Assembly: GCA_017648105.1 (NCBI GenBank)
Contig: JAGCJH010000076.1
Location: 1-52,652 of the forward strand
Direction: 5' to 3'
Length of the DNA stretch: 52,652 nt
Origin: Tidjanibacter sp.
GTDB taxonomy: Bacteria > Bacteroidota > Bacteroidia > Bacteroidales > Rikenellaceae
The translations under genes and the position numbers were made by a program. How positions within the stretch are numbered: position 1 is the first letter of the stretch; each line of letters opens with the position of its first letter. The notes below the pieces were generated by a model, which saw only the letters and a list, made by a program, of their open reading frames with translations, made no database searches and was not told the DNA's origin. This document shows, in pieces, positions 1 through 52,652 of the stretch.

Positions 1-60
1 AAGTTTTAAAACTTTTTTCCTGCGAGCTCTCGATGCTACAGCATTTACTGATCTAGGCAT
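1..60 (-). CDS. rplT: 50S ribosomal protein L20, N-terminal fragment
   Basis: The reverse complement from base 60 reads MPRSVNAVASRARRKKVLKL, the conserved basic N-terminus of ribosomal protein L20. L20 binds 23S rRNA early in 50S assembly. Only the first 20 codons are in the window. The gene follows rpmI on the same strand after a 102-base spacer, the normal rpmI-rplT order, so the two are probably co-transcribed. Confidence 0.93.
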   Translation of the reverse strand, partial: MPRSVNAVASRARRKKVLKL

Positions 61-162
61 AAAATCTTAAAGTTTTAATCGTAAGATTAGCGGCGGGTTT
101 CTCTCCCACTCTTCGGGGCTAATTCTCTCTTTGGTTAAACAATAACTCTACGGGTTACATAA
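61..162 (-). promoter_or_regulatory. rpmI-rplT spacer with possible leader hairpin
   Basis: This spacer is long for two co-transcribed ribosomal genes. On the minus strand a TTAGC/GCTAA stem encloses a GTGGG/CCCGC stem, ending about 20 bases before the rplT start. L20 is known to repress its own operon by binding an RNA leader in some bacteria, so a regulatory role is conceivable. That is inference from position and pairing alone. Confidence 0.25.
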
Positions 163-357
163 TTATTTTACGAGGAGTTTACGGAGTTTGGCTGCATCGG
201 CAGGAGTTACAATTGCCGAGTAGTCCAAGTTGCGTTTGCGTTTGGTAGATTTTTTGGTGAGGATGTGGCTGTGATAAGCGTGTTTCCTCTTAATCTTACC
301 AGTGCCGGTGAAGTCAAAGCGTTTCTTCGCGCCGGCGTTTGTTTTCATTTTTGGCAT
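163..357 (-). CDS. rpmI: 50S ribosomal protein L35
   Basis: This 64-residue basic protein starts [14 protein letters not shown] and has the [15 protein letters not shown] core and a C-terminal LRKLL, matching L35 over its full length. L35 is a small protein of the large ribosomal subunit. The gene precedes rplT on the same strand. It has its own strong promoter at 389-419, and no infC lies upstream: the next gene is lpxA, behind its own terminator. Confidence 0.97.
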
Positions 358-388
358 TTCGATAAAATTTAATTGGTTAAACAGCCCG

Positions 389-419
389 CAAAGATAAGAA
401 GATTTTTTATTCCTACAAA
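389..419 (-). promoter_or_regulatory. rpmI-rplT promoter (Bacteroidetes type)
   Basis: On the minus strand the -33 box TTTG (416-419) is followed by 19 bases and the -7 box TATCTTTG (389-396). This matches the TTTG/TAnnTTTG consensus of the Bacteroidetes primary sigma factor exactly. Transcription should start near base 382, giving a leader of about 25 bases before rpmI. Confidence 0.8.
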
Positions 420-460
420 CACCCCCTGCCCTTTTTCTTCTCTATCTCGGTCTTTATCAA

Positions 461-494
461 ACAAAAAAGCCGACGGAAAACTACTCCATCGGCT
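461..494 (-). terminator. Intrinsic terminator of the lpxC-lpxA operon
   Basis: In the minus-strand RNA a 10-bp stem AGCCGAUGGA/UCCGUCGGCU (one G-U pair) has a 7-base loop and is followed directly by a run of U. It lies about 30 bases past the lpxA stop codon and separates lpxA from the rpmI promoter. Confidence 0.85.
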
Positions 495-525
495 CTCTAT
501 CGTCGTCGTTTCTACCCTCTACTAC

Positions 526-1326
526 CTACTCATCAGCCGCCACAGCTGCGGTGTTATAAGGTTTGAGAATACCACGCTTGGAGCTACGGATGAACTCTAC
601 AACCTGGTCACGAATCTCACTCTCGGGGAACTGTGCCATCACAATTTCACAAGCGGTCGTATAGTTGTGACCATCTTGGAAGAGCACACGGAAGATATCC
701 TGAATCTGTTTAATCTCCTCGTTGGAGAAGCCCCTACGACGCAAGCCGAGGAAGTTGGCACCAACATAGGTTATGGGGGTGTGCGCAGCCTTAACATAAG
801 GGGGCACATCCTTATTTACATAGGTGTTGGCAGCAATCATTGCGTGGTCGCCAATGCGGCTAAACTGGTGAGCACCCGAGTGACCACCAAAGACTACATA
901 GTTACCGAGCTCAACCTCGCCAGCGAGCGACACATTGTTCACAATCACACAGTTATTACCAATCACGCAGTCGTGTGCAATGTGGGCGTATGCCATCACA
1001 AGGTTATTGTTACCAACCACAGTTTTACCCTTCGACTCGGTACCACGATTGACCGTACAGCACTCACGGAAGGTGTTGTTGTCACCAATCTCGCAGGTGG
1101 AGTATTCGCCGTGAAATTTCAAATCCTGAGGCACACCACCGATTACCGCACCGCTATGCACCTTACAGTTCTTACCCATACGGGTACCTGCCATAACACT
1201 TGCGTGGGGACCAATCCAGCTACCATCGCCAATGACAACATCTGCCTCGATGTATGCAAAAGGTTCCACAGTTACACCCTCGCCAATCTTGGCATCGGGA
1301 TGAATGTATGCTAAGTTACTAATCAT
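526..1326 (-). CDS. lpxA: UDP-N-acetylglucosamine acyltransferase LpxA
   Basis: LpxA transfers a 3-hydroxyacyl chain from acyl carrier protein to UDP-GlcNAc, the first cytoplasmic step of lipid A synthesis. The 266-residue protein has the hexapeptide-repeat start (IHPDAKIGEGVTVEPFAYIE) of the left-handed beta helix, the QDLKF segment with a lysine near 70, and AHIAHDC with the catalytic histidine at about 118. The C-terminal part has the usual LGLRRRGFS sequence. Length is typical. It lies 28 bases downstream of lpxC and ends at a good terminator, so the two form an operon. Confidence 0.96.
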   Translation of the reverse strand: MISNLAYIHPDAKIGEGVTVEPFAYIEADVVIGDGSWIGPHASVMAGTRMGKNCKVHSGAVIGGVPQDLKFHGEYSTCEIGDNNTFRECCTVNRGTESKGKTVVGNNNLVMAYAHIAHDCVIGNNCVIVNNVSLAGEVELGNYVVFGGHSGAHQFSRIGDHAMIAANTYVNKDVPPYVKAAHTPITYVGANFLGLRRRGFSNEEIKQIQDIFRVLFQDGHNYTTACEIVMAQFPESEIRDQVVEFIRSSKRGILKPYNTAAVAADE

Positions 1327-1354
1327 ATTCCTATAAGCGTATTATTGGGGAAAT

Positions 1355-2266
1355 TTATTGTTTGCTTAATGACTTTTCCAACTCTTGTGCCATCTGCGTA
1401 TTGGCATAGTGCCCCGGGCGCAGAGCCTCAACACGACCCTTTATACGCCTGCCGAGGAGTGCTAAATCGCCCAAAATATCGAGCAGTTTGTGGCGTGCAA
1501 TCTCATTCTCAAAACGCAAGGGCGTGTGGTTGAGATAGCCCCTCTCAACCTCTATATCATCTCTTCCAAATGTCTTGCAGATACTCCTCTTGGTGCTCTC
1601 TGAGATTGGCTTCTCGACTACCACCATTGCACTCTCCACGCTTCCTCCCTTGATGAGTCCGAGCTTCAAAAGAATCTCAATCTCGTGGAGGAATACAAAG
1701 GTGCGACAGGGGGCAATCTCCGCCGCATAGTCCACCGACGAGTCGTAGCGATGGTGCTGAACACCCACAACCTGCGAGTCGTAGTCCACCGTAACATCTA
1801 CCGAATACTCCTCTGCGGGAGTAATCTTCACCTTCACACCCTTCTTAGGAATCTCAAAGAGGAACTCCTCCTGAATCTCCATATAGTTGCGTTCGGCACC
1901 CTGCTCAACCGTACCCACACGCATAATTTCGCTTGCATACTCCTTTGCCGAACCATCCATAATGGGGGTCTCGGGGGCGTCAATCTCTATGAGTGCATTA
2001 TCAACACCCATAGTCCAGAGTGCAGAGATGATGTGCTCAATGGTCGAAACCTTAGCCTTGCCATCCTTAATTGTCGTACCTCGTGAGGTGTCGCACACAT
2101 TGTGCGCAAGAGCCGCCACCTCGGGCATCCCTTTCAGATCTACACGCCTGAAAACAATACCCCTATTCTCCTCAGCGGGCAGTACGGTCATTGTGACCAA
2201 CTCGCCAGTGTGGAGTCCTTTGCCGCTGAAAGTAATGGGCGCAACAATCGTTCTCTGTTTGGACAT
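1355..2266 (-). CDS. lpxC: UDP-3-O-acyl-N-acetylglucosamine deacetylase LpxC, without FabZ domain
   Basis: LpxC is the zinc-dependent deacetylase that commits UDP-acyl-GlcNAc to lipid A. Visible residues are Glu77-His78 in STIEHIISAL, His259 and Asp263 in ARHKLLDILGD (zinc ligands with His78), and His286 in RPGHYANT. The 303-residue length fits a single-domain enzyme. In most Bacteroidetes LpxC is fused to a C-terminal FabZ dehydratase of about 150 residues. Here the frame stops cleanly after ELEKSLSKQ and lpxA follows 28 bases later, so the FabZ half is absent from this locus. Confidence 0.96.
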   Translation of the reverse strand: MSKQRTIVAPITFSGKGLHTGELVTMTVLPAEENRGIVFRRVDLKGMPEVAALAHNVCDTSRGTTIKDGKAKVSTIEHIISALWTMGVDNALIEIDAPETPIMDGSAKEYASEIMRVGTVEQGAERNYMEIQEEFLFEIPKKGVKVKITPAEEYSVDVTVDYDSQVVGVQHHRYDSSVDYAAEIAPCRTFVFLHEIEILLKLGLIKGGSVESAMVVVEKPISESTKRSICKTFGRDDIEVERGYLNHTPLRFENEIARHKLLDILGDLALLGRRIKGRVEALRPGHYANTQMAQELEKSLSKQ

Positions 2267-2294
2267 TCTTTTGTTATAAACTTAATTTGAATTA

Positions 2295-2332
2295 CAAAGA
2301 TAGTCAAATTTCAATAAAAAACACTACCTTTG
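2295..2332. promoter_or_regulatory. Divergent -7 boxes for lpxC and the TonB-like gene
   Basis: TATCTTTG on the minus strand (2295-2302) faces lpxC, and TACCTTTG on the plus strand (2325-2332) faces the gene at 2368. Both match TAnnTTTG. The -33 regions lack a clean TTTG. The two boxes lie back to back in a short A/T-rich spacer. Confidence 0.6.
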
Positions 2333-2367
2333 TATGAATTATAATTTTTTCGCACCAGAGCATCGAA

Positions 2368-3159
2368 ATGGCAGAAAAACCACAACATAATGGGCAACCT
2401 AAGCGCCCCAAGCTCAACCTCCCCTTCACACGCAAGAGGGTGGATTTGGGCGTATGGGCTTATGACCATCGTGTGGCAATTCTCATTCTTGTCTTTGCCT
2501 ATGTGCTTTTCGGTGTGGCATTTGTAGCAGCTGATGTGGTGGTAAGCAAGAAGCATACCCAATCGGACATAATGATAGATTTAACCGACCTTGAAGCCCT
2601 GCAAGAGGAACTTAAAAGGGTTCAGGAACTTAACAAACTACTCAACGAGCGTTACGAGAACAGCCCCACAGCCAACCGCATCTCCAATGAGAATGCACTT
2701 GACGATAGGCTCGAAGACCACCGCACGGATGCAAGCAAAATCTACTCCGAGGCAGACGAGGTGCAGCAGCGTATTCGTGACAACGCCTCAGCCTATGCGC
2801 TCGGCTTGGAGGGCGAAAGAAAAATTCTCGACCAGCGCTACGAAGGCGAGAAGATAGAAAATCGCAAGGTGAGAGGCAATGTTACCGTCTCTTTTTCGCT
2901 TGCCAACCCTGTGCGCTATGCCGTACAGATGCCCGTACCAGCCTATATGTGTGAGGGAGGTGGCGAGGTTGTAGTGGACATCACAGTCAACAACTCGGGC
3001 GAAGTGATAGACTGCAAGGTCAATGACGCCCTCTCAGCAAAAAACAACTGTCTGCGTGAGGCGGCACTCGCCAAAGCTGGAACATCGCTCTTCAATGCCG
3101 ACCCCACTGCCCCCGCAAGGCAGAAGGGTACAATTGAGTATCAATTTATTGCACAGTAG
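2368..3159 (+). CDS. TonB-family energy transducer-like protein
   Basis: The 263-residue protein has a cytoplasmic N-terminus, one membrane segment at about 36-58 (VAILILVFAYVLFGVAFVAA), a charged, probably coiled periplasmic stretch (75-165), and a C-terminal domain from about 180 resembling the TonB/AgmX C-terminal fold (GGEVVVDITVNNSGEVIDC, then the final KGTIEYQF strand). TonB proteins transmit the proton gradient from the inner membrane to outer-membrane receptors. No exbB or exbD is adjacent, and the linker is helical rather than proline-rich. It may therefore be a TonB relative with a structural role rather than a true energy transducer. Confidence 0.65.
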   Translation: MAEKPQHNGQPKRPKLNLPFTRKRVDLGVWAYDHRVAILILVFAYVLFGVAFVAADVVVSKKHTQSDIMIDLTDLEALQEELKRVQELNKLLNERYENSPTANRISNENALDDRLEDHRTDASKIYSEADEVQQRIRDNASAYALGLEGERKILDQRYEGEKIENRKVRGNVTVSFSLANPVRYAVQMPVPAYMCEGGGEVVVDITVNNSGEVIDCKVNDALSAKNNCLREAALAKAGTSLFNADPTAPARQKGTIEYQFIAQ

Positions 3160-3210
3160 AGAGTTGAGATTTTTTTCAATTTTCAACTTTCGACCTCAAA
3201 AAAAAGAAAA

Positions 3211-4719
3211 ATGGTTTTAGATGTAGGTAACATACTTTTGATTGGCTCAATAATCCTCTTCGTGGGCATTTGGGCAGGCAAGGCGAGCAGTCGTTTTGGT
3301 GCGCCTCTGCTGCTCATCTTCTTGCTGGTGGGTATGGCTTTTGGTACGGATGGTTTGGGCATTGAGTTCGACAACTTCGAGGTTGTGCAGTTTGTCGGTA
3401 TGGTGTCGCTGAGTATCATCCTCTTCTCAGGTGGTATGGATACCTCCTTTGAGAGCGTGAAGCCCGTGATGAAGGAAGGCTTGGTGTTGGCGACGGTGGG
3501 TGTGATGCTCACAACGCTCTTCACGGGTGGAATTATCTACCTTCTCAGCGACCTTTTGGGGATATACATACCCTTCAAGATGGCACTTCTGATTGCTGCG
3601 GTTATGTCCTCCACGGACTCAGCATCGGTATTCTCCATCCTGCGCTCCAAACGCATCGGTCTGAAACACAACCTACGCCCACTATTGGAGTTGGAGAGTG
3701 GTAGCAACGACCCTATGGCATACATCCTCACGATTATGCTCATTCAAGTGAACCTCGGAGGAGATAGCAGCATAGGTAGCGTGGCGCTCACATTCCTCAA
3801 ACAGATGGGCATTGGTGCTCTGTCGGGCTACCTGCTTGGCAAGCTCGGAGCGAAGATTATCAATAGGCTCAACATCGGCAACAAGTCGCTCTATTCGGTA
3901 CTATTGCTCAGCATCATCTTCTTCATTGCCTCCTTCACTGACCTGCTCTCGGGTAACGGCTACCTTGCAGTCTATATTGCAGGTATTGTGATGGGCAACC
4001 ACAAACTTAGCCACAAGCGCACCCTCTCAACCTTCCTCGATGGTGTCACTTGGTTGATGCAGATTGTAATGTTCCTATTACTCGGCTTGCTGGTCAATCC
4101 CCACGAACTTACCAATGTTGTTTGGCTCGGTATCTTGGTGGGCGTGGCAATGATTCTCATCACACGACCTCTGGCGGTGTGGGTTTCGCTCCTGCCCCTC
4201 GGCAGCAAGATTCCCAAGAGGGCTCGCCACTATATCTCGTGGGTCGGTCTGCGTGGTGCAGCCCCAATCCTCTTTGCGACCTACCCCAAACTTGCGGGTC
4301 TTGACCCCAACAACAACATCTTCAACATCGTATTCTTCATCACAATCTTCTCGCTCGTGGTGCAGGGTACGACCGTGAGTAAGTTTGCCGAACTTCTCAA
4401 TGTTGCAGACGCCTCGCCCGAGAAGGGTTTTGATATCGACATCCCCGAAGAGATCAAGGCGGCACTCACGGAGGTGGATATTATTGAGGGTGGTGCAAGG
4501 GATGGCGCCCTGCTGAGGGATGTCAAACTCCCCGAAAAGACCCTCGTGATGATGATCCGCAGGGGCGACAAGTACATCGTGCCCAATGGGGCAACAACAC
4601 TACACAAGGGCGACAAACTGCTCCTTATCTCGGAGGAAATTCAGGCTCAGCAACCCGAAATTCGCCACCGAGGACATATCGTATTGTGGGATAGTATAAA
4701 ACAATTCATAAAAGGATGA
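3211..4719 (+). CDS. Potassium/proton antiporter of the NhaP2/CvrA type (CPA1 family)
   Basis: This inner-membrane antiporter exchanges cytoplasmic K+ (or Na+) for protons. The 502-residue protein has about 12 hydrophobic segments to residue 390, including SSTDSASVFSILR and LESGSNDPMAY, both typical of the transport core. A C-terminal RCK_C (TrkA-C) ligand-binding domain spans about 410-490 (LRDVKLPEKTLVMMIRRGD, then LHKGDKLLLISEE). The stop overlaps the start of the mechanosensitive channel gene by four bases (ATGA). Translational coupling implies a shared osmotic or ion-homeostasis role. Confidence 0.88.
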   Translation: MVLDVGNILLIGSIILFVGIWAGKASSRFGAPLLLIFLLVGMAFGTDGLGIEFDNFEVVQFVGMVSLSIILFSGGMDTSFESVKPVMKEGLVLATVGVMLTTLFTGGIIYLLSDLLGIYIPFKMALLIAAVMSSTDSASVFSILRSKRIGLKHNLRPLLELESGSNDPMAYILTIMLIQVNLGGDSSIGSVALTFLKQMGIGALSGYLLGKLGAKIINRLNIGNKSLYSVLLLSIIFFIASFTDLLSGNGYLAVYIAGIVMGNHKLSHKRTLSTFLDGVTWLMQIVMFLLLGLLVNPHELTNVVWLGILVGVAMILITRPLAVWVSLLPLGSKIPKRARHYISWVGLRGAAPILFATYPKLAGLDPNNNIFNIVFFITIFSLVVQGTTVSKFAELLNVADASPEKGFDIDIPEEIKAALTEVDIIEGGARDGALLRDVKLPEKTLVMMIRRGDKYIVPNGATTLHKGDKLLLISEEIQAQQPEIRHRGHIVLWDSIKQFIKG

Positions 4720-5954
4720 CAAAAGAGAAAACTTTTCTGCTCGACTGGATGAGCTCGCTGCTCGACTGGCTCGGCATAAACTCCGCCGAGGGTGGCTACA
4801 AATCGCTCTTTGCGAGCTTGGTTGTGGTGTTCTGTTGCTTGATTATCTGGCGACTTGTCCGCTACATACTCCTGCGTGCCCACCGCCTCGGCAAGATGGT
4901 CGATGAACGCCTGCAAGTGATTTTCGACCCCACAAACCTCAAAAAGATTGCCTTTTCGATAGCACTCTTCATCTTCTATGTACTCATACCACTCGCCTTT
5001 GATCCCGCAAGCGGCTTGGGTATCATCGTGCGCAAAGTGCTCGATGTACTGATTGTCTGGATGCTGACCAACGCCGCAAGTGCCGTTGTGAAAACTATCT
5101 TCACACTCATCTACCACAAGCGCAAGACCAAAGATGCACCTCTGAAAGGCTTTATGCAAGTCATCCAGATAGTGCTATGGGTTGTGGCTATCATCATTAT
5201 TATCAGCATACTCTTGGATAAATCGCCCGTCAAACTATTCACAGGTTTGGGTGCTTCGTTGGCAGTATTGAGCTTTGTGTTCAAGGATTCCATCCTCAAT
5301 CTCGTGTCGGGCATCCTGCTATCGAGCGACAAGATGGTCAAGGTTGGCGACTGGATTGAGATGCCCTCGGCAGGCATTGATGGTGTAGTTATTGATATGA
5401 CCCTCAACACCGTAAAGATTCAGGGCTGGGACAACACCATCTCCAATGTGAGCCCATATACGCTCACCTCGGGCACCTTCAAGAACTGGCAGGGTATGTT
5501 CGCCTCGGGAGGTAGGCGCATTGCACGCTTCGTGGAGATTGACATCAACACCGTAAAGTTCTGCTCGGAGGAACTCTTGGAGCGCATATCGAAAATCGAG
5601 CTTATGACCGAACATATCGCCTCGCTCCCCACCCCCCACTCACAGATTAGCAACCTCGAACTTTTCAGGGTTTATATAGAAAAATATATGGAGTCGCAGC
5701 CTTGGCTCAACAAGAAAATGCTCCATATGGTGCGCCATCTCCAATCAAGCGATACGGGTGTGCCCTTACAGATTTACGCCTTCACGGCAACAACCGTATG
5801 GGTGGAGTATGAGCGCATCCAAGCATCACTATTTGAGCACATTATGGCTATTGCTCCTCTCTTTGACATCAAGATTTTCCAGCGTCCCTCGGGTGGCGAC
5901 TTGGAGAAGCGTGTTACGGTAGAGGAGATTATTGGTGCGGCAGATGAAAATTAG
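4716..5954 (+). CDS. MscS-family mechanosensitive channel (YbdG-like)
   Basis: MscS channels open under membrane tension and release solutes during hypo-osmotic shock. The 412-residue protein has N-terminal TM segments at about 29-50, 72-92, 102-125 and 145-165. The pore helix and beta domain follow (LFTGLGASLAVLSFVFKDSILNLVSGI, KVGDWIEMPSAGIDGVVIDMTLNTVKI, about 173-235), then an alpha-beta cytoplasmic cage. The extended N-terminus and C-terminal insert resemble YbdG. The start overlaps the upstream antiporter by four bases, and the 3' end overlaps the next gene. Confidence 0.88.
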   Translation: MTKEKTFLLDWMSSLLDWLGINSAEGGYKSLFASLVVVFCCLIIWRLVRYILLRAHRLGKMVDERLQVIFDPTNLKKIAFSIALFIFYVLIPLAFDPASGLGIIVRKVLDVLIVWMLTNAASAVVKTIFTLIYHKRKTKDAPLKGFMQVIQIVLWVVAIIIIISILLDKSPVKLFTGLGASLAVLSFVFKDSILNLVSGILLSSDKMVKVGDWIEMPSAGIDGVVIDMTLNTVKIQGWDNTISNVSPYTLTSGTFKNWQGMFASGGRRIARFVEIDINTVKFCSEELLERISKIELMTEHIASLPTPHSQISNLELFRVYIEKYMESQPWLNKKMLHMVRHLQSSDTGVPLQIYAFTATTVWVEYERIQASLFEHIMAIAPLFDIKIFQRPSGGDLEKRVTVEEIIGAADEN

Positions 5955-6453
5955 TTTCACAGGACATCGCCCCGACAAGATTGCCGACTATGAAGGCTCT
6001 CGTGGGGAGGTGGAGATTGCCATCCGCAAGAGGGTGGCAGAGGAGATTGTAAGACTCACGGAGGAGGGGGCAACAACCTTCCTCTCGGGTATGGCTCCCG
6101 GATTTGACCTCTGGGCTGCGGATGAAGTTCTGCGCCTGAGGGGCGAGGGACGCATAGGGGCAGATGTGAAGCTCCTGCTTGCAATACCCTACCCCAACTT
6201 TGAACGCTCCTTTGGCGTGGCATATCGCCCACTCTATGAGAGCATCTTGGCAGGGGCTGATGAGGTGGTTTATACCTCGTGTGGCTACCATCACGGCTGC
6301 TATGCCCGTCGCAACGACTTCTTGGCAGAGAGTGCCGATGTTGTGTTGGCATACTACGAGGGTACGGAGGGTGGCACCCGCTACACAATCCGCAAAGCGG
6401 AGAAGTATGGCAAACGCATCATCAACCTCCACCAAAGGAGATTATTTGAGTGA
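5944..6453 (+). CDS. SLOG-family (DUF1273/YpsA-like) Rossmann-fold protein
   Basis: The 169-residue protein begins MKISFTGHRPDK and contains SGMAPGFDLWAAD and a later EGTEGGTRYTIRKAEKYGK, the signature of the SLOG superfamily that includes YpsA and DprA-like proteins. Members are thought to bind nucleotide-type ligands; no specific function can be given here. I chose the ATG at 5944, which overlaps the channel gene by 11 bases; a TTG at 5932 is also open in frame. It appears to be the last gene of the antiporter-channel unit. Confidence 0.75.
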   Translation: MKISFTGHRPDKIADYEGSRGEVEIAIRKRVAEEIVRLTEEGATTFLSGMAPGFDLWAADEVLRLRGEGRIGADVKLLLAIPYPNFERSFGVAYRPLYESILAGADEVVYTSCGYHHGCYARRNDFLAESADVVLAYYEGTEGGTRYTIRKAEKYGKRIINLHQRRLFE

Positions 6454-6498
6454 ATTGAAAGTTGATAATAATTAGACGGTTGATAAAAATTTAGAGGT

Positions 6499-7245
6499 AT
6501 GTTTAGCTTTTTCAGGAAGAAGAGCTGGCTACGAGATCAGCTCGAAGGATTCTATGACATCCACAGCCACCTACTGTGGGGCGTGGATGATGGTTGTAGG
6601 GATGAAGATCACACTCGTAAGGTTGCTGCCGAACTTGTTGAATTGGGGTTTAAGGGTGCCTACCTCACACCCCACATCATCTATGGACTCTATGGCAACA
6701 ACACCGAGAAGGGTTTGCGTGAGAGATACAAGGAGATGCCCACAGACCTCGGCTTGGAGTTGAAACTCGCAGCCGAATATTGCCTCGATGAGAAATTCCT
6801 CGACCATATCAACAACCCCGAGGAGCAGATACTCACGCTGGATGGCAACCACGTGCTCGTGGAGTTCAGCCTCGGCACTACACGAGTAGCAACCCACGCC
6901 AACGACCTCTTTGAAACGGCACTCACGGGTAAGAATATAATCATTGCCCACCCCGAGAGGTATGCCTTTCTGTCCATTGAACGCAACCTCCAAGAGCTTG
7001 AAAAACTTACCTCCAAAGGCTATGCGCTCCAACTCAACATCCTATCACTCACAGGGCAGAGTGGCGATAAGACAAAGAGTATTGCCGAGGAGTTGCTGTT
7101 GAAGGGTGCTTATACATTTGTGGGTAGCGATGTCCACTCCCGAGCCTACACCAAAGAACTCCGTGAGGGTACCATCAACCCCAAAGTCATCGAGCCTCTC
7201 AGGGAACTTATGGAGAATAACCGAAGGTTGCTCTGGAAAAAGTAG
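6499..7245 (+). CDS. PHP-domain tyrosine-protein phosphatase, CpsB/YwqE family
   Basis: The 248-residue protein shows DIHSHLLWGVDDG near residue 20, the metal-binding HxH of the PHP fold, then TPHIIYG, IIAHPERYAF and a terminal GSDVHS motif. These are the metal ligands of CpsB/YwqE phosphatases. Relatives are manganese-dependent and dephosphorylate the tyrosine kinases controlling capsule export. No polysaccharide genes are adjacent, so its partner kinase lies elsewhere. A 9-bp tandem repeat begins just after the stop codon. Confidence 0.85.
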   Translation: MFSFFRKKSWLRDQLEGFYDIHSHLLWGVDDGCRDEDHTRKVAAELVELGFKGAYLTPHIIYGLYGNNTEKGLRERYKEMPTDLGLELKLAAEYCLDEKFLDHINNPEEQILTLDGNHVLVEFSLGTTRVATHANDLFETALTGKNIIIAHPERYAFLSIERNLQELEKLTSKGYALQLNILSLTGQSGDKTKSIAEELLLKGAYTFVGSDVHSRAYTKELREGTINPKVIEPLRELMENNRRLLWKK

Positions 7246-7251
7246 AGTTTT

Positions 7252-7315
7252 TTTAAGGGGCTTTAAGGACTCTAAGGACTCTAAGGGCTCTAAGGGCATT
7301 AAGGGCATTAAAAAA
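7252..7315 (+). repeat. 9-bp intergenic tandem repeat, copy 1
   Basis: About seven units of a 9-bp motif of type CTAAGGGCT/TTAAGGACT stand in tandem directly downstream of the phosphatase stop codon. The same unit recurs near 10113, 15134, 18910 and 25238. Confidence 0.8.
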
Positions 7316-7327
7316 ATCCCTCTATAA

Positions 7328-7450
7328 AATAACGCATATAAGCGAGCGAATTTTAGGCGCACAAGAAAATCCCCTCCGTAGTTTGCAAACGCAAATGAGG
7401 AGGGGATTTATCGCAGTGCAACGCCAAAGTCGCCGCTTATATGCGTTATT
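7328..7450. repeat. Nested palindromic element with perfect 17-bp ends
   Basis: AATAACGCATATAAGCG (7328-7344) is perfectly inverted at 7434-7450. Inside it a second inverted repeat, AAATCCCCTCC/GGAGGGGATTT, flanks a small TTTGC/GCAAA stem. The right arm covers the stop codon of the gene ending at 7446. It may act as a bidirectional terminator between convergent genes, or be a small mobile palindrome. Confidence 0.7.
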
Positions 7451-8732
7451 TGTGGGTCATAATATGAAGAATCATCCTATCCGTCTCCAACATTCCTCGT
7501 GAACCAATAGTGGTGAGATTGAGAATAGACTTATCAACATCGTCATCCACAATGCCCTCATAGGCTGTCACACAACGGTGCTCCATAGCCATCGTTGCAG
7601 CCATCACAGCAGTCGATACCGACGAGGAGAGTTTCAGCGCACAGCTGGGCTTCGCACCGTCACAAATCATACCCGTGAGAGTCGCAACCATATTCTTCAC
7701 AGTCATCGCAACATTCTCATAACCACCACCCATAAGATAGGCAATACCACACGCCGAGCCAGTGGAAGCCACCACGCAGCCGCAGAGTGCCGAGAGGCGA
7801 CCGAGGCTCTGCTTGATATAGATAACCGTCAGATGTGAGAGTGTAAGTGCACGGATGAGTTGCTCCTCACTTGCGCCCGTATCCTCGGCATAGACCACCA
7901 CAGGAAGGGTCGATACGATACCCTGATTACCGCTTCCTGAGTTACTCATCACGGGGATTTTTGCACCACCCATACGAGCGTCGCACGCTGCGGAGGTGTA
8001 GGAAATCATATGCGAAAGGATGGTGTCGCCCATAATCTTACGGCTACCCTCGCTCTCCCTGACGGTACGACCGAGGCAGTGACCCCACTCACCCTTCATA
8101 GATTCATCGGCAGCCGCCTTGTTGAGCCTGCGGGCTTCGAGGATGAAGCGGAGTTCCTCGATGGGCGAGGAGATTGCAAAGTCCCACACAGTGCGGAGCG
8201 AGAGCGTCACACTCTTCGCCTCGCTATGTGCGGCAGCAGGAGTGCGGTTATCGACAATCACTTGGTTATCGTGAGCGATATATACAAAATTGGTATGCGC
8301 ACCAGCAATTATGGCGGTGGCTGTATGGTCGGCAGTGGATGCCTGCACCTCAATATAGAGGGTTTCGCAGTCGCCATCCTTCACACCGACGCAGACTCTA
8401 CCCTCCTCTATCATCTTGCGACCCTCGGCAACCGCCTCGGGAGTCACATCACGCAAGACTTCGAGTGAATATTCGCTCTTACCCACAATAGATCCGAGGG
8501 CAATAGCGATGGGCAGACCTATCATATCCGTACCTGGGATACCCACACCCATTGCATTTTTCAGCACATTGGGGCTGAGATACACATTGAGTTTTTCGGG
8601 CTTGGTGCCGAGAGTCTCGACAGCTCGTGCCGTGCAGAGCGACACAGCGATAGGCTCGGTGCAACCCATTGCGGGCACAACCTCACGATTTATGAGGTCT
8701 ATAATCTCCTTGCGAAGTGGTGCTGAAAGCAT
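7446..8732 (-). CDS. L-cysteine desulfidase family protein (CyuA/UPF0597)
   Basis: The 428-residue protein belongs to the CyuA/YhaM family of iron-sulfur enzymes related to the serine dehydratase alpha chain. Characterised relatives degrade L-cysteine to pyruvate, ammonia and sulfide. The N-terminal PAMGCTEPIAVSL and the central SNSGSGNQGI with later CGCVVASTGSACG give the conserved cysteines expected to bind the cluster. The C-terminal MICDGAKPSCALKLSSS is also typical. It appears to be a single-gene unit. Its last codon overlaps the palindromic element at 7328-7450. Confidence 0.88.
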   Translation of the reverse strand: MLSAPLRKEIIDLINREVVPAMGCTEPIAVSLCTARAVETLGTKPEKLNVYLSPNVLKNAMGVGIPGTDMIGLPIAIALGSIVGKSEYSLEVLRDVTPEAVAEGRKMIEEGRVCVGVKDGDCETLYIEVQASTADHTATAIIAGAHTNFVYIAHDNQVIVDNRTPAAAHSEAKSVTLSLRTVWDFAISSPIEELRFILEARRLNKAAADESMKGEWGHCLGRTVRESEGSRKIMGDTILSHMISYTSAACDARMGGAKIPVMSNSGSGNQGIVSTLPVVVYAEDTGASEEQLIRALTLSHLTVIYIKQSLGRLSALCGCVVASTGSACGIAYLMGGGYENVAMTVKNMVATLTGMICDGAKPSCALKLSSSVSTAVMAATMAMEHRCVTAYEGIVDDDVDKSILNLTTIGSRGMLETDRMILHIMTHK

Positions 8733-8832
8733 AGGCGTAAAGAGTTTTTAGGTTATTTGGATTTTCAAAGGTACTATTTTTTTCGTAAGTCCGCACACTC
8801 CGAGCTCACATTCTTGGCTCGGGGGCACATTT

Positions 8833-10032
8833 TTACATATCGATAACGCCCGAGCCTATGAGCTCGTCGCCATCGTACCAAGCAGCAAACTGACCTGCCG
8901 TAATACCCCTTTGGGGCTCATCGAAGAGCAGATAGCCACCCTCCTCGGTAACATAGAGGCGTGCGCCCTGTAAAGGTTGGCGGTAGCGAATCCTCACACT
9001 ATATCTGCGTGGCTCGTCGCCCGCCTGCATCTTCAAGTCCTCCCTCACCCAGTGCATCTCCTCGGGGCGAATGTGGAGTGCCGAGCGCATAAGTCCTGCG
9101 TGGTCGTGACCCTGACCCACATAGACAATGTTACGCACGACATCCGTACCAATGACAAACAAGGGGAGTTGTGTGCCACCCACGCCCAAGCCGTGACGCT
9201 GACCGATAGTGTAGAAGTGTGCGCCTGAATGTGTGCCCACCTTCTTACCATTGGCAGGCTCGTAAGTATATGGTGTTGAGAGCGTCACGAGCTCCTCGCC
9301 CGCAACCAATCGTTCATTCTCCTCTGCCGAGCGATAGCCCTCCCAATCTCTCGCAATCTCCACAATGCGTCCCTTCTTGGCGGCAAGTTTCTGTTGCAAG
9401 AAGACTGGCAAATCGACCTTACCCACAAAGCAGATGCCCTGAGAATCCTTCCTCTTGGCAGTTGCGAGATGGTGCTCCGTAGCCACAGCCCTCACCTCGG
9501 GTTTGAGCATATCACCCACAGGGAACAGAGCACGGGAGAGTTGCTCCTGCGTGAGCCCGCAGAGGAAGTAACTCTGGTCCTTATTACCATCCGTGCCAGC
9601 AAGCAGTCGGTGGGTGCCATCCTCACAGTGCTCAACCCTACAATAGTGACCCGTAGCCACCCAGTCGGCACCAAGTTTGAGCGCCTCCTTCAAAAAGACA
9701 TCAAACTTTATCTCCCTATTACACAGCACATCAGGATTGGGAGTGCGACCCTTCTCATACTCCGAAAACATATAGTCCACAACCCTCTCACGATATTGCT
9801 CCGAGAGGTCCACCATACGGAAGGGGATGTCCAACCTCTTAGCCACAAGCTCGGCAAAGAGTCTATCATCCTCCCAGGGGCACTCACCACTGAGCGTACC
9901 CACGGTGTCGTGCCAATTGACCATAAAGAGTCCCACAACATCATAGCCCTGCTCTTTGAGCCTCTGCGCCGCCACAGACGAGTCCACTCCGCCAGACAAT
10001 CCTACAACTACTCGTTCTCGTTTCTTTTCCAT
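8833..10032 (-). CDS. mnmA: tRNA-specific 2-thiouridylase MnmA
   Basis: MnmA thiolates the wobble uridine (U34) of tRNAs for Lys, Glu and Gln, using ATP and a sulfur relay. The 399-residue protein has the PP-loop SGGVDSS (13-19), PNPDVLCN with active-site Cys104, and DSQGICFVG with Cys201, the second catalytic cysteine. Length is within the family range. Its 5' leader carries the interspersed element that also precedes lolA, followed further upstream by 9-bp repeats. Confidence 0.95.
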   Translation of the reverse strand: MEKKRERVVVGLSGGVDSSVAAQRLKEQGYDVVGLFMVNWHDTVGTLSGECPWEDDRLFAELVAKRLDIPFRMVDLSEQYRERVVDYMFSEYEKGRTPNPDVLCNREIKFDVFLKEALKLGADWVATGHYCRVEHCEDGTHRLLAGTDGNKDQSYFLCGLTQEQLSRALFPVGDMLKPEVRAVATEHHLATAKRKDSQGICFVGKVDLPVFLQQKLAAKKGRIVEIARDWEGYRSAEENERLVAGEELVTLSTPYTYEPANGKKVGTHSGAHFYTIGQRHGLGVGGTQLPLFVIGTDVVRNIVYVGQGHDHAGLMRSALHIRPEEMHWVREDLKMQAGDEPRRYSVRIRYRQPLQGARLYVTEEGGYLLFDEPQRGITAGQFAAWYDGDELIGSGVIDM

Positions 10033-10055
10033 TATTTTGCTGTTAGTTTTTTTGT

Positions 10056-10166
10056 TTTGAAACTTTTTGTAAAAAGCTTCACCAAAAACTTTTAGTGCTG
10101 ACTTTGCTCTTCCCTAAGGACTCTAATGTCTTTAAGGGCATTAAAGGCTTTAAGGACTTTAAGGGA
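10056..10166 (-). repeat. Interspersed leader element plus 9-bp repeat, copy 2
   Basis: Bases 10056-10107 are nearly identical to 15067-15118; both sit just upstream of a start codon (mnmA and lolA). The shared part includes an AAGCTTTTT..AAAAAG palindrome and TTTTTGGTGAAG on the minus strand. About six 9-bp units (CTAAGGACT type) follow at 10113-10166. A separate hairpin, CGATAAC/GTTATCG, stands near 10184. Confidence 0.7.
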
Positions 10167-10212
10167 TTTTTTAACGATAACAGACCGTTATCGCCCACCC
10201 TGCAAGTGCATT

Positions 10213-10250
10213 AGAAGAAAAGCCCGACCCGACGGGTCAGGCTTTTTTTC
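10213..10250 (-). terminator. Intrinsic terminator of the gyrA-TPR operon
   Basis: A 10-bp stem AGCCCGACCC/GGGTCAGGCT with a 3-base loop lies 19 bases past the TPR stop codon. On the minus strand it is followed by TTTTCTTCT; on the plus strand by seven T. It can act in both directions. Confidence 0.8.
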
Positions 10251-10268
10251 TAACACAAGAAGCGAAGA

Positions 10269-11597
10269 TTAACGCATCGATTTGAAGAGTGCGTTGTACT
10301 TCTCGTATTTCTCCATATACTCGGGCTTCTCGTTGCGCACCTGGAAGCAGATACTCTTCAAGAACTCCACAGTGTTCACATCAGCGGGGTTGAGCTCGTG
10401 AGCCTTCTCGAAGGGCTCAATCGAAGCTGCGTATGCTGCCATTGCGGCTGCGAGTACGCTACCACGATTCTCATCGTTCCACGACATATCGTTTGCCTCC
10501 TTGCCGAGAGCGTCACCCTTGCGAGTGTAGGTATATGCCTTATTGAGGTAGAGGTTGATGTTGGTGGGATCCACAGCGAGAGCCTCATCAAACATTGCAA
10601 TAGCCTCATCAAACATTTTGAGTTCTGCATAAACAGCACCCAAACCAATCATCAACTGAGGATTCTGGGGATCAGCAGCGATGGCGTTCTTCAAGAGGTC
10701 GATCATAGGCTCGGGACTCTCGCCAAGAACGAGGTAGAGGTCGGTCATACACGAGATGAGATCCGAGTTACTGGGGAACTTCAAGAGTGCGCTTTCGAGG
10801 AAACCCTTAGCCTCAGCCATCTTCTCCTTATCTTCGAGGTATGCACCACGATAGGAGTTGTAGAGAACATTGTAGAGCGAGCCCTCTGCATAGTAACCGA
10901 TCTCCTCAGCAATCTTCAAGTTCTTGATACTACCCTCATAGTCGCCTGCGAAGTGTGCGAGGTAACCAGCATTGAAGATACTTGCGCTATCTGTGGGCAT
11001 TGCTGCCTCGGGGATAATCGACACCTCGTATGCCTTCTCGTAGTATTTAGCAGCTGCGCCGTAGTCCTGCATAAAGAACTTGCCATTTGCATTCTTGCGC
11101 AAGATGTTGCTTACATTTTGGAGGTTTGCGCTCACTTTCTTTGCGAGTTTGGGGTTGAGCTCACTGGATTTGAGGTATGCTGCAACAGCCTCATCGAGGG
11201 CGGGCTCATAGATAGGTTTGGTCACATCCCAACCCATAACCACCTGACCAGCCGCATCCACATATACATCGTATGCGCCATAGCCAAGTTTGATGTAGCT
11301 GGTGTTACCAATCTGCACCATCTCCTGAGTTGCAGGCTGACCAATCTTCATCATCAGAAGGTTGATGGGTGCCTGCTCGAAAATCTGGTTGGTGTAGGCG
11401 GTCTCTGCCTGTACCATCAAGTCACCACGCTTCATCCAAGTAGAAGCCTTCAACGACTTCTTTGCATCCTGAATATCTGCATCCGACGATGCGATTTTCT
11501 TCTGGATAGCCTCAGGATTTACCACTACGGGCTCCTGTGCAAACATTGGCACGCACAACATAAGTGCTGCTGCAATAGTCAGAAATGTCTGTTTCAT
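10269..11597 (-). CDS. Exported tetratricopeptide repeat protein
   Basis: The 442-residue protein starts with a signal peptide (MKQTFLTIAAALMLCVPMFAQ). TPR-like repeats include DYGAAAKYYEKAYEVS, NAGYLAHFAGDYEGSIKNLK and AVYAELKMFDEAIAMFDEAL (about 170-370). TPR arrays mediate protein-protein contacts; this one should act in the periplasm. It follows gyrA by 74 bases on the same strand, an association I recall from other Bacteroidales genomes, so they are probably co-transcribed. The specific role is unknown. Confidence 0.8.
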   Translation of the reverse strand: MKQTFLTIAAALMLCVPMFAQEPVVVNPEAIQKKIASSDADIQDAKKSLKASTWMKRGDLMVQAETAYTNQIFEQAPINLLMMKIGQPATQEMVQIGNTSYIKLGYGAYDVYVDAAGQVVMGWDVTKPIYEPALDEAVAAYLKSSELNPKLAKKVSANLQNVSNILRKNANGKFFMQDYGAAAKYYEKAYEVSIIPEAAMPTDSASIFNAGYLAHFAGDYEGSIKNLKIAEEIGYYAEGSLYNVLYNSYRGAYLEDKEKMAEAKGFLESALLKFPSNSDLISCMTDLYLVLGESPEPMIDLLKNAIAADPQNPQLMIGLGAVYAELKMFDEAIAMFDEALAVDPTNINLYLNKAYTYTRKGDALGKEANDMSWNDENRGSVLAAAMAAYAASIEPFEKAHELNPADVNTVEFLKSICFQVRNEKPEYMEKYEKYNALFKSMR

Positions 11598-11671
11598 AAT
11601 AGTCTTTTTTTTGAGTGTTTTATTTACTTGTTATCTATTTCTCATTCAGCCTTTTGGGCATCAGCCACAGA

Positions 11672-14266
11672 TTACTCCTCTGCGGGGTTTTCGATCTGCT
11701 CAGTAGCCACCTCAACGGCAACCTCCGCAGCCTCAACTGCCACATTCTCGGTGTTCTCTGCGCCCTCCGCAACGAGGTTTTCATCCTCCTCCTTAGGAGC
11801 CACAACCACCGAAGCAATCGAGTCGCCCTCACGGATATTGATAATCTTCACGCCCTGAGTAGCACGACCTGCCACACGGATATCTGCCACCGAAGTACGG
11901 ATTGTGGTGCCACTGCGGTTGATAATCATAAGGTCATTCTCATCGGTCACAGCCTTCAAAGCCACCAGTGCGCCAGTCTTCTCGGTCACATTGATAGTCT
12001 TGACACCCTTACCGCCTCGGTTGGTCACACGATAGTCCTCGATATCGGTACGCTTACCGTAGCCATTCTCGCTCAGTACAAGGATATCCTTGCCGTCGCC
12101 CATCTCTACGCAAGCCATACCTACAACCCAGTTGCCCTCTTCGATTTCTACGCCACGCACACCTGTGCTGACACGACCCATAGCCCTGACTTTCTCCTCG
12201 CTGAAACGGATAGCCTTACCCTCGTGGGTTGCAATCAGAATCTCCGAGTTGCCATTTGTGAGTACCACATCTACGAGCTGGTCGTTCTCACGGATATTGA
12301 TAGCGTTCACACCGTTGCGCCTTGGGCGGGAGTACTCTTCGAGGAGAGTTTTCTTCACGACACCCTCTTTGGTACACATCACGATATAGTGGCTATTCAC
12401 GAAATCGGGGTCGCTCAGGTGGCGGATGTTGATATATGCCCTCACCTTATCGTCGGGCTCAATCTGGATAACATTCTGGATAGCCCTACCCTTCGATGCC
12501 CTTGTACCCTCGGGAATCTCATAAACCTTCAACCAGAAGCAGCGACCCTTCTCGGTGAAGAACAACATAGTATTGTGCATCGAGGTAACATAGAGGTGCT
12601 CGATAAAGTCCTCATCCCTCGTTGCGCTACCCTTCACACCAATACCACCACGATTCTGCGTGCGGTAGTCGGCAAGAGGCGTACGCTTGATGTAGCCCAT
12701 ATGTGAAACGGTAATTACCATCTCCTCATCGGCATAGAAGTCCTCGGGGTTGAACTCGCCAGCACTCATAACAATCTCGGTGCGGCGCTCGTCGCCATAT
12801 TTTTCCTTGATTTCGTTGGTCTCATCTTTGACAATCTGCAACTGCATCTTCTCATCAGCAAGCACTGCGTTGAAGTAGTCAATCTGCTGGATAAGTTCTG
12901 CGAGCTCTGCCTCCAACTTACCTCGCTCCAAGCCTGTCAATGCACGAAGCCTCATATCGACGATAGCCTGCGACTGAATCTCCGACAAATCGAAGCGCTG
13001 CATCATTGTGCTCTTAGCCTCATCGGGGGTCTGCGAACCACGAATAATGTGGATAATCTCATCGATATTGTCCTGAGCAATCAAAAGACCCTTCACGATG
13101 TGAGCCCTTGCCTCAGCAGCTGCCAAGTCGTGTTTGGTACGACGCACAACAATCTCGTGGCGGTGCGACACAAAAGCTGCAACCATATCCTTGAAGCTCA
13201 AAAGCATAGGACGACCGCCCACAAGTGCGATATTATTCACAGAGAAGGAACTCTGCAAGGGGGTGTTCTTGTAGAGGTGTTGGAGCACAACGCTCGACAC
13301 TGCATCCTGTTTGAGGATAATCACAATCCTCACACCCTCTTTGTTACTCTCATCGTTGATATAGGAGATACCCTCTATCTTCTTCTCATTGACAAGCTGT
13401 GCAATCTTCTGCACAAGCTCTGCCTTATTAACCATATAGGGCACCTCGGTAATAACGATACACTCCCTACCAGTCTTGGTGTACTCAATCTCGGTTTTCG
13501 CACGGATAACCACACGACCTTTACCAGTCTCGATAGCCTCTCTTACACCCTCATAGCCATAGATAGTAGCACCTGTGGGGAAATCGGGACCCTTGACATA
13601 GTTACACATCTCGGCAGGCTCCATATCGGGGTTATCGATGTAGGCGCAGATTGCATCGCAGCACTCCGAGAGGTTGTGGGGCGCCATATTGGTTGCCATA
13701 CCTACGGCAATACCGTTGGAGCCATTGACCATCAAGAGGGGAATGCGAGTGGGGAGCACGGTAGGCTCCACTTCTGTATCATCGAAGTTGTAGGTGAAAT
13801 CTACGGTATCTTTGTCGATATCCGCCATCACCTCATCGGTAATCTTCCTCATACGAGCCTCGGTGTAACGCATAGCCGCAGGCGAGTCGCCATCCATCGA
13901 GCCGAAGTTACCCTGACCATCCACGAGAGGATAGCGAAGGCTCCAAGGCTGTGCCATACGACACATCGCATCGTAGATACTGCTATCGCCGTGAGGGTGG
14001 AATTTACCCATAACCTCGCCGACAATACGAGCACTCTTACGAGTGGGCTTGTGGGAGTAAAGACCGAGCTCGTGACTCATACCGTAGAGGATACGGCGGT
14101 GTACAGGTTTCATACCATCACGAGCATCGGGCAGAGCACGAGATACAATTACCGACATCGAATAGTCGATGTAGGCGCTTTTCATCTGCTCCTCGATGTT
14201 GATTTTGATAATTCGCTCCTGATTTGGGAGCGCCTCAGTAGGGGTTATGTTCTGTGTTTCGGACAT
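11672..14266 (-). CDS. gyrA: DNA gyrase subunit A
   Basis: GyrA carries the breakage-reunion activity of gyrase, which introduces negative supercoils. The MSETQNITP start at 14266 gives 864 residues; an in-frame ATG at 14296 would add 10. Visible are [16 protein letters not shown], the quinolone-determining segment [10 protein letters not shown] (serine and aspartate at the two usual resistance positions, so wild type there), AAMRYTEAR with the active-site tyrosine, and the GyrA-box variant in TNRGGKGVK, which marks it as GyrA rather than ParC. The C-terminal tail is acidic. A weak -7 box TATTTTTA lies at 14306-14313. Confidence 0.96.
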
Positions 14267-14335
14267 AATATTTTGTTTAGTTTCTTTCGTGCGCATTTAA
14301 TTGCGTAAAAATACAACAAAAAATTGAAATCCACT

Positions 14336-14366
14336 AAAAAAGTCGCACAAAAAGTGCGACTTTTTT
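14336..14366 (-). terminator. Intrinsic terminator between the lolA-like gene and gyrA
   Basis: A stem AAAAAAGTCGCAC/GTGCGACTTTTTT with an A-rich 5-base loop and T runs on both strands. It terminates transcription from the ftsK-lolA direction before the gyrA promoter. Confidence 0.88.
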
Positions 14367-14401
14367 GTCTTCCGTATGCCAAGACCCCCTTGTTGTGTTT
14401 C

Positions 14402-14437
14402 TTTTGGGGCGATACTTTGTATCGCTATCGCCCAAAA
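14402..14437 (-). other. Hairpin immediately downstream of the lolA-like gene
   Basis: TTTTGGGGCGATA pairs with TATCGCCCAAAA (one bulged G), enclosing a further GATA/TATC stem. It lies just past the stop codon of the lolA-like gene and before the terminator at 14336-14366. It may protect the 3' end of the mRNA or act as an auxiliary terminator. Confidence 0.5.
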
Positions 14438-14447
14438 CACCCTTTTT

Positions 14448-15056
14448 CTATCTGAAATCAATCACTTCAAAGCCCTCAATCACAGGTTGTGCGAAGTCGC
14501 CATCTGTGGGGGTTGTGTGAGCAAACTTTTTAATCCTAACAAACAGCCCCACGCCACCCATATCATAGCCTAACAGGGTGGGTAAATTTGTCGCACGGCT
14601 GACCTCTAAAACAACTCTCTCGATGCCGTCGAGCACCCCCTCCGCAGGGCGAAGAACAACCTTCCAGACACCTCCACCACCTTCGTCAAATCCAACAATC
14701 TCAAACATCCCCTCCTCGAAGTCAAAGGCTCGTGTGGGGTTGTCGAAAAGTGAGCGACTTTGGGGCTTGGGCTCGTCGAGTGTAATCTCACTATTCAACC
14801 CATTCACAGTCCACACAGACTCCCCATCGTATCCCTGCCTCAGTTCCTCAATGCCAATTACATACCTCTCGCCATCGACCAAGCAATAGCCATCCGAGCC
14901 ACTCTCGGCACCGGGCATTTCAAGACTAAATTCTATACGATAGGGGGCAAGTTCCGCCACCCTCTGACTCATAGCACGAAGCACCTCAACGCCACCTTGC
15001 GCCCAAGCACCAAGACTCACCGCAAGAGCCGAAAGTATGATTAAAAATCGTTTCAT
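14448..15056 (-). CDS. LolA-like outer-membrane lipoprotein carrier
   Basis: The 202-residue protein begins with a signal peptide (MKRFLIILSALAVSLGAWAQ). The body has the alternating beta pattern of the LolA/LolB-like fold (YRIEFSLEMPG, GYCLVDGERYVIGIEEL, SVWTVNGLNSEITLDEPK). LolA proteins ferry lipoproteins through the periplasm. Position right after ftsK, as in other Bacteroidales, supports the call. I chose the ATG at 15056; the longer in-frame start at 15083 would put a lysine-rich stretch ahead of the signal peptide. Confidence 0.72.
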   Translation of the reverse strand: MKRFLIILSALAVSLGAWAQGGVEVLRAMSQRVAELAPYRIEFSLEMPGAESGSDGYCLVDGERYVIGIEELRQGYDGESVWTVNGLNSEITLDEPKPQSRSLFDNPTRAFDFEEGMFEIVGFDEGGGGVWKVVLRPAEGVLDGIERVVLEVSRATNLPTLLGYDMGGVGLFVRIKKFAHTTPTDGDFAQPVIEGFEVIDFR

Positions 15057-15066
15057 TTTCTTCTTC

Positions 15067-15280
15067 TTTGAACCTTTTTGCAAAAAGCTTCACCAAAAAC
15101 TTTTAAGACCAACTTTACTATGCCTTAGGAACCCTAAGGGCTTTAAGGGCTTTAAGGGCTTTAAGGGCTTTAAGGGCTTTAAGGACTCTAAGGGTTTTAA
15201 GGGCTCTAAGGACCTTAACGACAATTCTCCATTGCCATCCCTATTGAGTCCCCATCACAAGGCAGATGCCCACGAGATGT
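15067..15280 (-). repeat. ftsK-lolA spacer: leader element plus nine 9-bp repeats
   Basis: Bases 15067-15118 match the mnmA leader element. At 15134-15214 stand nine contiguous 9-bp units, four of them identical TTAAGGGCT. Near the ftsK stop (15262-15280) the sequence GAGATGTGCTCGCTA is also found at the mreC stop codon (30484-30498). This whole spacer lies inside an apparent operon. Confidence 0.8.
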
Positions 15281-15288
15281 GCTCGCTA

Positions 15289-18024
15289 TTAAAGGGTCTC
15301 GATAAAGATGTCGTTGAGCAACTTTTCGAGCGATGAGGGGTCGGAAATCAACACCTCACGAGGCTTACTACCCTCACTCCTACCGACGATACCATAGGCT
15401 TCGAGTTGGTCCATAATGCGACCCGCACGGTTGTAACCAATCTTGAACTTACGCTGAACAAAGGATGTGGAGCCCTGCTGATTGCCGACAACAAACCTCG
15501 CAACCTCCTCGAACATACTATCCAAGTCGCCAACATCCTCCTTAGGCTCACCCGCACCACCATCCTCGGGCACATAGTCAGGCAGGAGGTATGCTGATGA
15601 ATAGCCCCTCTGGCGTGCCACAAAGTCCGTAATGCGCTCAATCTCGGGTGTGTCGATGAAGGCACACTGCAAGCGAGTCTCCACGCCATTTATCTGCACA
15701 AGCATATCGCCCTTACCGATAAGTTTCTCCGCACCCGTACCACCGAGAATAATCTGCGAGTTGATGCGGTTTGTAACCTTGAAGGCAATCCTTGCAGGGC
15801 AGTTGGCAGAGATAAGACCCGTGATAACCTTCGCATCGGGACGCTGGGTGGCAATAATCAGGTGAATTCCGATAGCACGAGCAAGCTGACCGAGCCTTAC
15901 AATGGGAGTTTCGACCTCCTTACCTGCGGTCATAATCATATCGGCAAACTCATCGATAACGACCACCAAGTAGGGCAGGTAGCGATGACCATATTTGGGG
16001 TGGAGCTTGCGCTCCAAGAACTTCTGGTTGTAGGCGTCGATGCGTTTTACACCAGCAGCACGAAGAAGTTTGTATCGCTCCTCCATCTCATTGCAGAGCG
16101 AGTTGAGCGTATAGACCACCTTCTGGGTGTCTGTGAGGATTGCCTCCTCCTCACTCTCCATCTTCGCAAGGTAGTGGTTTTCAAGTTTGGAGTAGAGCGA
16201 GAGCTCCACCTTCTTGGGATCGACCATCACAAACTTCAACTCCGCAGGATGGCGCTTATAGATAAGCGAGGCAATGATGGCATTCAGACCCACCGACTTA
16301 CCCTGACCCGTAGCACCTGCCACAATCATATGGGGCATCTCTGCGAGGTCAAAGACAAATGTTTCATTCTGGATGGTCTTGCCAATCACAACGGGGAGTG
16401 CAGCCTTGCTCTCTTGGAATTTCTTGGACTTGATGACCGAATACATCGATACCGTACGGCGTGTGCGATTGGGAATCTCGATACCAATCGTACCACGACC
16501 GGGCATAGGCACAATGAGTCGGATACTCATAGCTTTGAGTGATATGGCAATATCATCTTCGAGCGACTTGATGCGTGCCACCTTCACACCCATCTCGGGC
16601 TCAATCTCATAGAGTGTGACGGTGGGACCTACGGTCGCCGTAATCTTCTTAATCTTCACGCCAAACGAGTCGAGCGTCTTTGTGATGAGCACCTTATTCT
16701 CGTTAATCTCCTCCACGGAGGACTGCACAGACTCCTCATCATACTTTTCGAGAATCTCGACAGGTGGGCGTTGGAATTTGGAGAGTTCCTTTGTGGGGTC
16801 GTAGAGGGTGCCTATCTTGCCTGCCTCTTCATCCGAGTGCTCCGAAACGAGCACCTGCGAAGTACCATCCTCCGAGGTTTCGATAACACCACCCGTGCCA
16901 ATCACAACATCCTCTGCCGTAGAGGTCGATTTGGGCAAACCAACCATACCACCCTCTGCGTGATCGACAACCACAAAGTCGTCATCCTCCTCGGGTGTCG
17001 CCACCGAAGCCGCCACTGTTGCGCCCTTTGCAACTGTGGTTGCTGTGGTTGTTGCTACTGCCGCCACTGCTGCAACCTCCACGAAGTCCTCATCCTCGGA
17101 GATTTCATCGGTGGGATTATTGGGGGTTGTGATTACCTCCTCATCGGTCACAACATCCTCCTCGTCGGGGGGTATAATGATTACCAAATCATTATCATCA
17201 TCGTGCAACTCTTCGAGCTCATCATTCTCCACAAGGTCATCATCATCCTCACTCTGTCCATCTTCATCCTCTTCCACAAGCACATCATTCTCCTGCTGTG
17301 CAATCTGCCTGAGGAGTTCATCATCATCCACATCTTCTTCCTCCTCTTTCTCTTCTCGATGGGGTTTGAGCAGCGATGCGGTCTTGCGTGCCATCATATT
17401 CACAGCCTCTATCGTGCGGCTACTATTGATATAGACAGCCACGAGCACCCAGCACATAAAGAGCATCAAACCCAAGCCGAGCCTACCAATATAACCCGTA
17501 ATCCATTCGGCAACATCAATACCCATCTTGCCACCTATACCCGAGCCAAAAGCACCATCGGCACGAGTAACAAAACCGAAAGTTATGCTACCAAGCACCA
17601 TAACCATCAGTAAAATTTTGACCATACGACTCGCATAGCCCTTCTCGCCACGCCTCACACGCAGAGAGAGAAGAAAACCAGCCACGGGGATGCAGAGTGC
17701 AAATACTCCAAACCAGTCGCCCACAAGCAGATTGGCAATCGACAGACCCCACGAGCCACCACTATTGCTCACAGCGCCACCCATCTGGTCGGCACGCCAA
17801 GTGAAGTAGTGCGACACAATCGAGAGGGTTACGAATGCCGAGAGGAAGAAGAGCACAAAACATATTACCCAGCGCTGATTTTCCGAAAGGGAAAACCTCT
17901 CACGCAGGGGTATGCGCTCCTTCTTGGGCTCCTTTTGAGGCTCCACTTTGGGGCTTTCCACCTTACGCTGGCGACCATTTGCCGAGAGCGTAGTGGGGGT
18001 AGTATTATTCTTCTTAGTTGCCAT
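15289..18024 (-). CDS. ftsK: DNA translocase FtsK/SpoIIIE
   Basis: FtsK pumps chromosome ends through the division septum and links segregation to cytokinesis. The 911-residue protein has a basic N-terminus, about four TM segments (about 50-205), a long acidic Glu/Asp-rich linker (about 220-370), then the alpha-beta motor. The Walker A reads GATGQGKS (near 570) and Walker B is LVVVIDEFADMI. A C-terminal winged-helix gamma domain begins about 845 (FVQRKFKIGYNRAGRIMDQLE). It lies 18 bases downstream of murI. Confidence 0.95.
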   Translation of the reverse strand: MATKKNNTTPTTLSANGRQRKVESPKVEPQKEPKKERIPLRERFSLSENQRWVICFVLFFLSAFVTLSIVSHYFTWRADQMGGAVSNSGGSWGLSIANLLVGDWFGVFALCIPVAGFLLSLRVRRGEKGYASRMVKILLMVMVLGSITFGFVTRADGAFGSGIGGKMGIDVAEWITGYIGRLGLGLMLFMCWVLVAVYINSSRTIEAVNMMARKTASLLKPHREEKEEEEDVDDDELLRQIAQQENDVLVEEDEDGQSEDDDDLVENDELEELHDDDNDLVIIIPPDEEDVVTDEEVITTPNNPTDEISEDEDFVEVAAVAAVATTTATTVAKGATVAASVATPEEDDDFVVVDHAEGGMVGLPKSTSTAEDVVIGTGGVIETSEDGTSQVLVSEHSDEEAGKIGTLYDPTKELSKFQRPPVEILEKYDEESVQSSVEEINENKVLITKTLDSFGVKIKKITATVGPTVTLYEIEPEMGVKVARIKSLEDDIAISLKAMSIRLIVPMPGRGTIGIEIPNRTRRTVSMYSVIKSKKFQESKAALPVVIGKTIQNETFVFDLAEMPHMIVAGATGQGKSVGLNAIIASLIYKRHPAELKFVMVDPKKVELSLYSKLENHYLAKMESEEEAILTDTQKVVYTLNSLCNEMEERYKLLRAAGVKRIDAYNQKFLERKLHPKYGHRYLPYLVVVIDEFADMIMTAGKEVETPIVRLGQLARAIGIHLIIATQRPDAKVITGLISANCPARIAFKVTNRINSQIILGGTGAEKLIGKGDMLVQINGVETRLQCAFIDTPEIERITDFVARQRGYSSAYLLPDYVPEDGGAGEPKEDVGDLDSMFEEVARFVVGNQQGSTSFVQRKFKIGYNRAGRIMDQLEAYGIVGRSEGSKPREVLISDPSSLEKLLNDIFIETL

Positions 18025-18042
18025 ATATCTTGTCTGCTTGGG

Positions 18043-18834
18043 TTATTGATTATCGTCTTGGGTGGCTATCTCCATAGCCTTCTCTGTGATGCGTGCGAGG
18101 TACTTCTCGCCACCAAAAGTCACGAAAGAGTATTCCGCCTTATGCTCCTCAGAAGCGACCATATCGCCCTGCTCCAAGAGCCACTCGACCCTGCGGGCTA
18201 CGGCAGGAGCAGGATTTACAAGGGTTACATCCCTCTCTCCTATTACACCCCTCATAACACCCTCCAAGAAGGGGTAGTGAGTACATCCGAGGACTATCTG
18301 GTCGGCACCTGCTTCAATGAGTGGAGTGAGCACCTCTGCGACCCTCTCTCGCACCTCAGAAGTCTGCTCCATATCGCTCTCCACAGCCTCCACAAAACCC
18401 TCGCCCACAACGGGGAGAATTTCCACATCGGAGGCATATTTTGCAGAGGTTGCCAGAAACAACTCGCCTGCCAGCGATGCTCGTGTTGCAAGGATACCTA
18501 TGGTGCCGGTCTTGGTTGCGAGGGCTGCGGGTTTCACAGCGGGCTCCATACCCACAAAGGGTATATCGAACTCCTCTCGCAGGGAGTCTATCGCCACAGC
18601 TGTTGCGGTGTTGCACGCCACAACAATGAGTTTCACGCCACGAGCAATGAGTTCCACAACAGCGGCTCGTGTTAGGGCTGCAATCTCCTCCTTCGTGCGG
18701 TCGCCATAGGGGCAGTTTTTGCCGTCGGCAAGATAGACCACAGACTCGTGGGGGAGCCTCTGTCGCACCTCACGCCACACAGACAACCCACCCATTCCTG
18801 AGTCGAAAATTCCTATTGGAGCATCCCTCTTCAC
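18043..18834 (-). CDS. murI: Glutamate racemase
   Basis: MurI makes D-glutamate for peptidoglycan. From the GTG at 18834 the protein is 263 residues and begins MKRDAPIGIFDSGMGGLSV. Catalytic cysteines are Cys74 in VACNTATA and Cys184 in LGCTHYPF; NCPYGDR is also conserved. A TTG at 18852 would add six residues, but a -7 box at 18857-18864 places the transcript start near 18850, which favours the GTG. ftsK follows by 18 bases. Confidence 0.93.
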   Translation of the reverse strand: MKRDAPIGIFDSGMGGLSVWREVRQRLPHESVVYLADGKNCPYGDRTKEEIAALTRAAVVELIARGVKLIVVACNTATAVAIDSLREEFDIPFVGMEPAVKPAALATKTGTIGILATRASLAGELFLATSAKYASDVEILPVVGEGFVEAVESDMEQTSEVRERVAEVLTPLIEAGADQIVLGCTHYPFLEGVMRGVIGERDVTLVNPAPAVARRVEWLLEQGDMVASEEHKAEYSFVTFGGEKYLARITEKAMEIATQDDNQ

Positions 18835-18856
18835 GCTACATAATTTTACCAATTTA

Positions 18857-18899
18857 CAAAGTTAAGAAAAAGAATTGAGAATTGGGAATTGGGAATTGA
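18857..18899 (-). promoter_or_regulatory. murI promoter region with 7-bp tandem repeats
   Basis: TAACTTTG (18857-18864, minus) fits the -7 consensus. The region where a -33 box should lie is filled with four tandem 7-bp units (GAATTGR, 18872-18899) plus a degenerate fifth. No clean TTTG is present at the usual spacing. Confidence 0.55.
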
Positions 18900-18909
18900 G
18901 AATTATTTT

Positions 18910-18963
18910 CCTTAAAGACCTTAATGTCCTTAGAGCCCTTAATGCCCTTAGTGTCCCCTAACC
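18910..18963 (-). repeat. 9-bp intergenic repeat, copy 4 (opposite orientation)
   Basis: Six degenerate 9-bp units of type CCTTAATGC/CCTTAAAGA, the reverse complement of the TTAAGG repeats at 7252, 10113 and 15134. They lie upstream of murI. Confidence 0.7.
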
Positions 18964-19006
18964 ACAATCCAACGCTCAACAATAAAACAAACAGGGCGGT
19001 GGGGAG

Positions 19007-19059
19007 CAAAAAAGAGTGGCTCCACAATTTGCTTAATGCAAATAAGGAAGCCACCCTCT
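19007..19059 (-). terminator. Intrinsic terminator of the RND efflux operon
   Basis: On the minus strand a long stem (AGAGGGTGGCTTCC with GGAGCCACTCT, one bulge) encloses a perfect ATTTGC/GCAAAT stem and is followed by six T. It lies downstream of the PII-like gene. Confidence 0.8.
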
Positions 19060-19105
19060 GAAATTTGGTGCAAAAAGCACCCACAAGGCACTATCGCCAA
19101 CAATA

Positions 19106-19399
19106 TTACATCTTATCGGTCACATCCCACACGAACGCCCTCAATCCCTGCAACTGGGTATCCTTGTCGATTGTGCGGAGTGCTTCGAGGGCGGGGGCGA
19201 CTTTCTCGTCCTCCACCATTGCAATAACCGTGGAGTTCATCGCAGGCCAAGTGTGGCTTGCCATATGAGGCTCACCAGTGAAAGAGCCCCTACCGTGAGT
19301 AAGGGGAAAGAGGGTGTAACCTCTGATTCCCTGCTCGTCGAGCATTGCTGCGATACGCTCGGTCATCGCTTGGTTATATGAAATAAAAAGTGCTTTCAT
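19106..19399 (-). CDS. PII-like transporter-associated protein (PG0541 family)
   Basis: This 97-residue protein (MKALFISYNQAMTERIAAML; GYTLFPLTHGRGSFTGEPHM; VIAMVEDEKVAPALEALRTID) matches the small ferredoxin-like, PII-related family named after Porphyromonas PG0541, which is found with RND efflux operons in Bacteroidetes. PII-like proteins usually bind small nucleotides and control a transporter. The ligand here is unknown. The gene lies 29 bases downstream of the permease and ends the operon. Confidence 0.78.
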   Translation of the reverse strand: MKALFISYNQAMTERIAAMLDEQGIRGYTLFPLTHGRGSFTGEPHMASHTWPAMNSTVIAMVEDEKVAPALEALRTIDKDTQLQGLRAFVWDVTDKM

Positions 19400-19428
19400 A
19401 ACTTCTTCTTTGTTTGCTTATTTAGACA

Positions 19429-22400
19429 CTACTCCTCGTTTTTCTCTCGCTCGGCAATAGCGGCGAGTTTCTCCTGAGCTTTGCGCTCCTTGCGCTCCTT
19501 GCGACGAGCCACATACTTCTCACTACGACCCATAAAGACATAGTAGAGAATGGGGACAGCCACGAGGGTCAGAATTGTTGAGAAAGTCAGACCACCGATA
19601 ATGGCGATACCCATAGGTTGCCACATCTCCGCACCATTACCCAAGCCAATAGCGAGGGGCAACATACCGAGAATGGTGGTCAGCGAGGTCATCAATACAG
19701 GGCGCAGACGGCTCTTACCTGCGGCATATACCGCCTCATACATACCCACACCACGCTCACGAAGCAAGTTCGTAAAGTCCACCATCACGATACCATTCTT
19801 CACAACGATACCCACGAGCATCACGATTGCGATGAGCGCCATAAGGCTCAAAGGGGTATTGGTAATCCAAAGTGCGATAGCCGAGCCGGGAACTGCATAG
19901 AGGATAGTAAACATAATGATGAAGGGCATCACGAAGGACTCAAACTGGGTTGCCATCACAATATAAACCAACAGTATGATGAGAATCATCAGCGTACCCA
20001 AGTCGCCAAACGACTCCTGCTGGTCTTCCCAGTCACCACCGATGTAGGTATAGACCTCCTCGGGCATTGGGTAGGCATCCAACACACCATTTACCCTCTT
20101 GACCATATCTCCAAGCACCACATTGTTACCCAAAGCAACAGTCACAGTAACGAGCCTCTGGCGGTTTTGGCGCTCAATGGTGGGGGGAGCATAGACCTCC
20201 GTAACCTCGCCCAAGTCACGCACCCTCACGCCCTCGCCTCGGGAGTTATAGACAAGGATGTTCTCCACATCTTCGAGCGAAGTACGGAACTCCTCGCCAT
20301 AGCGCACCTTGATGTAGTATTCCTCGCCATCCTCACGATAGATAGAGGCGGTCATACCATTGATGCGGTTACGAATAGCGGTTGCTACGGTATTGGTGTT
20401 CAAGCCATAGTAGGCAAGTTTATTTCTGTCAAACTCGACATTGTACTCGGGGCGCATATCATCCCTCGAAAGACGCACATCACGAGCGCCCTCCAACTTG
20501 GAGAACTCTGCCACAAGGTCGCTGGCAATAGCATTCGTATTCTCGATATCGTGACCGAAAATCTGCACCTGAACGCTGCTACCACCGCCCATCATACCGC
20601 CCATACCGCCGCCTGCGCTCACATTGGAGCGTTTGATTTCGGGAATCGTCGCCAAGTCCGCACGGAACTCATCGGCAATCTCAAAGACGGTGCGTTCCCT
20701 ATCCTGAGGATCAGAGAGGCGGAAGGTGTAGTTGATGATGTTGCTACCAGTGGTGCTCATTGCCGCAAAGACATTCGACGACGAGGAAGAACCCGCACTT
20801 GTCGAAAGGAGGATTACCTCGGGATATTTTGCATAGACAATGCTGTCGATGCGACGAGCAATATCGGTTGTATATTCCACGCTGAGGTTTTGTTCGAGCG
20901 TGATGGTTGCGCTCATCTGCTCGCCATCGCTACTGGGCATAAACTCCGTAGGAATCTTCGTAACGAAGAGCCACATACCAAACACAAGCAACACCATAGG
21001 CGCAAAGAAGACTATTTTCTTATGCGAGAGCGCCCAGCGAAGCATCTTAGCATACGCCCTATCGAGCCAGCCGAGGAACTTATCAATGGGTCGGTAGATA
21101 GCACTCAGACCCTTATAGGTGTGTTTGTTATTCTCCGAGCGAAGCAAGAGTGCCGACATCATAGGGGTGAGCGAGATAGCCGCCACAGTAGAGGTTGTCA
21201 CAACGAGCGACACAATCCAACCAAGCTGTTTGAACATAACACCCGCCATACCCTCAACCATAGTCAGGGGCAAGAACACGGCAACAACCACAAGTGTGGT
21301 GGCGATTACCGAGAGCCACACCTCATTGGTACCATAGATTGCAGCCTCTCGTGGCTTACTACCCCTTTCGAGGTGGGTCGTGATGTTCTCCAAGACCACA
21401 ATCGCATCATCCACTACCATACCAATCGCAATCGAGAGCGACGAGAGAGAGATGATGTTAAACGTACCGCCCGTAAGTTTGAGGTAGATGAACGACACAA
21501 CAAGCGAGATAGGAATCGTAAGGCAGATAATCAGCGTCGCCCTCCACCTACCGAGGAAGAAGAGCACCACCAAAATCACAAACAAGAATGCGAACATTAC
21601 GGTCTCCGAGAGCGTGTTGATAGAATCCTTGATATTCTTGGAGGAGTCGCTAAGAATGTGCACCTTCACATCCGAGGGCAGATTGCGCTCAATCTCGGGC
21701 AACATCTTCTTAATCTTATTCACAATCTGCACCGTATTGGCACCCGACTGTTTCTGAATCATAACCCTCACGCCCAGTTCGCCATTCATACGCTCGTCCA
21801 AAGTCTGCTTTTCGAGCGTATCCTTAATCTCGGCAATATCACGCAAATAGACCTCCTGACCTCCGAGGTTGCTGATAAGGATAGTTTTCAAGTCGTCGGA
21901 GGAGGTAAATTCGCTATTGGCTTTGAGGTTGTAGGTGTAGTTACCAACATCGAGCGTACCACCCGAAGTGTTGATGTTCTCCTGTGCGATAATGCCGCCA
22001 ATCTGCTCCACCGAAAGACCATACGCCTCCATCTTCACAGGATCCACATTCACCTGAATTTCCCTAATGGGAGCACCCATAATACTCACCGAACCTACAC
22101 CATCGATACGGCTCAGGCGGTTGGAGAACTGCTCTTCGAGGATTTTATTGAGCGCAGGGTAACTCTCGTCCGCCGTAATCGAGAAGCCCATAATAGGCAT
22201 CATTGAGGAGTTGAAGCGGAAGATGATGGGGTCGTCGGCATCCTCGGGCATAAAGTCCGAAAGCCTACCGAGGGCATCACGAATATCATTTGATGCCTCA
22301 TCGAGGTTTGTGCCCCACTCAAATTCGAGCGACACGAGCGATACGCCATCACTCGACTTGGAGGTAATCTCCTTCAAGTTGCTCACCGTATTCAGACCAT

Positions 22401-22605
22401 CCTCAATACGGCGTGTAATATTATTCTCGATATCCTCGGCATTGGCACCTGTGTAGGTTGTGATGACCGAGATGGAGGGGAGATCCATTTCGGGCAGCTG
22501 GTCGATAGCGAGGTCTTTTAGCGAGAACAGACCAAAGACAATGACAGCCACAAAGATGAGTGCCGTTGAGATTGGTTTCTTAACTGATGTTTCGTAGATT
22601 TTCAT
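19429..22605 (-). CDS. RND efflux permease (AcrB/HAE1 family)
   Basis: This 1058-residue inner-membrane pump subunit uses proton influx to drive substrates from periplasm to outside. It has the family start (KKPISTALIFVAVIVFGLFSL), GANAEDIENNITRRIE, the TM4 segment SIAIGMVVDDAIVVLENITTH with paired aspartates, LPLTMVEGMAGVMF, and the second half VMLVGIVVKNGIVMVDF. Two large periplasmic loops are present. A Met/Gly-rich stretch (GGGMGGMMGGGSS, about 690) lies in the second loop. The Lys/Glu-rich tail ends the protein. Substrate cannot be deduced. Confidence 0.95.
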   Translation of the reverse strand: MKIYETSVKKPISTALIFVAVIVFGLFSLKDLAIDQLPEMDLPSISVITTYTGANAEDIENNITRRIEDGLNTVSNLKEITSKSSDGVSLVSLEFEWGTNLDEASNDIRDALGRLSDFMPEDADDPIIFRFNSSMMPIMGFSITADESYPALNKILEEQFSNRLSRIDGVGSVSIMGAPIREIQVNVDPVKMEAYGLSVEQIGGIIAQENINTSGGTLDVGNYTYNLKANSEFTSSDDLKTILISNLGGQEVYLRDIAEIKDTLEKQTLDERMNGELGVRVMIQKQSGANTVQIVNKIKKMLPEIERNLPSDVKVHILSDSSKNIKDSINTLSETVMFAFLFVILVVLFFLGRWRATLIICLTIPISLVVSFIYLKLTGGTFNIISLSSLSIAIGMVVDDAIVVLENITTHLERGSKPREAAIYGTNEVWLSVIATTLVVVAVFLPLTMVEGMAGVMFKQLGWIVSLVVTTSTVAAISLTPMMSALLLRSENNKHTYKGLSAIYRPIDKFLGWLDRAYAKMLRWALSHKKIVFFAPMVLLVFGMWLFVTKIPTEFMPSSDGEQMSATITLEQNLSVEYTTDIARRIDSIVYAKYPEVILLSTSAGSSSSSNVFAAMSTTGSNIINYTFRLSDPQDRERTVFEIADEFRADLATIPEIKRSNVSAGGGMGGMMGGGSSVQVQIFGHDIENTNAIASDLVAEFSKLEGARDVRLSRDDMRPEYNVEFDRNKLAYYGLNTNTVATAIRNRINGMTASIYREDGEEYYIKVRYGEEFRTSLEDVENILVYNSRGEGVRVRDLGEVTEVYAPPTIERQNRQRLVTVTVALGNNVVLGDMVKRVNGVLDAYPMPEEVYTYIGGDWEDQQESFGDLGTLMILIILLVYIVMATQFESFVMPFIIMFTILYAVPGSAIALWITNTPLSLMALIAIVMLVGIVVKNGIVMVDFTNLLRERGVGMYEAVYAAGKSRLRPVLMTSLTTILGMLPLAIGLGNGAEMWQPMGIAIIGGLTFSTILTLVAVPILYYVFMGRSEKYVARRKERKERKAQEKLAAIAEREKNEE

Positions 22606-22637
22606 TGTGTTTCCCTTGTATCAGTTGTCCGACAGAG

Positions 22638-23687
22638 CTACCTTACGACCTCCACCGAGGTACCATTTTTGATTTTCGACAGGGCAGTGATTGCCACCTC
22701 TTCGCCAGCCTCAACACCCGAGAGAAGCTCCACACGGGTACCCACCTGACGACCTACGGTCACAACCCTACGCTCGGCAACGCCATCCTTGATGACATAG
22801 ACATAGCGGTCTGCCACGCCCATCTGCTTCTGCACAGCCACATCGGGCACAGTAAGACTCAGACGGTTGCCCATATTGAACTGCGTGCGAGCAAACATAC
22901 CAGGGCGCAAAATCTCCTTCGCATTGGGAACGATAACCTCCACATTGAAAGTGTGGGTCGAGGAGTTGATTGAGGGATAGACGATATTAACCTCGCCCTC
23001 GAAAACCTTATCGGGATAGACATCGGCAGTAACCTCCACCTTCATACCCTTATAGACCTGAGGGTAATATTTCTCCGAGATTGCCACCACGGCTTTGAGT
23101 TTATCAATCTGCATAACCTGCAACACACCCATACCGCCATCGGCATTGCCCGCCATTGCAAACAGGTCACCAGCCTCGTTGTAGCGACCAGTCACAATGC
23201 CATCAATGGGCGAACGGAGTTCGATGTTGCGTTCCAAGTTGGCAACAGTTTCACGCAATACAGTAACGGAGGTTTCGAGCTCGTCAATCTGCGAACGGCT
23301 CACACCACCCGCCTCAAAGACGCTCTTCATACGAGCCAAGTTCTGCTCAGCATTTTTCAGCTGTACAGCCGACTGGTTGAACTGATTGTTGTCGAGGGTT
23401 GCCACAAGTTGGTCTTTCTTCACGTGGTCGCCCACCTCCACCAAAATCTCATTGATGCGGAGCGACATCTGGGGAGTCACGAAGGTCTTTTTGAAGGGGA
23501 GAAGTGTGGTTGTGAAATTCACAGTTTCTGCCACCTCTGCCTGCTCTACTGGGGCTACCTTTGTGAGCACCGAGCTCTGGACTGGGGCAGCCACAGCCGT
23601 CGAGGTGCTCTTGGTCTTGCTGTCACACGAGGTGAGCGAGAGTGCAACCAACGAGGTTGCAAGAGTGAGAATTACAATGCGTTTCAT
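22638..23687 (-). CDS. RND efflux periplasmic adaptor (membrane fusion protein)
   Basis: The 349-residue lipoprotein has the lipobox LSLTSC near 20. The biotinyl-lipoyl motif halves are INEILVEVGDHVKKDQLVATLD and IELRSPIDGIVTGRYNEAGDL, flanking a short helical hairpin (about 100-140). Beta-barrel and membrane-proximal domains follow. It links the permease to the TolC-like channel. The hairpin is short for the class, as in MexH/CusB-like adaptors. It is 32 bases upstream of the permease and 23 bases downstream of the tolC-like gene. Confidence 0.93.
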   Translation of the reverse strand: MKRIVILTLATSLVALSLTSCDSKTKSTSTAVAAPVQSSVLTKVAPVEQAEVAETVNFTTTLLPFKKTFVTPQMSLRINEILVEVGDHVKKDQLVATLDNNQFNQSAVQLKNAEQNLARMKSVFEAGGVSRSQIDELETSVTVLRETVANLERNIELRSPIDGIVTGRYNEAGDLFAMAGNADGGMGVLQVMQIDKLKAVVAISEKYYPQVYKGMKVEVTADVYPDKVFEGEVNIVYPSINSSTHTFNVEVIVPNAKEILRPGMFARTQFNMGNRLSLTVPDVAVQKQMGVADRYVYVIKDGVAERRVVTVGRQVGTRVELLSGVEAGEEVAITALSKIKNGTSVEVVR

Positions 23688-23710
23688 ATCTCTATTTTTC
23701 TTTTCTTTGA

Positions 23711-25087
23711 TTATTCAAGGTTGTTGTTGGGGGTGTCTATCTCAAAACCCTCGCCAATAATCTTCTCGTAGTCGGCACGAGCTGCCAAATAGTCGTAGAT
23801 TGCCTGCGAATAGTTGAGTTTTGCTTGTGTGAGCGAGAGCTCCGAGGAGTTGAGTTCGAGGATTGTACCCGTACCCGAGTTGTACCTCACCTCGGCAATC
23901 TGGTATGCCTTCTCGGCTTGACGCACAGTAATCTCGTTACTGGTCATCTTCTCACGAGCCGAGAGGATGTTGTTGAAGGCGCTCTCCACCTGCACATTCA
24001 CACTCTGGCGCAGATAGTCCTTCTGCATCGAAAGTTGCGAAATGGAGTTGCGAATTTCGTGTGCCTTATTGATATTCTTGCCACCCGAGAAGAGAGGGAT
24101 GCTGATGGAGATTCCTGCCGAAAGGGGATTCTGCCACCACCACTCGTTTTTCTTGGTTGTACTCGACGAGCCACCGCCCATAGCACCGCCCATCATACTG
24201 CTGAAATCCATCGTGTTGTCGTTACCCGAGAAGATGAAGTTAGTGAAGGCTGCAACGGTGGGGAGGCGTGAAGCATTGACCAGTTGGAGCTGCTGTTCGA
24301 GGAGTTTCGACTGAATATCCAGTGCCCTGAGGTCGGCATTGTTGGAGAGATCCACCGAGTTGGTTGGAACAGTAGCCATAGCCACCTCCTCGGCGAAGTC
24401 ATCGAGCGTACCCACGAGCGTAAACTCCGCACTTGCGGGCAAACCGAGATACATCTTAAAGAGGAGTTTGCTGGTCTTAATCGAATTTTCGGTTTGGATG
24501 ATGTTGGGGCGCAAGTTGGAGAGTTGCACCTGTGCCGACAGAAGGTCATACTCCGAAGCCAAGCCCTGCTTGTACATTGCCTCGGTGTTCTTCACAGTCT
24601 CGGCAATGGACTTTTCGCTCTCCTTCAATACCACGAGCGACTGCTCGGCAAGCAAGATGTTGTAGTACCCCTTTTTGACCTCGTTGGCAAGGGTAATCTT
24701 CGAGGAGCGTGCGTTCTCAACCGCCTGTTCCATCTGTGTTTGATTCATACGGAGAGTCTCATATACCGTAGGGGCGTAGAGTGGCACGGAGAGCGAAGCC
24801 GATGTGCTTATCGAGTTGTCCGCACCAAACGACAGACCCTTTGCCATCTCCTGCTTGACAATGCTATATGAGTATTGACCCGACACCGAAAGGCTGGGCA
24901 GAAGGTTGCCCACGCTCTGCTTGCGCACCCAGTCCTGACGCTCAATCTCCATATCGGCAACCTTGATTGTAGGGTTGTCCGAGAGTGCAATTTCGAGCGC
25001 CTTTGCGAGCGAGAGTTCAAAGCTCTGAGCCCCAGCCGAAAGGATTGCGCCACACAATAAAAGAAGAGTAATCACTGACTTCTTCAT
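23711..25087 (-). CDS. TolC-family outer-membrane efflux protein
   Basis: The 458-residue protein has a signal peptide (MKKSVITLLLLCGAILSAGAQ) and the two OEP repeats with long helices (SLAKALEIALSDNPTIKVADMEIERQ; AYQIAEVRYNSGTGTILELNSSELSLTQAKLNYSQAIYDYLAARADYEKIIG). It forms the outer-membrane exit duct of the tripartite pump and is the first gene of the operon. A -7 box TAAATTTG (25143-25150, minus) is a plausible promoter with a leader of about 50 bases. A Met/Gly/Ser-rich stretch near 300 echoes the one in the permease. Confidence 0.93.
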   Translation of the reverse strand: MKKSVITLLLLCGAILSAGAQSFELSLAKALEIALSDNPTIKVADMEIERQDWVRKQSVGNLLPSLSVSGQYSYSIVKQEMAKGLSFGADNSISTSASLSVPLYAPTVYETLRMNQTQMEQAVENARSSKITLANEVKKGYYNILLAEQSLVVLKESEKSIAETVKNTEAMYKQGLASEYDLLSAQVQLSNLRPNIIQTENSIKTSKLLFKMYLGLPASAEFTLVGTLDDFAEEVAMATVPTNSVDLSNNADLRALDIQSKLLEQQLQLVNASRLPTVAAFTNFIFSGNDNTMDFSSMMGGAMGGGSSSTTKKNEWWWQNPLSAGISISIPLFSGGKNINKAHEIRNSISQLSMQKDYLRQSVNVQVESAFNNILSAREKMTSNEITVRQAEKAYQIAEVRYNSGTGTILELNSSELSLTQAKLNYSQAIYDYLAARADYEKIIGEGFEIDTPNNNLE

Positions 25088-25237
25088 AGACCTAACTTAA
25101 TAAAATTTATACCTTATTTTTATAATTCGTCGAAATAGTCCGCAAATTTACTATGAAACTTACGATTCTGAACGATTTTTCTTATTTTTTTATTGTTCTA
25201 TATGGTGCCAAATATTATTTATTTGGTAAAGAACTAT

Positions 25238-25290
25238 GCCCCTAATGCCCTTAAAGATTTTATCCGCAGTACGGTGCGGGATTTTCCCGC
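25238..25290. repeat. Short 9-bp repeat remnant and adjacent GC hairpin
   Basis: CCCCTAATGCCCTTAAAGA at 25240 holds about two units of the 9-bp repeat seen elsewhere. Nearby GCGGG-ATTTT-CCCGC (25276-25290) forms a small perfect hairpin. Confidence 0.5.
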
Positions 25291-25304
25291 TATGTGCGTT
25301 TAAT

Positions 25305-25420
25305 AAAAAAAGGTTGTCATTTAATCAAAATGACAACCTTTTAATCAACTGGGGATAGAAATCACTTCTAACCCAGCTTCTACTAACCTAAAACTACTAA
25401 CCTAAATGAACCTTAAAACT
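25305..25420 (-). ncRNA. Predicted small RNA with own promoter and terminator
   Basis: A canonical promoter on the minus strand (TTTG at 25456-25459, 21 bases, TATCTTTG at 25427-25434) predicts a start near 25420. About 115 bases on, a strong terminator (GGTTGTCATTT/AAATGACAACC with seven T, 25305-25343) ends the transcript. Between them are two copies of TTAGGTTAGTAG and a hairpin built from AGCTGGG..UAGAA and UUCUA..CCCCAGUU. No ATG-started frame is seen inside. The terminator may also serve the upstream rodA-antiporter operon. Family unknown. Confidence 0.6.
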
Positions 25421-25426
25421 TCACTG

Positions 25427-25459
25427 CAAAGATAAGGGGTTTTATCCCAAACTTCCAAA
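25427..25459 (-). promoter_or_regulatory. Promoter of the predicted small RNA
   Basis: TTTG (25456-25459) and TATCTTTG (25427-25434) on the minus strand are separated by 21 bases, a good match to the Bacteroidetes primary promoter. No protein gene starts downstream before the terminator at 25305-25343. Confidence 0.7.
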
Positions 25460-25634
25460 CATATTAAAAATTTTTAATAATAATTTAACATTGAATTTAC
25501 ATTAAACTACCACTTATATCTTTGCAATGTGCTATTTATCAACACCTTAACCCCATTTCAAACTAATAGTAAAAAATTTTAATAAATTTGTGTTAAAATG
25601 GTGACAATCGTCCAAAGCAGCGTAACCCGTTGGA
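25460..25634. other. A/T-rich spacer with plus-strand -7-like boxes
   Basis: This stretch past the antiporter stop codon holds no convincing reading frame. TATCTTTG (25517-25524) and TAAATTTG (about 25581-25588) occur on the plus strand, with no plus-strand gene after them. A transcript from here would run antisense into the antiporter gene. Confidence 0.35.
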
Positions 25635-26594
25635 TTACAGCACAAGGAAAGCGACATAGCAAGCCACCACAATGAGTGCCGAAAGCACCTTAGAGAGGCG
25701 GCTTTTACCTTTCAACGACCAAAGTGTAGCAACCATTGCAATGGCTCCGAAGCCGAGCATTTGTGCCACATTCCCATCCGTAAAGTCGTAAATTGTACCC
25801 TTAAACCAGAGCAGGTCGGCAATCGTGAGGATAATCATATTGAAGAGGCAGCTGCCCACAATATTACCCACAGCAATGTTGTAGTTGCGGAGTCGGAAGA
25901 GCGTTACGGTACTCGACAACTCGGGGAGTGAGGTTGCAACACCAAGGAAGAGCGCACCCGCCAAACCTGCACCCATACCGAGTGAGGTTGCGATGTCATC
26001 GGAGAGATAGGTGAGCCAGATACTCAGACCCACCAAACCCACACTACACAGCACAAAGCGAAAGATGATACCACGCATTGTGAGTGTGGATTCATCGCCC
26101 TTATCCTCTGTTGAGTTCTCACTCTCCTCGCCCGAGAGGTACTTGACACCCAGCGCATAGGCAATCACAATCACAATGGAAGTAACGCTCAGCGAGAGGA
26201 TGTGGAAGTCGAAGAGCTTGGGCAGGAGCATATTGAGCGCAATGGCAGCATAGGTCACAAGGCAGTAGAAAATCACGAAATTGTGACCCTTTGCCAATTT
26301 TGCCGAGTGGCTACTCTTCAAAAAGAGGATGAACATCACAGCCAAAACCACAAGGTTGAAGATATTGCTACCCAAGATGTTACCCATACAGAGGCTGGGC
26401 TTGGAGAGCAGGAGTGTTGCCGAGATACTCGTGAAAAGCTCGGGAAGCGAAGTGACCGCCGAGAGCAGAACACCGCCGAGAAATGCACCCGAGAGGTTGC
26501 TCTTCTGGTCAATCAGGTCGATATACTTAGAAGCTTTGATGGAGAGAAAGACCACCGCAGCCGCCACGAGTAGGTAGAGAATGTATTGTGTCAT
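25635..26594 (-). CDS. Calcium/sodium antiporter (CaCA family, YrbG-like)
   Basis: The 319-residue inner-membrane protein has two homologous halves of about five TM segments each. Each half carries the alpha-repeat signature: SAVTSLPELFTSISA with GNILGSNIFNLVV in the first, GVATSLPELSSTVTLF with GNIVGSCLFNMIIL in the second. Acidic residues in these repeats bind the cation. A short charged loop (SGEESENSTEDKGDES) joins the halves. It exports Ca2+ in exchange for Na+ or H+. It lies 20 bases after rodA and is probably the last gene of the cell-shape operon. Confidence 0.92.
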   Translation of the reverse strand: MTQYILYLLVAAAVVFLSIKASKYIDLIDQKSNLSGAFLGGVLLSAVTSLPELFTSISATLLLSKPSLCMGNILGSNIFNLVVLAVMFILFLKSSHSAKLAKGHNFVIFYCLVTYAAIALNMLLPKLFDFHILSLSVTSIVIVIAYALGVKYLSGEESENSTEDKGDESTLTMRGIIFRFVLCSVGLVGLSIWLTYLSDDIATSLGMGAGLAGALFLGVATSLPELSSTVTLFRLRNYNIAVGNIVGSCLFNMIILTIADLLWFKGTIYDFTDGNVAQMLGFGAIAMVATLWSLKGKSRLSKVLSALIVVACYVAFLVL

Positions 26595-26614
26595 ATTTTT
26601 CTAATTTATGTTTT

Positions 26615-28060
26615 CTAATAGGGTTTATATGTGGCTCCGATTGCGCTATTTTGCGAATCGAGCCTCACGGCAATGAAGAATAGCACCGTGAATGCCAAGA
26701 GCGACGAGCCACCATAGGAGAACATCGGCAGGGGAATACCTATCACGGGCATCAGTCCGATGGTCATACCTATATTTATTATAACGTGGAACAGAAAGAC
26801 TCCCGCCACACCATAGCAATAGACTCTGCGGAAGGGTTCCTGCTGTCGTTCTCCCATCTTCATCAGGCGGATAATGAGCACCGCAAAGAGTGTGAGCACC
26901 ACAACAGCACCCAAAAATCCCCACTCCTCACCAACGGTGCAGAATATGAAGTCGGTACTCTGCTCGGGGATGAAGTCGTACTTGGTCTGCGTACCCTCCA
27001 AAAAGCCCTTACCAGAAAAACCTCCCGAGCCAATGGCTATCTTCGACTGGTGGACATTGTAGCCCCAGCCTCTCAGGTCGCTCTCCAAGCCCAATAGGTC
27101 GAGGATGCGTTTGCGTTGGTGCAGAAGGAGGATATTATTGAACACATAGTCCACCGCCCCGAGGAAGAGGTTGGCTCCGCCATACATCAGCGCAAAGAGG
27201 TAGATGGTCGATAGTTTGTGTCGGTAGGCGTAGAGGAGTGCGGGAATGAGCATCACGAGCGAGGCAGTAAGGAGTGAGCCGTGATAGTCCATACCCCACC
27301 CTGCAAACCACGAAATAGCATAAATAACAAGACTCAGCAGACCAGAGCCGGCAACATAGATTGCACTCTCCTTGGGGTTGCGGTTGGAGAGCAGTTGGCT
27401 CACAACAAAGAGCACAATGAGTGCAATAAGCAGAGCCGTAGGCGAGAGTAAGAATGAGCCCACGAAGAGTCCAACTATGAGGAATATCGCATAATAGACC
27501 CACGAGTTGAGCCCCTCCCTATAAAGCACCACGAGGAACGAGCAATAGACCATAGCCGAGCCCGTGTCGTTCTGCATCAGGATGACCAAGATGGGGACAA
27601 GGAGCAGGGCACCCACACCCACAACTCCTTTGGGATTGTGGAGCGAGAAGTTATACTCACTCATAAACCTCGCCAGTGCCAGTGCCGTAGCAAGTTTCAT
27701 AAACTCGGCAGGCTGGATAGCCACAGGTCCGAGTGCGAGCCACGACTTTGCACCATTGACCTCCTTGCCCACAAACAGCGTGAGCACCAAGACCACAAGC
27801 ATCAATCCATAGAAAGGGTATGCCAGCAGATGGTAGTATATATCATCAATGAGCAGTATGACAATGGCGACAATAGCCGAAATGCCAATCCAGAGGAGCT
27901 GCATACCATACCTCGACGAGAGGGCAAAGCCACCCGTCAGCGCCTCATTATAGACCGCTGCATAGATATTGAGCCAGCCAATGAAGACCAAGAGCACGAA
28001 GACCAAGATGGTCTTCCAATCTATCCTTGTCCAGCCAAGTTTATCGTTTACGCTTCTCAT
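26615..28060 (-). CDS. rodA: Peptidoglycan glycosyltransferase RodA
   Basis: RodA is the SEDS-family glycan polymerase of the elongasome and works with the transpeptidase PBP2. From the ATG at 28060 it has 481 residues (MRSVNDKLGWTRIDWKTILV); an upstream in-frame ATG at 28075 is less likely. It has about ten TM segments. Conserved parts are LGPVAIQPAEFMKLATALALARF, QNDTGSAMVY and the terminal GIPLPMFSYGGSSLLAF. The start overlaps the mrdA stop by 20 bases, implying translational coupling. It is longer than E. coli RodA, with extra residues in the middle, as in other Bacteroidetes. Confidence 0.93.
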   Translation of the reverse strand: MRSVNDKLGWTRIDWKTILVFVLLVFIGWLNIYAAVYNEALTGGFALSSRYGMQLLWIGISAIVAIVILLIDDIYYHLLAYPFYGLMLVVLVLTLFVGKEVNGAKSWLALGPVAIQPAEFMKLATALALARFMSEYNFSLHNPKGVVGVGALLLVPILVILMQNDTGSAMVYCSFLVVLYREGLNSWVYYAIFLIVGLFVGSFLLSPTALLIALIVLFVVSQLLSNRNPKESAIYVAGSGLLSLVIYAISWFAGWGMDYHGSLLTASLVMLIPALLYAYRHKLSTIYLFALMYGGANLFLGAVDYVFNNILLLHQRKRILDLLGLESDLRGWGYNVHQSKIAIGSGGFSGKGFLEGTQTKYDFIPEQSTDFIFCTVGEEWGFLGAVVVLTLFAVLIIRLMKMGERQQEPFRRVYCYGVAGVFLFHVIINIGMTIGLMPVIGIPLPMFSYGGSSLLAFTVLFFIAVRLDSQNSAIGATYKPY

Positions 28061-29867
28061 AGTTGGGATATGCAATCTCCATTTTCTCTATATATTCCAC
28101 AAGTTCGGGGCGCTCGACCTTGCCGTTGATATACTGCTCAATGAGCAGCGAGGCGATAGGTGCCGCCACACTCGAACCGAAACCACCATTCTCCACATAT
28201 ACCGAGATGGCTATCTGTGGGTCTTCCTTAGGCGCAAAGGCGAGGAAGGTGGAGTGATCCTTGCCGTGAGGGTTCTGTGCCGTACCCGTCTTGCCACAGA
28301 TATCCAGACCCTTGACATACGCCACACCTGCCGTACCAATCTCCCTATGCACCGTACCCCACATACCATCAATGATGGGATCGTAGTGTTTGCTCTCCAC
28401 CATTGTGTAGTGGCGCTCATAGAAGCGACTATCGAGCGAGTCACGACCTTCGATGTGTTTCACAACGTGGGGTATGTAGTAGTATCCCCTATTGGCAATC
28501 GTCGCTGCAAGGTTTGCCATCTGCAAGGGGGAGCAACCAAGCTCGCCCTGACCAATAGCCATCGAAATAACCGTCAGCGAGTTCCACTTGGGGTAGTAGT
28601 CATCATAGAAATCTGCCGTAGGAACAAAGCCTCCCCTCTCGGATGCAAAATCGGAGCCGAGTTTCTTGCCGAAGCCAAAGCTCTCCACATACTTAGCCCA
28701 ATTCTCATAACCACCATTGCAGATGCCACCCCTCGAAGGGTTGTCCAAAATATCACGGAAGACATAGCAGAAGTATGCGTTGCAGGAGTTGGCAGTTGCC
28801 TCTTTCAGATTGAGGGGTGAGCGATGGCTGTGACACTTCACACCCCTACCCACCTTATAGCCATTCTCGCAGGGATAGCGACGGGATGCCGTCACAACAC
28901 CCTCCTGCAAGCCTATGAGTCCATTGACCAATTTGAATGTTGAGCCCGGGGGATAGCTCGACATCACCGCACGGTTGAAGAGTGGTTGGCGGGGGTTTTC
29001 GAGCATCTTGACATAGTTGTTACCCCTATCTCTACCCATCAGGTCATCGGGATCGTAGGTGGGGCTACTGACCATCACCAAAATCTCACCCGTCGAAGGC
29101 TCAATGGCAATAACGCTACCCACCTTACCCTTCATAAGCCTCTCGGCAAACTCCTGCAAGGGGGCATCAATGGTTGTTGTGATGGGCGTACCCGCCACTG
29201 GGGCTTTATCGTAGTGACCCTCTTGATAGGAGCCTTTGATTGTTCCCCTTACATCCACAACGCTCACCTTCTCACCCTTCTCACCACGCAAAAGCTCCTC
29301 ATAGGCACTCTCAATGCCCGAGTAGCCTATATAGTCGCCACGAGAGTAGTATGGATTGCGGTCGATAATCTTATCGCTCACCTGACCAATATAGCCAAGC
29401 AGGTTGCCCGCAATCTTTCGGGGGTAGGAGCGCTGGGTGCGGAAGAGAGTGTAGAAACCATCGAAGTTGCCCTCATCGAAGAGGAGTTTTGCCTCCGTAG
29501 TCATCTGGCGCACGACCACCGACGCACGGGAGGAAGAGTAACTCTTTGCACTTCTCAGCGACTTTGCGAGTTGCTCCACGCTCACACCCGCAATTCTTGC
29601 GAGTGCCACCGTATCAAAACCTGTCTTGGGGATATTGCGAGGCACAACCATAAGGTCATACGAAGCGACGCTCTGCGCCAAAAACTCGCCATTGCGGTCG
29701 TAAATCTCTCCCCTCGGGGGGTGTTGCACCTCATAGCGGAGCACATTATTCTCCGCAGCATCACGATAGGAACGGTCGATAATCTGGATATGGAAAAGTC
29801 GCAGACCCAATACCACGAAGAGTCCGATGACAAACCATTTGAGAATATCCGAGCGATGAGATGACAT
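28041..29867 (-). CDS. mrdA: Penicillin-binding protein 2
   Basis: PBP2 cross-links peptidoglycan during cell elongation. The 608-residue protein has an N-terminal TM segment (about 10-25), the pedestal (RYEVQHPPRGEIYDRNGEFLAQS), and the transpeptidase domain. The active-site motifs are PPGSTFKLV (SxxK, near 307), SCNAYF (SxN) and GKTGTAQNP (KTG, near 524). Length is normal. It lies 26 bases after mreD and overlaps rodA. Confidence 0.95.
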   Translation of the reverse strand: MSSHRSDILKWFVIGLFVVLGLRLFHIQIIDRSYRDAAENNVLRYEVQHPPRGEIYDRNGEFLAQSVASYDLMVVPRNIPKTGFDTVALARIAGVSVEQLAKSLRSAKSYSSSRASVVVRQMTTEAKLLFDEGNFDGFYTLFRTQRSYPRKIAGNLLGYIGQVSDKIIDRNPYYSRGDYIGYSGIESAYEELLRGEKGEKVSVVDVRGTIKGSYQEGHYDKAPVAGTPITTTIDAPLQEFAERLMKGKVGSVIAIEPSTGEILVMVSSPTYDPDDLMGRDRGNNYVKMLENPRQPLFNRAVMSSYPPGSTFKLVNGLIGLQEGVVTASRRYPCENGYKVGRGVKCHSHRSPLNLKEATANSCNAYFCYVFRDILDNPSRGGICNGGYENWAKYVESFGFGKKLGSDFASERGGFVPTADFYDDYYPKWNSLTVISMAIGQGELGCSPLQMANLAATIANRGYYYIPHVVKHIEGRDSLDSRFYERHYTMVESKHYDPIIDGMWGTVHREIGTAGVAYVKGLDICGKTGTAQNPHGKDHSTFLAFAPKEDPQIAISVYVENGGFGSSVAAPIASLLIEQYINGKVERPELVEYIEKMEIAYPNYEKRKR

Positions 29868-29893
29868 ATACTAACCTATCCAACCTATCATTT

Positions 29894-30397
29894 TTAGCCC
29901 ACAACCCTTCGGAATAGCCTTGCCGTGAGCACCACGAGTGCCACCGTAATGATGGTCGAGAGAATGATTTTACCAATCGTAAAGAGGGGGTGGCTACCGA
30001 GCGACTCAAAGCCAAAGAAGAGCGTTTGGTGGAGACCTACGAGCATTGTGGCATAGAGGACAAATGAGCGATTGTCGATAGCACCTCCATATGGAATACT
30101 CTCGTGCGCCACATCCTTACCCATTGCGAGGTTCATAGCCACGGGGCGCAGGAAAGCCACAGCCACCGTAGCAATAGTGTTGAGCCCTGCTGTGCCCATA
30201 GACACATCCATTGTCATACCCATAACAATGCCCAGCACCAAGAGCCACAACCTATCCATCTTCACTGGTAGCAACACCAGGAAGACCACATAGTAGAGTG
30301 GCACCACAAGCCCCGAAATCAGGAGATTGTCGAACAGTAGCGCCTGCAACAGCACCACCACCACAAAAAACGCTATATATTCTATTGCTCTTTGCAT
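29894..30397 (-). CDS. mreD: Rod shape-determining protein MreD
   Basis: This 167-residue inner-membrane protein has about five TM segments (IAFFVVVVLLQALLFDNLLI, then LWLLVLGIVMGMTMDVSMG) and the conserved ...DVSMGTAGLNTIATV region of Bacteroidetes MreD. It links MreC to the elongation machinery. Identity rests on topology and its place between mreC and mrdA. Confidence 0.85.
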   Translation of the reverse strand: MQRAIEYIAFFVVVVLLQALLFDNLLISGLVVPLYYVVFLVLLPVKMDRLWLLVLGIVMGMTMDVSMGTAGLNTIATVAVAFLRPVAMNLAMGKDVAHESIPYGGAIDNRSFVLYATMLVGLHQTLFFGFESLGSHPLFTIGKIILSTIITVALVVLTARLFRRVVG

Positions 30398-30410
30398 TCT
30401 TCTTTTTTCT

Positions 30411-30498
30411 TTCTTTGCGACTTTTTTGCAAAAAAATCATTCCTTTTCGCAGCGAGTGCATATCGTGCCGCAGATGCGGTGCGAGATGTGCTCGCTAA
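30411..30498 (-). repeat. mreC-mreD spacer sharing ends with the ftsK-lolA spacer
   Basis: A CTTTTTTGCAAAAAA-type palindrome near the mreD start resembles the leader element at mnmA and lolA. At the other end GCAGATG..GAGATGTGCTCGCTA repeats the sequence next to the ftsK stop. A CCGC-AGAT-GCGG hairpin lies in between. The tandem 9-bp repeats are missing here. Confidence 0.5.
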
Positions 30499-31307
30499 TA
30501 TTTGCTGTGCAAGTCATATAACTCCTCTCCGTCAAGGTATTTGACCAGCAAAACCCTATCCAACTCCGAGAGATCGGCAGCAAGGCGCACCACAAGGTGG
30601 CTATTCATCCTATCTGCCGAGGGCTCAAACTCCTCAACATAGCCGATGACCCTATCGGGTGGGAAGCGGTAGGAGATGGTCGAAACAATCGTATCGCCCA
30701 CCGAGAAGTTCGCATAGTGGGGGATATTTTCGAGCCTCACACGGCGATAGTCGCCACCATCCCACGCAAGGGAGCCCATATAGGCATTATGCACACCCTT
30801 TCCTCCCATCGTGAAGTCCCTATTTGCTACCGACATACACACCGAAAACCTCTCTGAGCAGTCGATGACATAGCCCACAACATATCCCTCGGGGGTGAGC
30901 ACTGCCATATTAGCCTCCACATCATCGCTCAAACCCTTATTTATCGTGAAGAAGTTGTGCTGTGCAAATACCGAGTTTTTCACAACCCTCGCCTCGCCAA
31001 AGAGGTAGGGGGCAATCTCCTCGGAGGTTATGCGCCTGCGGGTAGGCGAGGCGACATATTCGGCAAGTTGCGACTCCAACTCCACAACCCTTGCCGAGAG
31101 CATATCGTTCTCCTTGCGCAACGAGAAATAGTCATCCACATTTCGGAATGTGCCATTGACCCTTCCCGTCACACTATTGGACACAGTGAGCAGTCGAGCC
31201 CTTGTGAAGCTCGTTGCCGAGGTGTAGCGACCGATTGCCAGTATCTCTACAATGATGAAGAGCACGGGCACAGCCATTCGTTTTATCAGCAGAAGAAGTT
31301 TATACAC
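30495..31307 (-). CDS. mreC: Rod shape-determining protein MreC
   Basis: MreC is a bitopic periplasmic scaffold of the elongasome. It has one TM segment (AVPVLFIIVEILAIGRY), a coiled coil (LRKENDMLSARVVELESQLAEYV) and the MreC beta domain (NKGLSDDVEANMAVLTPEGYVVGYVIDCS). I place the start at GTG 31307 (270 residues), which aligns with other Bacteroidetes MreC. No ATG lies upstream in frame: the longest frame opens at TTG 31355, inside a hairpin. GTG 31328 and ATG 31277 are alternatives. Confidence 0.88.
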   Translation of the reverse strand: MYKLLLLIKRMAVPVLFIIVEILAIGRYTSATSFTRARLLTVSNSVTGRVNGTFRNVDDYFSLRKENDMLSARVVELESQLAEYVASPTRRRITSEEIAPYLFGEARVVKNSVFAQHNFFTINKGLSDDVEANMAVLTPEGYVVGYVIDCSERFSVCMSVANRDFTMGGKGVHNAYMGSLAWDGGDYRRVRLENIPHYANFSVGDTIVSTISYRFPPDRVIGYVEEFEPSADRMNSHLVVRLAADLSELDRVLLVKYLDGEELYDLHSKY

Positions 31308-31332
31308 TCTCTCGTTTTGTTTTTTCACAGTG

Positions 31333-31367
31333 TAAGGTCGCCTCTTTGCAAACAAGGGGCAACCTTA
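31333..31367 (-). promoter_or_regulatory. Hairpin in the mreB-mreC spacer
   Basis: TAAGGTTGCCCCTTG pairs with CAAAGAGGCGACCTTA across a short loop (about 14 pairs, one wobble and one mismatch). It has no T run and ends shortly before the candidate mreC start codons. It could set the relative amounts of MreB and MreC by attenuation or by masking initiation. Confidence 0.5.
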
Positions 31368-31430
31368 CCACATTATTAGTCCTTATCAACAACGCAGAAT
31401 TGCACACTTAAATTGTGCCCCACGCCAGCA

Positions 31431-32450
31431 CTACTTCATCAGGAAGGAGAACTTGTCGATATTTTTCAGTGCGATACCAGTACCACGCACAATTGCACGC
31501 AAGGGATCCTCGGCAATCACAAAGGGGATGTTGGTCTTCTCGCTCAGGCGCCTATCAAGACCCTTAATGAGTGCGCCACCACCTGCCAGATAGATACCGT
31601 TCTTCATAATGTCCGAATAGAGTTCGGGGGGTACCATATCGAGCACCTTCATAATGGCAGCATCCACTTTCAGGAGCGACTTTTCGAGCGCATACGCCAC
31701 CTCGCTATACGAGATATTCACGGTCGAGGGAAGCGAAGTGAGCCTATTGGGACCTGTGAAGATGTAGTCTGCGGGGGGATTGTCAATCTCTCGCAACGCA
31801 GCGCCCACCGAGATTTTAATCTCCTCGGCTGTGCGCTCGCCAATCTTCACATTATACTGTTGGAGGATATACTTCTGGATATCCTCGGTAAATACATCAC
31901 CTGCAACATCGATACTCTCACTACATACGATACCACCGAGCGAGATACAAGCAATCTCAGTAGTACCACCACCGATGTCGATAATCATCTGACCCTCGGG
32001 AGCCTCCACATCCAAGCCCGCACCAAGTGCCGCAGCCATAGGCTCGAAGATCATATACACATCACGACCACCAGCGTGCTCGGCGCTCTCCCTAACGGTA
32101 CGAATCTCCACATTGGTAGAGCCCGAGGGGATGCAGATAACCATTTTCAGCGAGGGGCTGAAAAGGTAGCCATTGGTCTTCACCTTCTTAATCATACCAC
32201 GCAACATCTGCTCTGCTGCGTTGAAGTCTGCAATAACACCATCCTTCAAGGGGCGGATGGTCTTGATGTCCTGGTGGGTACGACCGTGCATACGCTGTGC
32301 CTCCTTACCGATAGCCACAACTTTGCCCGTGTGTACATCCACAGCAATGATAGAGGGCTCATCAACAACAACCTTTCCGTTGTGGATAATGAGCGTGTTG
32401 GCGGTACCCAAATCGACAGCCAACTCCTGTGTTAAAGAGAATAAACCCAT
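31431..32450 (-). CDS. mreB: Actin-like cell-shape protein MreB
   Basis: MreB polymerises under the inner membrane and positions the elongasome. The 339-residue protein shows the actin-fold phosphate loops LAVDLGTANTLI and MIIDIGGGTTEIACISLGG, the adenosine motif GIYLAGGGALIKGL, and the MreB-specific IRPLKDGVIADF. Length is typical. It heads the mreBCD-mrdA-rodA operon and has a -7 box TACTTTTG at 32514-32521. Confidence 0.97.
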   Translation of the reverse strand: MGLFSLTQELAVDLGTANTLIIHNGKVVVDEPSIIAVDVHTGKVVAIGKEAQRMHGRTHQDIKTIRPLKDGVIADFNAAEQMLRGMIKKVKTNGYLFSPSLKMVICIPSGSTNVEIRTVRESAEHAGGRDVYMIFEPMAAALGAGLDVEAPEGQMIIDIGGGTTEIACISLGGIVCSESIDVAGDVFTEDIQKYILQQYNVKIGERTAEEIKISVGAALREIDNPPADYIFTGPNRLTSLPSTVNISYSEVAYALEKSLLKVDAAIMKVLDMVPPELYSDIMKNGIYLAGGGALIKGLDRRLSEKTNIPFVIAEDPLRAIVRGTGIALKNIDKFSFLMK

Positions 32451-32513
32451 AGTGCGTCTATTGTTTTTGCTCGCCTTTCAGCGAAGAAAAGATTACATTT
32501 TTGTTCCGGAGTA

Positions 32514-32541
32514 CAAAAGTAAAAAAAATATATTACATTTG
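32514..32541. promoter_or_regulatory. Divergent -7 boxes for mreB and pgi
   Basis: TACTTTTG on the minus strand (32514-32521) faces mreB and TACATTTG on the plus strand (32534-32541) faces pgi. Both fit TAnnTTTG. The -33 regions are A/T-rich without a perfect TTTG. Confidence 0.6.
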
Positions 32542-32594
32542 CACGCAATTTTACGCCAATAGGCAAAGATAATTAGAATAATTTTTTACGAACA

Positions 32595-33935
32595 ATGATT
32601 AGGTTAGATATCAAACACACTTCGTGTGGCACCAGCGAGAGCGAAATCCTCTCGCTCGCAAGCGCCGCAGAGAGCGCAAACTCCCTCCTCCACAATGGCG
32701 AGGGTGCAGGCAACGACTTCCTCGGTTGGGTAAATCTCCCTTCGAGCATCACCGCAGAGGAGATCGACGCAATCAAAACCACCGCAGCACGCCTCGCATC
32801 CAAAGCAGAGGTTATCATCGTAATCGGTATCGGTGGCTCCTACCTCGGCGCTAAGGCAGTGCTCGACGCAATGAGTTCGTCGTTCCACTTCCTCGACAAA
32901 AACCGCAAGAATCCCTACATCCTCTTTGCAGGTAACAACCTCAGCGAGACCTACACCGCAGAGCTTCTCTCGGCAGTGAAGGATTACAGCATCGCAGCAG
33001 TTGTAATCTCCAAGAGTGGAACCACCACCGAGCCCGCAGTCGCTTTCCGTCTTATCAAAGCAGAGATTGAGGCTCGCTATGGTAAAGAGGAGGCAAAAGA
33101 GCGCATCGCAAGCGTTACCGACGCTGCTCGTGGCGCACTCAAAACCCTCTCCACCGCAGAGGGTTACGACACTTTCGTAATTCCCGACAATGTAGGTGGT
33201 CGTTTCTCGGTGCTCACTCCCGTAGGTCTTCTTCCCCTCGCAGCAGCAGGCATTGATATTGCCGAGCTCGTGCGTGGTGCAAAGGATATGGAGGAGGCAA
33301 CTGCCGACACCGTGCCTTACAGCAAAAACATCGCAGCGCAGTATGCAGCAGTACGCAATGCGCTCTATCGCAAAGGTTACAAAATTGAGATTCTCGCATC
33401 CTACGAGCCCCGACTCCAATACATCGCAGAGTGGTGGAAACAGCTCTATGGCGAGAGCGAGGGTAAGGAGCACAAAGGCATCTTCCCCGCAAGCGTAACC
33501 CTCACTGCCGACCTTCACTCGATGGGTCAGTACATTCAGGAGGGCGAGCGCACACTCTTCGAAACCGTAATCAGCGTAAAACAGCCCGAGGGCAATGTTA
33601 CCATCGAGGCAGATGGCGACAACCTCGACGGTCTTAACTTCCTTGCAGGCAAGCGTTTGGATGAGGTGAACAAGATGGCAGAACTTGGCGTAGTTCTCGC
33701 CCACGTTGATGGTGGTGTGCCCAATATCCGCATCGAGCTCCCCGCAATGAACGAGTACTACATTGGCGCACTCCTCTACTTCTTCGAGAAGGCTTGCGGT
33801 ATCAGTGGCTACATTTTGGGTGTCAATCCCTTCAACCAGCCCGGCGTGGAGGCATACAAGAAGAATATGTTTGCACTCCTCGACAAGCCCGGTTATGAGG
33901 AGGCTTCGGCAGCCATCAAAGCAAGGCTGAAATAA
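32595..33935 (+). CDS. pgi: Glucose-6-phosphate isomerase
   Basis: Pgi interconverts glucose 6-phosphate and fructose 6-phosphate in glycolysis. The 446-residue protein is the shorter bacterial form. It has the two SIS-type phosphosugar sites: [13 protein letters not shown], and [16 protein letters not shown] with [22 protein letters not shown]. It also has the late signature [15 protein letters not shown]. Codon use looks strongly biased, as expected for a highly expressed gene. It is a single-gene unit ended by a strong terminator. Confidence 0.96.
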
Positions 33936-33960
33936 GTTGAAAGCTAAAAGTTGAAAGTTG

Positions 33961-33993
33961 AGAGAGGTTGCAAGTTTGCAACCTCTCTTTTTA
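33961..33993 (+). terminator. Intrinsic terminator of pgi
   Basis: AGAGAGGTTGC/GCAACCTCTCT, a perfect 11-bp stem followed by TTTTTATTT. Just before it stand short degenerate AAGTTGAAAG repeats. Confidence 0.9.
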
Positions 33994-34035
33994 TTTAATA
34001 TTTAACCACCAATCTCTCCTACCCCAACTTAGGAA

Positions 34036-34066
34036 ATATAAAAAGCGGTGCGCCACAGCGCACCGC
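34036..34066 (-). terminator. Intrinsic terminator of rnhA
   Basis: On the minus strand a perfect 9-bp stem GCGGTGCGC/GCGCACCGC with a 4-base loop is followed by TTTTTATATTT. It lies 22 bases past the rnhA stop codon, facing the pgi terminator. Confidence 0.88.
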
Positions 34067-34087
34067 AATACAACTTACAACTCTCAA

Positions 34088-34543
34088 TTATTCTGGACAA
34101 TAGCCCACATCTTCTGCTAGCGAGGCGCCACCCGCAGCAGCAACTGCGAGTTCATCACAGCGGTTGTTCTCCACTGTCGAGGCGTGACCCTTCACCCACA
34201 CGAATTTCACACGATGGCGACGATAGATCCTCAGGAAGCGTTGCCACAGGTCGGGATTCTTCGCCTTTGCGAAGCCCTTTTTCTCCCAGCCAAAGACCCA
34301 TCCTTTCTCCACAGAATCAACCACATACTTACTATCCGAGTAGAGCGTGACATCCGTACCCTCGAATTTCAGAGCCTCCAACGCCACGCAGACCGCCATA
34401 AGCTCCATACGATTGTTGGTGGTCAGACGAAAGCCTGCGCTCAACTCCTTACGGTAGGGTGGCGAGAGGAGCACAACTCCATAGCCTCCCTTTCCAGGGT
34501 TGCCGAGCGAAGAGCCATCGGTATATATCGTAACGGTGGGCAA
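34088..34543 (-). CDS. rnhA: Ribonuclease HI
   Basis: RNase HI cuts the RNA strand of RNA-DNA hybrids. The 151-residue protein has all four carboxylates: Asp9 in IYTDGSSLGNPG, Glu47 in NNRMELMA, Asp70 in LYSDSKYVV and Asp130 in NNRCDELA. It also has the basic WVFGWEKKGFAKAKNPDLW handle and His120 in VKGHAS. Length is typical. The 48-base gap to the DksA-like gene upstream permits an operon. Confidence 0.95.
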   Translation of the reverse strand: MPTVTIYTDGSSLGNPGKGGYGVVLLSPPYRKELSAGFRLTTNNRMELMAVCVALEALKFEGTDVTLYSDSKYVVDSVEKGWVFGWEKKGFAKAKNPDLWQRFLRIYRRHRVKFVWVKGHASTVENNRCDELAVAAAGGASLAEDVGYCPE

Positions 34544-34591
34544 AGTTATTCCGCAGAATGTAAATTTCTCGTAGGCTTTTGGGGAGTCGGA

Positions 34592-34978
34592 CTAACGACG
34601 ATTCTCCTTTGCCTCAACCGAGAGGGTTGCGTGAGGTACCACACGCAGGCGCTCCTTGGGGATAAGCTTACCTGTCTCACGGCAGATGCCATAGGTCTTA
34701 TTCTCAATCCTCAGGAGGGCTGCTTCGAGGTGGTTGATGAATTTGAGCTGGCGCTGTGCCAAGCGACCCATCTCCTCCTTTGTGAGTGTTGCAGCACCCT
34801 CTTCGAGCACCTTGAAGGTGGGCGAAGTATCCTCGGTATCGTTGCTTGCCGAGTTATTCACCGAAGAGCGCAAGAGTTCGTAATCGTCTTTTGCCTTGCC
34901 GAGCATATCAAGGATAATAACCCTAAATTCGGCTAATTCCTCATCGGAATATCTGTTTTTTTCAAGTTCCTGTGACAT
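34592..34978 (-). CDS. TraR/DksA-family protein with degenerate zinc finger
   Basis: The 128-residue protein has a long helical N-terminus (coiled coil about 8-95) and the C-terminal DksA globule YGICRETGKLIPKERLRVVPHATLSVEAK. DksA proteins bind RNA polymerase in the secondary channel and act with ppGpp. Classical members have four zinc-binding cysteines; here only one is left, with no CxxC pair, so the fold must hold without zinc. I believe cysteine-poor forms also occur in other Bacteroidetes. A weak -7 box TACCTTTA lies at 35000-35007. Confidence 0.82.
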   Translation of the reverse strand: MSQELEKNRYSDEELAEFRVIILDMLGKAKDDYELLRSSVNNSASNDTEDTSPTFKVLEEGAATLTKEEMGRLAQRQLKFINHLEAALLRIENKTYGICRETGKLIPKERLRVVPHATLSVEAKENRR

Positions 34979-35045
34979 AGTTTAGTGTTTTTGGTTTGTT
35001 AAAGGTAGATAATTTTTGCCACATACGCAACTTTTCAGCCAATAA

Positions 35046-35079
35046 TTTTTGAGCCCACCCAAAAGGGCAGGCTCAAAAA
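35046..35079 (-). terminator. Intrinsic terminator of ileS
   Basis: On the minus strand TTTTTGAGCC/GGCTCAAAAA with inner CCC/GGG pairs and a T-rich loop lies about 45 bases beyond the ileS stop codon. The T run after the stem is short. Confidence 0.7.
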
Positions 35080-35121
35080 CGAATCTTTATCTGTGCGTAG
35101 CTATTCTACGCAAGGGATTTG

Positions 35122-38100
35122 CTATGCTTTGGTAACGGCAATTTTGAGGGGCTCCTCGTCGATGTCGCTATCAACCACAAAGTCACCAACGGGACTCTCT
35201 GCCAACACAAGGCTCATTGCGAGGGTCTGCTGTGCGATAAACTCGCCGAACGCCTCAATAGCGCCCTCCAACATCTCCTTCTTCTCAATCTCCACCTTGA
35301 TGCGGTCGGTAACCTCAAAGCCACTATCCTTACGGATATTCTGGATACGATTTACAAGTTCCCTTGCCAAGCCCTCCTTGCGGAGTTCATCGGTAACGGT
35401 TACATCGAGTGCAACGGTGAGTTTGCCCTCCGAAGCAACCAACCAGCCCGGCATATCCTCCGAAGTAATATCGAAGTCAGCGGGGCTCACAACAACGCTC
35501 TCGCCTGCAACCTCCAAAGTGGTCTGATCGGCAGCCTCAATAGCCGCAATCTGCTCCTGCGAGAAAGTAGCAACGAGTGCTGCCATAGGTTTCGCCAACT
35601 TAGCATAGCGAGCGCAGAAGTTCTTGAAGTTGAGTTTGATGCGTTTGGTAATCAAACCTGTCGTATCGGTAATGAGCTCCATCTCTTTCACATTAACCTC
35701 GCCCATAACCAACGCCTTCACAGCCTCCAACCTACGACCCATATCGGCATCCAAAACGGGGATGATAACTTTGGTGAGGGGTTGGCGCACCTTGATACCA
35801 ACCTTCCTACGGAGGGCGAGCACCATCGAGGTGCTCTTCTGTGCAAGTGCCATCATCTCCTCCAAGTCGGTGTCGATGAGTGCCTCATTGTAGGTGGGGA
35901 AGCTATTGAGATGCACGGAGCCTTCGTGGCGACCGCTAATCTCGTTCAAGTCGCAATAGAGCCTCTCGCTGAAAAATGGTGCGAAGGGTGCCGAAAGCGA
36001 TGCAACAGTTTCGAGGCAGGTGTAGAGTGTCTGGTATGCTGCAAGTTTATCTTTGGTCATACCACCACCCCAGAAGCGTTTGCGATTCAAACGAACATAC
36101 CAGTTCGAGAGATTCTCGCCAACAAACTCCTGAATAGCCCTCGCTGCGGGAGTGGGATCGTAGTCTGCAAGCCTCTCGCCAACCTCCTTCACGAGGGAGT
36201 TGAGAGTCGAGATAATCCAGCGGTCGATCTCGGGGCGCTCTGCCATAGGCACCTCTTCCTCTTTACCAGTGAAGCCATCCACATTGGCATAGAGTGCAAA
36301 GAATCCATAGGTGTTGTAGAGTGTGCCAAAGTATTTCCTGCGAACCTCATCCACACCATCCACATCGAATTTGAGGTTGTCCCAAGGCTGCGAGTTGGAA
36401 ATCATATACCACCTTGTAGCGTCTGCGCCATACTTATCCATTACCTCAAATGGATCGACTGCATTGCCGAGGCGCTTGGACATCTTATTACCATTCTTGT
36501 CGAGCACCAGACCATTTGAAATGATATTCTTGAAGGCTACGCTATCGAACAACATAGTCGCCAGAGCGTGGAGCGTGTAGAACCAACCACGAGTCTGATC
36601 AACACCCTCTGCAATGAAGTCTGCGGGATAGACCCTCTCAAACTCCTCCTTACTCATCTCAAAGGGGAAGTGTACCTGTGCGTAGGGCATAGCACCGCTA
36701 TCAAACCACACATCAATCAGGTCGCTCTCTCGACGCATAGGCTCGCCCTTGCTCGACACGAGCACGATGTTATCCACATAGGGGCGGTGGAGGTCAATCT
36801 TATTGTAGTTCTCCTTGGAGTAGTCGCCCACAACGAACTCTTTGTAGGGGTTCTCGGTCATCAGACCCGCAGCCACCGATTTCTCAATCTCGGCTTTGAG
36901 CTCCTCAACAGAGCCAATGCACTTCATCTCCGAGTAGTCCTCGGTTGCCCACACGGGCAGAGGAGTACCCCAGAAGCGGCTACGAGAGAGGTTCCAATCC
37001 ACAAGACCCTCCAACCATTTACCAAACCTACCTGTACCTGTCGATTCGGGTTTCCAGTAGATAGTCTTATTGAGCTCAATGAGCCTCTCCTTCACAGCAG
37101 TGGTGCGGATAAACCACGAGTCCAAAGGATAGTAGAGCACAGGCTTATCGGTACGCCAGCAGTGGGGATAGTTGTGGGTGTGTTTCTCAATCTTGAACGC
37201 CTTATTCTCCATCTTCAAGCTAACTGCGATATCAACATCGAGGCTTGCATCCTCATCGGTCAGCTTCTCGTCGTAGGCATTCTTCACAAACCTACCCTGC
37301 CACTCGGCATACTTCTCTACATTTACGAAATTCTTCACATACTCGGGGTCGAGGTCCTCAATGAGGAACATCTTACCCTGCTTATCGACCATAGGCTGCT
37401 GTTTGCCTGCCTTATCGACAAGCAACATTGGGGCAATGCCCGCCAGTTTTGCAACCCTATCGTCATCCGCACCAAAGGTGGGGGCGATATGTACGATACC
37501 CGTACCATCTGCGACGCTCACATAGTCACCAGTAATTACACGGAAAGCATCGCCATCGGGCTTCATCCAATCCATCAGCTGCTCATACCTCACACCTGCG
37601 AGCTCCGAGCCTTTCCAGCAGAGTTCCTCAACAGTGAAGGTGCCCTCCATCTTCTTTGTGAAATAGGAAGCAACAAGCTCTTTTGCCATAATCACACTCT
37701 GGCGGATGCCAGTGTAGGGATTGGCGCATTTAACCCTTACATACTCAATCGAAGGACCAACAGCGAGTGCGGTGTTTGAAGGCAGAGTCCAAGGGGTAGT
37801 TGTCCAAGCGAGGAAGTAGAGGTCGCCCTCAACACCCTCAAAGAGTTTCTCACTCTCGGCATTGCGCACAACCTTGAACTGTGCGGTACAAGTCGTATCC
37901 TTCACATCACGATAGCAACCGGGCTGGTTGAGCTCGTGGTTGGATAGACCAGTACCCGCTGCGGGCGAGTAGGGCTGAATAGTGAAGCCTTTATAGAGCA
38001 GACCCTTTTTGTAGAGCTCCGAGAGCATCCACCAGAGGGTCTCGATATACTTGTTGTCGTAGGTGATATAGGGATCGTCCATATTAACCCAGTAACCCAT

Positions 38101-38520
38101 CTGGCGGGTGAGCTGCTCCCACTTGCCAGTGAACTCCATCACGGACTCACGGCAGGTGCGGTTATACTCCTCGATGGAGATATTCACACCCACATCCTCC
38201 TTGCGGATGCCAAGTTTCTTCTCCACGCCGAGCTCCACAGGCAGACCGTGGGTATCCCAACCTGCCTTGCGGTGTACAAGATAGCCACTCTGGGTTTTGT
38301 AACGGCAGATGACATCTTTGAGTGTACGAGCCATCACGTGGTGGATGCCGGGAAGACCATTTGCCGAGGGAGGACCCTCATAGAAGACAAATGTGGGACA
38401 ACCCTCTCGGGTCGATATACTCTTGTGGAAGGTATCTTCGGCGTCCCATTTTTTGAGGACTTCCAGACCCACCTCGGGCAAGTCAAGACCTTTGTACTCG
38501 TTGAATTTCTTAACGCTCAT
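35122..38520 (-). CDS. ileS: Isoleucyl-tRNA synthetase
   Basis: IleRS charges tRNA-Ile and hydrolyses misactivated valine. The 1132-residue protein begins MSVKKFNEYKGLDLPEV. It has the class I HIGH-type motif in GLPGIHHVM (about 56-62), the editing domain (TTPWTLPSNTALAVGP), and KMSKRLGN (near 683). The C-terminal anticodon domain resembles the eukaryote-like IleRS form, which often tolerates mupirocin. The open frame extends 74 codons upstream, but that part reads through the promoter (TATCTTTG at 38558-38565) and is not coding. Confidence 0.96.
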   Translation of the reverse strand: MSVKKFNEYKGLDLPEVGLEVLKKWDAEDTFHKSISTREGCPTFVFYEGPPSANGLPGIHHVMARTLKDVICRYKTQSGYLVHRKAGWDTHGLPVELGVEKKLGIRKEDVGVNISIEEYNRTCRESVMEFTGKWEQLTRQMGYWVNMDDPYITYDNKYIETLWWMLSELYKKGLLYKGFTIQPYSPAAGTGLSNHELNQPGCYRDVKDTTCTAQFKVVRNAESEKLFEGVEGDLYFLAWTTTPWTLPSNTALAVGPSIEYVRVKCANPYTGIRQSVIMAKELVASYFTKKMEGTFTVEELCWKGSELAGVRYEQLMDWMKPDGDAFRVITGDYVSVADGTGIVHIAPTFGADDDRVAKLAGIAPMLLVDKAGKQQPMVDKQGKMFLIEDLDPEYVKNFVNVEKYAEWQGRFVKNAYDEKLTDEDASLDVDIAVSLKMENKAFKIEKHTHNYPHCWRTDKPVLYYPLDSWFIRTTAVKERLIELNKTIYWKPESTGTGRFGKWLEGLVDWNLSRSRFWGTPLPVWATEDYSEMKCIGSVEELKAEIEKSVAAGLMTENPYKEFVVGDYSKENYNKIDLHRPYVDNIVLVSSKGEPMRRESDLIDVWFDSGAMPYAQVHFPFEMSKEEFERVYPADFIAEGVDQTRGWFYTLHALATMLFDSVAFKNIISNGLVLDKNGNKMSKRLGNAVDPFEVMDKYGADATRWYMISNSQPWDNLKFDVDGVDEVRRKYFGTLYNTYGFFALYANVDGFTGKEEEVPMAERPEIDRWIISTLNSLVKEVGERLADYDPTPAARAIQEFVGENLSNWYVRLNRKRFWGGGMTKDKLAAYQTLYTCLETVASLSAPFAPFFSERLYCDLNEISGRHEGSVHLNSFPTYNEALIDTDLEEMMALAQKSTSMVLALRRKVGIKVRQPLTKVIIPVLDADMGRRLEAVKALVMGEVNVKEMELITDTTGLITKRIKLNFKNFCARYAKLAKPMAALVATFSQEQIAAIEAADQTTLEVAGESVVVSPADFDITSEDMPGWLVASEGKLTVALDVTVTDELRKEGLARELVNRIQNIRKDSGFEVTDRIKVEIEKKEMLEGAIEAFGEFIAQQTLAMSLVLAESPVGDFVVDSDIDEEPLKIAVTKA

Positions 38521-38557
38521 ATATGTTTCTGTTTTATAAATTTTCGCAACTATTTTA

Positions 38558-38565
38558 CAAAGATA
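38558..38565 (-). promoter_or_regulatory. ileS -7 box
   Basis: TATCTTTG on the minus strand, about 40 bases upstream of the ileS ATG. It shows that the long upstream extension of the open frame is not translated. The -33 region lacks a perfect TTTG. Confidence 0.6.
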
Positions 38566-38701
38566 TACAAAATTTGATAAAGTTATTATCCCAAACAGAC
38601 AAATTTTGCATAACAACCACGCTCCGAGGCACTCTCTTGGGCGTTTGGTACTCTTTTTGCCCACCCCACCACGAGGACAAACCAACAAAAAAACCACGCC
38701 A

Positions 38702-39310
38702 ATGGACAAAAATTTCTTACAGACGATGGAAAATCGTCGCACACACTACCTTCTCAACTCGGAGTGTGGCATTGAGGAGGGGCAGATTATTGATATGATA
38801 GATCGTGTGATGCTCACCACACCCTCGGCATTCAATGGGCAAACAACACGCATAGCCCTGCTGATGGGGAGGCATCACTATCGTCTTTGGGAAATCGTCA
38901 AGCACACACTCTCGGAGCTCCTCTCTCCCGAAGCAACAGCAAAGACCAACGAGAAGATAGACCGCAGTTTTCTTGCAGGATGCGGCACAGTGCTTTTCTT
39001 TGAGGATATGGAGATTGTAGAGCTACAAAAGCGGGAGTTCCCAACCTATGCCGAGGCTATGGCAACCTACTCCGAGCAGACCTCTGCAATGCACCAATTT
39101 GCCATCTGGTGTTTGTTGGAAGATATGGGGTTTGGCGCCTCGCTCCAACACTACAACCCGCTAATTGACAGCCGTGTAGCCGAGGAGTGGGCACTACCCT
39201 CTTCGTGGCGGTTGCGTGCCCAGATGCCCTTTGGAAACCCACTCTCCACCCCCGCACCACGAGAGCAACACATTCCCATTGCCGAGCGTAGGTTGATTTT
39301 CACAAAATAG
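38702..39310 (+). CDS. Nitroreductase-family oxidoreductase (Frm2/Hbn1-like)
   Basis: The 202-residue protein from ATG 38702 begins MDKNFLQTMENRRTHYLLN and matches the FMN-dependent nitroreductase fold. It has the N-terminal RRTHY contact, STPSAFNGQTTRIALLMG-like FMN segment (here TTPSAFNGQTTRIALLMG), the central LFFEDMEIVE strand and C-terminal GNPLSTPAPREQHIPIAERRL. Frm2/Hbn1-type members are small oxidoreductases linked to fatty-acid or redox stress; the substrate is unknown. The gene diverges from ileS. Confidence 0.85.
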   Translation: MDKNFLQTMENRRTHYLLNSECGIEEGQIIDMIDRVMLTTPSAFNGQTTRIALLMGRHHYRLWEIVKHTLSELLSPEATAKTNEKIDRSFLAGCGTVLFFEDMEIVELQKREFPTYAEAMATYSEQTSAMHQFAIWCLLEDMGFGASLQHYNPLIDSRVAEEWALPSSWRLRAQMPFGNPLSTPAPREQHIPIAERRLIFTK

Positions 39311-39367
39311 TCAACCGCCGACCGACAACCGCCGACCGACTTTTTTATACAAAAACAAGAAAAACGA

Positions 39368-39934
39368 TTATTCTTGCGAAGTACCCACAAGAGTCATTTT
39401 GCCGTTGTAGGTAACCTTGATGGAGTATTCGCCACTATTGGCATCGACCGAGATTGAGTAGGTATCGCTCTCGGGGTCGTGGGCAATGGTCACACTACCG
39501 CCCGTAAGGAAGGCAAAATAGTCCCTGATAGAGCCACTCACAGCCTTGCCATAGAAGCTACCGCCCGAGTAGAGCGTCTGATAGTTCTCGTCACGCACCT
39601 CATAGCGGGGCATAGCCAAATAGTCGCCTATGAGATCCACCTTGAAGGTGCCCACTGGGAGCGCTGTATCTTTGGGCGCCACAAGATCGAGAATCATAGC
39701 ATCCCTCTTGATGCCATCTGCATCGCCAAGCATCTCGATAGTGAAATTCTCACCATCGGTAAACGCCTGACTGCCAGCAGGAAAGTATTTATAGGTTGCG
39801 CTTGTGGCGACAAAATCCACATCCGCAGTGATGCGAGTCAGGGGGTCTTCCTCCTCGCCAACATCGAGCAACCAGTCACAGCCACCAAGCAGTAGGCTGG
39901 CGGTAAGCATTGCAAAAAATAGGAGTTTTTTCAT
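39368..39934 (-). CDS. Lipoprotein of unknown function
   Basis: The 188-residue protein has a lipoprotein signal (MKKLLFFAMLTASLLLGGC, lipobox LLGGC near 19). The body is rich in beta strands: DVDFVATSATYKYFPAGSQ, FTIEMLGD, GTFKVDLIGDYLA and a final YSIKVTYNGKMTLVG. I do not recognise the family. It starts 28 bases after the diadenylate cyclase stop codon and is probably co-transcribed with it. An upstream in-frame start at 40006 would overlap the cyclase gene and bury the signal peptide, so I rejected it. Confidence 0.75.
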   Translation of the reverse strand: MKKLLFFAMLTASLLLGGCDWLLDVGEEEDPLTRITADVDFVATSATYKYFPAGSQAFTDGENFTIEMLGDADGIKRDAMILDLVAPKDTALPVGTFKVDLIGDYLAMPRYEVRDENYQTLYSGGSFYGKAVSGSIRDYFAFLTGGSVTIAHDPESDTYSISVDANSGEYSIKVTYNGKMTLVGTSQE

Positions 39935-39962
39935 CAGTACAAAAGTGGGGGATGGTTTATTA

Positions 39963-40799
39963 TTATTGCTCCTCGGGGGCGTTCTCCTCTGCCTGCTCTT
40001 GGGCAATCTTCTCTTCCACTACCCTACCGAGCCTCATAAGTTCTGCTTTGAGCTCCGTTTCGCTCAAACCTCGCTTAATCTTGCCATTCTGCGCTACGGA
40101 GATTGCGCCCGTCTCCTCACTCACAACAATGACAATAGCATCACTCTCCTCGCAAAGACCCATAGCAGCCCTGTGGCGCATACCGAACGAGAGGGGCACC
40201 TCGCTCTTTGTGGAGGGCAATACACACTTGGCAGCCATAATCCTACCGCCCGCCACAACCATTGCTCCATCGTGGAGAGGCGAGTTCTTGAAGAAAATGT
40301 TTTTGACAAGGGAGGTTGTAATGTTGGCGTCGATAGTCACACCCGTTGCAGCAATGTCATTCAGCGAGCCATCCTGCTTGATGACAATGAGCGCACCTGT
40401 GCGAGTAGCACTCATATCGCCACACGCCTTGACGATGGGGTCGATGATGCCGTCGATAATCTCGTGCTTACCTCGTGAGGAGTTTATGAACTTATTGAAA
40501 AGGGCAAGGGGACCAGTGTTCTGACTTCCACTACCGAGCGTCTGCAAAAACTTGCGTATCTCGCTCTGGAAGATGATAATCAAGGCAATAAGTCCCACAC
40601 TCACAACCGAGCCGAGAATACCCGACATAAGCTCCATATTGAGTGCTCTGGCAACAATCCACGAAACATAAATCACGAGGATACCCGTGAGAATGCTTGT
40701 CGCCTGCGTGCCTCGGATGAGCTTGTAGATGTAGTACATAATGGTCGCCACGATGAGTATATCCACCACATCGATAATCGTCATCTTGATAAATCCCAT
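39963..40799 (-). CDS. dacA: Diadenylate cyclase CdaA/DacA
   Basis: The enzyme condenses two ATP into cyclic di-AMP, a messenger controlling K+ transport and osmotic balance. The 278-residue protein has three N-terminal TM segments (about 8-25, 35-52, 62-78), a coiled linker, and the DAC domain. Catalytic motifs are LHDGA (DGA at 177-179) and GMRHRAAMG (RHR at 208-210). The C-terminal tail is Glu/Gln-rich. A lipoprotein gene follows. The folP gene I would expect upstream in Bacteroidetes is absent; a tRNA gene lies there instead. Confidence 0.93.
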   Translation of the reverse strand: MGFIKMTIIDVVDILIVATIMYYIYKLIRGTQATSILTGILVIYVSWIVARALNMELMSGILGSVVSVGLIALIIIFQSEIRKFLQTLGSGSQNTGPLALFNKFINSSRGKHEIIDGIIDPIVKACGDMSATRTGALIVIKQDGSLNDIAATGVTIDANITTSLVKNIFFKNSPLHDGAMVVAGGRIMAAKCVLPSTKSEVPLSFGMRHRAAMGLCEESDAIVIVVSEETGAISVAQNGKIKRGLSETELKAELMRLGRVVEEKIAQEQAEENAPEEQ

Positions 40800-40967
40800 A
40801 TCCTTCTTCTGTGTTACCTTTTATTATCCAATTGTGCCCCTCTGCATAGGGGGTTTGCGAGAAATCTGTGCGCTCTTTTCGGCAAGTTTGCAAACCTCAA
40901 CCCGCCCCCAACGAGCCACTCCTCTCCATATTAACGCAAAAGTAGAGAAAAAAGTTGATTCTGCAAA
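40800..40967 (-). promoter_or_regulatory. dacA promoter and 130-base leader
   Basis: TTTG (40964-40967), 19 bases, then TACTTTTG (40937-40944) on the minus strand form an exact Bacteroidetes promoter. Transcription should start near 40930, giving an untranslated leader of about 130 bases. I see no convincing short gene in it. The rest of the gap up to the tRNA promoter (40968-41140) is C/A-rich on the plus strand and shows no gene. Confidence 0.75.
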
Positions 40968-41140
40968 GTTTTTTTTGCCGACAACCAACCACCACCGTAA
41001 AGCAATAAACCCCCAAAAGACCCACACACCCGACAAGACCCACAAGCCCCTCGGAAGCCCCCTCCCACCCCAAACGATGGAGAAGAATAACTCCAAGAGG
41101 ATGGTAGCCAACGAGTTTTTGAGGGTTGTGGGGTAAAATA

Positions 41141-41171
41141 TTTGCGAAGACGGAAAAAAGTCGTATTTTTG
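41141..41171 (+). promoter_or_regulatory. tRNA-Arg promoter
   Basis: TTTG (41141-41144), 19 bases, then TATTTTTG (41164-41171) match the consensus exactly. The predicted start near 41178 leaves about ten bases of 5' leader before the mature tRNA. Confidence 0.85.
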
Positions 41172-41188
41172 CCCTCCGAAACAATACT

Positions 41189-41262
41189 GGTTCCGTAGCT
41201 CAGTTGGATAGAGCAACAGCCTTCTAAGCTGTAGGTCTTGGGTTCGAGCCCCAACGGGATCA
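41189..41262 (+). tRNA. tRNA-Arg, anticodon UCU
   Basis: All four arms fold. The acceptor GGTTCCG/CGGGATC has two G-U pairs. The D arm is GCTC/GAGC. The anticodon stem ACAGC/GCTGT carries loop CTTCTAA (anticodon TCT). The T arm is TTGGG/CCCAA with TTCGAGC. It is 74 bases with discriminator A; CCA is not encoded. It reads AGA codons, and AGG by wobble. Confidence 0.96.
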
Positions 41263-41263
41263 C

Positions 41264-41297
41264 AAAAAAAGGGCAGTCGTTTGACTGTCCTTTTTTG
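41264..41297 (+). terminator. Intrinsic terminator of tRNA-Arg
   Basis: AAAAAAGGGCAGTC/GACTGTCCTTTTTT with a short T-rich loop directly follows the tRNA. The symmetric A and T runs could act in both directions. From here to 41531 I see only an A/T-rich spacer with a small AGGGGT/ACCCCT hairpin near 41464. Confidence 0.88.
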
Positions 41298-41531
41298 TAA
41301 TTCGAGCACTCAGACCCCCTTAAATCCCCCTCCTATTTATCGGTACTTACTCGTGCAAGAATTACCACCTTCTCTATTTTCGTATATTGTTAAGTGTTAG
41401 TCAATTATATATAACAAAAGGGGTATTTCCTTAACACAAAACCTTAAACTAATAGGGTTTTGTAGGGGTATCAACCCCTAATTGAATGTTAAAATAATAG
41501 GGATAGAGTTTTAATAAGAAACGATGGTAGA

Positions 41532-42125
41532 TTAGCGCAGAAGGCGCAGGGTGGTAAGACCGTGTTGGCGACCGACAGAGTAGTTTTGGTGGCGAATGGT
41601 CGAAGTGGTTGCATATGGAGTAAAATCGCCCAACAGCAGCTCTTTGCCGAGTGAGAACTGCAAGCACGAGAAGGTATCCCCCTTTTGCATTTTTGAGTTC
41701 TTGCACTCCTCGGCAACAAACCTGTTTTCACCCAAATAGCGAACCACACACAAGCGGTCGGGCAACCAACCAATTTGCAGGCAGTCGCCTACTGAAAGGT
41801 CGCTCGCTGAGATATGCTCCACATCAAAAAGTTCCGACTCACACTCGCTCTCGCTTGCCAGCCTTTCACAGAATTCCTGCCAATCGCACCCCTCGGCATA
41901 GTGGGAGAGCACATCGAGCGTGCGTAGTGATACCGTATTATATCCTCGCGTAGAGTATCCCCAAACTCGTTCCAAGGTGCTCTCGGAGATGTGTTGGCGC
42001 AGTGCCATCTCGACCTCTGCGACCAGAGCCAAAAAGTCGGCGTGAACGGAGAGGCGTTTGCCAAAACACCTCTCAACTCTCTTGCGAAGAACAGCAATTT
42101 GTGGTATGTCGCTTCGGATACTCAT
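41532..42125 (-). CDS. HTH-like Bacteroidetes regulator of unknown target
   Basis: The 197-residue protein has a helical N-terminal half with ISESTLERVWGYSTRGYNTVSLRTLDVLSHYAEGCDWQEFC (about 50-90). This resembles a small DNA-binding or helix-turn-helix-like family I recall in Bacteroidetes, whose members pair an ST-LxRxWGY helix with a WxxFC segment. The second half is beta-rich (LSVGDCLQIGWLPDRLCVVRYLGENRFVAEEC). It diverges from the kinase gene with overlapping promoters, so it may regulate that gene. The -7 box at 42133-42140 puts the mRNA 5' end at or next to the ATG. Confidence 0.6.
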   Translation of the reverse strand: MSIRSDIPQIAVLRKRVERCFGKRLSVHADFLALVAEVEMALRQHISESTLERVWGYSTRGYNTVSLRTLDVLSHYAEGCDWQEFCERLASESECESELFDVEHISASDLSVGDCLQIGWLPDRLCVVRYLGENRFVAEECKNSKMQKGDTFSCLQFSLGKELLLGDFTPYATTSTIRHQNYSVGRQHGLTTLRLLR

Positions 42126-42132
42126 CGTGGTA

Positions 42133-42153
42133 CAAAAATAATCATTATCTTTG
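42133..42153. promoter_or_regulatory. Head-to-head -7 boxes of regulator and kinase genes
   Basis: TATTTTTG on the minus strand (42133-42140) and TATCTTTG on the plus strand (42146-42153) are five bases apart. Each lies where the other promoter's DNA would be melted or contacted, so the two promoters probably exclude each other. Confidence 0.6.
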
Positions 42154-42174
42154 ACATCCGAAAACCGATGGTCG

Positions 42175-43326
42175 ATGAACTCCGAAAGCGAAATATACGA
42201 AATTGCTCCTGCAAAAGCCACCCTCGATAAGCTTAAATTATTGAGGGAGAGTGCGGGTGCGCTTCTGTATAGCACAATAAGGGAGGGCAAAAGGCTACTC
42301 ATAAAGACAACAAAAGACAAGTCGGAGTATCAAATAAGGCTCCTCAGGCGTGAGTGGGAAATCTCCATTGAGTGCAATCACCCGCACATTATCCACACTC
42401 TCTTGCTCGAAGATTTGCCCGACTTGGGTCCATCTATTATTATGGAGTATATCGAGGGATGTACCCTCTCGGAGTGGCTCTCAACAAATCCGCCACAGAA
42501 CGAACGCCGCAGGGTATTTGAGGAGCTATTGACGGCTGTAAACTATCTCCACCAAAGAGGGATTATCCACAACGACCTCAAACCCGACAACATACTCATC
42601 TCTCGTGCAGACAACACACTCAAACTCATAGACTTCGGACTTGCCGATAGCGATGCCCACATTGCACTGCGAAGGCTTGGGTGTACACCAAAATACGCTT
42701 CGCCCGAATTGCAGGCACGGGGAGATGTTGATGCTCGCAGTGACATATATTCCATTGGTGTGATTATGGGCGAGTTGTTTGGCGCTCACCACAAGCGTAT
42801 TGCAGAGCGTTGCACCAAGCAGCAGCCGGTAAAGAGATATGCCAATATAGCAGCCCTGCAACTCACTTGGCAAGGGCGCAACAGAGGTATCAGGATTCTT
42901 GCCGCCTTACTATTGATTGCAATGGTTTTGCCCTCTCTTGCGGAGCGTATTACAGATATTGGCAAGGAGCGCAAACGAGTGGCTCTGATGGAGGAGATAA
43001 ATAGCGAGGTGGAGAATCGCTATATGTTGAGTGCTGACTCCATAAAGATGGCTCACTATCAGGAGTTTGCCGCAATGATTATAAGCCATTTCTACTACGA
43101 TATGTGGCTCTACCACACCACCAAACTACCCACCATTGAGCCGGTCGAACTGCGTGAGAAGGCGACCAACCACTACACCCTCATAGTGAATCCGCTTAAC
43201 CAACAACTCTGGGAAGATGCAACGGCATTACCCTCGGTTCACAACTCCAATTTACCCCGAGAGGAGTTGGATTACTACTTGGAGTTACTCCGCCTTGGCA
43301 AACCCTACGAATCCTATTCGGAGTAG
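42175..43326 (+). CDS. Membrane-anchored Hanks-type Ser/Thr protein kinase
   Basis: From ATG 42175 the protein has 383 residues. Kinase motifs are Lys44 (LLIKTTK), Glu60 (RREWEI), HNDLKPDN (132-139), IDFGLAD with DFG at 153-155, TPKYASPE (171-178) and DARSDIYSIGVIMGEL. The glycine loop is weak (RESAGALLYST), and HND in place of HRD makes it a non-RD kinase, usually not switched on by activation-loop phosphorylation. The catalytic domain is short and ends near 220. One TM segment (about 239-255) follows, then about 125 residues that should be periplasmic, with no recognised domain. An intrinsic terminator follows. Confidence 0.88.
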   Translation: MNSESEIYEIAPAKATLDKLKLLRESAGALLYSTIREGKRLLIKTTKDKSEYQIRLLRREWEISIECNHPHIIHTLLLEDLPDLGPSIIMEYIEGCTLSEWLSTNPPQNERRRVFEELLTAVNYLHQRGIIHNDLKPDNILISRADNTLKLIDFGLADSDAHIALRRLGCTPKYASPELQARGDVDARSDIYSIGVIMGELFGAHHKRIAERCTKQQPVKRYANIAALQLTWQGRNRGIRILAALLLIAMVLPSLAERITDIGKERKRVALMEEINSEVENRYMLSADSIKMAHYQEFAAMIISHFYYDMWLYHTTKLPTIEPVELREKATNHYTLIVNPLNQQLWEDATALPSVHNSNLPREELDYYLELLRLGKPYESYSE

Positions 43327-43387
43327 TTGCAAAAGACAACAAAAGACAACTCCCTCACATTCCTTTTTTACATACCTTTGCAATAGC

Positions 43388-43431
43388 AACAGCCTAAAAA
43401 ACGCCACAAAGGTTGCTGTTTTGATTTTTTT
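43388..43431 (+). terminator. Likely terminator of the kinase gene
   Basis: AACAGCC pairs with GGTTGCTGTT (two-base bulge) over a 16-base loop, followed by TTGATTTTTTT. A -7-like TACCTTTG at 43373-43380 lies just before it, with no gene between. Confidence 0.6.
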
Positions 43432-43443
43432 CTGCTACATTTG
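43413..43443 (+). promoter_or_regulatory. Promoter of the rod-shaped RNA
   Basis: TACATTTG (43436-43443) fits the -7 consensus. TTG within GGTTGCTG (43413-43415), 20 bases upstream, can serve as the -33 box. The predicted start is near 43450. Confidence 0.6.
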
Positions 43444-43449
43444 TAGGAA

Positions 43450-43669
43450 ATATTCGATATACACGCAAGTGTTTGTCACTTCTCGCTGATGAACCTAGGA
43501 AATTCATTTTGTGATAAGAGAGTGAACAAGCCCTTTGTGCGTGTCTGTATATACTGTGTCGGAATAGTATGTGCGGGCATAGCGCAGGCTGTTGCTTCTT
43601 TTCTTTATCACAGGTTTTCCTAGGACCTATTCAGCGGAGATTAAGCAATTAGTCTGCGCTTCTTTTTTT
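43450..43669 (+). ncRNA. Candidate structured RNA, long rod of 6S-like shape
   Basis: The 220-base interval has a promoter, no plausible reading frame, and a near-continuous rod. From outside in the pairings are CGCTGA/TCAGCG, CCTAGGAAA/TTTCCTAGG, TGTGATAA/TTATCACA, GAACAAGCC with GGCTGTTGCTTC, then a 20-pair stem UGUGC..AUACU (43536-43555) with AGUAU..GCGCA, capped by a 10-base loop. The small terminator at 43633-43669 closes it. A single long hairpin with internal loops is how 6S RNA, the RNA-polymerase decoy, looks. tmRNA, RNase P and SRP signatures are absent. The family is not established. Confidence 0.6.
43633..43669 (+). terminator. Terminator of the rod RNA, with GNRA loop
   Basis: AGCGGAGATTAA and TTAGTCTGCGCT form a 12-pair stem (one G-G mismatch) with loop GCAA, followed by TCTTTTTTT. 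Its first bases (AGCG) also belong to the outer stem of the rod, so the two folds compete at the base. Confidence 0.85.
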
Positions 43670-43731
43670 ACTGGCGCAGGCGTAGTTACAGTTCGTACAC
43701 ATACAAGTTTAACTACTAATAATACAAACTT

Positions 43732-44094
43732 ATGGGACTTTTGAACAATTTGATGGACAAATTCAAAAATGCTGAATTTACCGTTGCACCTCAGAAAAAA
43801 CTGAAAACCCTGTCGGCAGACTTCAAAAAGGCTTTTAACCTTTCGCTCGTGTTCTACAAAGGCGTGCAGATTGCCGATGGCGAACTGACCTTGGCTGCTT
43901 TGAACAAGAAAACCACCAAAGATGTGAAATCGACTGCCGATGGCTTGAAGATTAAGGCAAGTATGAAGGTTGGCGATGCCGAGAAGTTGTTTGACGCAAA
44001 CTTCGGCGTAACCGTTCAGATTAAAGATGCAGCTGGCACCAAACTCGTTCCGAATGGTATTACCCTCGGACAGGCAGCACGCGGCGAGTACTAA
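43732..44094 (+). CDS. Small protein of unknown function, paralogue A
   Basis: The 120-residue, lysine-rich, soluble protein has no signal peptide. Two halves each look like strand-helix-strand: APQKKLKTLSADFKKAFNLS..LVFYK (19-44) and ASMKVGDAEKLFDANFGVT..VQIKD (76-98), each followed by a short tail. The protein at 45542 has the same plan and shares LKTL-ADFKK, TLAAL, VG--EK, VQ--D and ITL--A. I do not recognise a function. No promoter is seen in the 62 bases after the RNA terminator, so expression may depend on read-through. A GC-rich hairpin follows. Confidence 0.8.
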   Translation: MGLLNNLMDKFKNAEFTVAPQKKLKTLSADFKKAFNLSLVFYKGVQIADGELTLAALNKKTTKDVKSTADGLKIKASMKVGDAEKLFDANFGVTVQIKDAAGTKLVPNGITLGQAARGEY

Positions 44095-44112
44095 TTTATG
44101 CCACACAATAAT

Positions 44113-44138
44113 CTCGGGGTGCCTGACCGCACCCCGAG
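44113..44138 (+). other. GC-rich hairpin after paralogue A
   Basis: CTCGGGGTGC-CTGACC-GCACCCCGAG is a perfect 10-bp hairpin with no T run. It lies 18 bases past the stop codon. It could stabilise the upstream mRNA or reduce read-through into the next gene. An almost identical arrangement follows paralogue B. Confidence 0.7.
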
Positions 44139-44160
44139 GTACAAAAACTTAATTAGGGAT

Positions 44161-44838
44161 ATGAAGAAAATCTCATTAAGAAAAGACGCAGAAAAGGCGT
44201 TGAAGATGTACGAAAAGTTGGAGCCTTATGGTATCCAAGAGATGCTATTGAAGACACTTGTGAAAAAGTATTCAGACCACACAAATCGTGCAGCAGTTGA
44301 TACAAAGGTGAAGTTGCTTAATCTGTTCTATTCGACAGGCATTCAAGCGGTTAGTAAAATGACCGACAATATCGTTGGAATAAAGGATATCGATGCACGA
44401 CTCGAACAAGGCGATTTGACATTGGTACCTGAAATAGCAACTTTGAAACTACAAGGTGGCGAGCGATTTAACTATTCGTTTGCAACAAAGTATTGTGCGC
44501 TTCATCAGCCTGAAAAGTTCCCTATCTACGATAGCATCGTAGCGGACACATTCGAGAGTCTATTTGTAAAAGGGTATTTTCCCAAATACACTTACAGCCG
44601 ATCAAAGAGCAAATCGCCAAACACCTTTACCAAAGTTGAGTTTGCGGCAAAACTTAAAGAGTACAACTTCTTTGTTGAGTTTTACCATTACTTTATGGAG
44701 TTGTTTGATTTGACCAATCGTACAGTTCGTGAAATTGACTCATATATATGGGGCGCATTTAAGATTGCTGGCGAGGAGTTCGAGATTGAGAAAATGGCAC
44801 AACTCGACAAATCGAAAATTGTAGAATACAGTATCTAA
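44161..44838 (+). CDS. Hypothetical protein, possible DNA glycosylase-like helical fold
   Basis: The 225-residue protein begins MKKISLRKDAEKALKMYEKLEPYG and is mostly helical. YSFATKYCALHQPEKFPIYDS (about 120-140) and VKLLNLFYSTGIQAVSKM stand out. The FATKYxxxHxPEKFPIYDS pattern recalls uncharacterised proteins whose fold resembles helix-hairpin-helix glycosylases, but I cannot confirm this. An in-frame ATG at 44098 exists, but it would translate the 44113-44138 hairpin, so I prefer 44161. The sequence is visibly richer in A/T than flanking genes, suggesting acquisition. Confidence 0.7.
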   Translation: MKKISLRKDAEKALKMYEKLEPYGIQEMLLKTLVKKYSDHTNRAAVDTKVKLLNLFYSTGIQAVSKMTDNIVGIKDIDARLEQGDLTLVPEIATLKLQGGERFNYSFATKYCALHQPEKFPIYDSIVADTFESLFVKGYFPKYTYSRSKSKSPNTFTKVEFAAKLKEYNFFVEFYHYFMELFDLTNRTVREIDSYIWGAFKIAGEEFEIEKMAQLDKSKIVEYSI

Positions 44839-44864
44839 TTAACCATTAAAAACTAAAAAACTTT

Positions 44865-45143
44865 ATGAAAGTTACACCAAATACTAGCAATGCGGCATCT
44901 CTGATTCTAGATGACTTTAAAAAAGAAGCGCAAATTCGCTATTGGCCCAGGAACCCGGAAAATCCTGTTGCAAGAGTGATAGAGTTCCCCAGAGTCTGGC
45001 GTGAGTATGGTAAGCAATATGTAGTACGTAGGTGCTCGTATTCTCACAACGGCGATTGGAGTGACCATATTATAGTAAGGGCACCGTACGGTGTTGAGGT
45101 TGAGACAATGGGTTGTGATCATTGTACTCTGGAACGGTATTAG
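44865..45143 (+). CDS. Hypothetical 92-residue protein, possibly frameshifted
   Basis: The protein MKVTPNTSNAASLILDDFKK..ERY is rich in aromatic and charged residues (RVIEFPRVWREYGKQYVVRRCSYSHNGDWSDHIIV). No domain is recognised. It has an A-rich leader like its neighbours. Its last codons overlap a different open frame (45115-45267) of similar composition, so the gene may have been cut by a frameshift near 45110. Confidence 0.6.
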   Translation: MKVTPNTSNAASLILDDFKKEAQIRYWPRNPENPVARVIEFPRVWREYGKQYVVRRCSYSHNGDWSDHIIVRAPYGVEVETMGCDHCTLERY

Positions 45144-45267
45144 CAACATCAATGGCTTTTGTGCAAAGAACCACCCAAATTTTGAGGTGGAACAAGCATA
45201 CGATATCGAGTGGCACCATAGAGAGATTGACAGCATAGATTTTCACTATTGCATTGTAACAATTTAA
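45115..45267 (+). pseudogene. Short open frame overlapping the 92-residue gene; possible displaced C-terminus
   Basis: From a GTG at 45115 the frame reads about 50 codons (VIIVLWNGISNINGFCAKNH, later VEQAYDIEWHHREIDSIDFHYCIVTI) to a stop at 45265. The hydrophobic start and Glu/His/Asp-rich rest look protein-like. It could be the lost C-terminal part of the preceding gene or a chance frame. Confidence 0.3.
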
Positions 45268-45291
45268 CACTCTCTTATTAAAAATAAAGTT

Positions 45292-45498
45292 ATGGCAAAG
45301 AAATCCGTAATTGCAGGCGAGTATATCTTGTCTGTTTTGGATAGTGGCGGTATTGAAGTTTATCGCATTTACGACAATGTGAAGGGTGCGCTTCGTGAGA
45401 TTGCTGAAAAAGAGGGTTTTGAGTACGACGCAAATTGGACAACCCGTCAGTTTGGCTCTAAACTCATTGATTTCCTGAAAGAAAAGAAAGGTAAATAA
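45292..45498 (+). CDS. Small conserved-looking protein of unknown function
   Basis: The 68-residue protein has a short beta hairpin (AGEYILSVLDSGGIEVYRIYD) followed by helices (VKGALREIAEKEGFEYDANWTTRQFGSKLIDFLKEK). The NVKGALREIAEK-GFEYD-NW-TRQFGSKLIDF pattern seems familiar from small proteins in other bacterial genomes, but I know of no function. It sits between the paralogues with the same A-rich leader type, ATTAAAAATAAAGTT before the ATG. Confidence 0.75.
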   Translation: MAKKSVIAGEYILSVLDSGGIEVYRIYDNVKGALREIAEKEGFEYDANWTTRQFGSKLIDFLKEKKGK

Positions 45499-45541
45499 CA
45501 AACTTTTCAACTATTTATTAACTACTAAAAACTTAAAAACT

Positions 45542-45853
45542 ATGGCAGATTTCAAATTGGACGGCCGTATGAAGGTAAAAACCTTGAAGGCTAATTTCAA
45601 AAAAGAGTTCGGTGCAAGCCTCCGTGTTTACACTACTACCACTTGCAAAACTCCCGCAGATGACGAGAAAACATTGGCAGCACTCCGTGCAGAGGGTTAC
45701 AAAGGTGGCGAGCTCATAGTTGGCGGCAACCTCCATGTTGGTAACTTCGAGAAGAAGATCGCCGAGCTCTACGGCATTGGCGTTCAGGTGGCTGACAAGG
45801 ACGACAAGAAACTCGCAGACAACGACATCACTCTCGTTGCTGCCGGCAAATAA
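45542..45853 (+). CDS. Small protein of unknown function, paralogue B
   Basis: The 103-residue protein repeats the two-half plan of paralogue A: GRMKVKTLKANFKKEFGAS..LRVYT (8-30) and GNLHVGNFEKKIAELYGIG..VQVAD (60-83), ending with NDITLVAAG. The two halves also resemble each other, suggesting an internal duplication. It has no signal or TM segment. Codon use looks more like the host core genes than that of the A/T-rich genes at 44161 and 44865. A GC-rich hairpin follows the stop codon, as with paralogue A. Confidence 0.8.
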   Translation: MADFKLDGRMKVKTLKANFKKEFGASLRVYTTTTCKTPADDEKTLAALRAEGYKGGELIVGGNLHVGNFEKKIAELYGIGVQVADKDDKKLADNDITLVAAGK

Positions 45854-45870
45854 TTGTCCGCACAATTAGG

Positions 45871-45896
45871 TGTGTGGGGCGATCAAGCCCCACACA
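45871..45896 (+). other. GC-rich hairpin after paralogue B
   Basis: TGTGTGGGGC-GATCAA-GCCCCACACA is a perfect 10-bp hairpin with a 6-base loop and no T run, 17 bases past the stop codon. Stem length, loop length, position and lack of T run match the hairpin at 44113-44138, but the sequence differs. Confidence 0.7.
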
Positions 45897-45934
45897 TCAC
45901 AAAAACAACTAACCAAATAAAATAGTTGAGACTT

Positions 45935-46177
45935 ATGAGCAAAGAGTACTACAAAAAGAAGATTATTGACCTCCGTGCCGATATGGCAAAGGAAAAGGAG
46001 GCCAAGAAGCGTGATAACGAGCGCTATGCAAATCTGATTAAAGGCGCATCGTCGCCCACCACCAAGGCAAGCTATCGCAAAAGCAAAATTGATGCAGCGG
46101 CTCGTCACGATCGTAACATCGAGAGCTACAAGCGTCAGATAGAGAGTGCAAAAGAGTCGCTTAAACGCTGCAAATAG
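45935..46177 (+). CDS. Small basic coiled-coil protein
   Basis: The 80-residue protein MSKEYYKKKIIDLRADMAKEKEAKKRDNERYANLIKGASSPTT.. is almost wholly helical and rich in Lys, Arg and Glu. Two helices are split by GASSPTTKASY. I chose ATG 45935 over the in-frame start at 45926, which is not ATG. The next gene starts four bases after the stop codon, so the two are probably translated together. Confidence 0.7.
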   Translation: MSKEYYKKKIIDLRADMAKEKEAKKRDNERYANLIKGASSPTTKASYRKSKIDAAARHDRNIESYKRQIESAKESLKRCK

Positions 46178-46180
46178 GAT

Positions 46181-46381
46181 ATGATATTGACTCTGCTTAT
46201 ACTCATTGTTTGTTGCATAATGTTCGCCACACCGGCCAATGTATCGTTGGTGATCGTGGGGTTGGTGTTTTGGGCTGGAGCTGGATTCGATGCAAAACTT
46301 GGATGCCTCGGACGAATTATCGACTTCATATTATTACTGATAGGTGGCGTATTTGTGGTATTAGGTTTTTGTTTATCCTGA
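46181..46381 (+). CDS. Small two-TM membrane protein
   Basis: The 66-residue protein is two or three hydrophobic segments (MILTLLILIVCCIMFATPANVSLVIVGLVFWAG and IIDFILLLIGGVFVVLGFCLS) around a short loop GFDAKLGCLGR. It follows the coiled-coil gene by four bases. Small membrane partners of this type accompany many stress and defence loci, but nothing here fixes a role. Confidence 0.7.
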   Translation: MILTLLILIVCCIMFATPANVSLVIVGLVFWAGAGFDAKLGCLGRIIDFILLLIGGVFVVLGFCLS

Positions 46382-46524
46382 AAATTGCATGATTGTCGTT
46401 TTTGAAGTCAAGAGCAGTATTGGGCTATGCTTGAAGCTTTGAGATGTGACCCAGTGGGGTCTATTTGGTCAACTACATGATAGGGCAGATTCGACTTTGA
46501 AACGCTTATAATCTTGTGTGATAA

Positions 46525-47286
46525 ATGAATAAGTTTTTTTATTCACTAATTTTTTCACTCTGTACTATTGTTGCTTCTGCGCAAGAGGTGGAGTTTACCG
46601 CAGATAGACCAGGGGCATCAACAGGACCCGCAACGGTGGCACACAAGGTTGTGCAGTTGGAGCAGGGTGTTCAGTATGATGGAGATGGCGGTGCGGGTGT
46701 GTTCACATTTAGCAACACGCTCCTTCGCTATGGTCTATTTGAAGGTATGGAGTTGCGATTGGGTGGCGATGGCTTCGCCCACAAACCCGAGGGAGCACTT
46801 CAATATAGCCCCGCATTTTCGGGGCTCTCGCTGGGCACAAAAATCAAGTGCTTCGATGGCGAGGGTGTAATTCCTGCCGTGTCGGTGTTGGCAGATTTTT
46901 CGATACCTCGCACAGCAAGTGGTGGTTTTGGTGTGGATAACCTTGCCCCATCGCTCTACTTGCTGTTTGAAAACACCGTGAATGAGTGGCTGAGTATTGG
47001 CTATAATGTTGGTGCAGAGTGGGACGGTGCTCAACCTGCTCCCACGACCTTTGCAGCTCTATGCTTGGGTTTTAGTGCAACAGAACGCCTCGGCTGCTTC
47101 GTGGAAAGCTATAACTATTTAAGCAAGTTTGGCAATGTCTATGCTGTGGACTTTGGTCTTAACTATATGGTCGCAGAGCGTGTTCAGTTGGATTTTGCGA
47201 CCAATCTCGACCTCCGCAATCCTGCACAAGCTTGGGCGGTGAGTTTCGGTGTGGCGTGGCAGATAAACAACCCATCAAAGCAATAA
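46525..47286 (+). CDS. Outer-membrane beta-barrel protein (PF13557-like transporter family)
   Basis: The 253-residue protein has a signal peptide (MNKFFYSLIFSLCTIVASAQ). It begins EVEFTADRPGASTGPATVAHKVVQLEQGVQY, the start typical of the family annotated as MetA-pathway-of-phenol-degradation or transporter proteins. Alternating amphipathic strands run to the C-terminus (VQLDFATNLDLRNPAQAWAVSFGVAWQ). It should lie in the outer membrane. Substrate and partners are unknown. Confidence 0.75.
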   Translation: MNKFFYSLIFSLCTIVASAQEVEFTADRPGASTGPATVAHKVVQLEQGVQYDGDGGAGVFTFSNTLLRYGLFEGMELRLGGDGFAHKPEGALQYSPAFSGLSLGTKIKCFDGEGVIPAVSVLADFSIPRTASGGFGVDNLAPSLYLLFENTVNEWLSIGYNVGAEWDGAQPAPTTFAALCLGFSATERLGCFVESYNYLSKFGNVYAVDFGLNYMVAERVQLDFATNLDLRNPAQAWAVSFGVAWQINNPSKQ

Positions 47287-47333
47287 CATGTTAGGGAGGG
47301 CATCCCTTCAAAAGTAAAAACAATAGAACTATT

Positions 47334-47498
47334 ATGAAAATTCCCGGACTATCATTTTCGCTCAAACGAGCCGTGGGCATCAGCGGACTGAAAACAAAAG
47401 TTGCCAAAAAGGTGGGTATTCCCACAACCAAGCAGGGCTTGGAGCGCAAGATTGGAGGTGCAATACTCAATGGTGTATTGGGTCGTAAAAAGAAATAA
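47334..47498 (+). CDS. 54-residue basic protein of unknown function
   Basis: ATG 47334 opens MKIPGLSFSLKRAVGISGLK.. and stops after GRKKK at 47498. The chain is strongly basic, with KTKVAKKVGIPTTKQGLERK in the middle. The KIPGxSFSxKRAxGIS..KxGIPTT pattern recalls a small family of unknown function seen in other genomes. It has an A-rich leader and is followed 10 bases later by a lipoprotein gene. Confidence 0.7.
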   Translation: MKIPGLSFSLKRAVGISGLKTKVAKKVGIPTTKQGLERKIGGAILNGVLGRKKK

Positions 47499-47508
47499 AT
47501 TGGTAAGT

Positions 47509-48126
47509 ATGAGAATAGTAACTTTAATGATTGTTGCCCTTCTGGCAGTAGGGTGCGGAGGAGGTGCAGAACGCTCCAAGAAAAAGGTGGCAGAGTTCTA
47601 TGCCACACTCGATGCGGGTAGCATTAGCGATGCCAAGTCGATGCTTTTCGAGATAGAAGGCGAGGATCTGTATAGGTGTGCAGAGGCACTCATTGAGGAA
47701 TACATTACCATTGGAGATATTCGGAGTGCTGTGGGTGTCTATGAGCGCAACACTCCCAACCACTGCTCTGCATATCAGATGCAGTACAATATGTACACCC
47801 ACAACGGATACGAAAATCGTGTAACAAGACTTCTCTACGAAGCGCTCATCGAGAATGATGATTTTGAGGCAGCGTGGAAGTACCACCCATTGAGGTATGA
47901 CGACCCCGACTATGCGGGCAATGGAGCAGATTACTTTGGATACATTACAGATGTATTGTTTCATCTTTGCCAACAAGGACGCACCCTCGAAGCTCAACAA
48001 TTCCTCGACAAACATAGTCTTTGGTTCAAAAAGAATGTCGATAATGGCGAATGGGGCTCCGAATACCCAGATTTCTACTACTCTAAGGTGGTGGGCGAAC
48101 TGCAAACAATAATCAACAAGAGGTAG
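47509..48126 (+). CDS. Lipoprotein of unknown function, helical repeats
   Basis: From ATG 47509 the 205-residue protein has a lipoprotein signal (MRIVTLMIVALLAVGC). The mature part is helical, with TPR-like pairs (KVAEFYATLDAGSISDAKSML, CAEALIEEYITIGDIRSAVGVYE, VLFHLCQQGRTLEAQQFLDKH). No family is recognised. The next lipoprotein gene starts 7 bases after the stop, so both are co-transcribed. Confidence 0.75.
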   Translation: MRIVTLMIVALLAVGCGGGAERSKKKVAEFYATLDAGSISDAKSMLFEIEGEDLYRCAEALIEEYITIGDIRSAVGVYERNTPNHCSAYQMQYNMYTHNGYENRVTRLLYEALIENDDFEAAWKYHPLRYDDPDYAGNGADYFGYITDVLFHLCQQGRTLEAQQFLDKHSLWFKKNVDNGEWGSEYPDFYYSKVVGELQTIINKR

Positions 48127-48133
48127 CAATCCT

Positions 48134-49177
48134 ATGAATCGTTGGTGGACAATAGTAATGATATTCGTTGCCGTTGCGATGGTGTCGTGCGGTGACTATG
48201 GTCAATCAAAGGGCAAAAACATCCGGAGTCAAAAGGTGGAGAACGAAGACTCCCCAGAGGACATCGTATCTCTATCGGAGCGTGAGAAATTACTCTATGA
48301 GACCACCCTCGTAAAAGTAGTGGAATTGGAGGCTGCATTGACCTCTGCCGAGGCAGGCGAGGTGGAGAATGTGGGCAAACTATTCGGCGACATCCGCAAA
48401 TTGCAGTACCACTACAATGACACCTCAATGAACTCTGCCACTCGTGCCTACTGCGCAACTCTTGCCGAGCGCATTACCAAACTTAAAGAGCACGCAAAAA
48501 TAATGAGTGGCGAGAGTAGTGCAACCTACACCCCTGTTGGGTTTGACCAGAAGGTGAAGTGTGGCAAGAATGATAAGGGAGCTACGGCTGTGGAGACCAT
48601 CAAGATGGTCAATATCTTTGCCGAGGCTCGCAAATTCACCCTCCGAGGACAGTTGAAAGCCTCCTTGTCGGGTGCCTCTCGCGCTATTGTAGCTGTGCCC
48701 GTACCTGCCGGAGCAACCGAGATTCTCTATTCGTTGCGCATCTCGACAAGCGAGCAAAAACACTCCTCCGATGGTAAGTTCTACGATAAACTCGGGCACT
48801 CCTATCGCCGTATTGATGTGTTCAATCTGCCCGTCTACAAGAGCACTCGCCGTTCGGGAATCATAGATATGATTCTCGATGACAACCGACCCATAAGCGA
48901 GGAGGATGCATATTGCAATATGTATGTATTCCGCAAGCAGGGTGATGCCAAAAAGTTTCAGGATGGCGGAGTGGCAATTTCCAATTTAGACTACGATGTC
49001 ACCTATTCGACACTTGGTACCCAATCGTGCAATGGTAGTATTCCTGTAAATGGTAGCAAGACCATCTACCTCGCCTTTGAGAACGAGCGTATGCGCTATG
49101 CCAACTACCTCTGGGTGGAGGCTGTGGCAGTAACCCCCACAACAGAGTACTACACAACAAAATATCACGCACAATAG
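48134..49177 (+). CDS. Lipoprotein of unknown function
   Basis: The 347-residue protein has a lipoprotein signal (MNRWWTIVMIFVAVAMVSC), a helical segment (about 45-120, LSEREKLLYETTLVKVVELEAAL) and a beta-rich C-terminal half (FTLRGQLKASLSGASRAIVAVPVPAGATEILYSLRIST..). The latter half could be a binding domain. Family unknown. It follows the preceding lipoprotein by 7 bases and pcp follows after 2 bases, so 47509-51487 reads as one operon. Confidence 0.72.
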   Translation: MNRWWTIVMIFVAVAMVSCGDYGQSKGKNIRSQKVENEDSPEDIVSLSEREKLLYETTLVKVVELEAALTSAEAGEVENVGKLFGDIRKLQYHYNDTSMNSATRAYCATLAERITKLKEHAKIMSGESSATYTPVGFDQKVKCGKNDKGATAVETIKMVNIFAEARKFTLRGQLKASLSGASRAIVAVPVPAGATEILYSLRISTSEQKHSSDGKFYDKLGHSYRRIDVFNLPVYKSTRRSGIIDMILDDNRPISEEDAYCNMYVFRKQGDAKKFQDGGVAISNLDYDVTYSTLGTQSCNGSIPVNGSKTIYLAFENERMRYANYLWVEAVAVTPTTEYYTTKYHAQ

Positions 49178-49179
49178 AG

Positions 49180-49800
49180 GTGTTTAGGGTACTTATCATA
49201 GGCTTTGAGCCATTCGGTGGATACTCCGAAAACTCATCGTGGGCTGTTGCCGAAAAGGTTGCTGCCTGCGGTGTAGAGGGTGTGGATATTACCCTTGCGC
49301 AGATGCCCGTGAGTTTTGGGCGTGTGGCGGAGGCATTGCGTGGTCAAGTAGAACACCTCTGCCCCGACCTTATCGTTATGCTCGGACAATCCGCTGCTGC
49401 CGACCGAGTGAAGTTGGAGCGTGTGGCCCTGAATATGATGGACTCAGCAGTGGGCGACAACGATGGATACTGCCCCAACGAGGAGCCAATCAACAAAGGA
49501 GGCGAGTCGGCACTGCTAACCACACTACCTATAAAATCTCTACGCTCGGCAATCGAAGCAAAGGGTGTGCGAGCGAAGATTTCCAACTCGGCAGGACTCT
49601 ATGTCTGCAACCGACTCTACTACGAAGCGTTGAGGATGTGTAAGGAGAGTCCATATATGCAGGCAATCTTCATCCACCTACCACTCTACGAGGGACATCC
49701 CTCGGCAAAATCCGATACTCCAACCCTACCGCTCGAAGAGATGATCTTGGCGGTACAGACTTTAATAAGAGAAATCTATGACAAAAAGAGAGAAATTTAA
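49180..49800 (+). CDS. pcp: Pyroglutamyl-peptidase I
   Basis: This cysteine peptidase removes N-terminal pyroglutamate from peptides. The 206-residue protein has GFEPFGGYSENSSW, Glu80 in DRVKLERVALN, Cys143 in SAGLYVCNRLYY and His166 in IFIHLPLYEGH, the full catalytic triad. The start is GTG 49180, two bases after the lipoprotein stop codon. The 3' end overlaps the channel gene by 23 bases. Confidence 0.92.
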   Translation: MFRVLIIGFEPFGGYSENSSWAVAEKVAACGVEGVDITLAQMPVSFGRVAEALRGQVEHLCPDLIVMLGQSAAADRVKLERVALNMMDSAVGDNDGYCPNEEPINKGGESALLTTLPIKSLRSAIEAKGVRAKISNSAGLYVCNRLYYEALRMCKESPYMQAIFIHLPLYEGHPSAKSDTPTLPLEEMILAVQTLIREIYDKKREI

Positions 49801-51487
49801 GAGGCACCTTGCGAGGGTGTTCGACAGCGACCTACGCACCAAGCAGTGGGAAAACTATGCCGACTATGCCATCATCGGACTTATCATCATCAGTACGGTG
49901 TCGATATTCATTTCGACATTCGATGTGTCGCCCGTGTGCCAGCGCATTCTGCACATAATAGACCTTGCGACAGTCGTGATTTTCACCATTGAGGTGACAC
50001 TTCGCATCTGGGCAGCTGACGAACTTGACCCAAAATATAAGGGTTTCTGGGGAAGGGTGCTCTACTGTTGCTCCTTCTATGGACTGATTGATATTCTCTC
50101 GACCTACACATTCTATGTGTCGCTCTTTTTGCCCCTGCCATACAACATCCTCAAAGCCTTGCGAGTTGCTCGACTGCTGCGAGTCTTCCGCTATATGCGC
50201 TCCTTCCGACTGCTCCAAAGGGCATTTTCCTCCAAGGCGAAGGAGATGTTTATCTCGCTGCAATTCCTTGTGATTGTAACGCTGATGCTCTCGTTTGTGC
50301 TCTTCTTCTATGAACACGCAGCCCAGCCCGATGTGTATAACAATGGAGTGAGGTCGGTAGTGTGGGCATTTGCACAATATATTGGCGACCCCGGAGGTTT
50401 TGCCGACACTCCGCCCATCACAATGATGGGTAGGATAATTGCCTGCGTCATAGGTCTGCTCGGTATCGCCCTATTTGCCGTTCCTGCGGGACTTATTGGT
50501 GCAGGTTTCTCGGAGGCAATGGCGGAGGAACTGCACAAAGAGGTAACTGCCGAAAATATCGGCAAACTCAAAAAGGCTTTCGAGCGCAAACTCGACCGCC
50601 CCACAGGTTTCCAGGTTGTGCCACCGGTGCTTTCGCTCATTGACATTCAGGCTCGAATGGGTATGCAAGAGGATGATATTATTGACGCCGTGGAGCACTC
50701 CGATTGTTTCCGCTTGGCAAATACAGCCGTTATGCAGACCATCGACGAGCACCCACAGGATAAACTCGTAGTTGAGCACTTTCCCGTCAATCGCCCCTAT
50801 GGTTGCTTTATAGACAGAGGCTCGAAGATAACCATCGTATCGCCGAGCAATATCGTAGATCCCGTAATTGGTCACTTTGGCTACTATTTGGCAAAAATCG
50901 GAGGTTTCAATTTTATTAGCCGAGAGTTGGGCGAAACACGCCCCTATCGCTCGTTCTATAAGTTTGACGACGAGAATGCCGTAGAGGGGCTTGCAGAGTA
51001 TATGGCAGACCTCAACCACCTGACCTCGCACGAGGATTCGTGGGTTATAACGATGCTTGCTTCGTGTGGCGGTAACGAACCCTCCTATCCTGCAAAGATT
51101 GAGTTCACGGCGGGGGGCGAGAAGGGCAACGAATCGCTCCAACAGGAGGGCTTGACCGTTAAGGACTTGGCTCGCTTCAAGGCTCTTGTGGATGATGCAG
51201 CTGTGCGCTTACAGAACGAATTTGAGTTGGAGAGTGCCTTCCAACGCTACCACGGCATAGGTCTTAACGGACATAAACTCTATACCCGCAAACTTGCAAA
51301 TGCTGCAAATATCAACAGCTTCTCTCTGCTTGTTGCGTGGAGTGTGAGTTTCTGGGATTCTCGCCGCACGGCAGTTGCCAAGCACCTTGCCGAACTTATC
51401 GCCAAACATATCGAGGGGCGCACAGAACTAAACTTCTCGCCCGAGTTAAAGCGCAAGAATTGCGGCTATGATGACTATAAGGAGTAA
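49778..51487 (+). CDS. Voltage-sensor ion channel with atypical pore
   Basis: The 569-residue protein has six TM segments. S4 carries arginines at every third residue (129, 132, 135, 138, 141, 144), a full voltage sensor. The pore loop reads WAFAQYIGDPGGFADTPP (196-213), without the T-x-GYG potassium filter. S6 (RIIACVIGLLGIALFAVPAGLIGAGF) looks potassium-channel-like. The C-terminal half (about 255-569) is a large soluble domain I do not recognise (HFPVNRPYGCFIDRGSKITIVSPSNIVDP). The start overlaps pcp by 23 bases. Ion selectivity cannot be predicted. Confidence 0.85.
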   Translation: MTKREKFKRHLARVFDSDLRTKQWENYADYAIIGLIIISTVSIFISTFDVSPVCQRILHIIDLATVVIFTIEVTLRIWAADELDPKYKGFWGRVLYCCSFYGLIDILSTYTFYVSLFLPLPYNILKALRVARLLRVFRYMRSFRLLQRAFSSKAKEMFISLQFLVIVTLMLSFVLFFYEHAAQPDVYNNGVRSVVWAFAQYIGDPGGFADTPPITMMGRIIACVIGLLGIALFAVPAGLIGAGFSEAMAEELHKEVTAENIGKLKKAFERKLDRPTGFQVVPPVLSLIDIQARMGMQEDDIIDAVEHSDCFRLANTAVMQTIDEHPQDKLVVEHFPVNRPYGCFIDRGSKITIVSPSNIVDPVIGHFGYYLAKIGGFNFISRELGETRPYRSFYKFDDENAVEGLAEYMADLNHLTSHEDSWVITMLASCGGNEPSYPAKIEFTAGGEKGNESLQQEGLTVKDLARFKALVDDAAVRLQNEFELESAFQRYHGIGLNGHKLYTRKLANAANINSFSLLVAWSVSFWDSRRTAVAKHLAELIAKHIEGRTELNFSPELKRKNCGYDDYKE

Positions 51488-51495
51488 TCAATAAG

Positions 51496-51672
51496 TTGAG
51501 TTTCTACTACGAGTGCTTCGATGCAATTTTTGGTCCTGCGGACTACGAGAGCGAAGAGCATCGTATTACCCTGCGTTACGACGGCAAAGAGGTCGAGGAA
51601 GACTTAGACGCTTATAGTTGCGACTGCGGCGACTTCGAGCAGGAGTGGTATATGTATGACGACGAGGATTAA
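51496..51672 (+). CDS. Small acidic protein, possible TTG start
   Basis: From TTG 51496, eight bases past the channel stop codon, an open frame encodes 58 residues: LSFYYECFDAIFGPADYESE.., with CDCGDFEQEWYMYDDED at the end. It is very acidic, and the terminator lies 35 bases beyond its stop. No in-frame ATG is available at the 5' end, so it may be a chance frame, but its position inside the operon favours a gene. Confidence 0.45.
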   Translation: MSFYYECFDAIFGPADYESEEHRITLRYDGKEVEEDLDAYSCDCGDFEQEWYMYDDED

Positions 51673-51706
51673 CCCTCGCCCAAATACCCACGATTAGTTA
51701 TTTAGC

Positions 51707-51733
51707 AAGACTGCCTCTGGGCAGTCTTTTTTG
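51707..51733 (+). terminator. Intrinsic terminator of the lipoprotein-pcp-channel operon
   Basis: AGACTGCC/GGGCAGTCT with loop TCT, followed by six T. Confidence 0.9.
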
Positions 51734-51806
51734 CCCCACAAACCCAACAAAAATCCTCCCGCCCGACACACACCAATCCATACTCCTGCTAATGTTTTTT
51801 CCTCCT

Positions 51807-51914
51807 GTGAGATGGACTTGGTCAAGGACAAACCCTTGATAATGTTTTGCCGAGCCGACGCAGTAAAAGACAAGCGGAGCAATGCGGAGCATTATGGAGC
51901 GAAGTCTATCTCAC
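51807..51914. repeat. Nested palindromic element
   Basis: GTGAGATGGACTT (51807-51819) is inverted at 51902-51914 with one mismatch. Inside are the hairpin TCAAGG/CCTTGA, an ATAATG/CATTAT pair and a tandem GCGGAGCA. Ends and size (108 bases) suit a small non-coding repeat or a structured RNA. I found no second copy in the window and no gene in it. Confidence 0.45.
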
Positions 51915-52086
51915 CCAACACAACATCCCAAACACCCGATATATTTACTTAAATGCTCCGATTAACCCAACCGTAAAGGTTTGTGATGGTTGATGTACTG
52001 CTTTACGAACAATATATCACCTTGCAAATATTGCACAGAGGCGTTCAGGAAGATACAATGATGAATATTGGTGTTTTTCGGGGAGA

Positions 52087-52245
52087 TTTGTTTAATTTGT
52101 TTTTTAATTAGTATCTTTGCACGAAGTGCAGGGAGGATAGACCGTCAGGGGGTGTTCTGCTTGTGCGGAGGTGGCGGGGCAGTTGTGGCGTCGTCACGGC
52201 AAACTACTACATTGATTGAACATAAATAGCATAAAAATTAGCAAT
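52087..52245 (+). promoter_or_regulatory. Promoter and 120-base leader of the last gene
   Basis: TTTG (52087-52090), 21 bases, then TATCTTTG (52112-52119) predict a start near 52126. The leader of about 120 bases is G-rich in its first half (GGGAGG, GGGGGTG, GCGGAGGTGGCGGGGC). The rest of the gap, 51915-52086, shows no gene. Confidence 0.7.
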
Positions 52246-52652
52246 ATGAAAATCAAATCCCTATTTCACTTTTTGTCGGCGGCAGTAGTGTCGCTCGTGG
52301 CATTCTCGTTTGTGCAATGCGCTTCCAATCAGGAGTTTAAGTTGGGCAACAATGCGGCGGTAACTCCCCTTACTGTCAAGGAGGGTGTCACAACACATTT
52401 CCTCACTGACTACTATCCTCAGTGGAAGGGTGCTACCAATCTATCTTGCAGCGACGAGCGCCTTTCGCTCACGCCCACAACTGAGAATTGGGAGCAGTTT
52501 GACATTACCGCAAAGGGTGGCGCACTCGTATCAACCATTGATGTTTGGCACGAGAGCGAGAAGCTCTCCATCGTTGTGCTTGGTGGCGAGCGTGACACCG
52601 AGGGTAGTTATATGTCCTCAACAGAGGTCAAAGGCGGTGTTGTTACCCTCGT
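52246..52652 (+). CDS. Secreted lipoprotein, N-terminal part only
   Basis: The gene runs off the window after 135 codons. It begins MKIKSLFHFLSAAVVSLVAF and has lipobox FVQC with the cysteine at 25. The mature N-terminus looks beta-sandwich-like (AVTPLTVKEGVTTHFLTDYY; LSIVVLGGERDTEGSYMSS). Such an N-terminal domain is seen in surface glycoside hydrolases and binding proteins of Bacteroidetes, but too little is present to decide. Confidence 0.75.
   Translation, partial: MKIKSLFHFLSAAVVSLVAFSFVQCASNQEFKLGNNAAVTPLTVKEGVTTHFLTDYYPQWKGATNLSCSDERLSLTPTTENWEQFDITAKGGALVSTIDVWHESEKLSIVVLGGERDTEGSYMSSTEVKGGVVTL

Follow-up and report, generated by a model that had tools for sequence, protein, structure and literature searches.

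A multi-copy rod-shaped RNA of the class Bacteroidia as a candidate cis-acting leader

Leader attenuators and the expression platforms of riboswitches have a structured 5′ leader in which a terminator-like hairpin and an alternative pairing lie before the start codon. A separate 6S RNA with pRNAs has been detected experimentally in Bacteroides thetaiotaomicron, according to PMC7366714. Among the paralogous small RNAs of Bacteroides, FopS is about 65–70 nt long, occurs in nine intergenic, four antisense and one 3′-UTR-derived forms, and acts in trans on susC-like mRNAs, as described in PMC11697453. Here we compare with these systems a rod-shaped RNA noticed in a contig of Tidjanibacter sp. (JAGCJH010000076.1); the whole stretch of DNA analysed, 52,652 nucleotides, is called the window below.

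A first-pass annotation had placed a stand-alone RNA, either 6S-like or of a new class, at 43436–43669 of the window (the interval). The TAnnTTTG-type −7 box on which it relied is present as TACATTTG at 43436–43443 of the forward strand, on which the other parts of the element also lie, and is called P2. No credible ORF had been seen there, and among ORFs of 40 aa or more the longest wholly within the interval has 44 aa (43489–43623); those merely overlapping its edges have 90 aa (43217–43489), 50 aa (43592–43744) and 159 aa (minus strand, 43627–44106). The rod RNA itself occupies 43464–43663, as supported by its fold, by covariation and by covariance model R1, which scores it at 86.5 bits, the window copy being itself one row of the alignment behind R1. 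A terminator hairpin belonging to the window's subfamily lies at 43633–43660, with a U run, read as a T run, at 43663–43669. The small-gene cluster said to begin 62 bases downstream indeed starts at 43732 with the presumed regulated gene (43732–44094), whose product of 120 aa has no Pfam family.

Within this cluster (43732–46381), none of the six proteins searched, from 43732 to 46177, reaches a Pfam cut-off. The product of the first gene has a paralogue encoded at 45542–45853 (36% identity, E 2e-13). Directly upstream of the locus on the same strand, a Ser/Thr protein-kinase-like gene (PF00069) lies at 42151–43326.

The predicted fold of the RNA is unusually stable. The segment 43446–43669 has a minimum free energy (MFE) of −84.2 kcal/mol against a mean of −54.9 (sd 4.3) for shuffled sequences (z −6.83), and none of 200 shuffles was as good. 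The near-continuous pairing described earlier, CCTAGGAAA with TTTCCTAGG, TGTGATAA with TTATCACA and then a long inner stem, is all contained in this fold, and the sharing of bases between terminator and rod can be located: AGCG of the terminator hairpin is common to the outer stem of the rod in the MFE structure.

When the window piece was searched by BLAST, two homologues were found within the genus (L002 and L004). A further candidate, L003, was rejected, its match covering the promoter region only, with no R1 match there. Of 100 genomes in the family, 46 matched the L004 RNA used as query, some of them at several places. Model R1, built from 24 members, matched at least 101 of 393 genomes of the order (E 0.01) and at least 15 of 395 genomes in a sample of the phylum (E 0.0001), with 11 of the latter outside the order and in the same class; both surveys scored six candidates per genome, and these genome counts are therefore lower bounds. 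Deeper scoring of 12 genomes, chosen for their earlier matches, returned 2 to 19 matches each; at least three of these matches lie opposite another match, on the mirror strand, all of them outside the 19-match genome. A second model, R2, kept only seven base pairs because the plain alignment had misaligned the helices, and was not used. Carriers confirmed by R1 include Alistipes, Rikenella, Bacteroides faecis, B. fragilis, Dysgonomonas, Proteiniphilum and Parabacteroides, and the second copy in the window's own genome, L014, is more typical than the window copy (180.2 versus 86.5 bits). Pattern matches in six contigs of other phyla and in two viral contigs had no R1 match, and one plasmid record and one weak phage record matched, each by a single query. 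A contig labelled as a Clostridia MAG (L109) holds a strong R1 copy (180.9 bits) and is possibly mis-binned. For the comparisons below, mirror-strand matches (nine in one search and 12 in another), the cut copy L031 and a duplicate of the window were left out; the resulting 136 matches comprised 121 distinct copies, of which 118 had at least 120 nt downstream and 103 remained after removal of near-duplicates. In this 103-member set the RNA is 148–215 nt long.

The covariation check that had been proposed for the locus revealed strong compensatory change in alignments of 24 and 65 sequences. With MAFFT, 24 sequences gave an alignment in which 92.6% of cells pair and 21 of 47 pairs show two-sided changes; the covariation score is 0.445, compared with 0.230 in shuffled and at most 0.142 in slid controls, and there are 130 two-sided cells against 40.1 when shuffled (0 of 500 as many). 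For 65 diverse sequences aligned with R1, two-sided changes were seen in 41 of 52 pairs, with a score of 0.621 versus 0.240 shuffled, 695 two-sided cells versus 205.9, and 92.2% pairing versus 37–43% in slid controls; this alignment was fitted to the R1 structure and its counts consequently lean towards R1, a bias from which the MAFFT alignment is free. The helix that closes the rod, GAAAG(C/U)GU/ACGCUUUC, has all seven pairs in 92 of 103 members (seven when shuffled). After partners had been swapped between members, 87 of 103 still paired fully, against 92 with their own partner, so that this helix is conserved, not covarying. Across most of the 103-member set, it is the rod's own closing helix that precedes the U run, and a T run of at least four follows that helix in 69, compared with seven at a control position. 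Judged from these alignments, the structure of the RNA is kept by compensatory change, as expected of a cis-regulatory leader RNA.

The position of the copies is equally regular. The ORF comparison took the 111 of 121 distinct copies that are followed by 400 nt or more of sequence; 103 of them have their best downstream ORF on the same strand, at a median of 56 nt past the RNA, six have it on the opposite strand and two have none. This steady place just 5′ of same-strand genes is that of a cis-regulatory leader. Of 101 members, 86 carry an exact TAnnTTTG no more than 75 nt upstream, against a mean of 4.6 in shuffled sequences, and the typical layout consists of the P2 box shortly upstream, a hairpin named D about 24 nt past the RNA and the same-strand gene about 50–80 nt downstream. 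A mobile or DNA-level repeat, a hairpin element that had landed before genes, would also be multi-copy and near-palindromic, and R1 does give weak mirror matches on the other strand. We consider this origin very improbable, however: the orientation to the gene is fixed, the promoter box accompanies most members, divergence between copies carries compensatory changes, and carriage by mobile DNA is slight, the two viral pattern contigs lacking an R1 match and only the plasmid record and the weak phage record remaining.

The genes downstream of the copies appear unrelated, which would speak against one common metabolic ligand. Among 76 ORFs beginning no more than 130 nt downstream, 49 have an N-terminal hydrophobic segment by a crude rule, and 19 of these also have a lipobox-like site. 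At positions 1–1310 of L004 (the same region in L143), a rod copy precedes an 88-aa cysteine-rich peptide, possibly a modified-peptide precursor, followed by a gene which we take to be of the radical-SAM-like family.

Further upstream in the window, a second −7-type promoter box, P1 (TACCTTTG, 43373–43380), is followed by element A (AGCAACAGCC, 43385–43394), the exact complement of element B (GGCTGTTGCT, 43587–43596), which is the 3′ strand of the rod's middle. A first test, in which matches anywhere in the rod were counted, found complements of at least 9 nt in 50 of 99 members, against 18 in shuffled sequences and 13 direct repeats. Under a looser rule, 53 of 103 members carry element A, and a −7-like box (at least five of six positions) lies 0–25 nt before it in 38 of these 53 (shuffled mean 15.0), the exact box in 18. 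Since this rule admitted some false members, L055 and L064 among them, the test was rerun at position B with controls: an A-type complement of at least 9 nt to rod fraction 0.50–0.66 was present 30–170 nt upstream in 44 of 101 members, compared with a shuffled mean of 2.1 and with three and one for complements to two other rod parts of equal size. The two elements vary together, as with GCAACAACACC and GGTGTTGTTGC in L021. Given the P1-like box just before A, a transcript from P1 would begin at or near A. For an intramolecular A:B switch, folding energies gave no support; forcing the pairing costs a median of 7.6 kcal/mol, against 4.4 for planted controls. In the MFE structures A:B is present in four of 45. 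The A–B complementarity may serve co-transcriptionally, in protection of the 5′ end or in trans.

These features bear on the proposal that the RNA is 6S-like, which rod shape alone does not settle. The rod has one internal loop, asymmetric, with a median of 9 by 6 nt and located between helices 4 and 5, with helices throughout the rod; the central bubble of 6S RNA is larger. The Rfam search that the first-pass annotation had named was carried out, and neither 6S (RF00013) nor 6S-Flavo (RF01685) matched in the window or the interval. For 6S, this held in the interval even at E 10 and in the window's own genome, 82.8% complete, at E 0.001; 6S-Flavo matched none of 16 genomes at E 1, with a model that found only one of 14 control genomes, below the cut-off, which leaves the sensitivity of this genome search uncertain. 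The sole match of the whole window to Rfam 15 at gathering score was a tRNA. In the interval, at E up to 10, only chance-level matches to Rfam families were returned, such as MIR840 on the rod (18.5 bits, cut-off 150), and no Rfam 15 family fell on the rod in 38 other loci (sets of 2, 12, 20 and 4, with E limits of 10, 5, 2 and 5). DUF805b (below its cut-off) and DUF805 elements were seen 3′ of the rod, at 1700–1736 and 1793–1858 of L061 and at 1431–1465 of L043. Flavo-1 (RF01705) matched none of the four rod loci scanned for it, though several of the genomes concerned are rich in it. Genome G821 has 110 Flavo-1 matches and G833 has 116.

An RNA that binds RNA polymerase as 6S does would account for the rod shape, the promoter box and the single internal loop, and P1 transcripts would start with A, which the rod could template through its complement B, in a way that recalls pRNA by analogy. 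Even so, this reading is hardly credible, and membership of 6S or 6S-Flavo was rejected: neither model matched in the searches above, a genome may hold up to 19 matches, the copies lead genes, and B. thetaiotaomicron has another, detected 6S RNA. The alternative offered by the first-pass annotation, a new class, fares better, as the scans of the other loci and the strong covariation both favour it.

The last single-stranded segment of the rod, named C (consensus CAGnnCC), has its partner in the D hairpin of the downstream leader. In the window, C is GTCTGCGCT (43652–43660), and D (43670–43686) contains the complementary GGCGCAGGC (43673–43681), with a predicted energy of −18.2 kcal/mol. Here the pairing is shifted: GGCGCAGGC, directly after the terminator, would form, once transcription has read through, a predicted 9-pair hairpin with the 3′ arm of the terminator itself, so that D would take this arm. 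A first test by duplex energy discriminated poorly because relatives share cores: own pairs had a mean of −13.4 and mismatched pairs −11.8, with 0 of 5000 permutations as low, and the own partner ranked first in 0 of 103 members and within the top 5% in five. It was replaced by a fixed-position test, in which all seven pairs form in 38 of 103 members and at least six in 77, as against 0 of 103 for a control region, 3.2 for shuffled cores and 7.2% for C with the D of members with another core. Of the 38 members with all seven pairs, 29 have D at 20–25 nt past the RNA, and none of the seven positions keeps a single pair type across members. This rule was derived from members of the order; among 15 members from other orders, which had no part in it, seven pairs formed in six and at least six in eight, the eight including two with an atypical spacing (8 and 10 nt). 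Fewer than six pairs form in 26 of 103 members of the order and in seven of 15 outgroup members. Segment C is predicted to be unpaired with a probability of 0.81, against 0.27 for the whole rod, and exceeds 0.5 in 91 of 103. The D hairpin has a stem of at least six pairs in 52 of 77 members (shuffled 18.2) and of at least five in 70 of 77 (shuffled 40.5).

Copies within one genome allow the C–D contact to be compared between sister loci. At least six of seven pairs form in 16 of 19 copies of G082 and 14 of 15 of G376, and in each genome none of 5000 permutations did as well as the own pairings. The own partner is best or tied best within the genome in only seven of 19 and six of 15 copies, respectively, the copies sharing cores; G376 has six distinct C cores across its 15 copies. 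Such sharing would make cross-talk possible, and it suits a rival view in which the rod is chiefly a stable trans-acting RNA, regulatory or a protein sponge, whose C binds D loops both on the mRNA of its own locus and on those of sister loci, while the gene merely shares the locus. The promoter box, the terminator-like end and the exposure of C in the predicted rod are consistent with this as well. The steady position just 5′ of a same-strand gene speaks against it, and C and D fit better within a locus than between loci, even inside one genome, which favours contact in cis. We regard a mainly trans-acting role as unlikely, yet as a serious rival.

Taken together, comparison of the members brings out a conserved rod, a terminator-like end, a leader position and covarying C–D and A–B pairs. 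Our preferred reading of these sequence features, to which we assign a probability of roughly 55%, is a multi-copy cis-acting leader RNA of the class Bacteroidia that terminates transcription unless read through, with C–D shaping the read-through mRNA. RNA polymerase starting from P2 would make the rod and mostly stop at the U run, leaving a short stable RNA. Read-through would produce the mRNA, in which D could capture C (in the window, from the terminator's 3′ arm) and lock the read-through fold about 25 nt upstream of the start codon, as estimated from medians. The read-through fraction would then set expression of the gene, tuned by a binder of the conserved internal loops or by use of P1. 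The comparative data favour what the first-pass annotation had suggested last, a possible switch controlling the downstream genes. Since D is transcribed after the U run, D itself could not block termination within the same pass.

At the sequence level, the putative terminator consists of the closing helix and the T run counted above, and D is predicted to take a terminator arm in the window and, by position, not elsewhere. As judged from the fixed position of C, C–D is clear of the closing helix outside the window's subfamily and may therefore act on translation or stability. This leads to a second serious rival, a leader in which the rod and the D hairpin form a pseudoknot that governs ribosome access or decay, the U run being no terminator in vivo. 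It is compatible with the coexistence of C–D and rod in those members, and D, at the distance estimated from medians, lies close to where a typical Bacteroides 5′ UTR would begin, the commonest length of such a UTR being 23 nt (PMC7366714). The closing helix immediately preceding the U run argues for termination instead, and we hold translational or stability control to be somewhat less likely than the trans-acting role.

A wider picture may tentatively be drawn, in which tandem promoters, rod, terminator and a private C–D lock make up a portable module, a class-wide RNA control layer of Bacteroidia set before many unrelated, often secreted or lineage-specific genes; the 5′ end A of the P1 transcript and the leader loop D would both compete for the rod's 3′ half. 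The copies suggest that a major gut phylum has a large regulon so far missing from annotation, with each copy marking a gene that is probably under one common control signal. With model R1 and the C–D rule, copies can be located in genomes. The conserved internal loops flanking a UAGGAAA-type helix, as read from the alignments, are candidate binding sites for a factor.

Among described systems, FopS and GibS, the paralogous sRNAs of Bacteroides described in PMC11697453, are likewise multi-copy and have Bacteroides-type promoters, but the rod RNA, unlike FopS, is 148–215 nt long and placed before a gene. Within the open-licence literature searched, the rod RNA is undescribed, though it could be present without a name among the many candidates listed in PMC8040213 or among the structured 5′ elements described in PMC9723704. 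Flavo-1 and DUF805/DUF805b (RF03081, RF02914) are, like the rod, Bacteroidota RNA motifs, and Flavo-1 is also multi-copy; the DUF805-type matches fall outside the rod, following it in L061 and L043. The DUF805 motif reportedly goes back to Weinberg 2017. With 6S and 6S-Flavo the rod shares its long shape, a closing stem, a promoter box of its own and an internal loop, and it differs in matching neither covariance model, in being multi-copy and in standing before genes. Closest are the leader attenuators and riboswitch expression platforms, since the rod is a structured leader with a terminator-like hairpin and an alternative pairing. In contrast to these, one fold precedes many unrelated genes, with up to 19 matches per genome, and the rod has its own promoter box, the complement A upstream and the loop D downstream. 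To our knowledge, no RNA class described so far is flanked on both sides in this way, and we place the rod RNA as a new class within a known kind, the structured leader RNAs.
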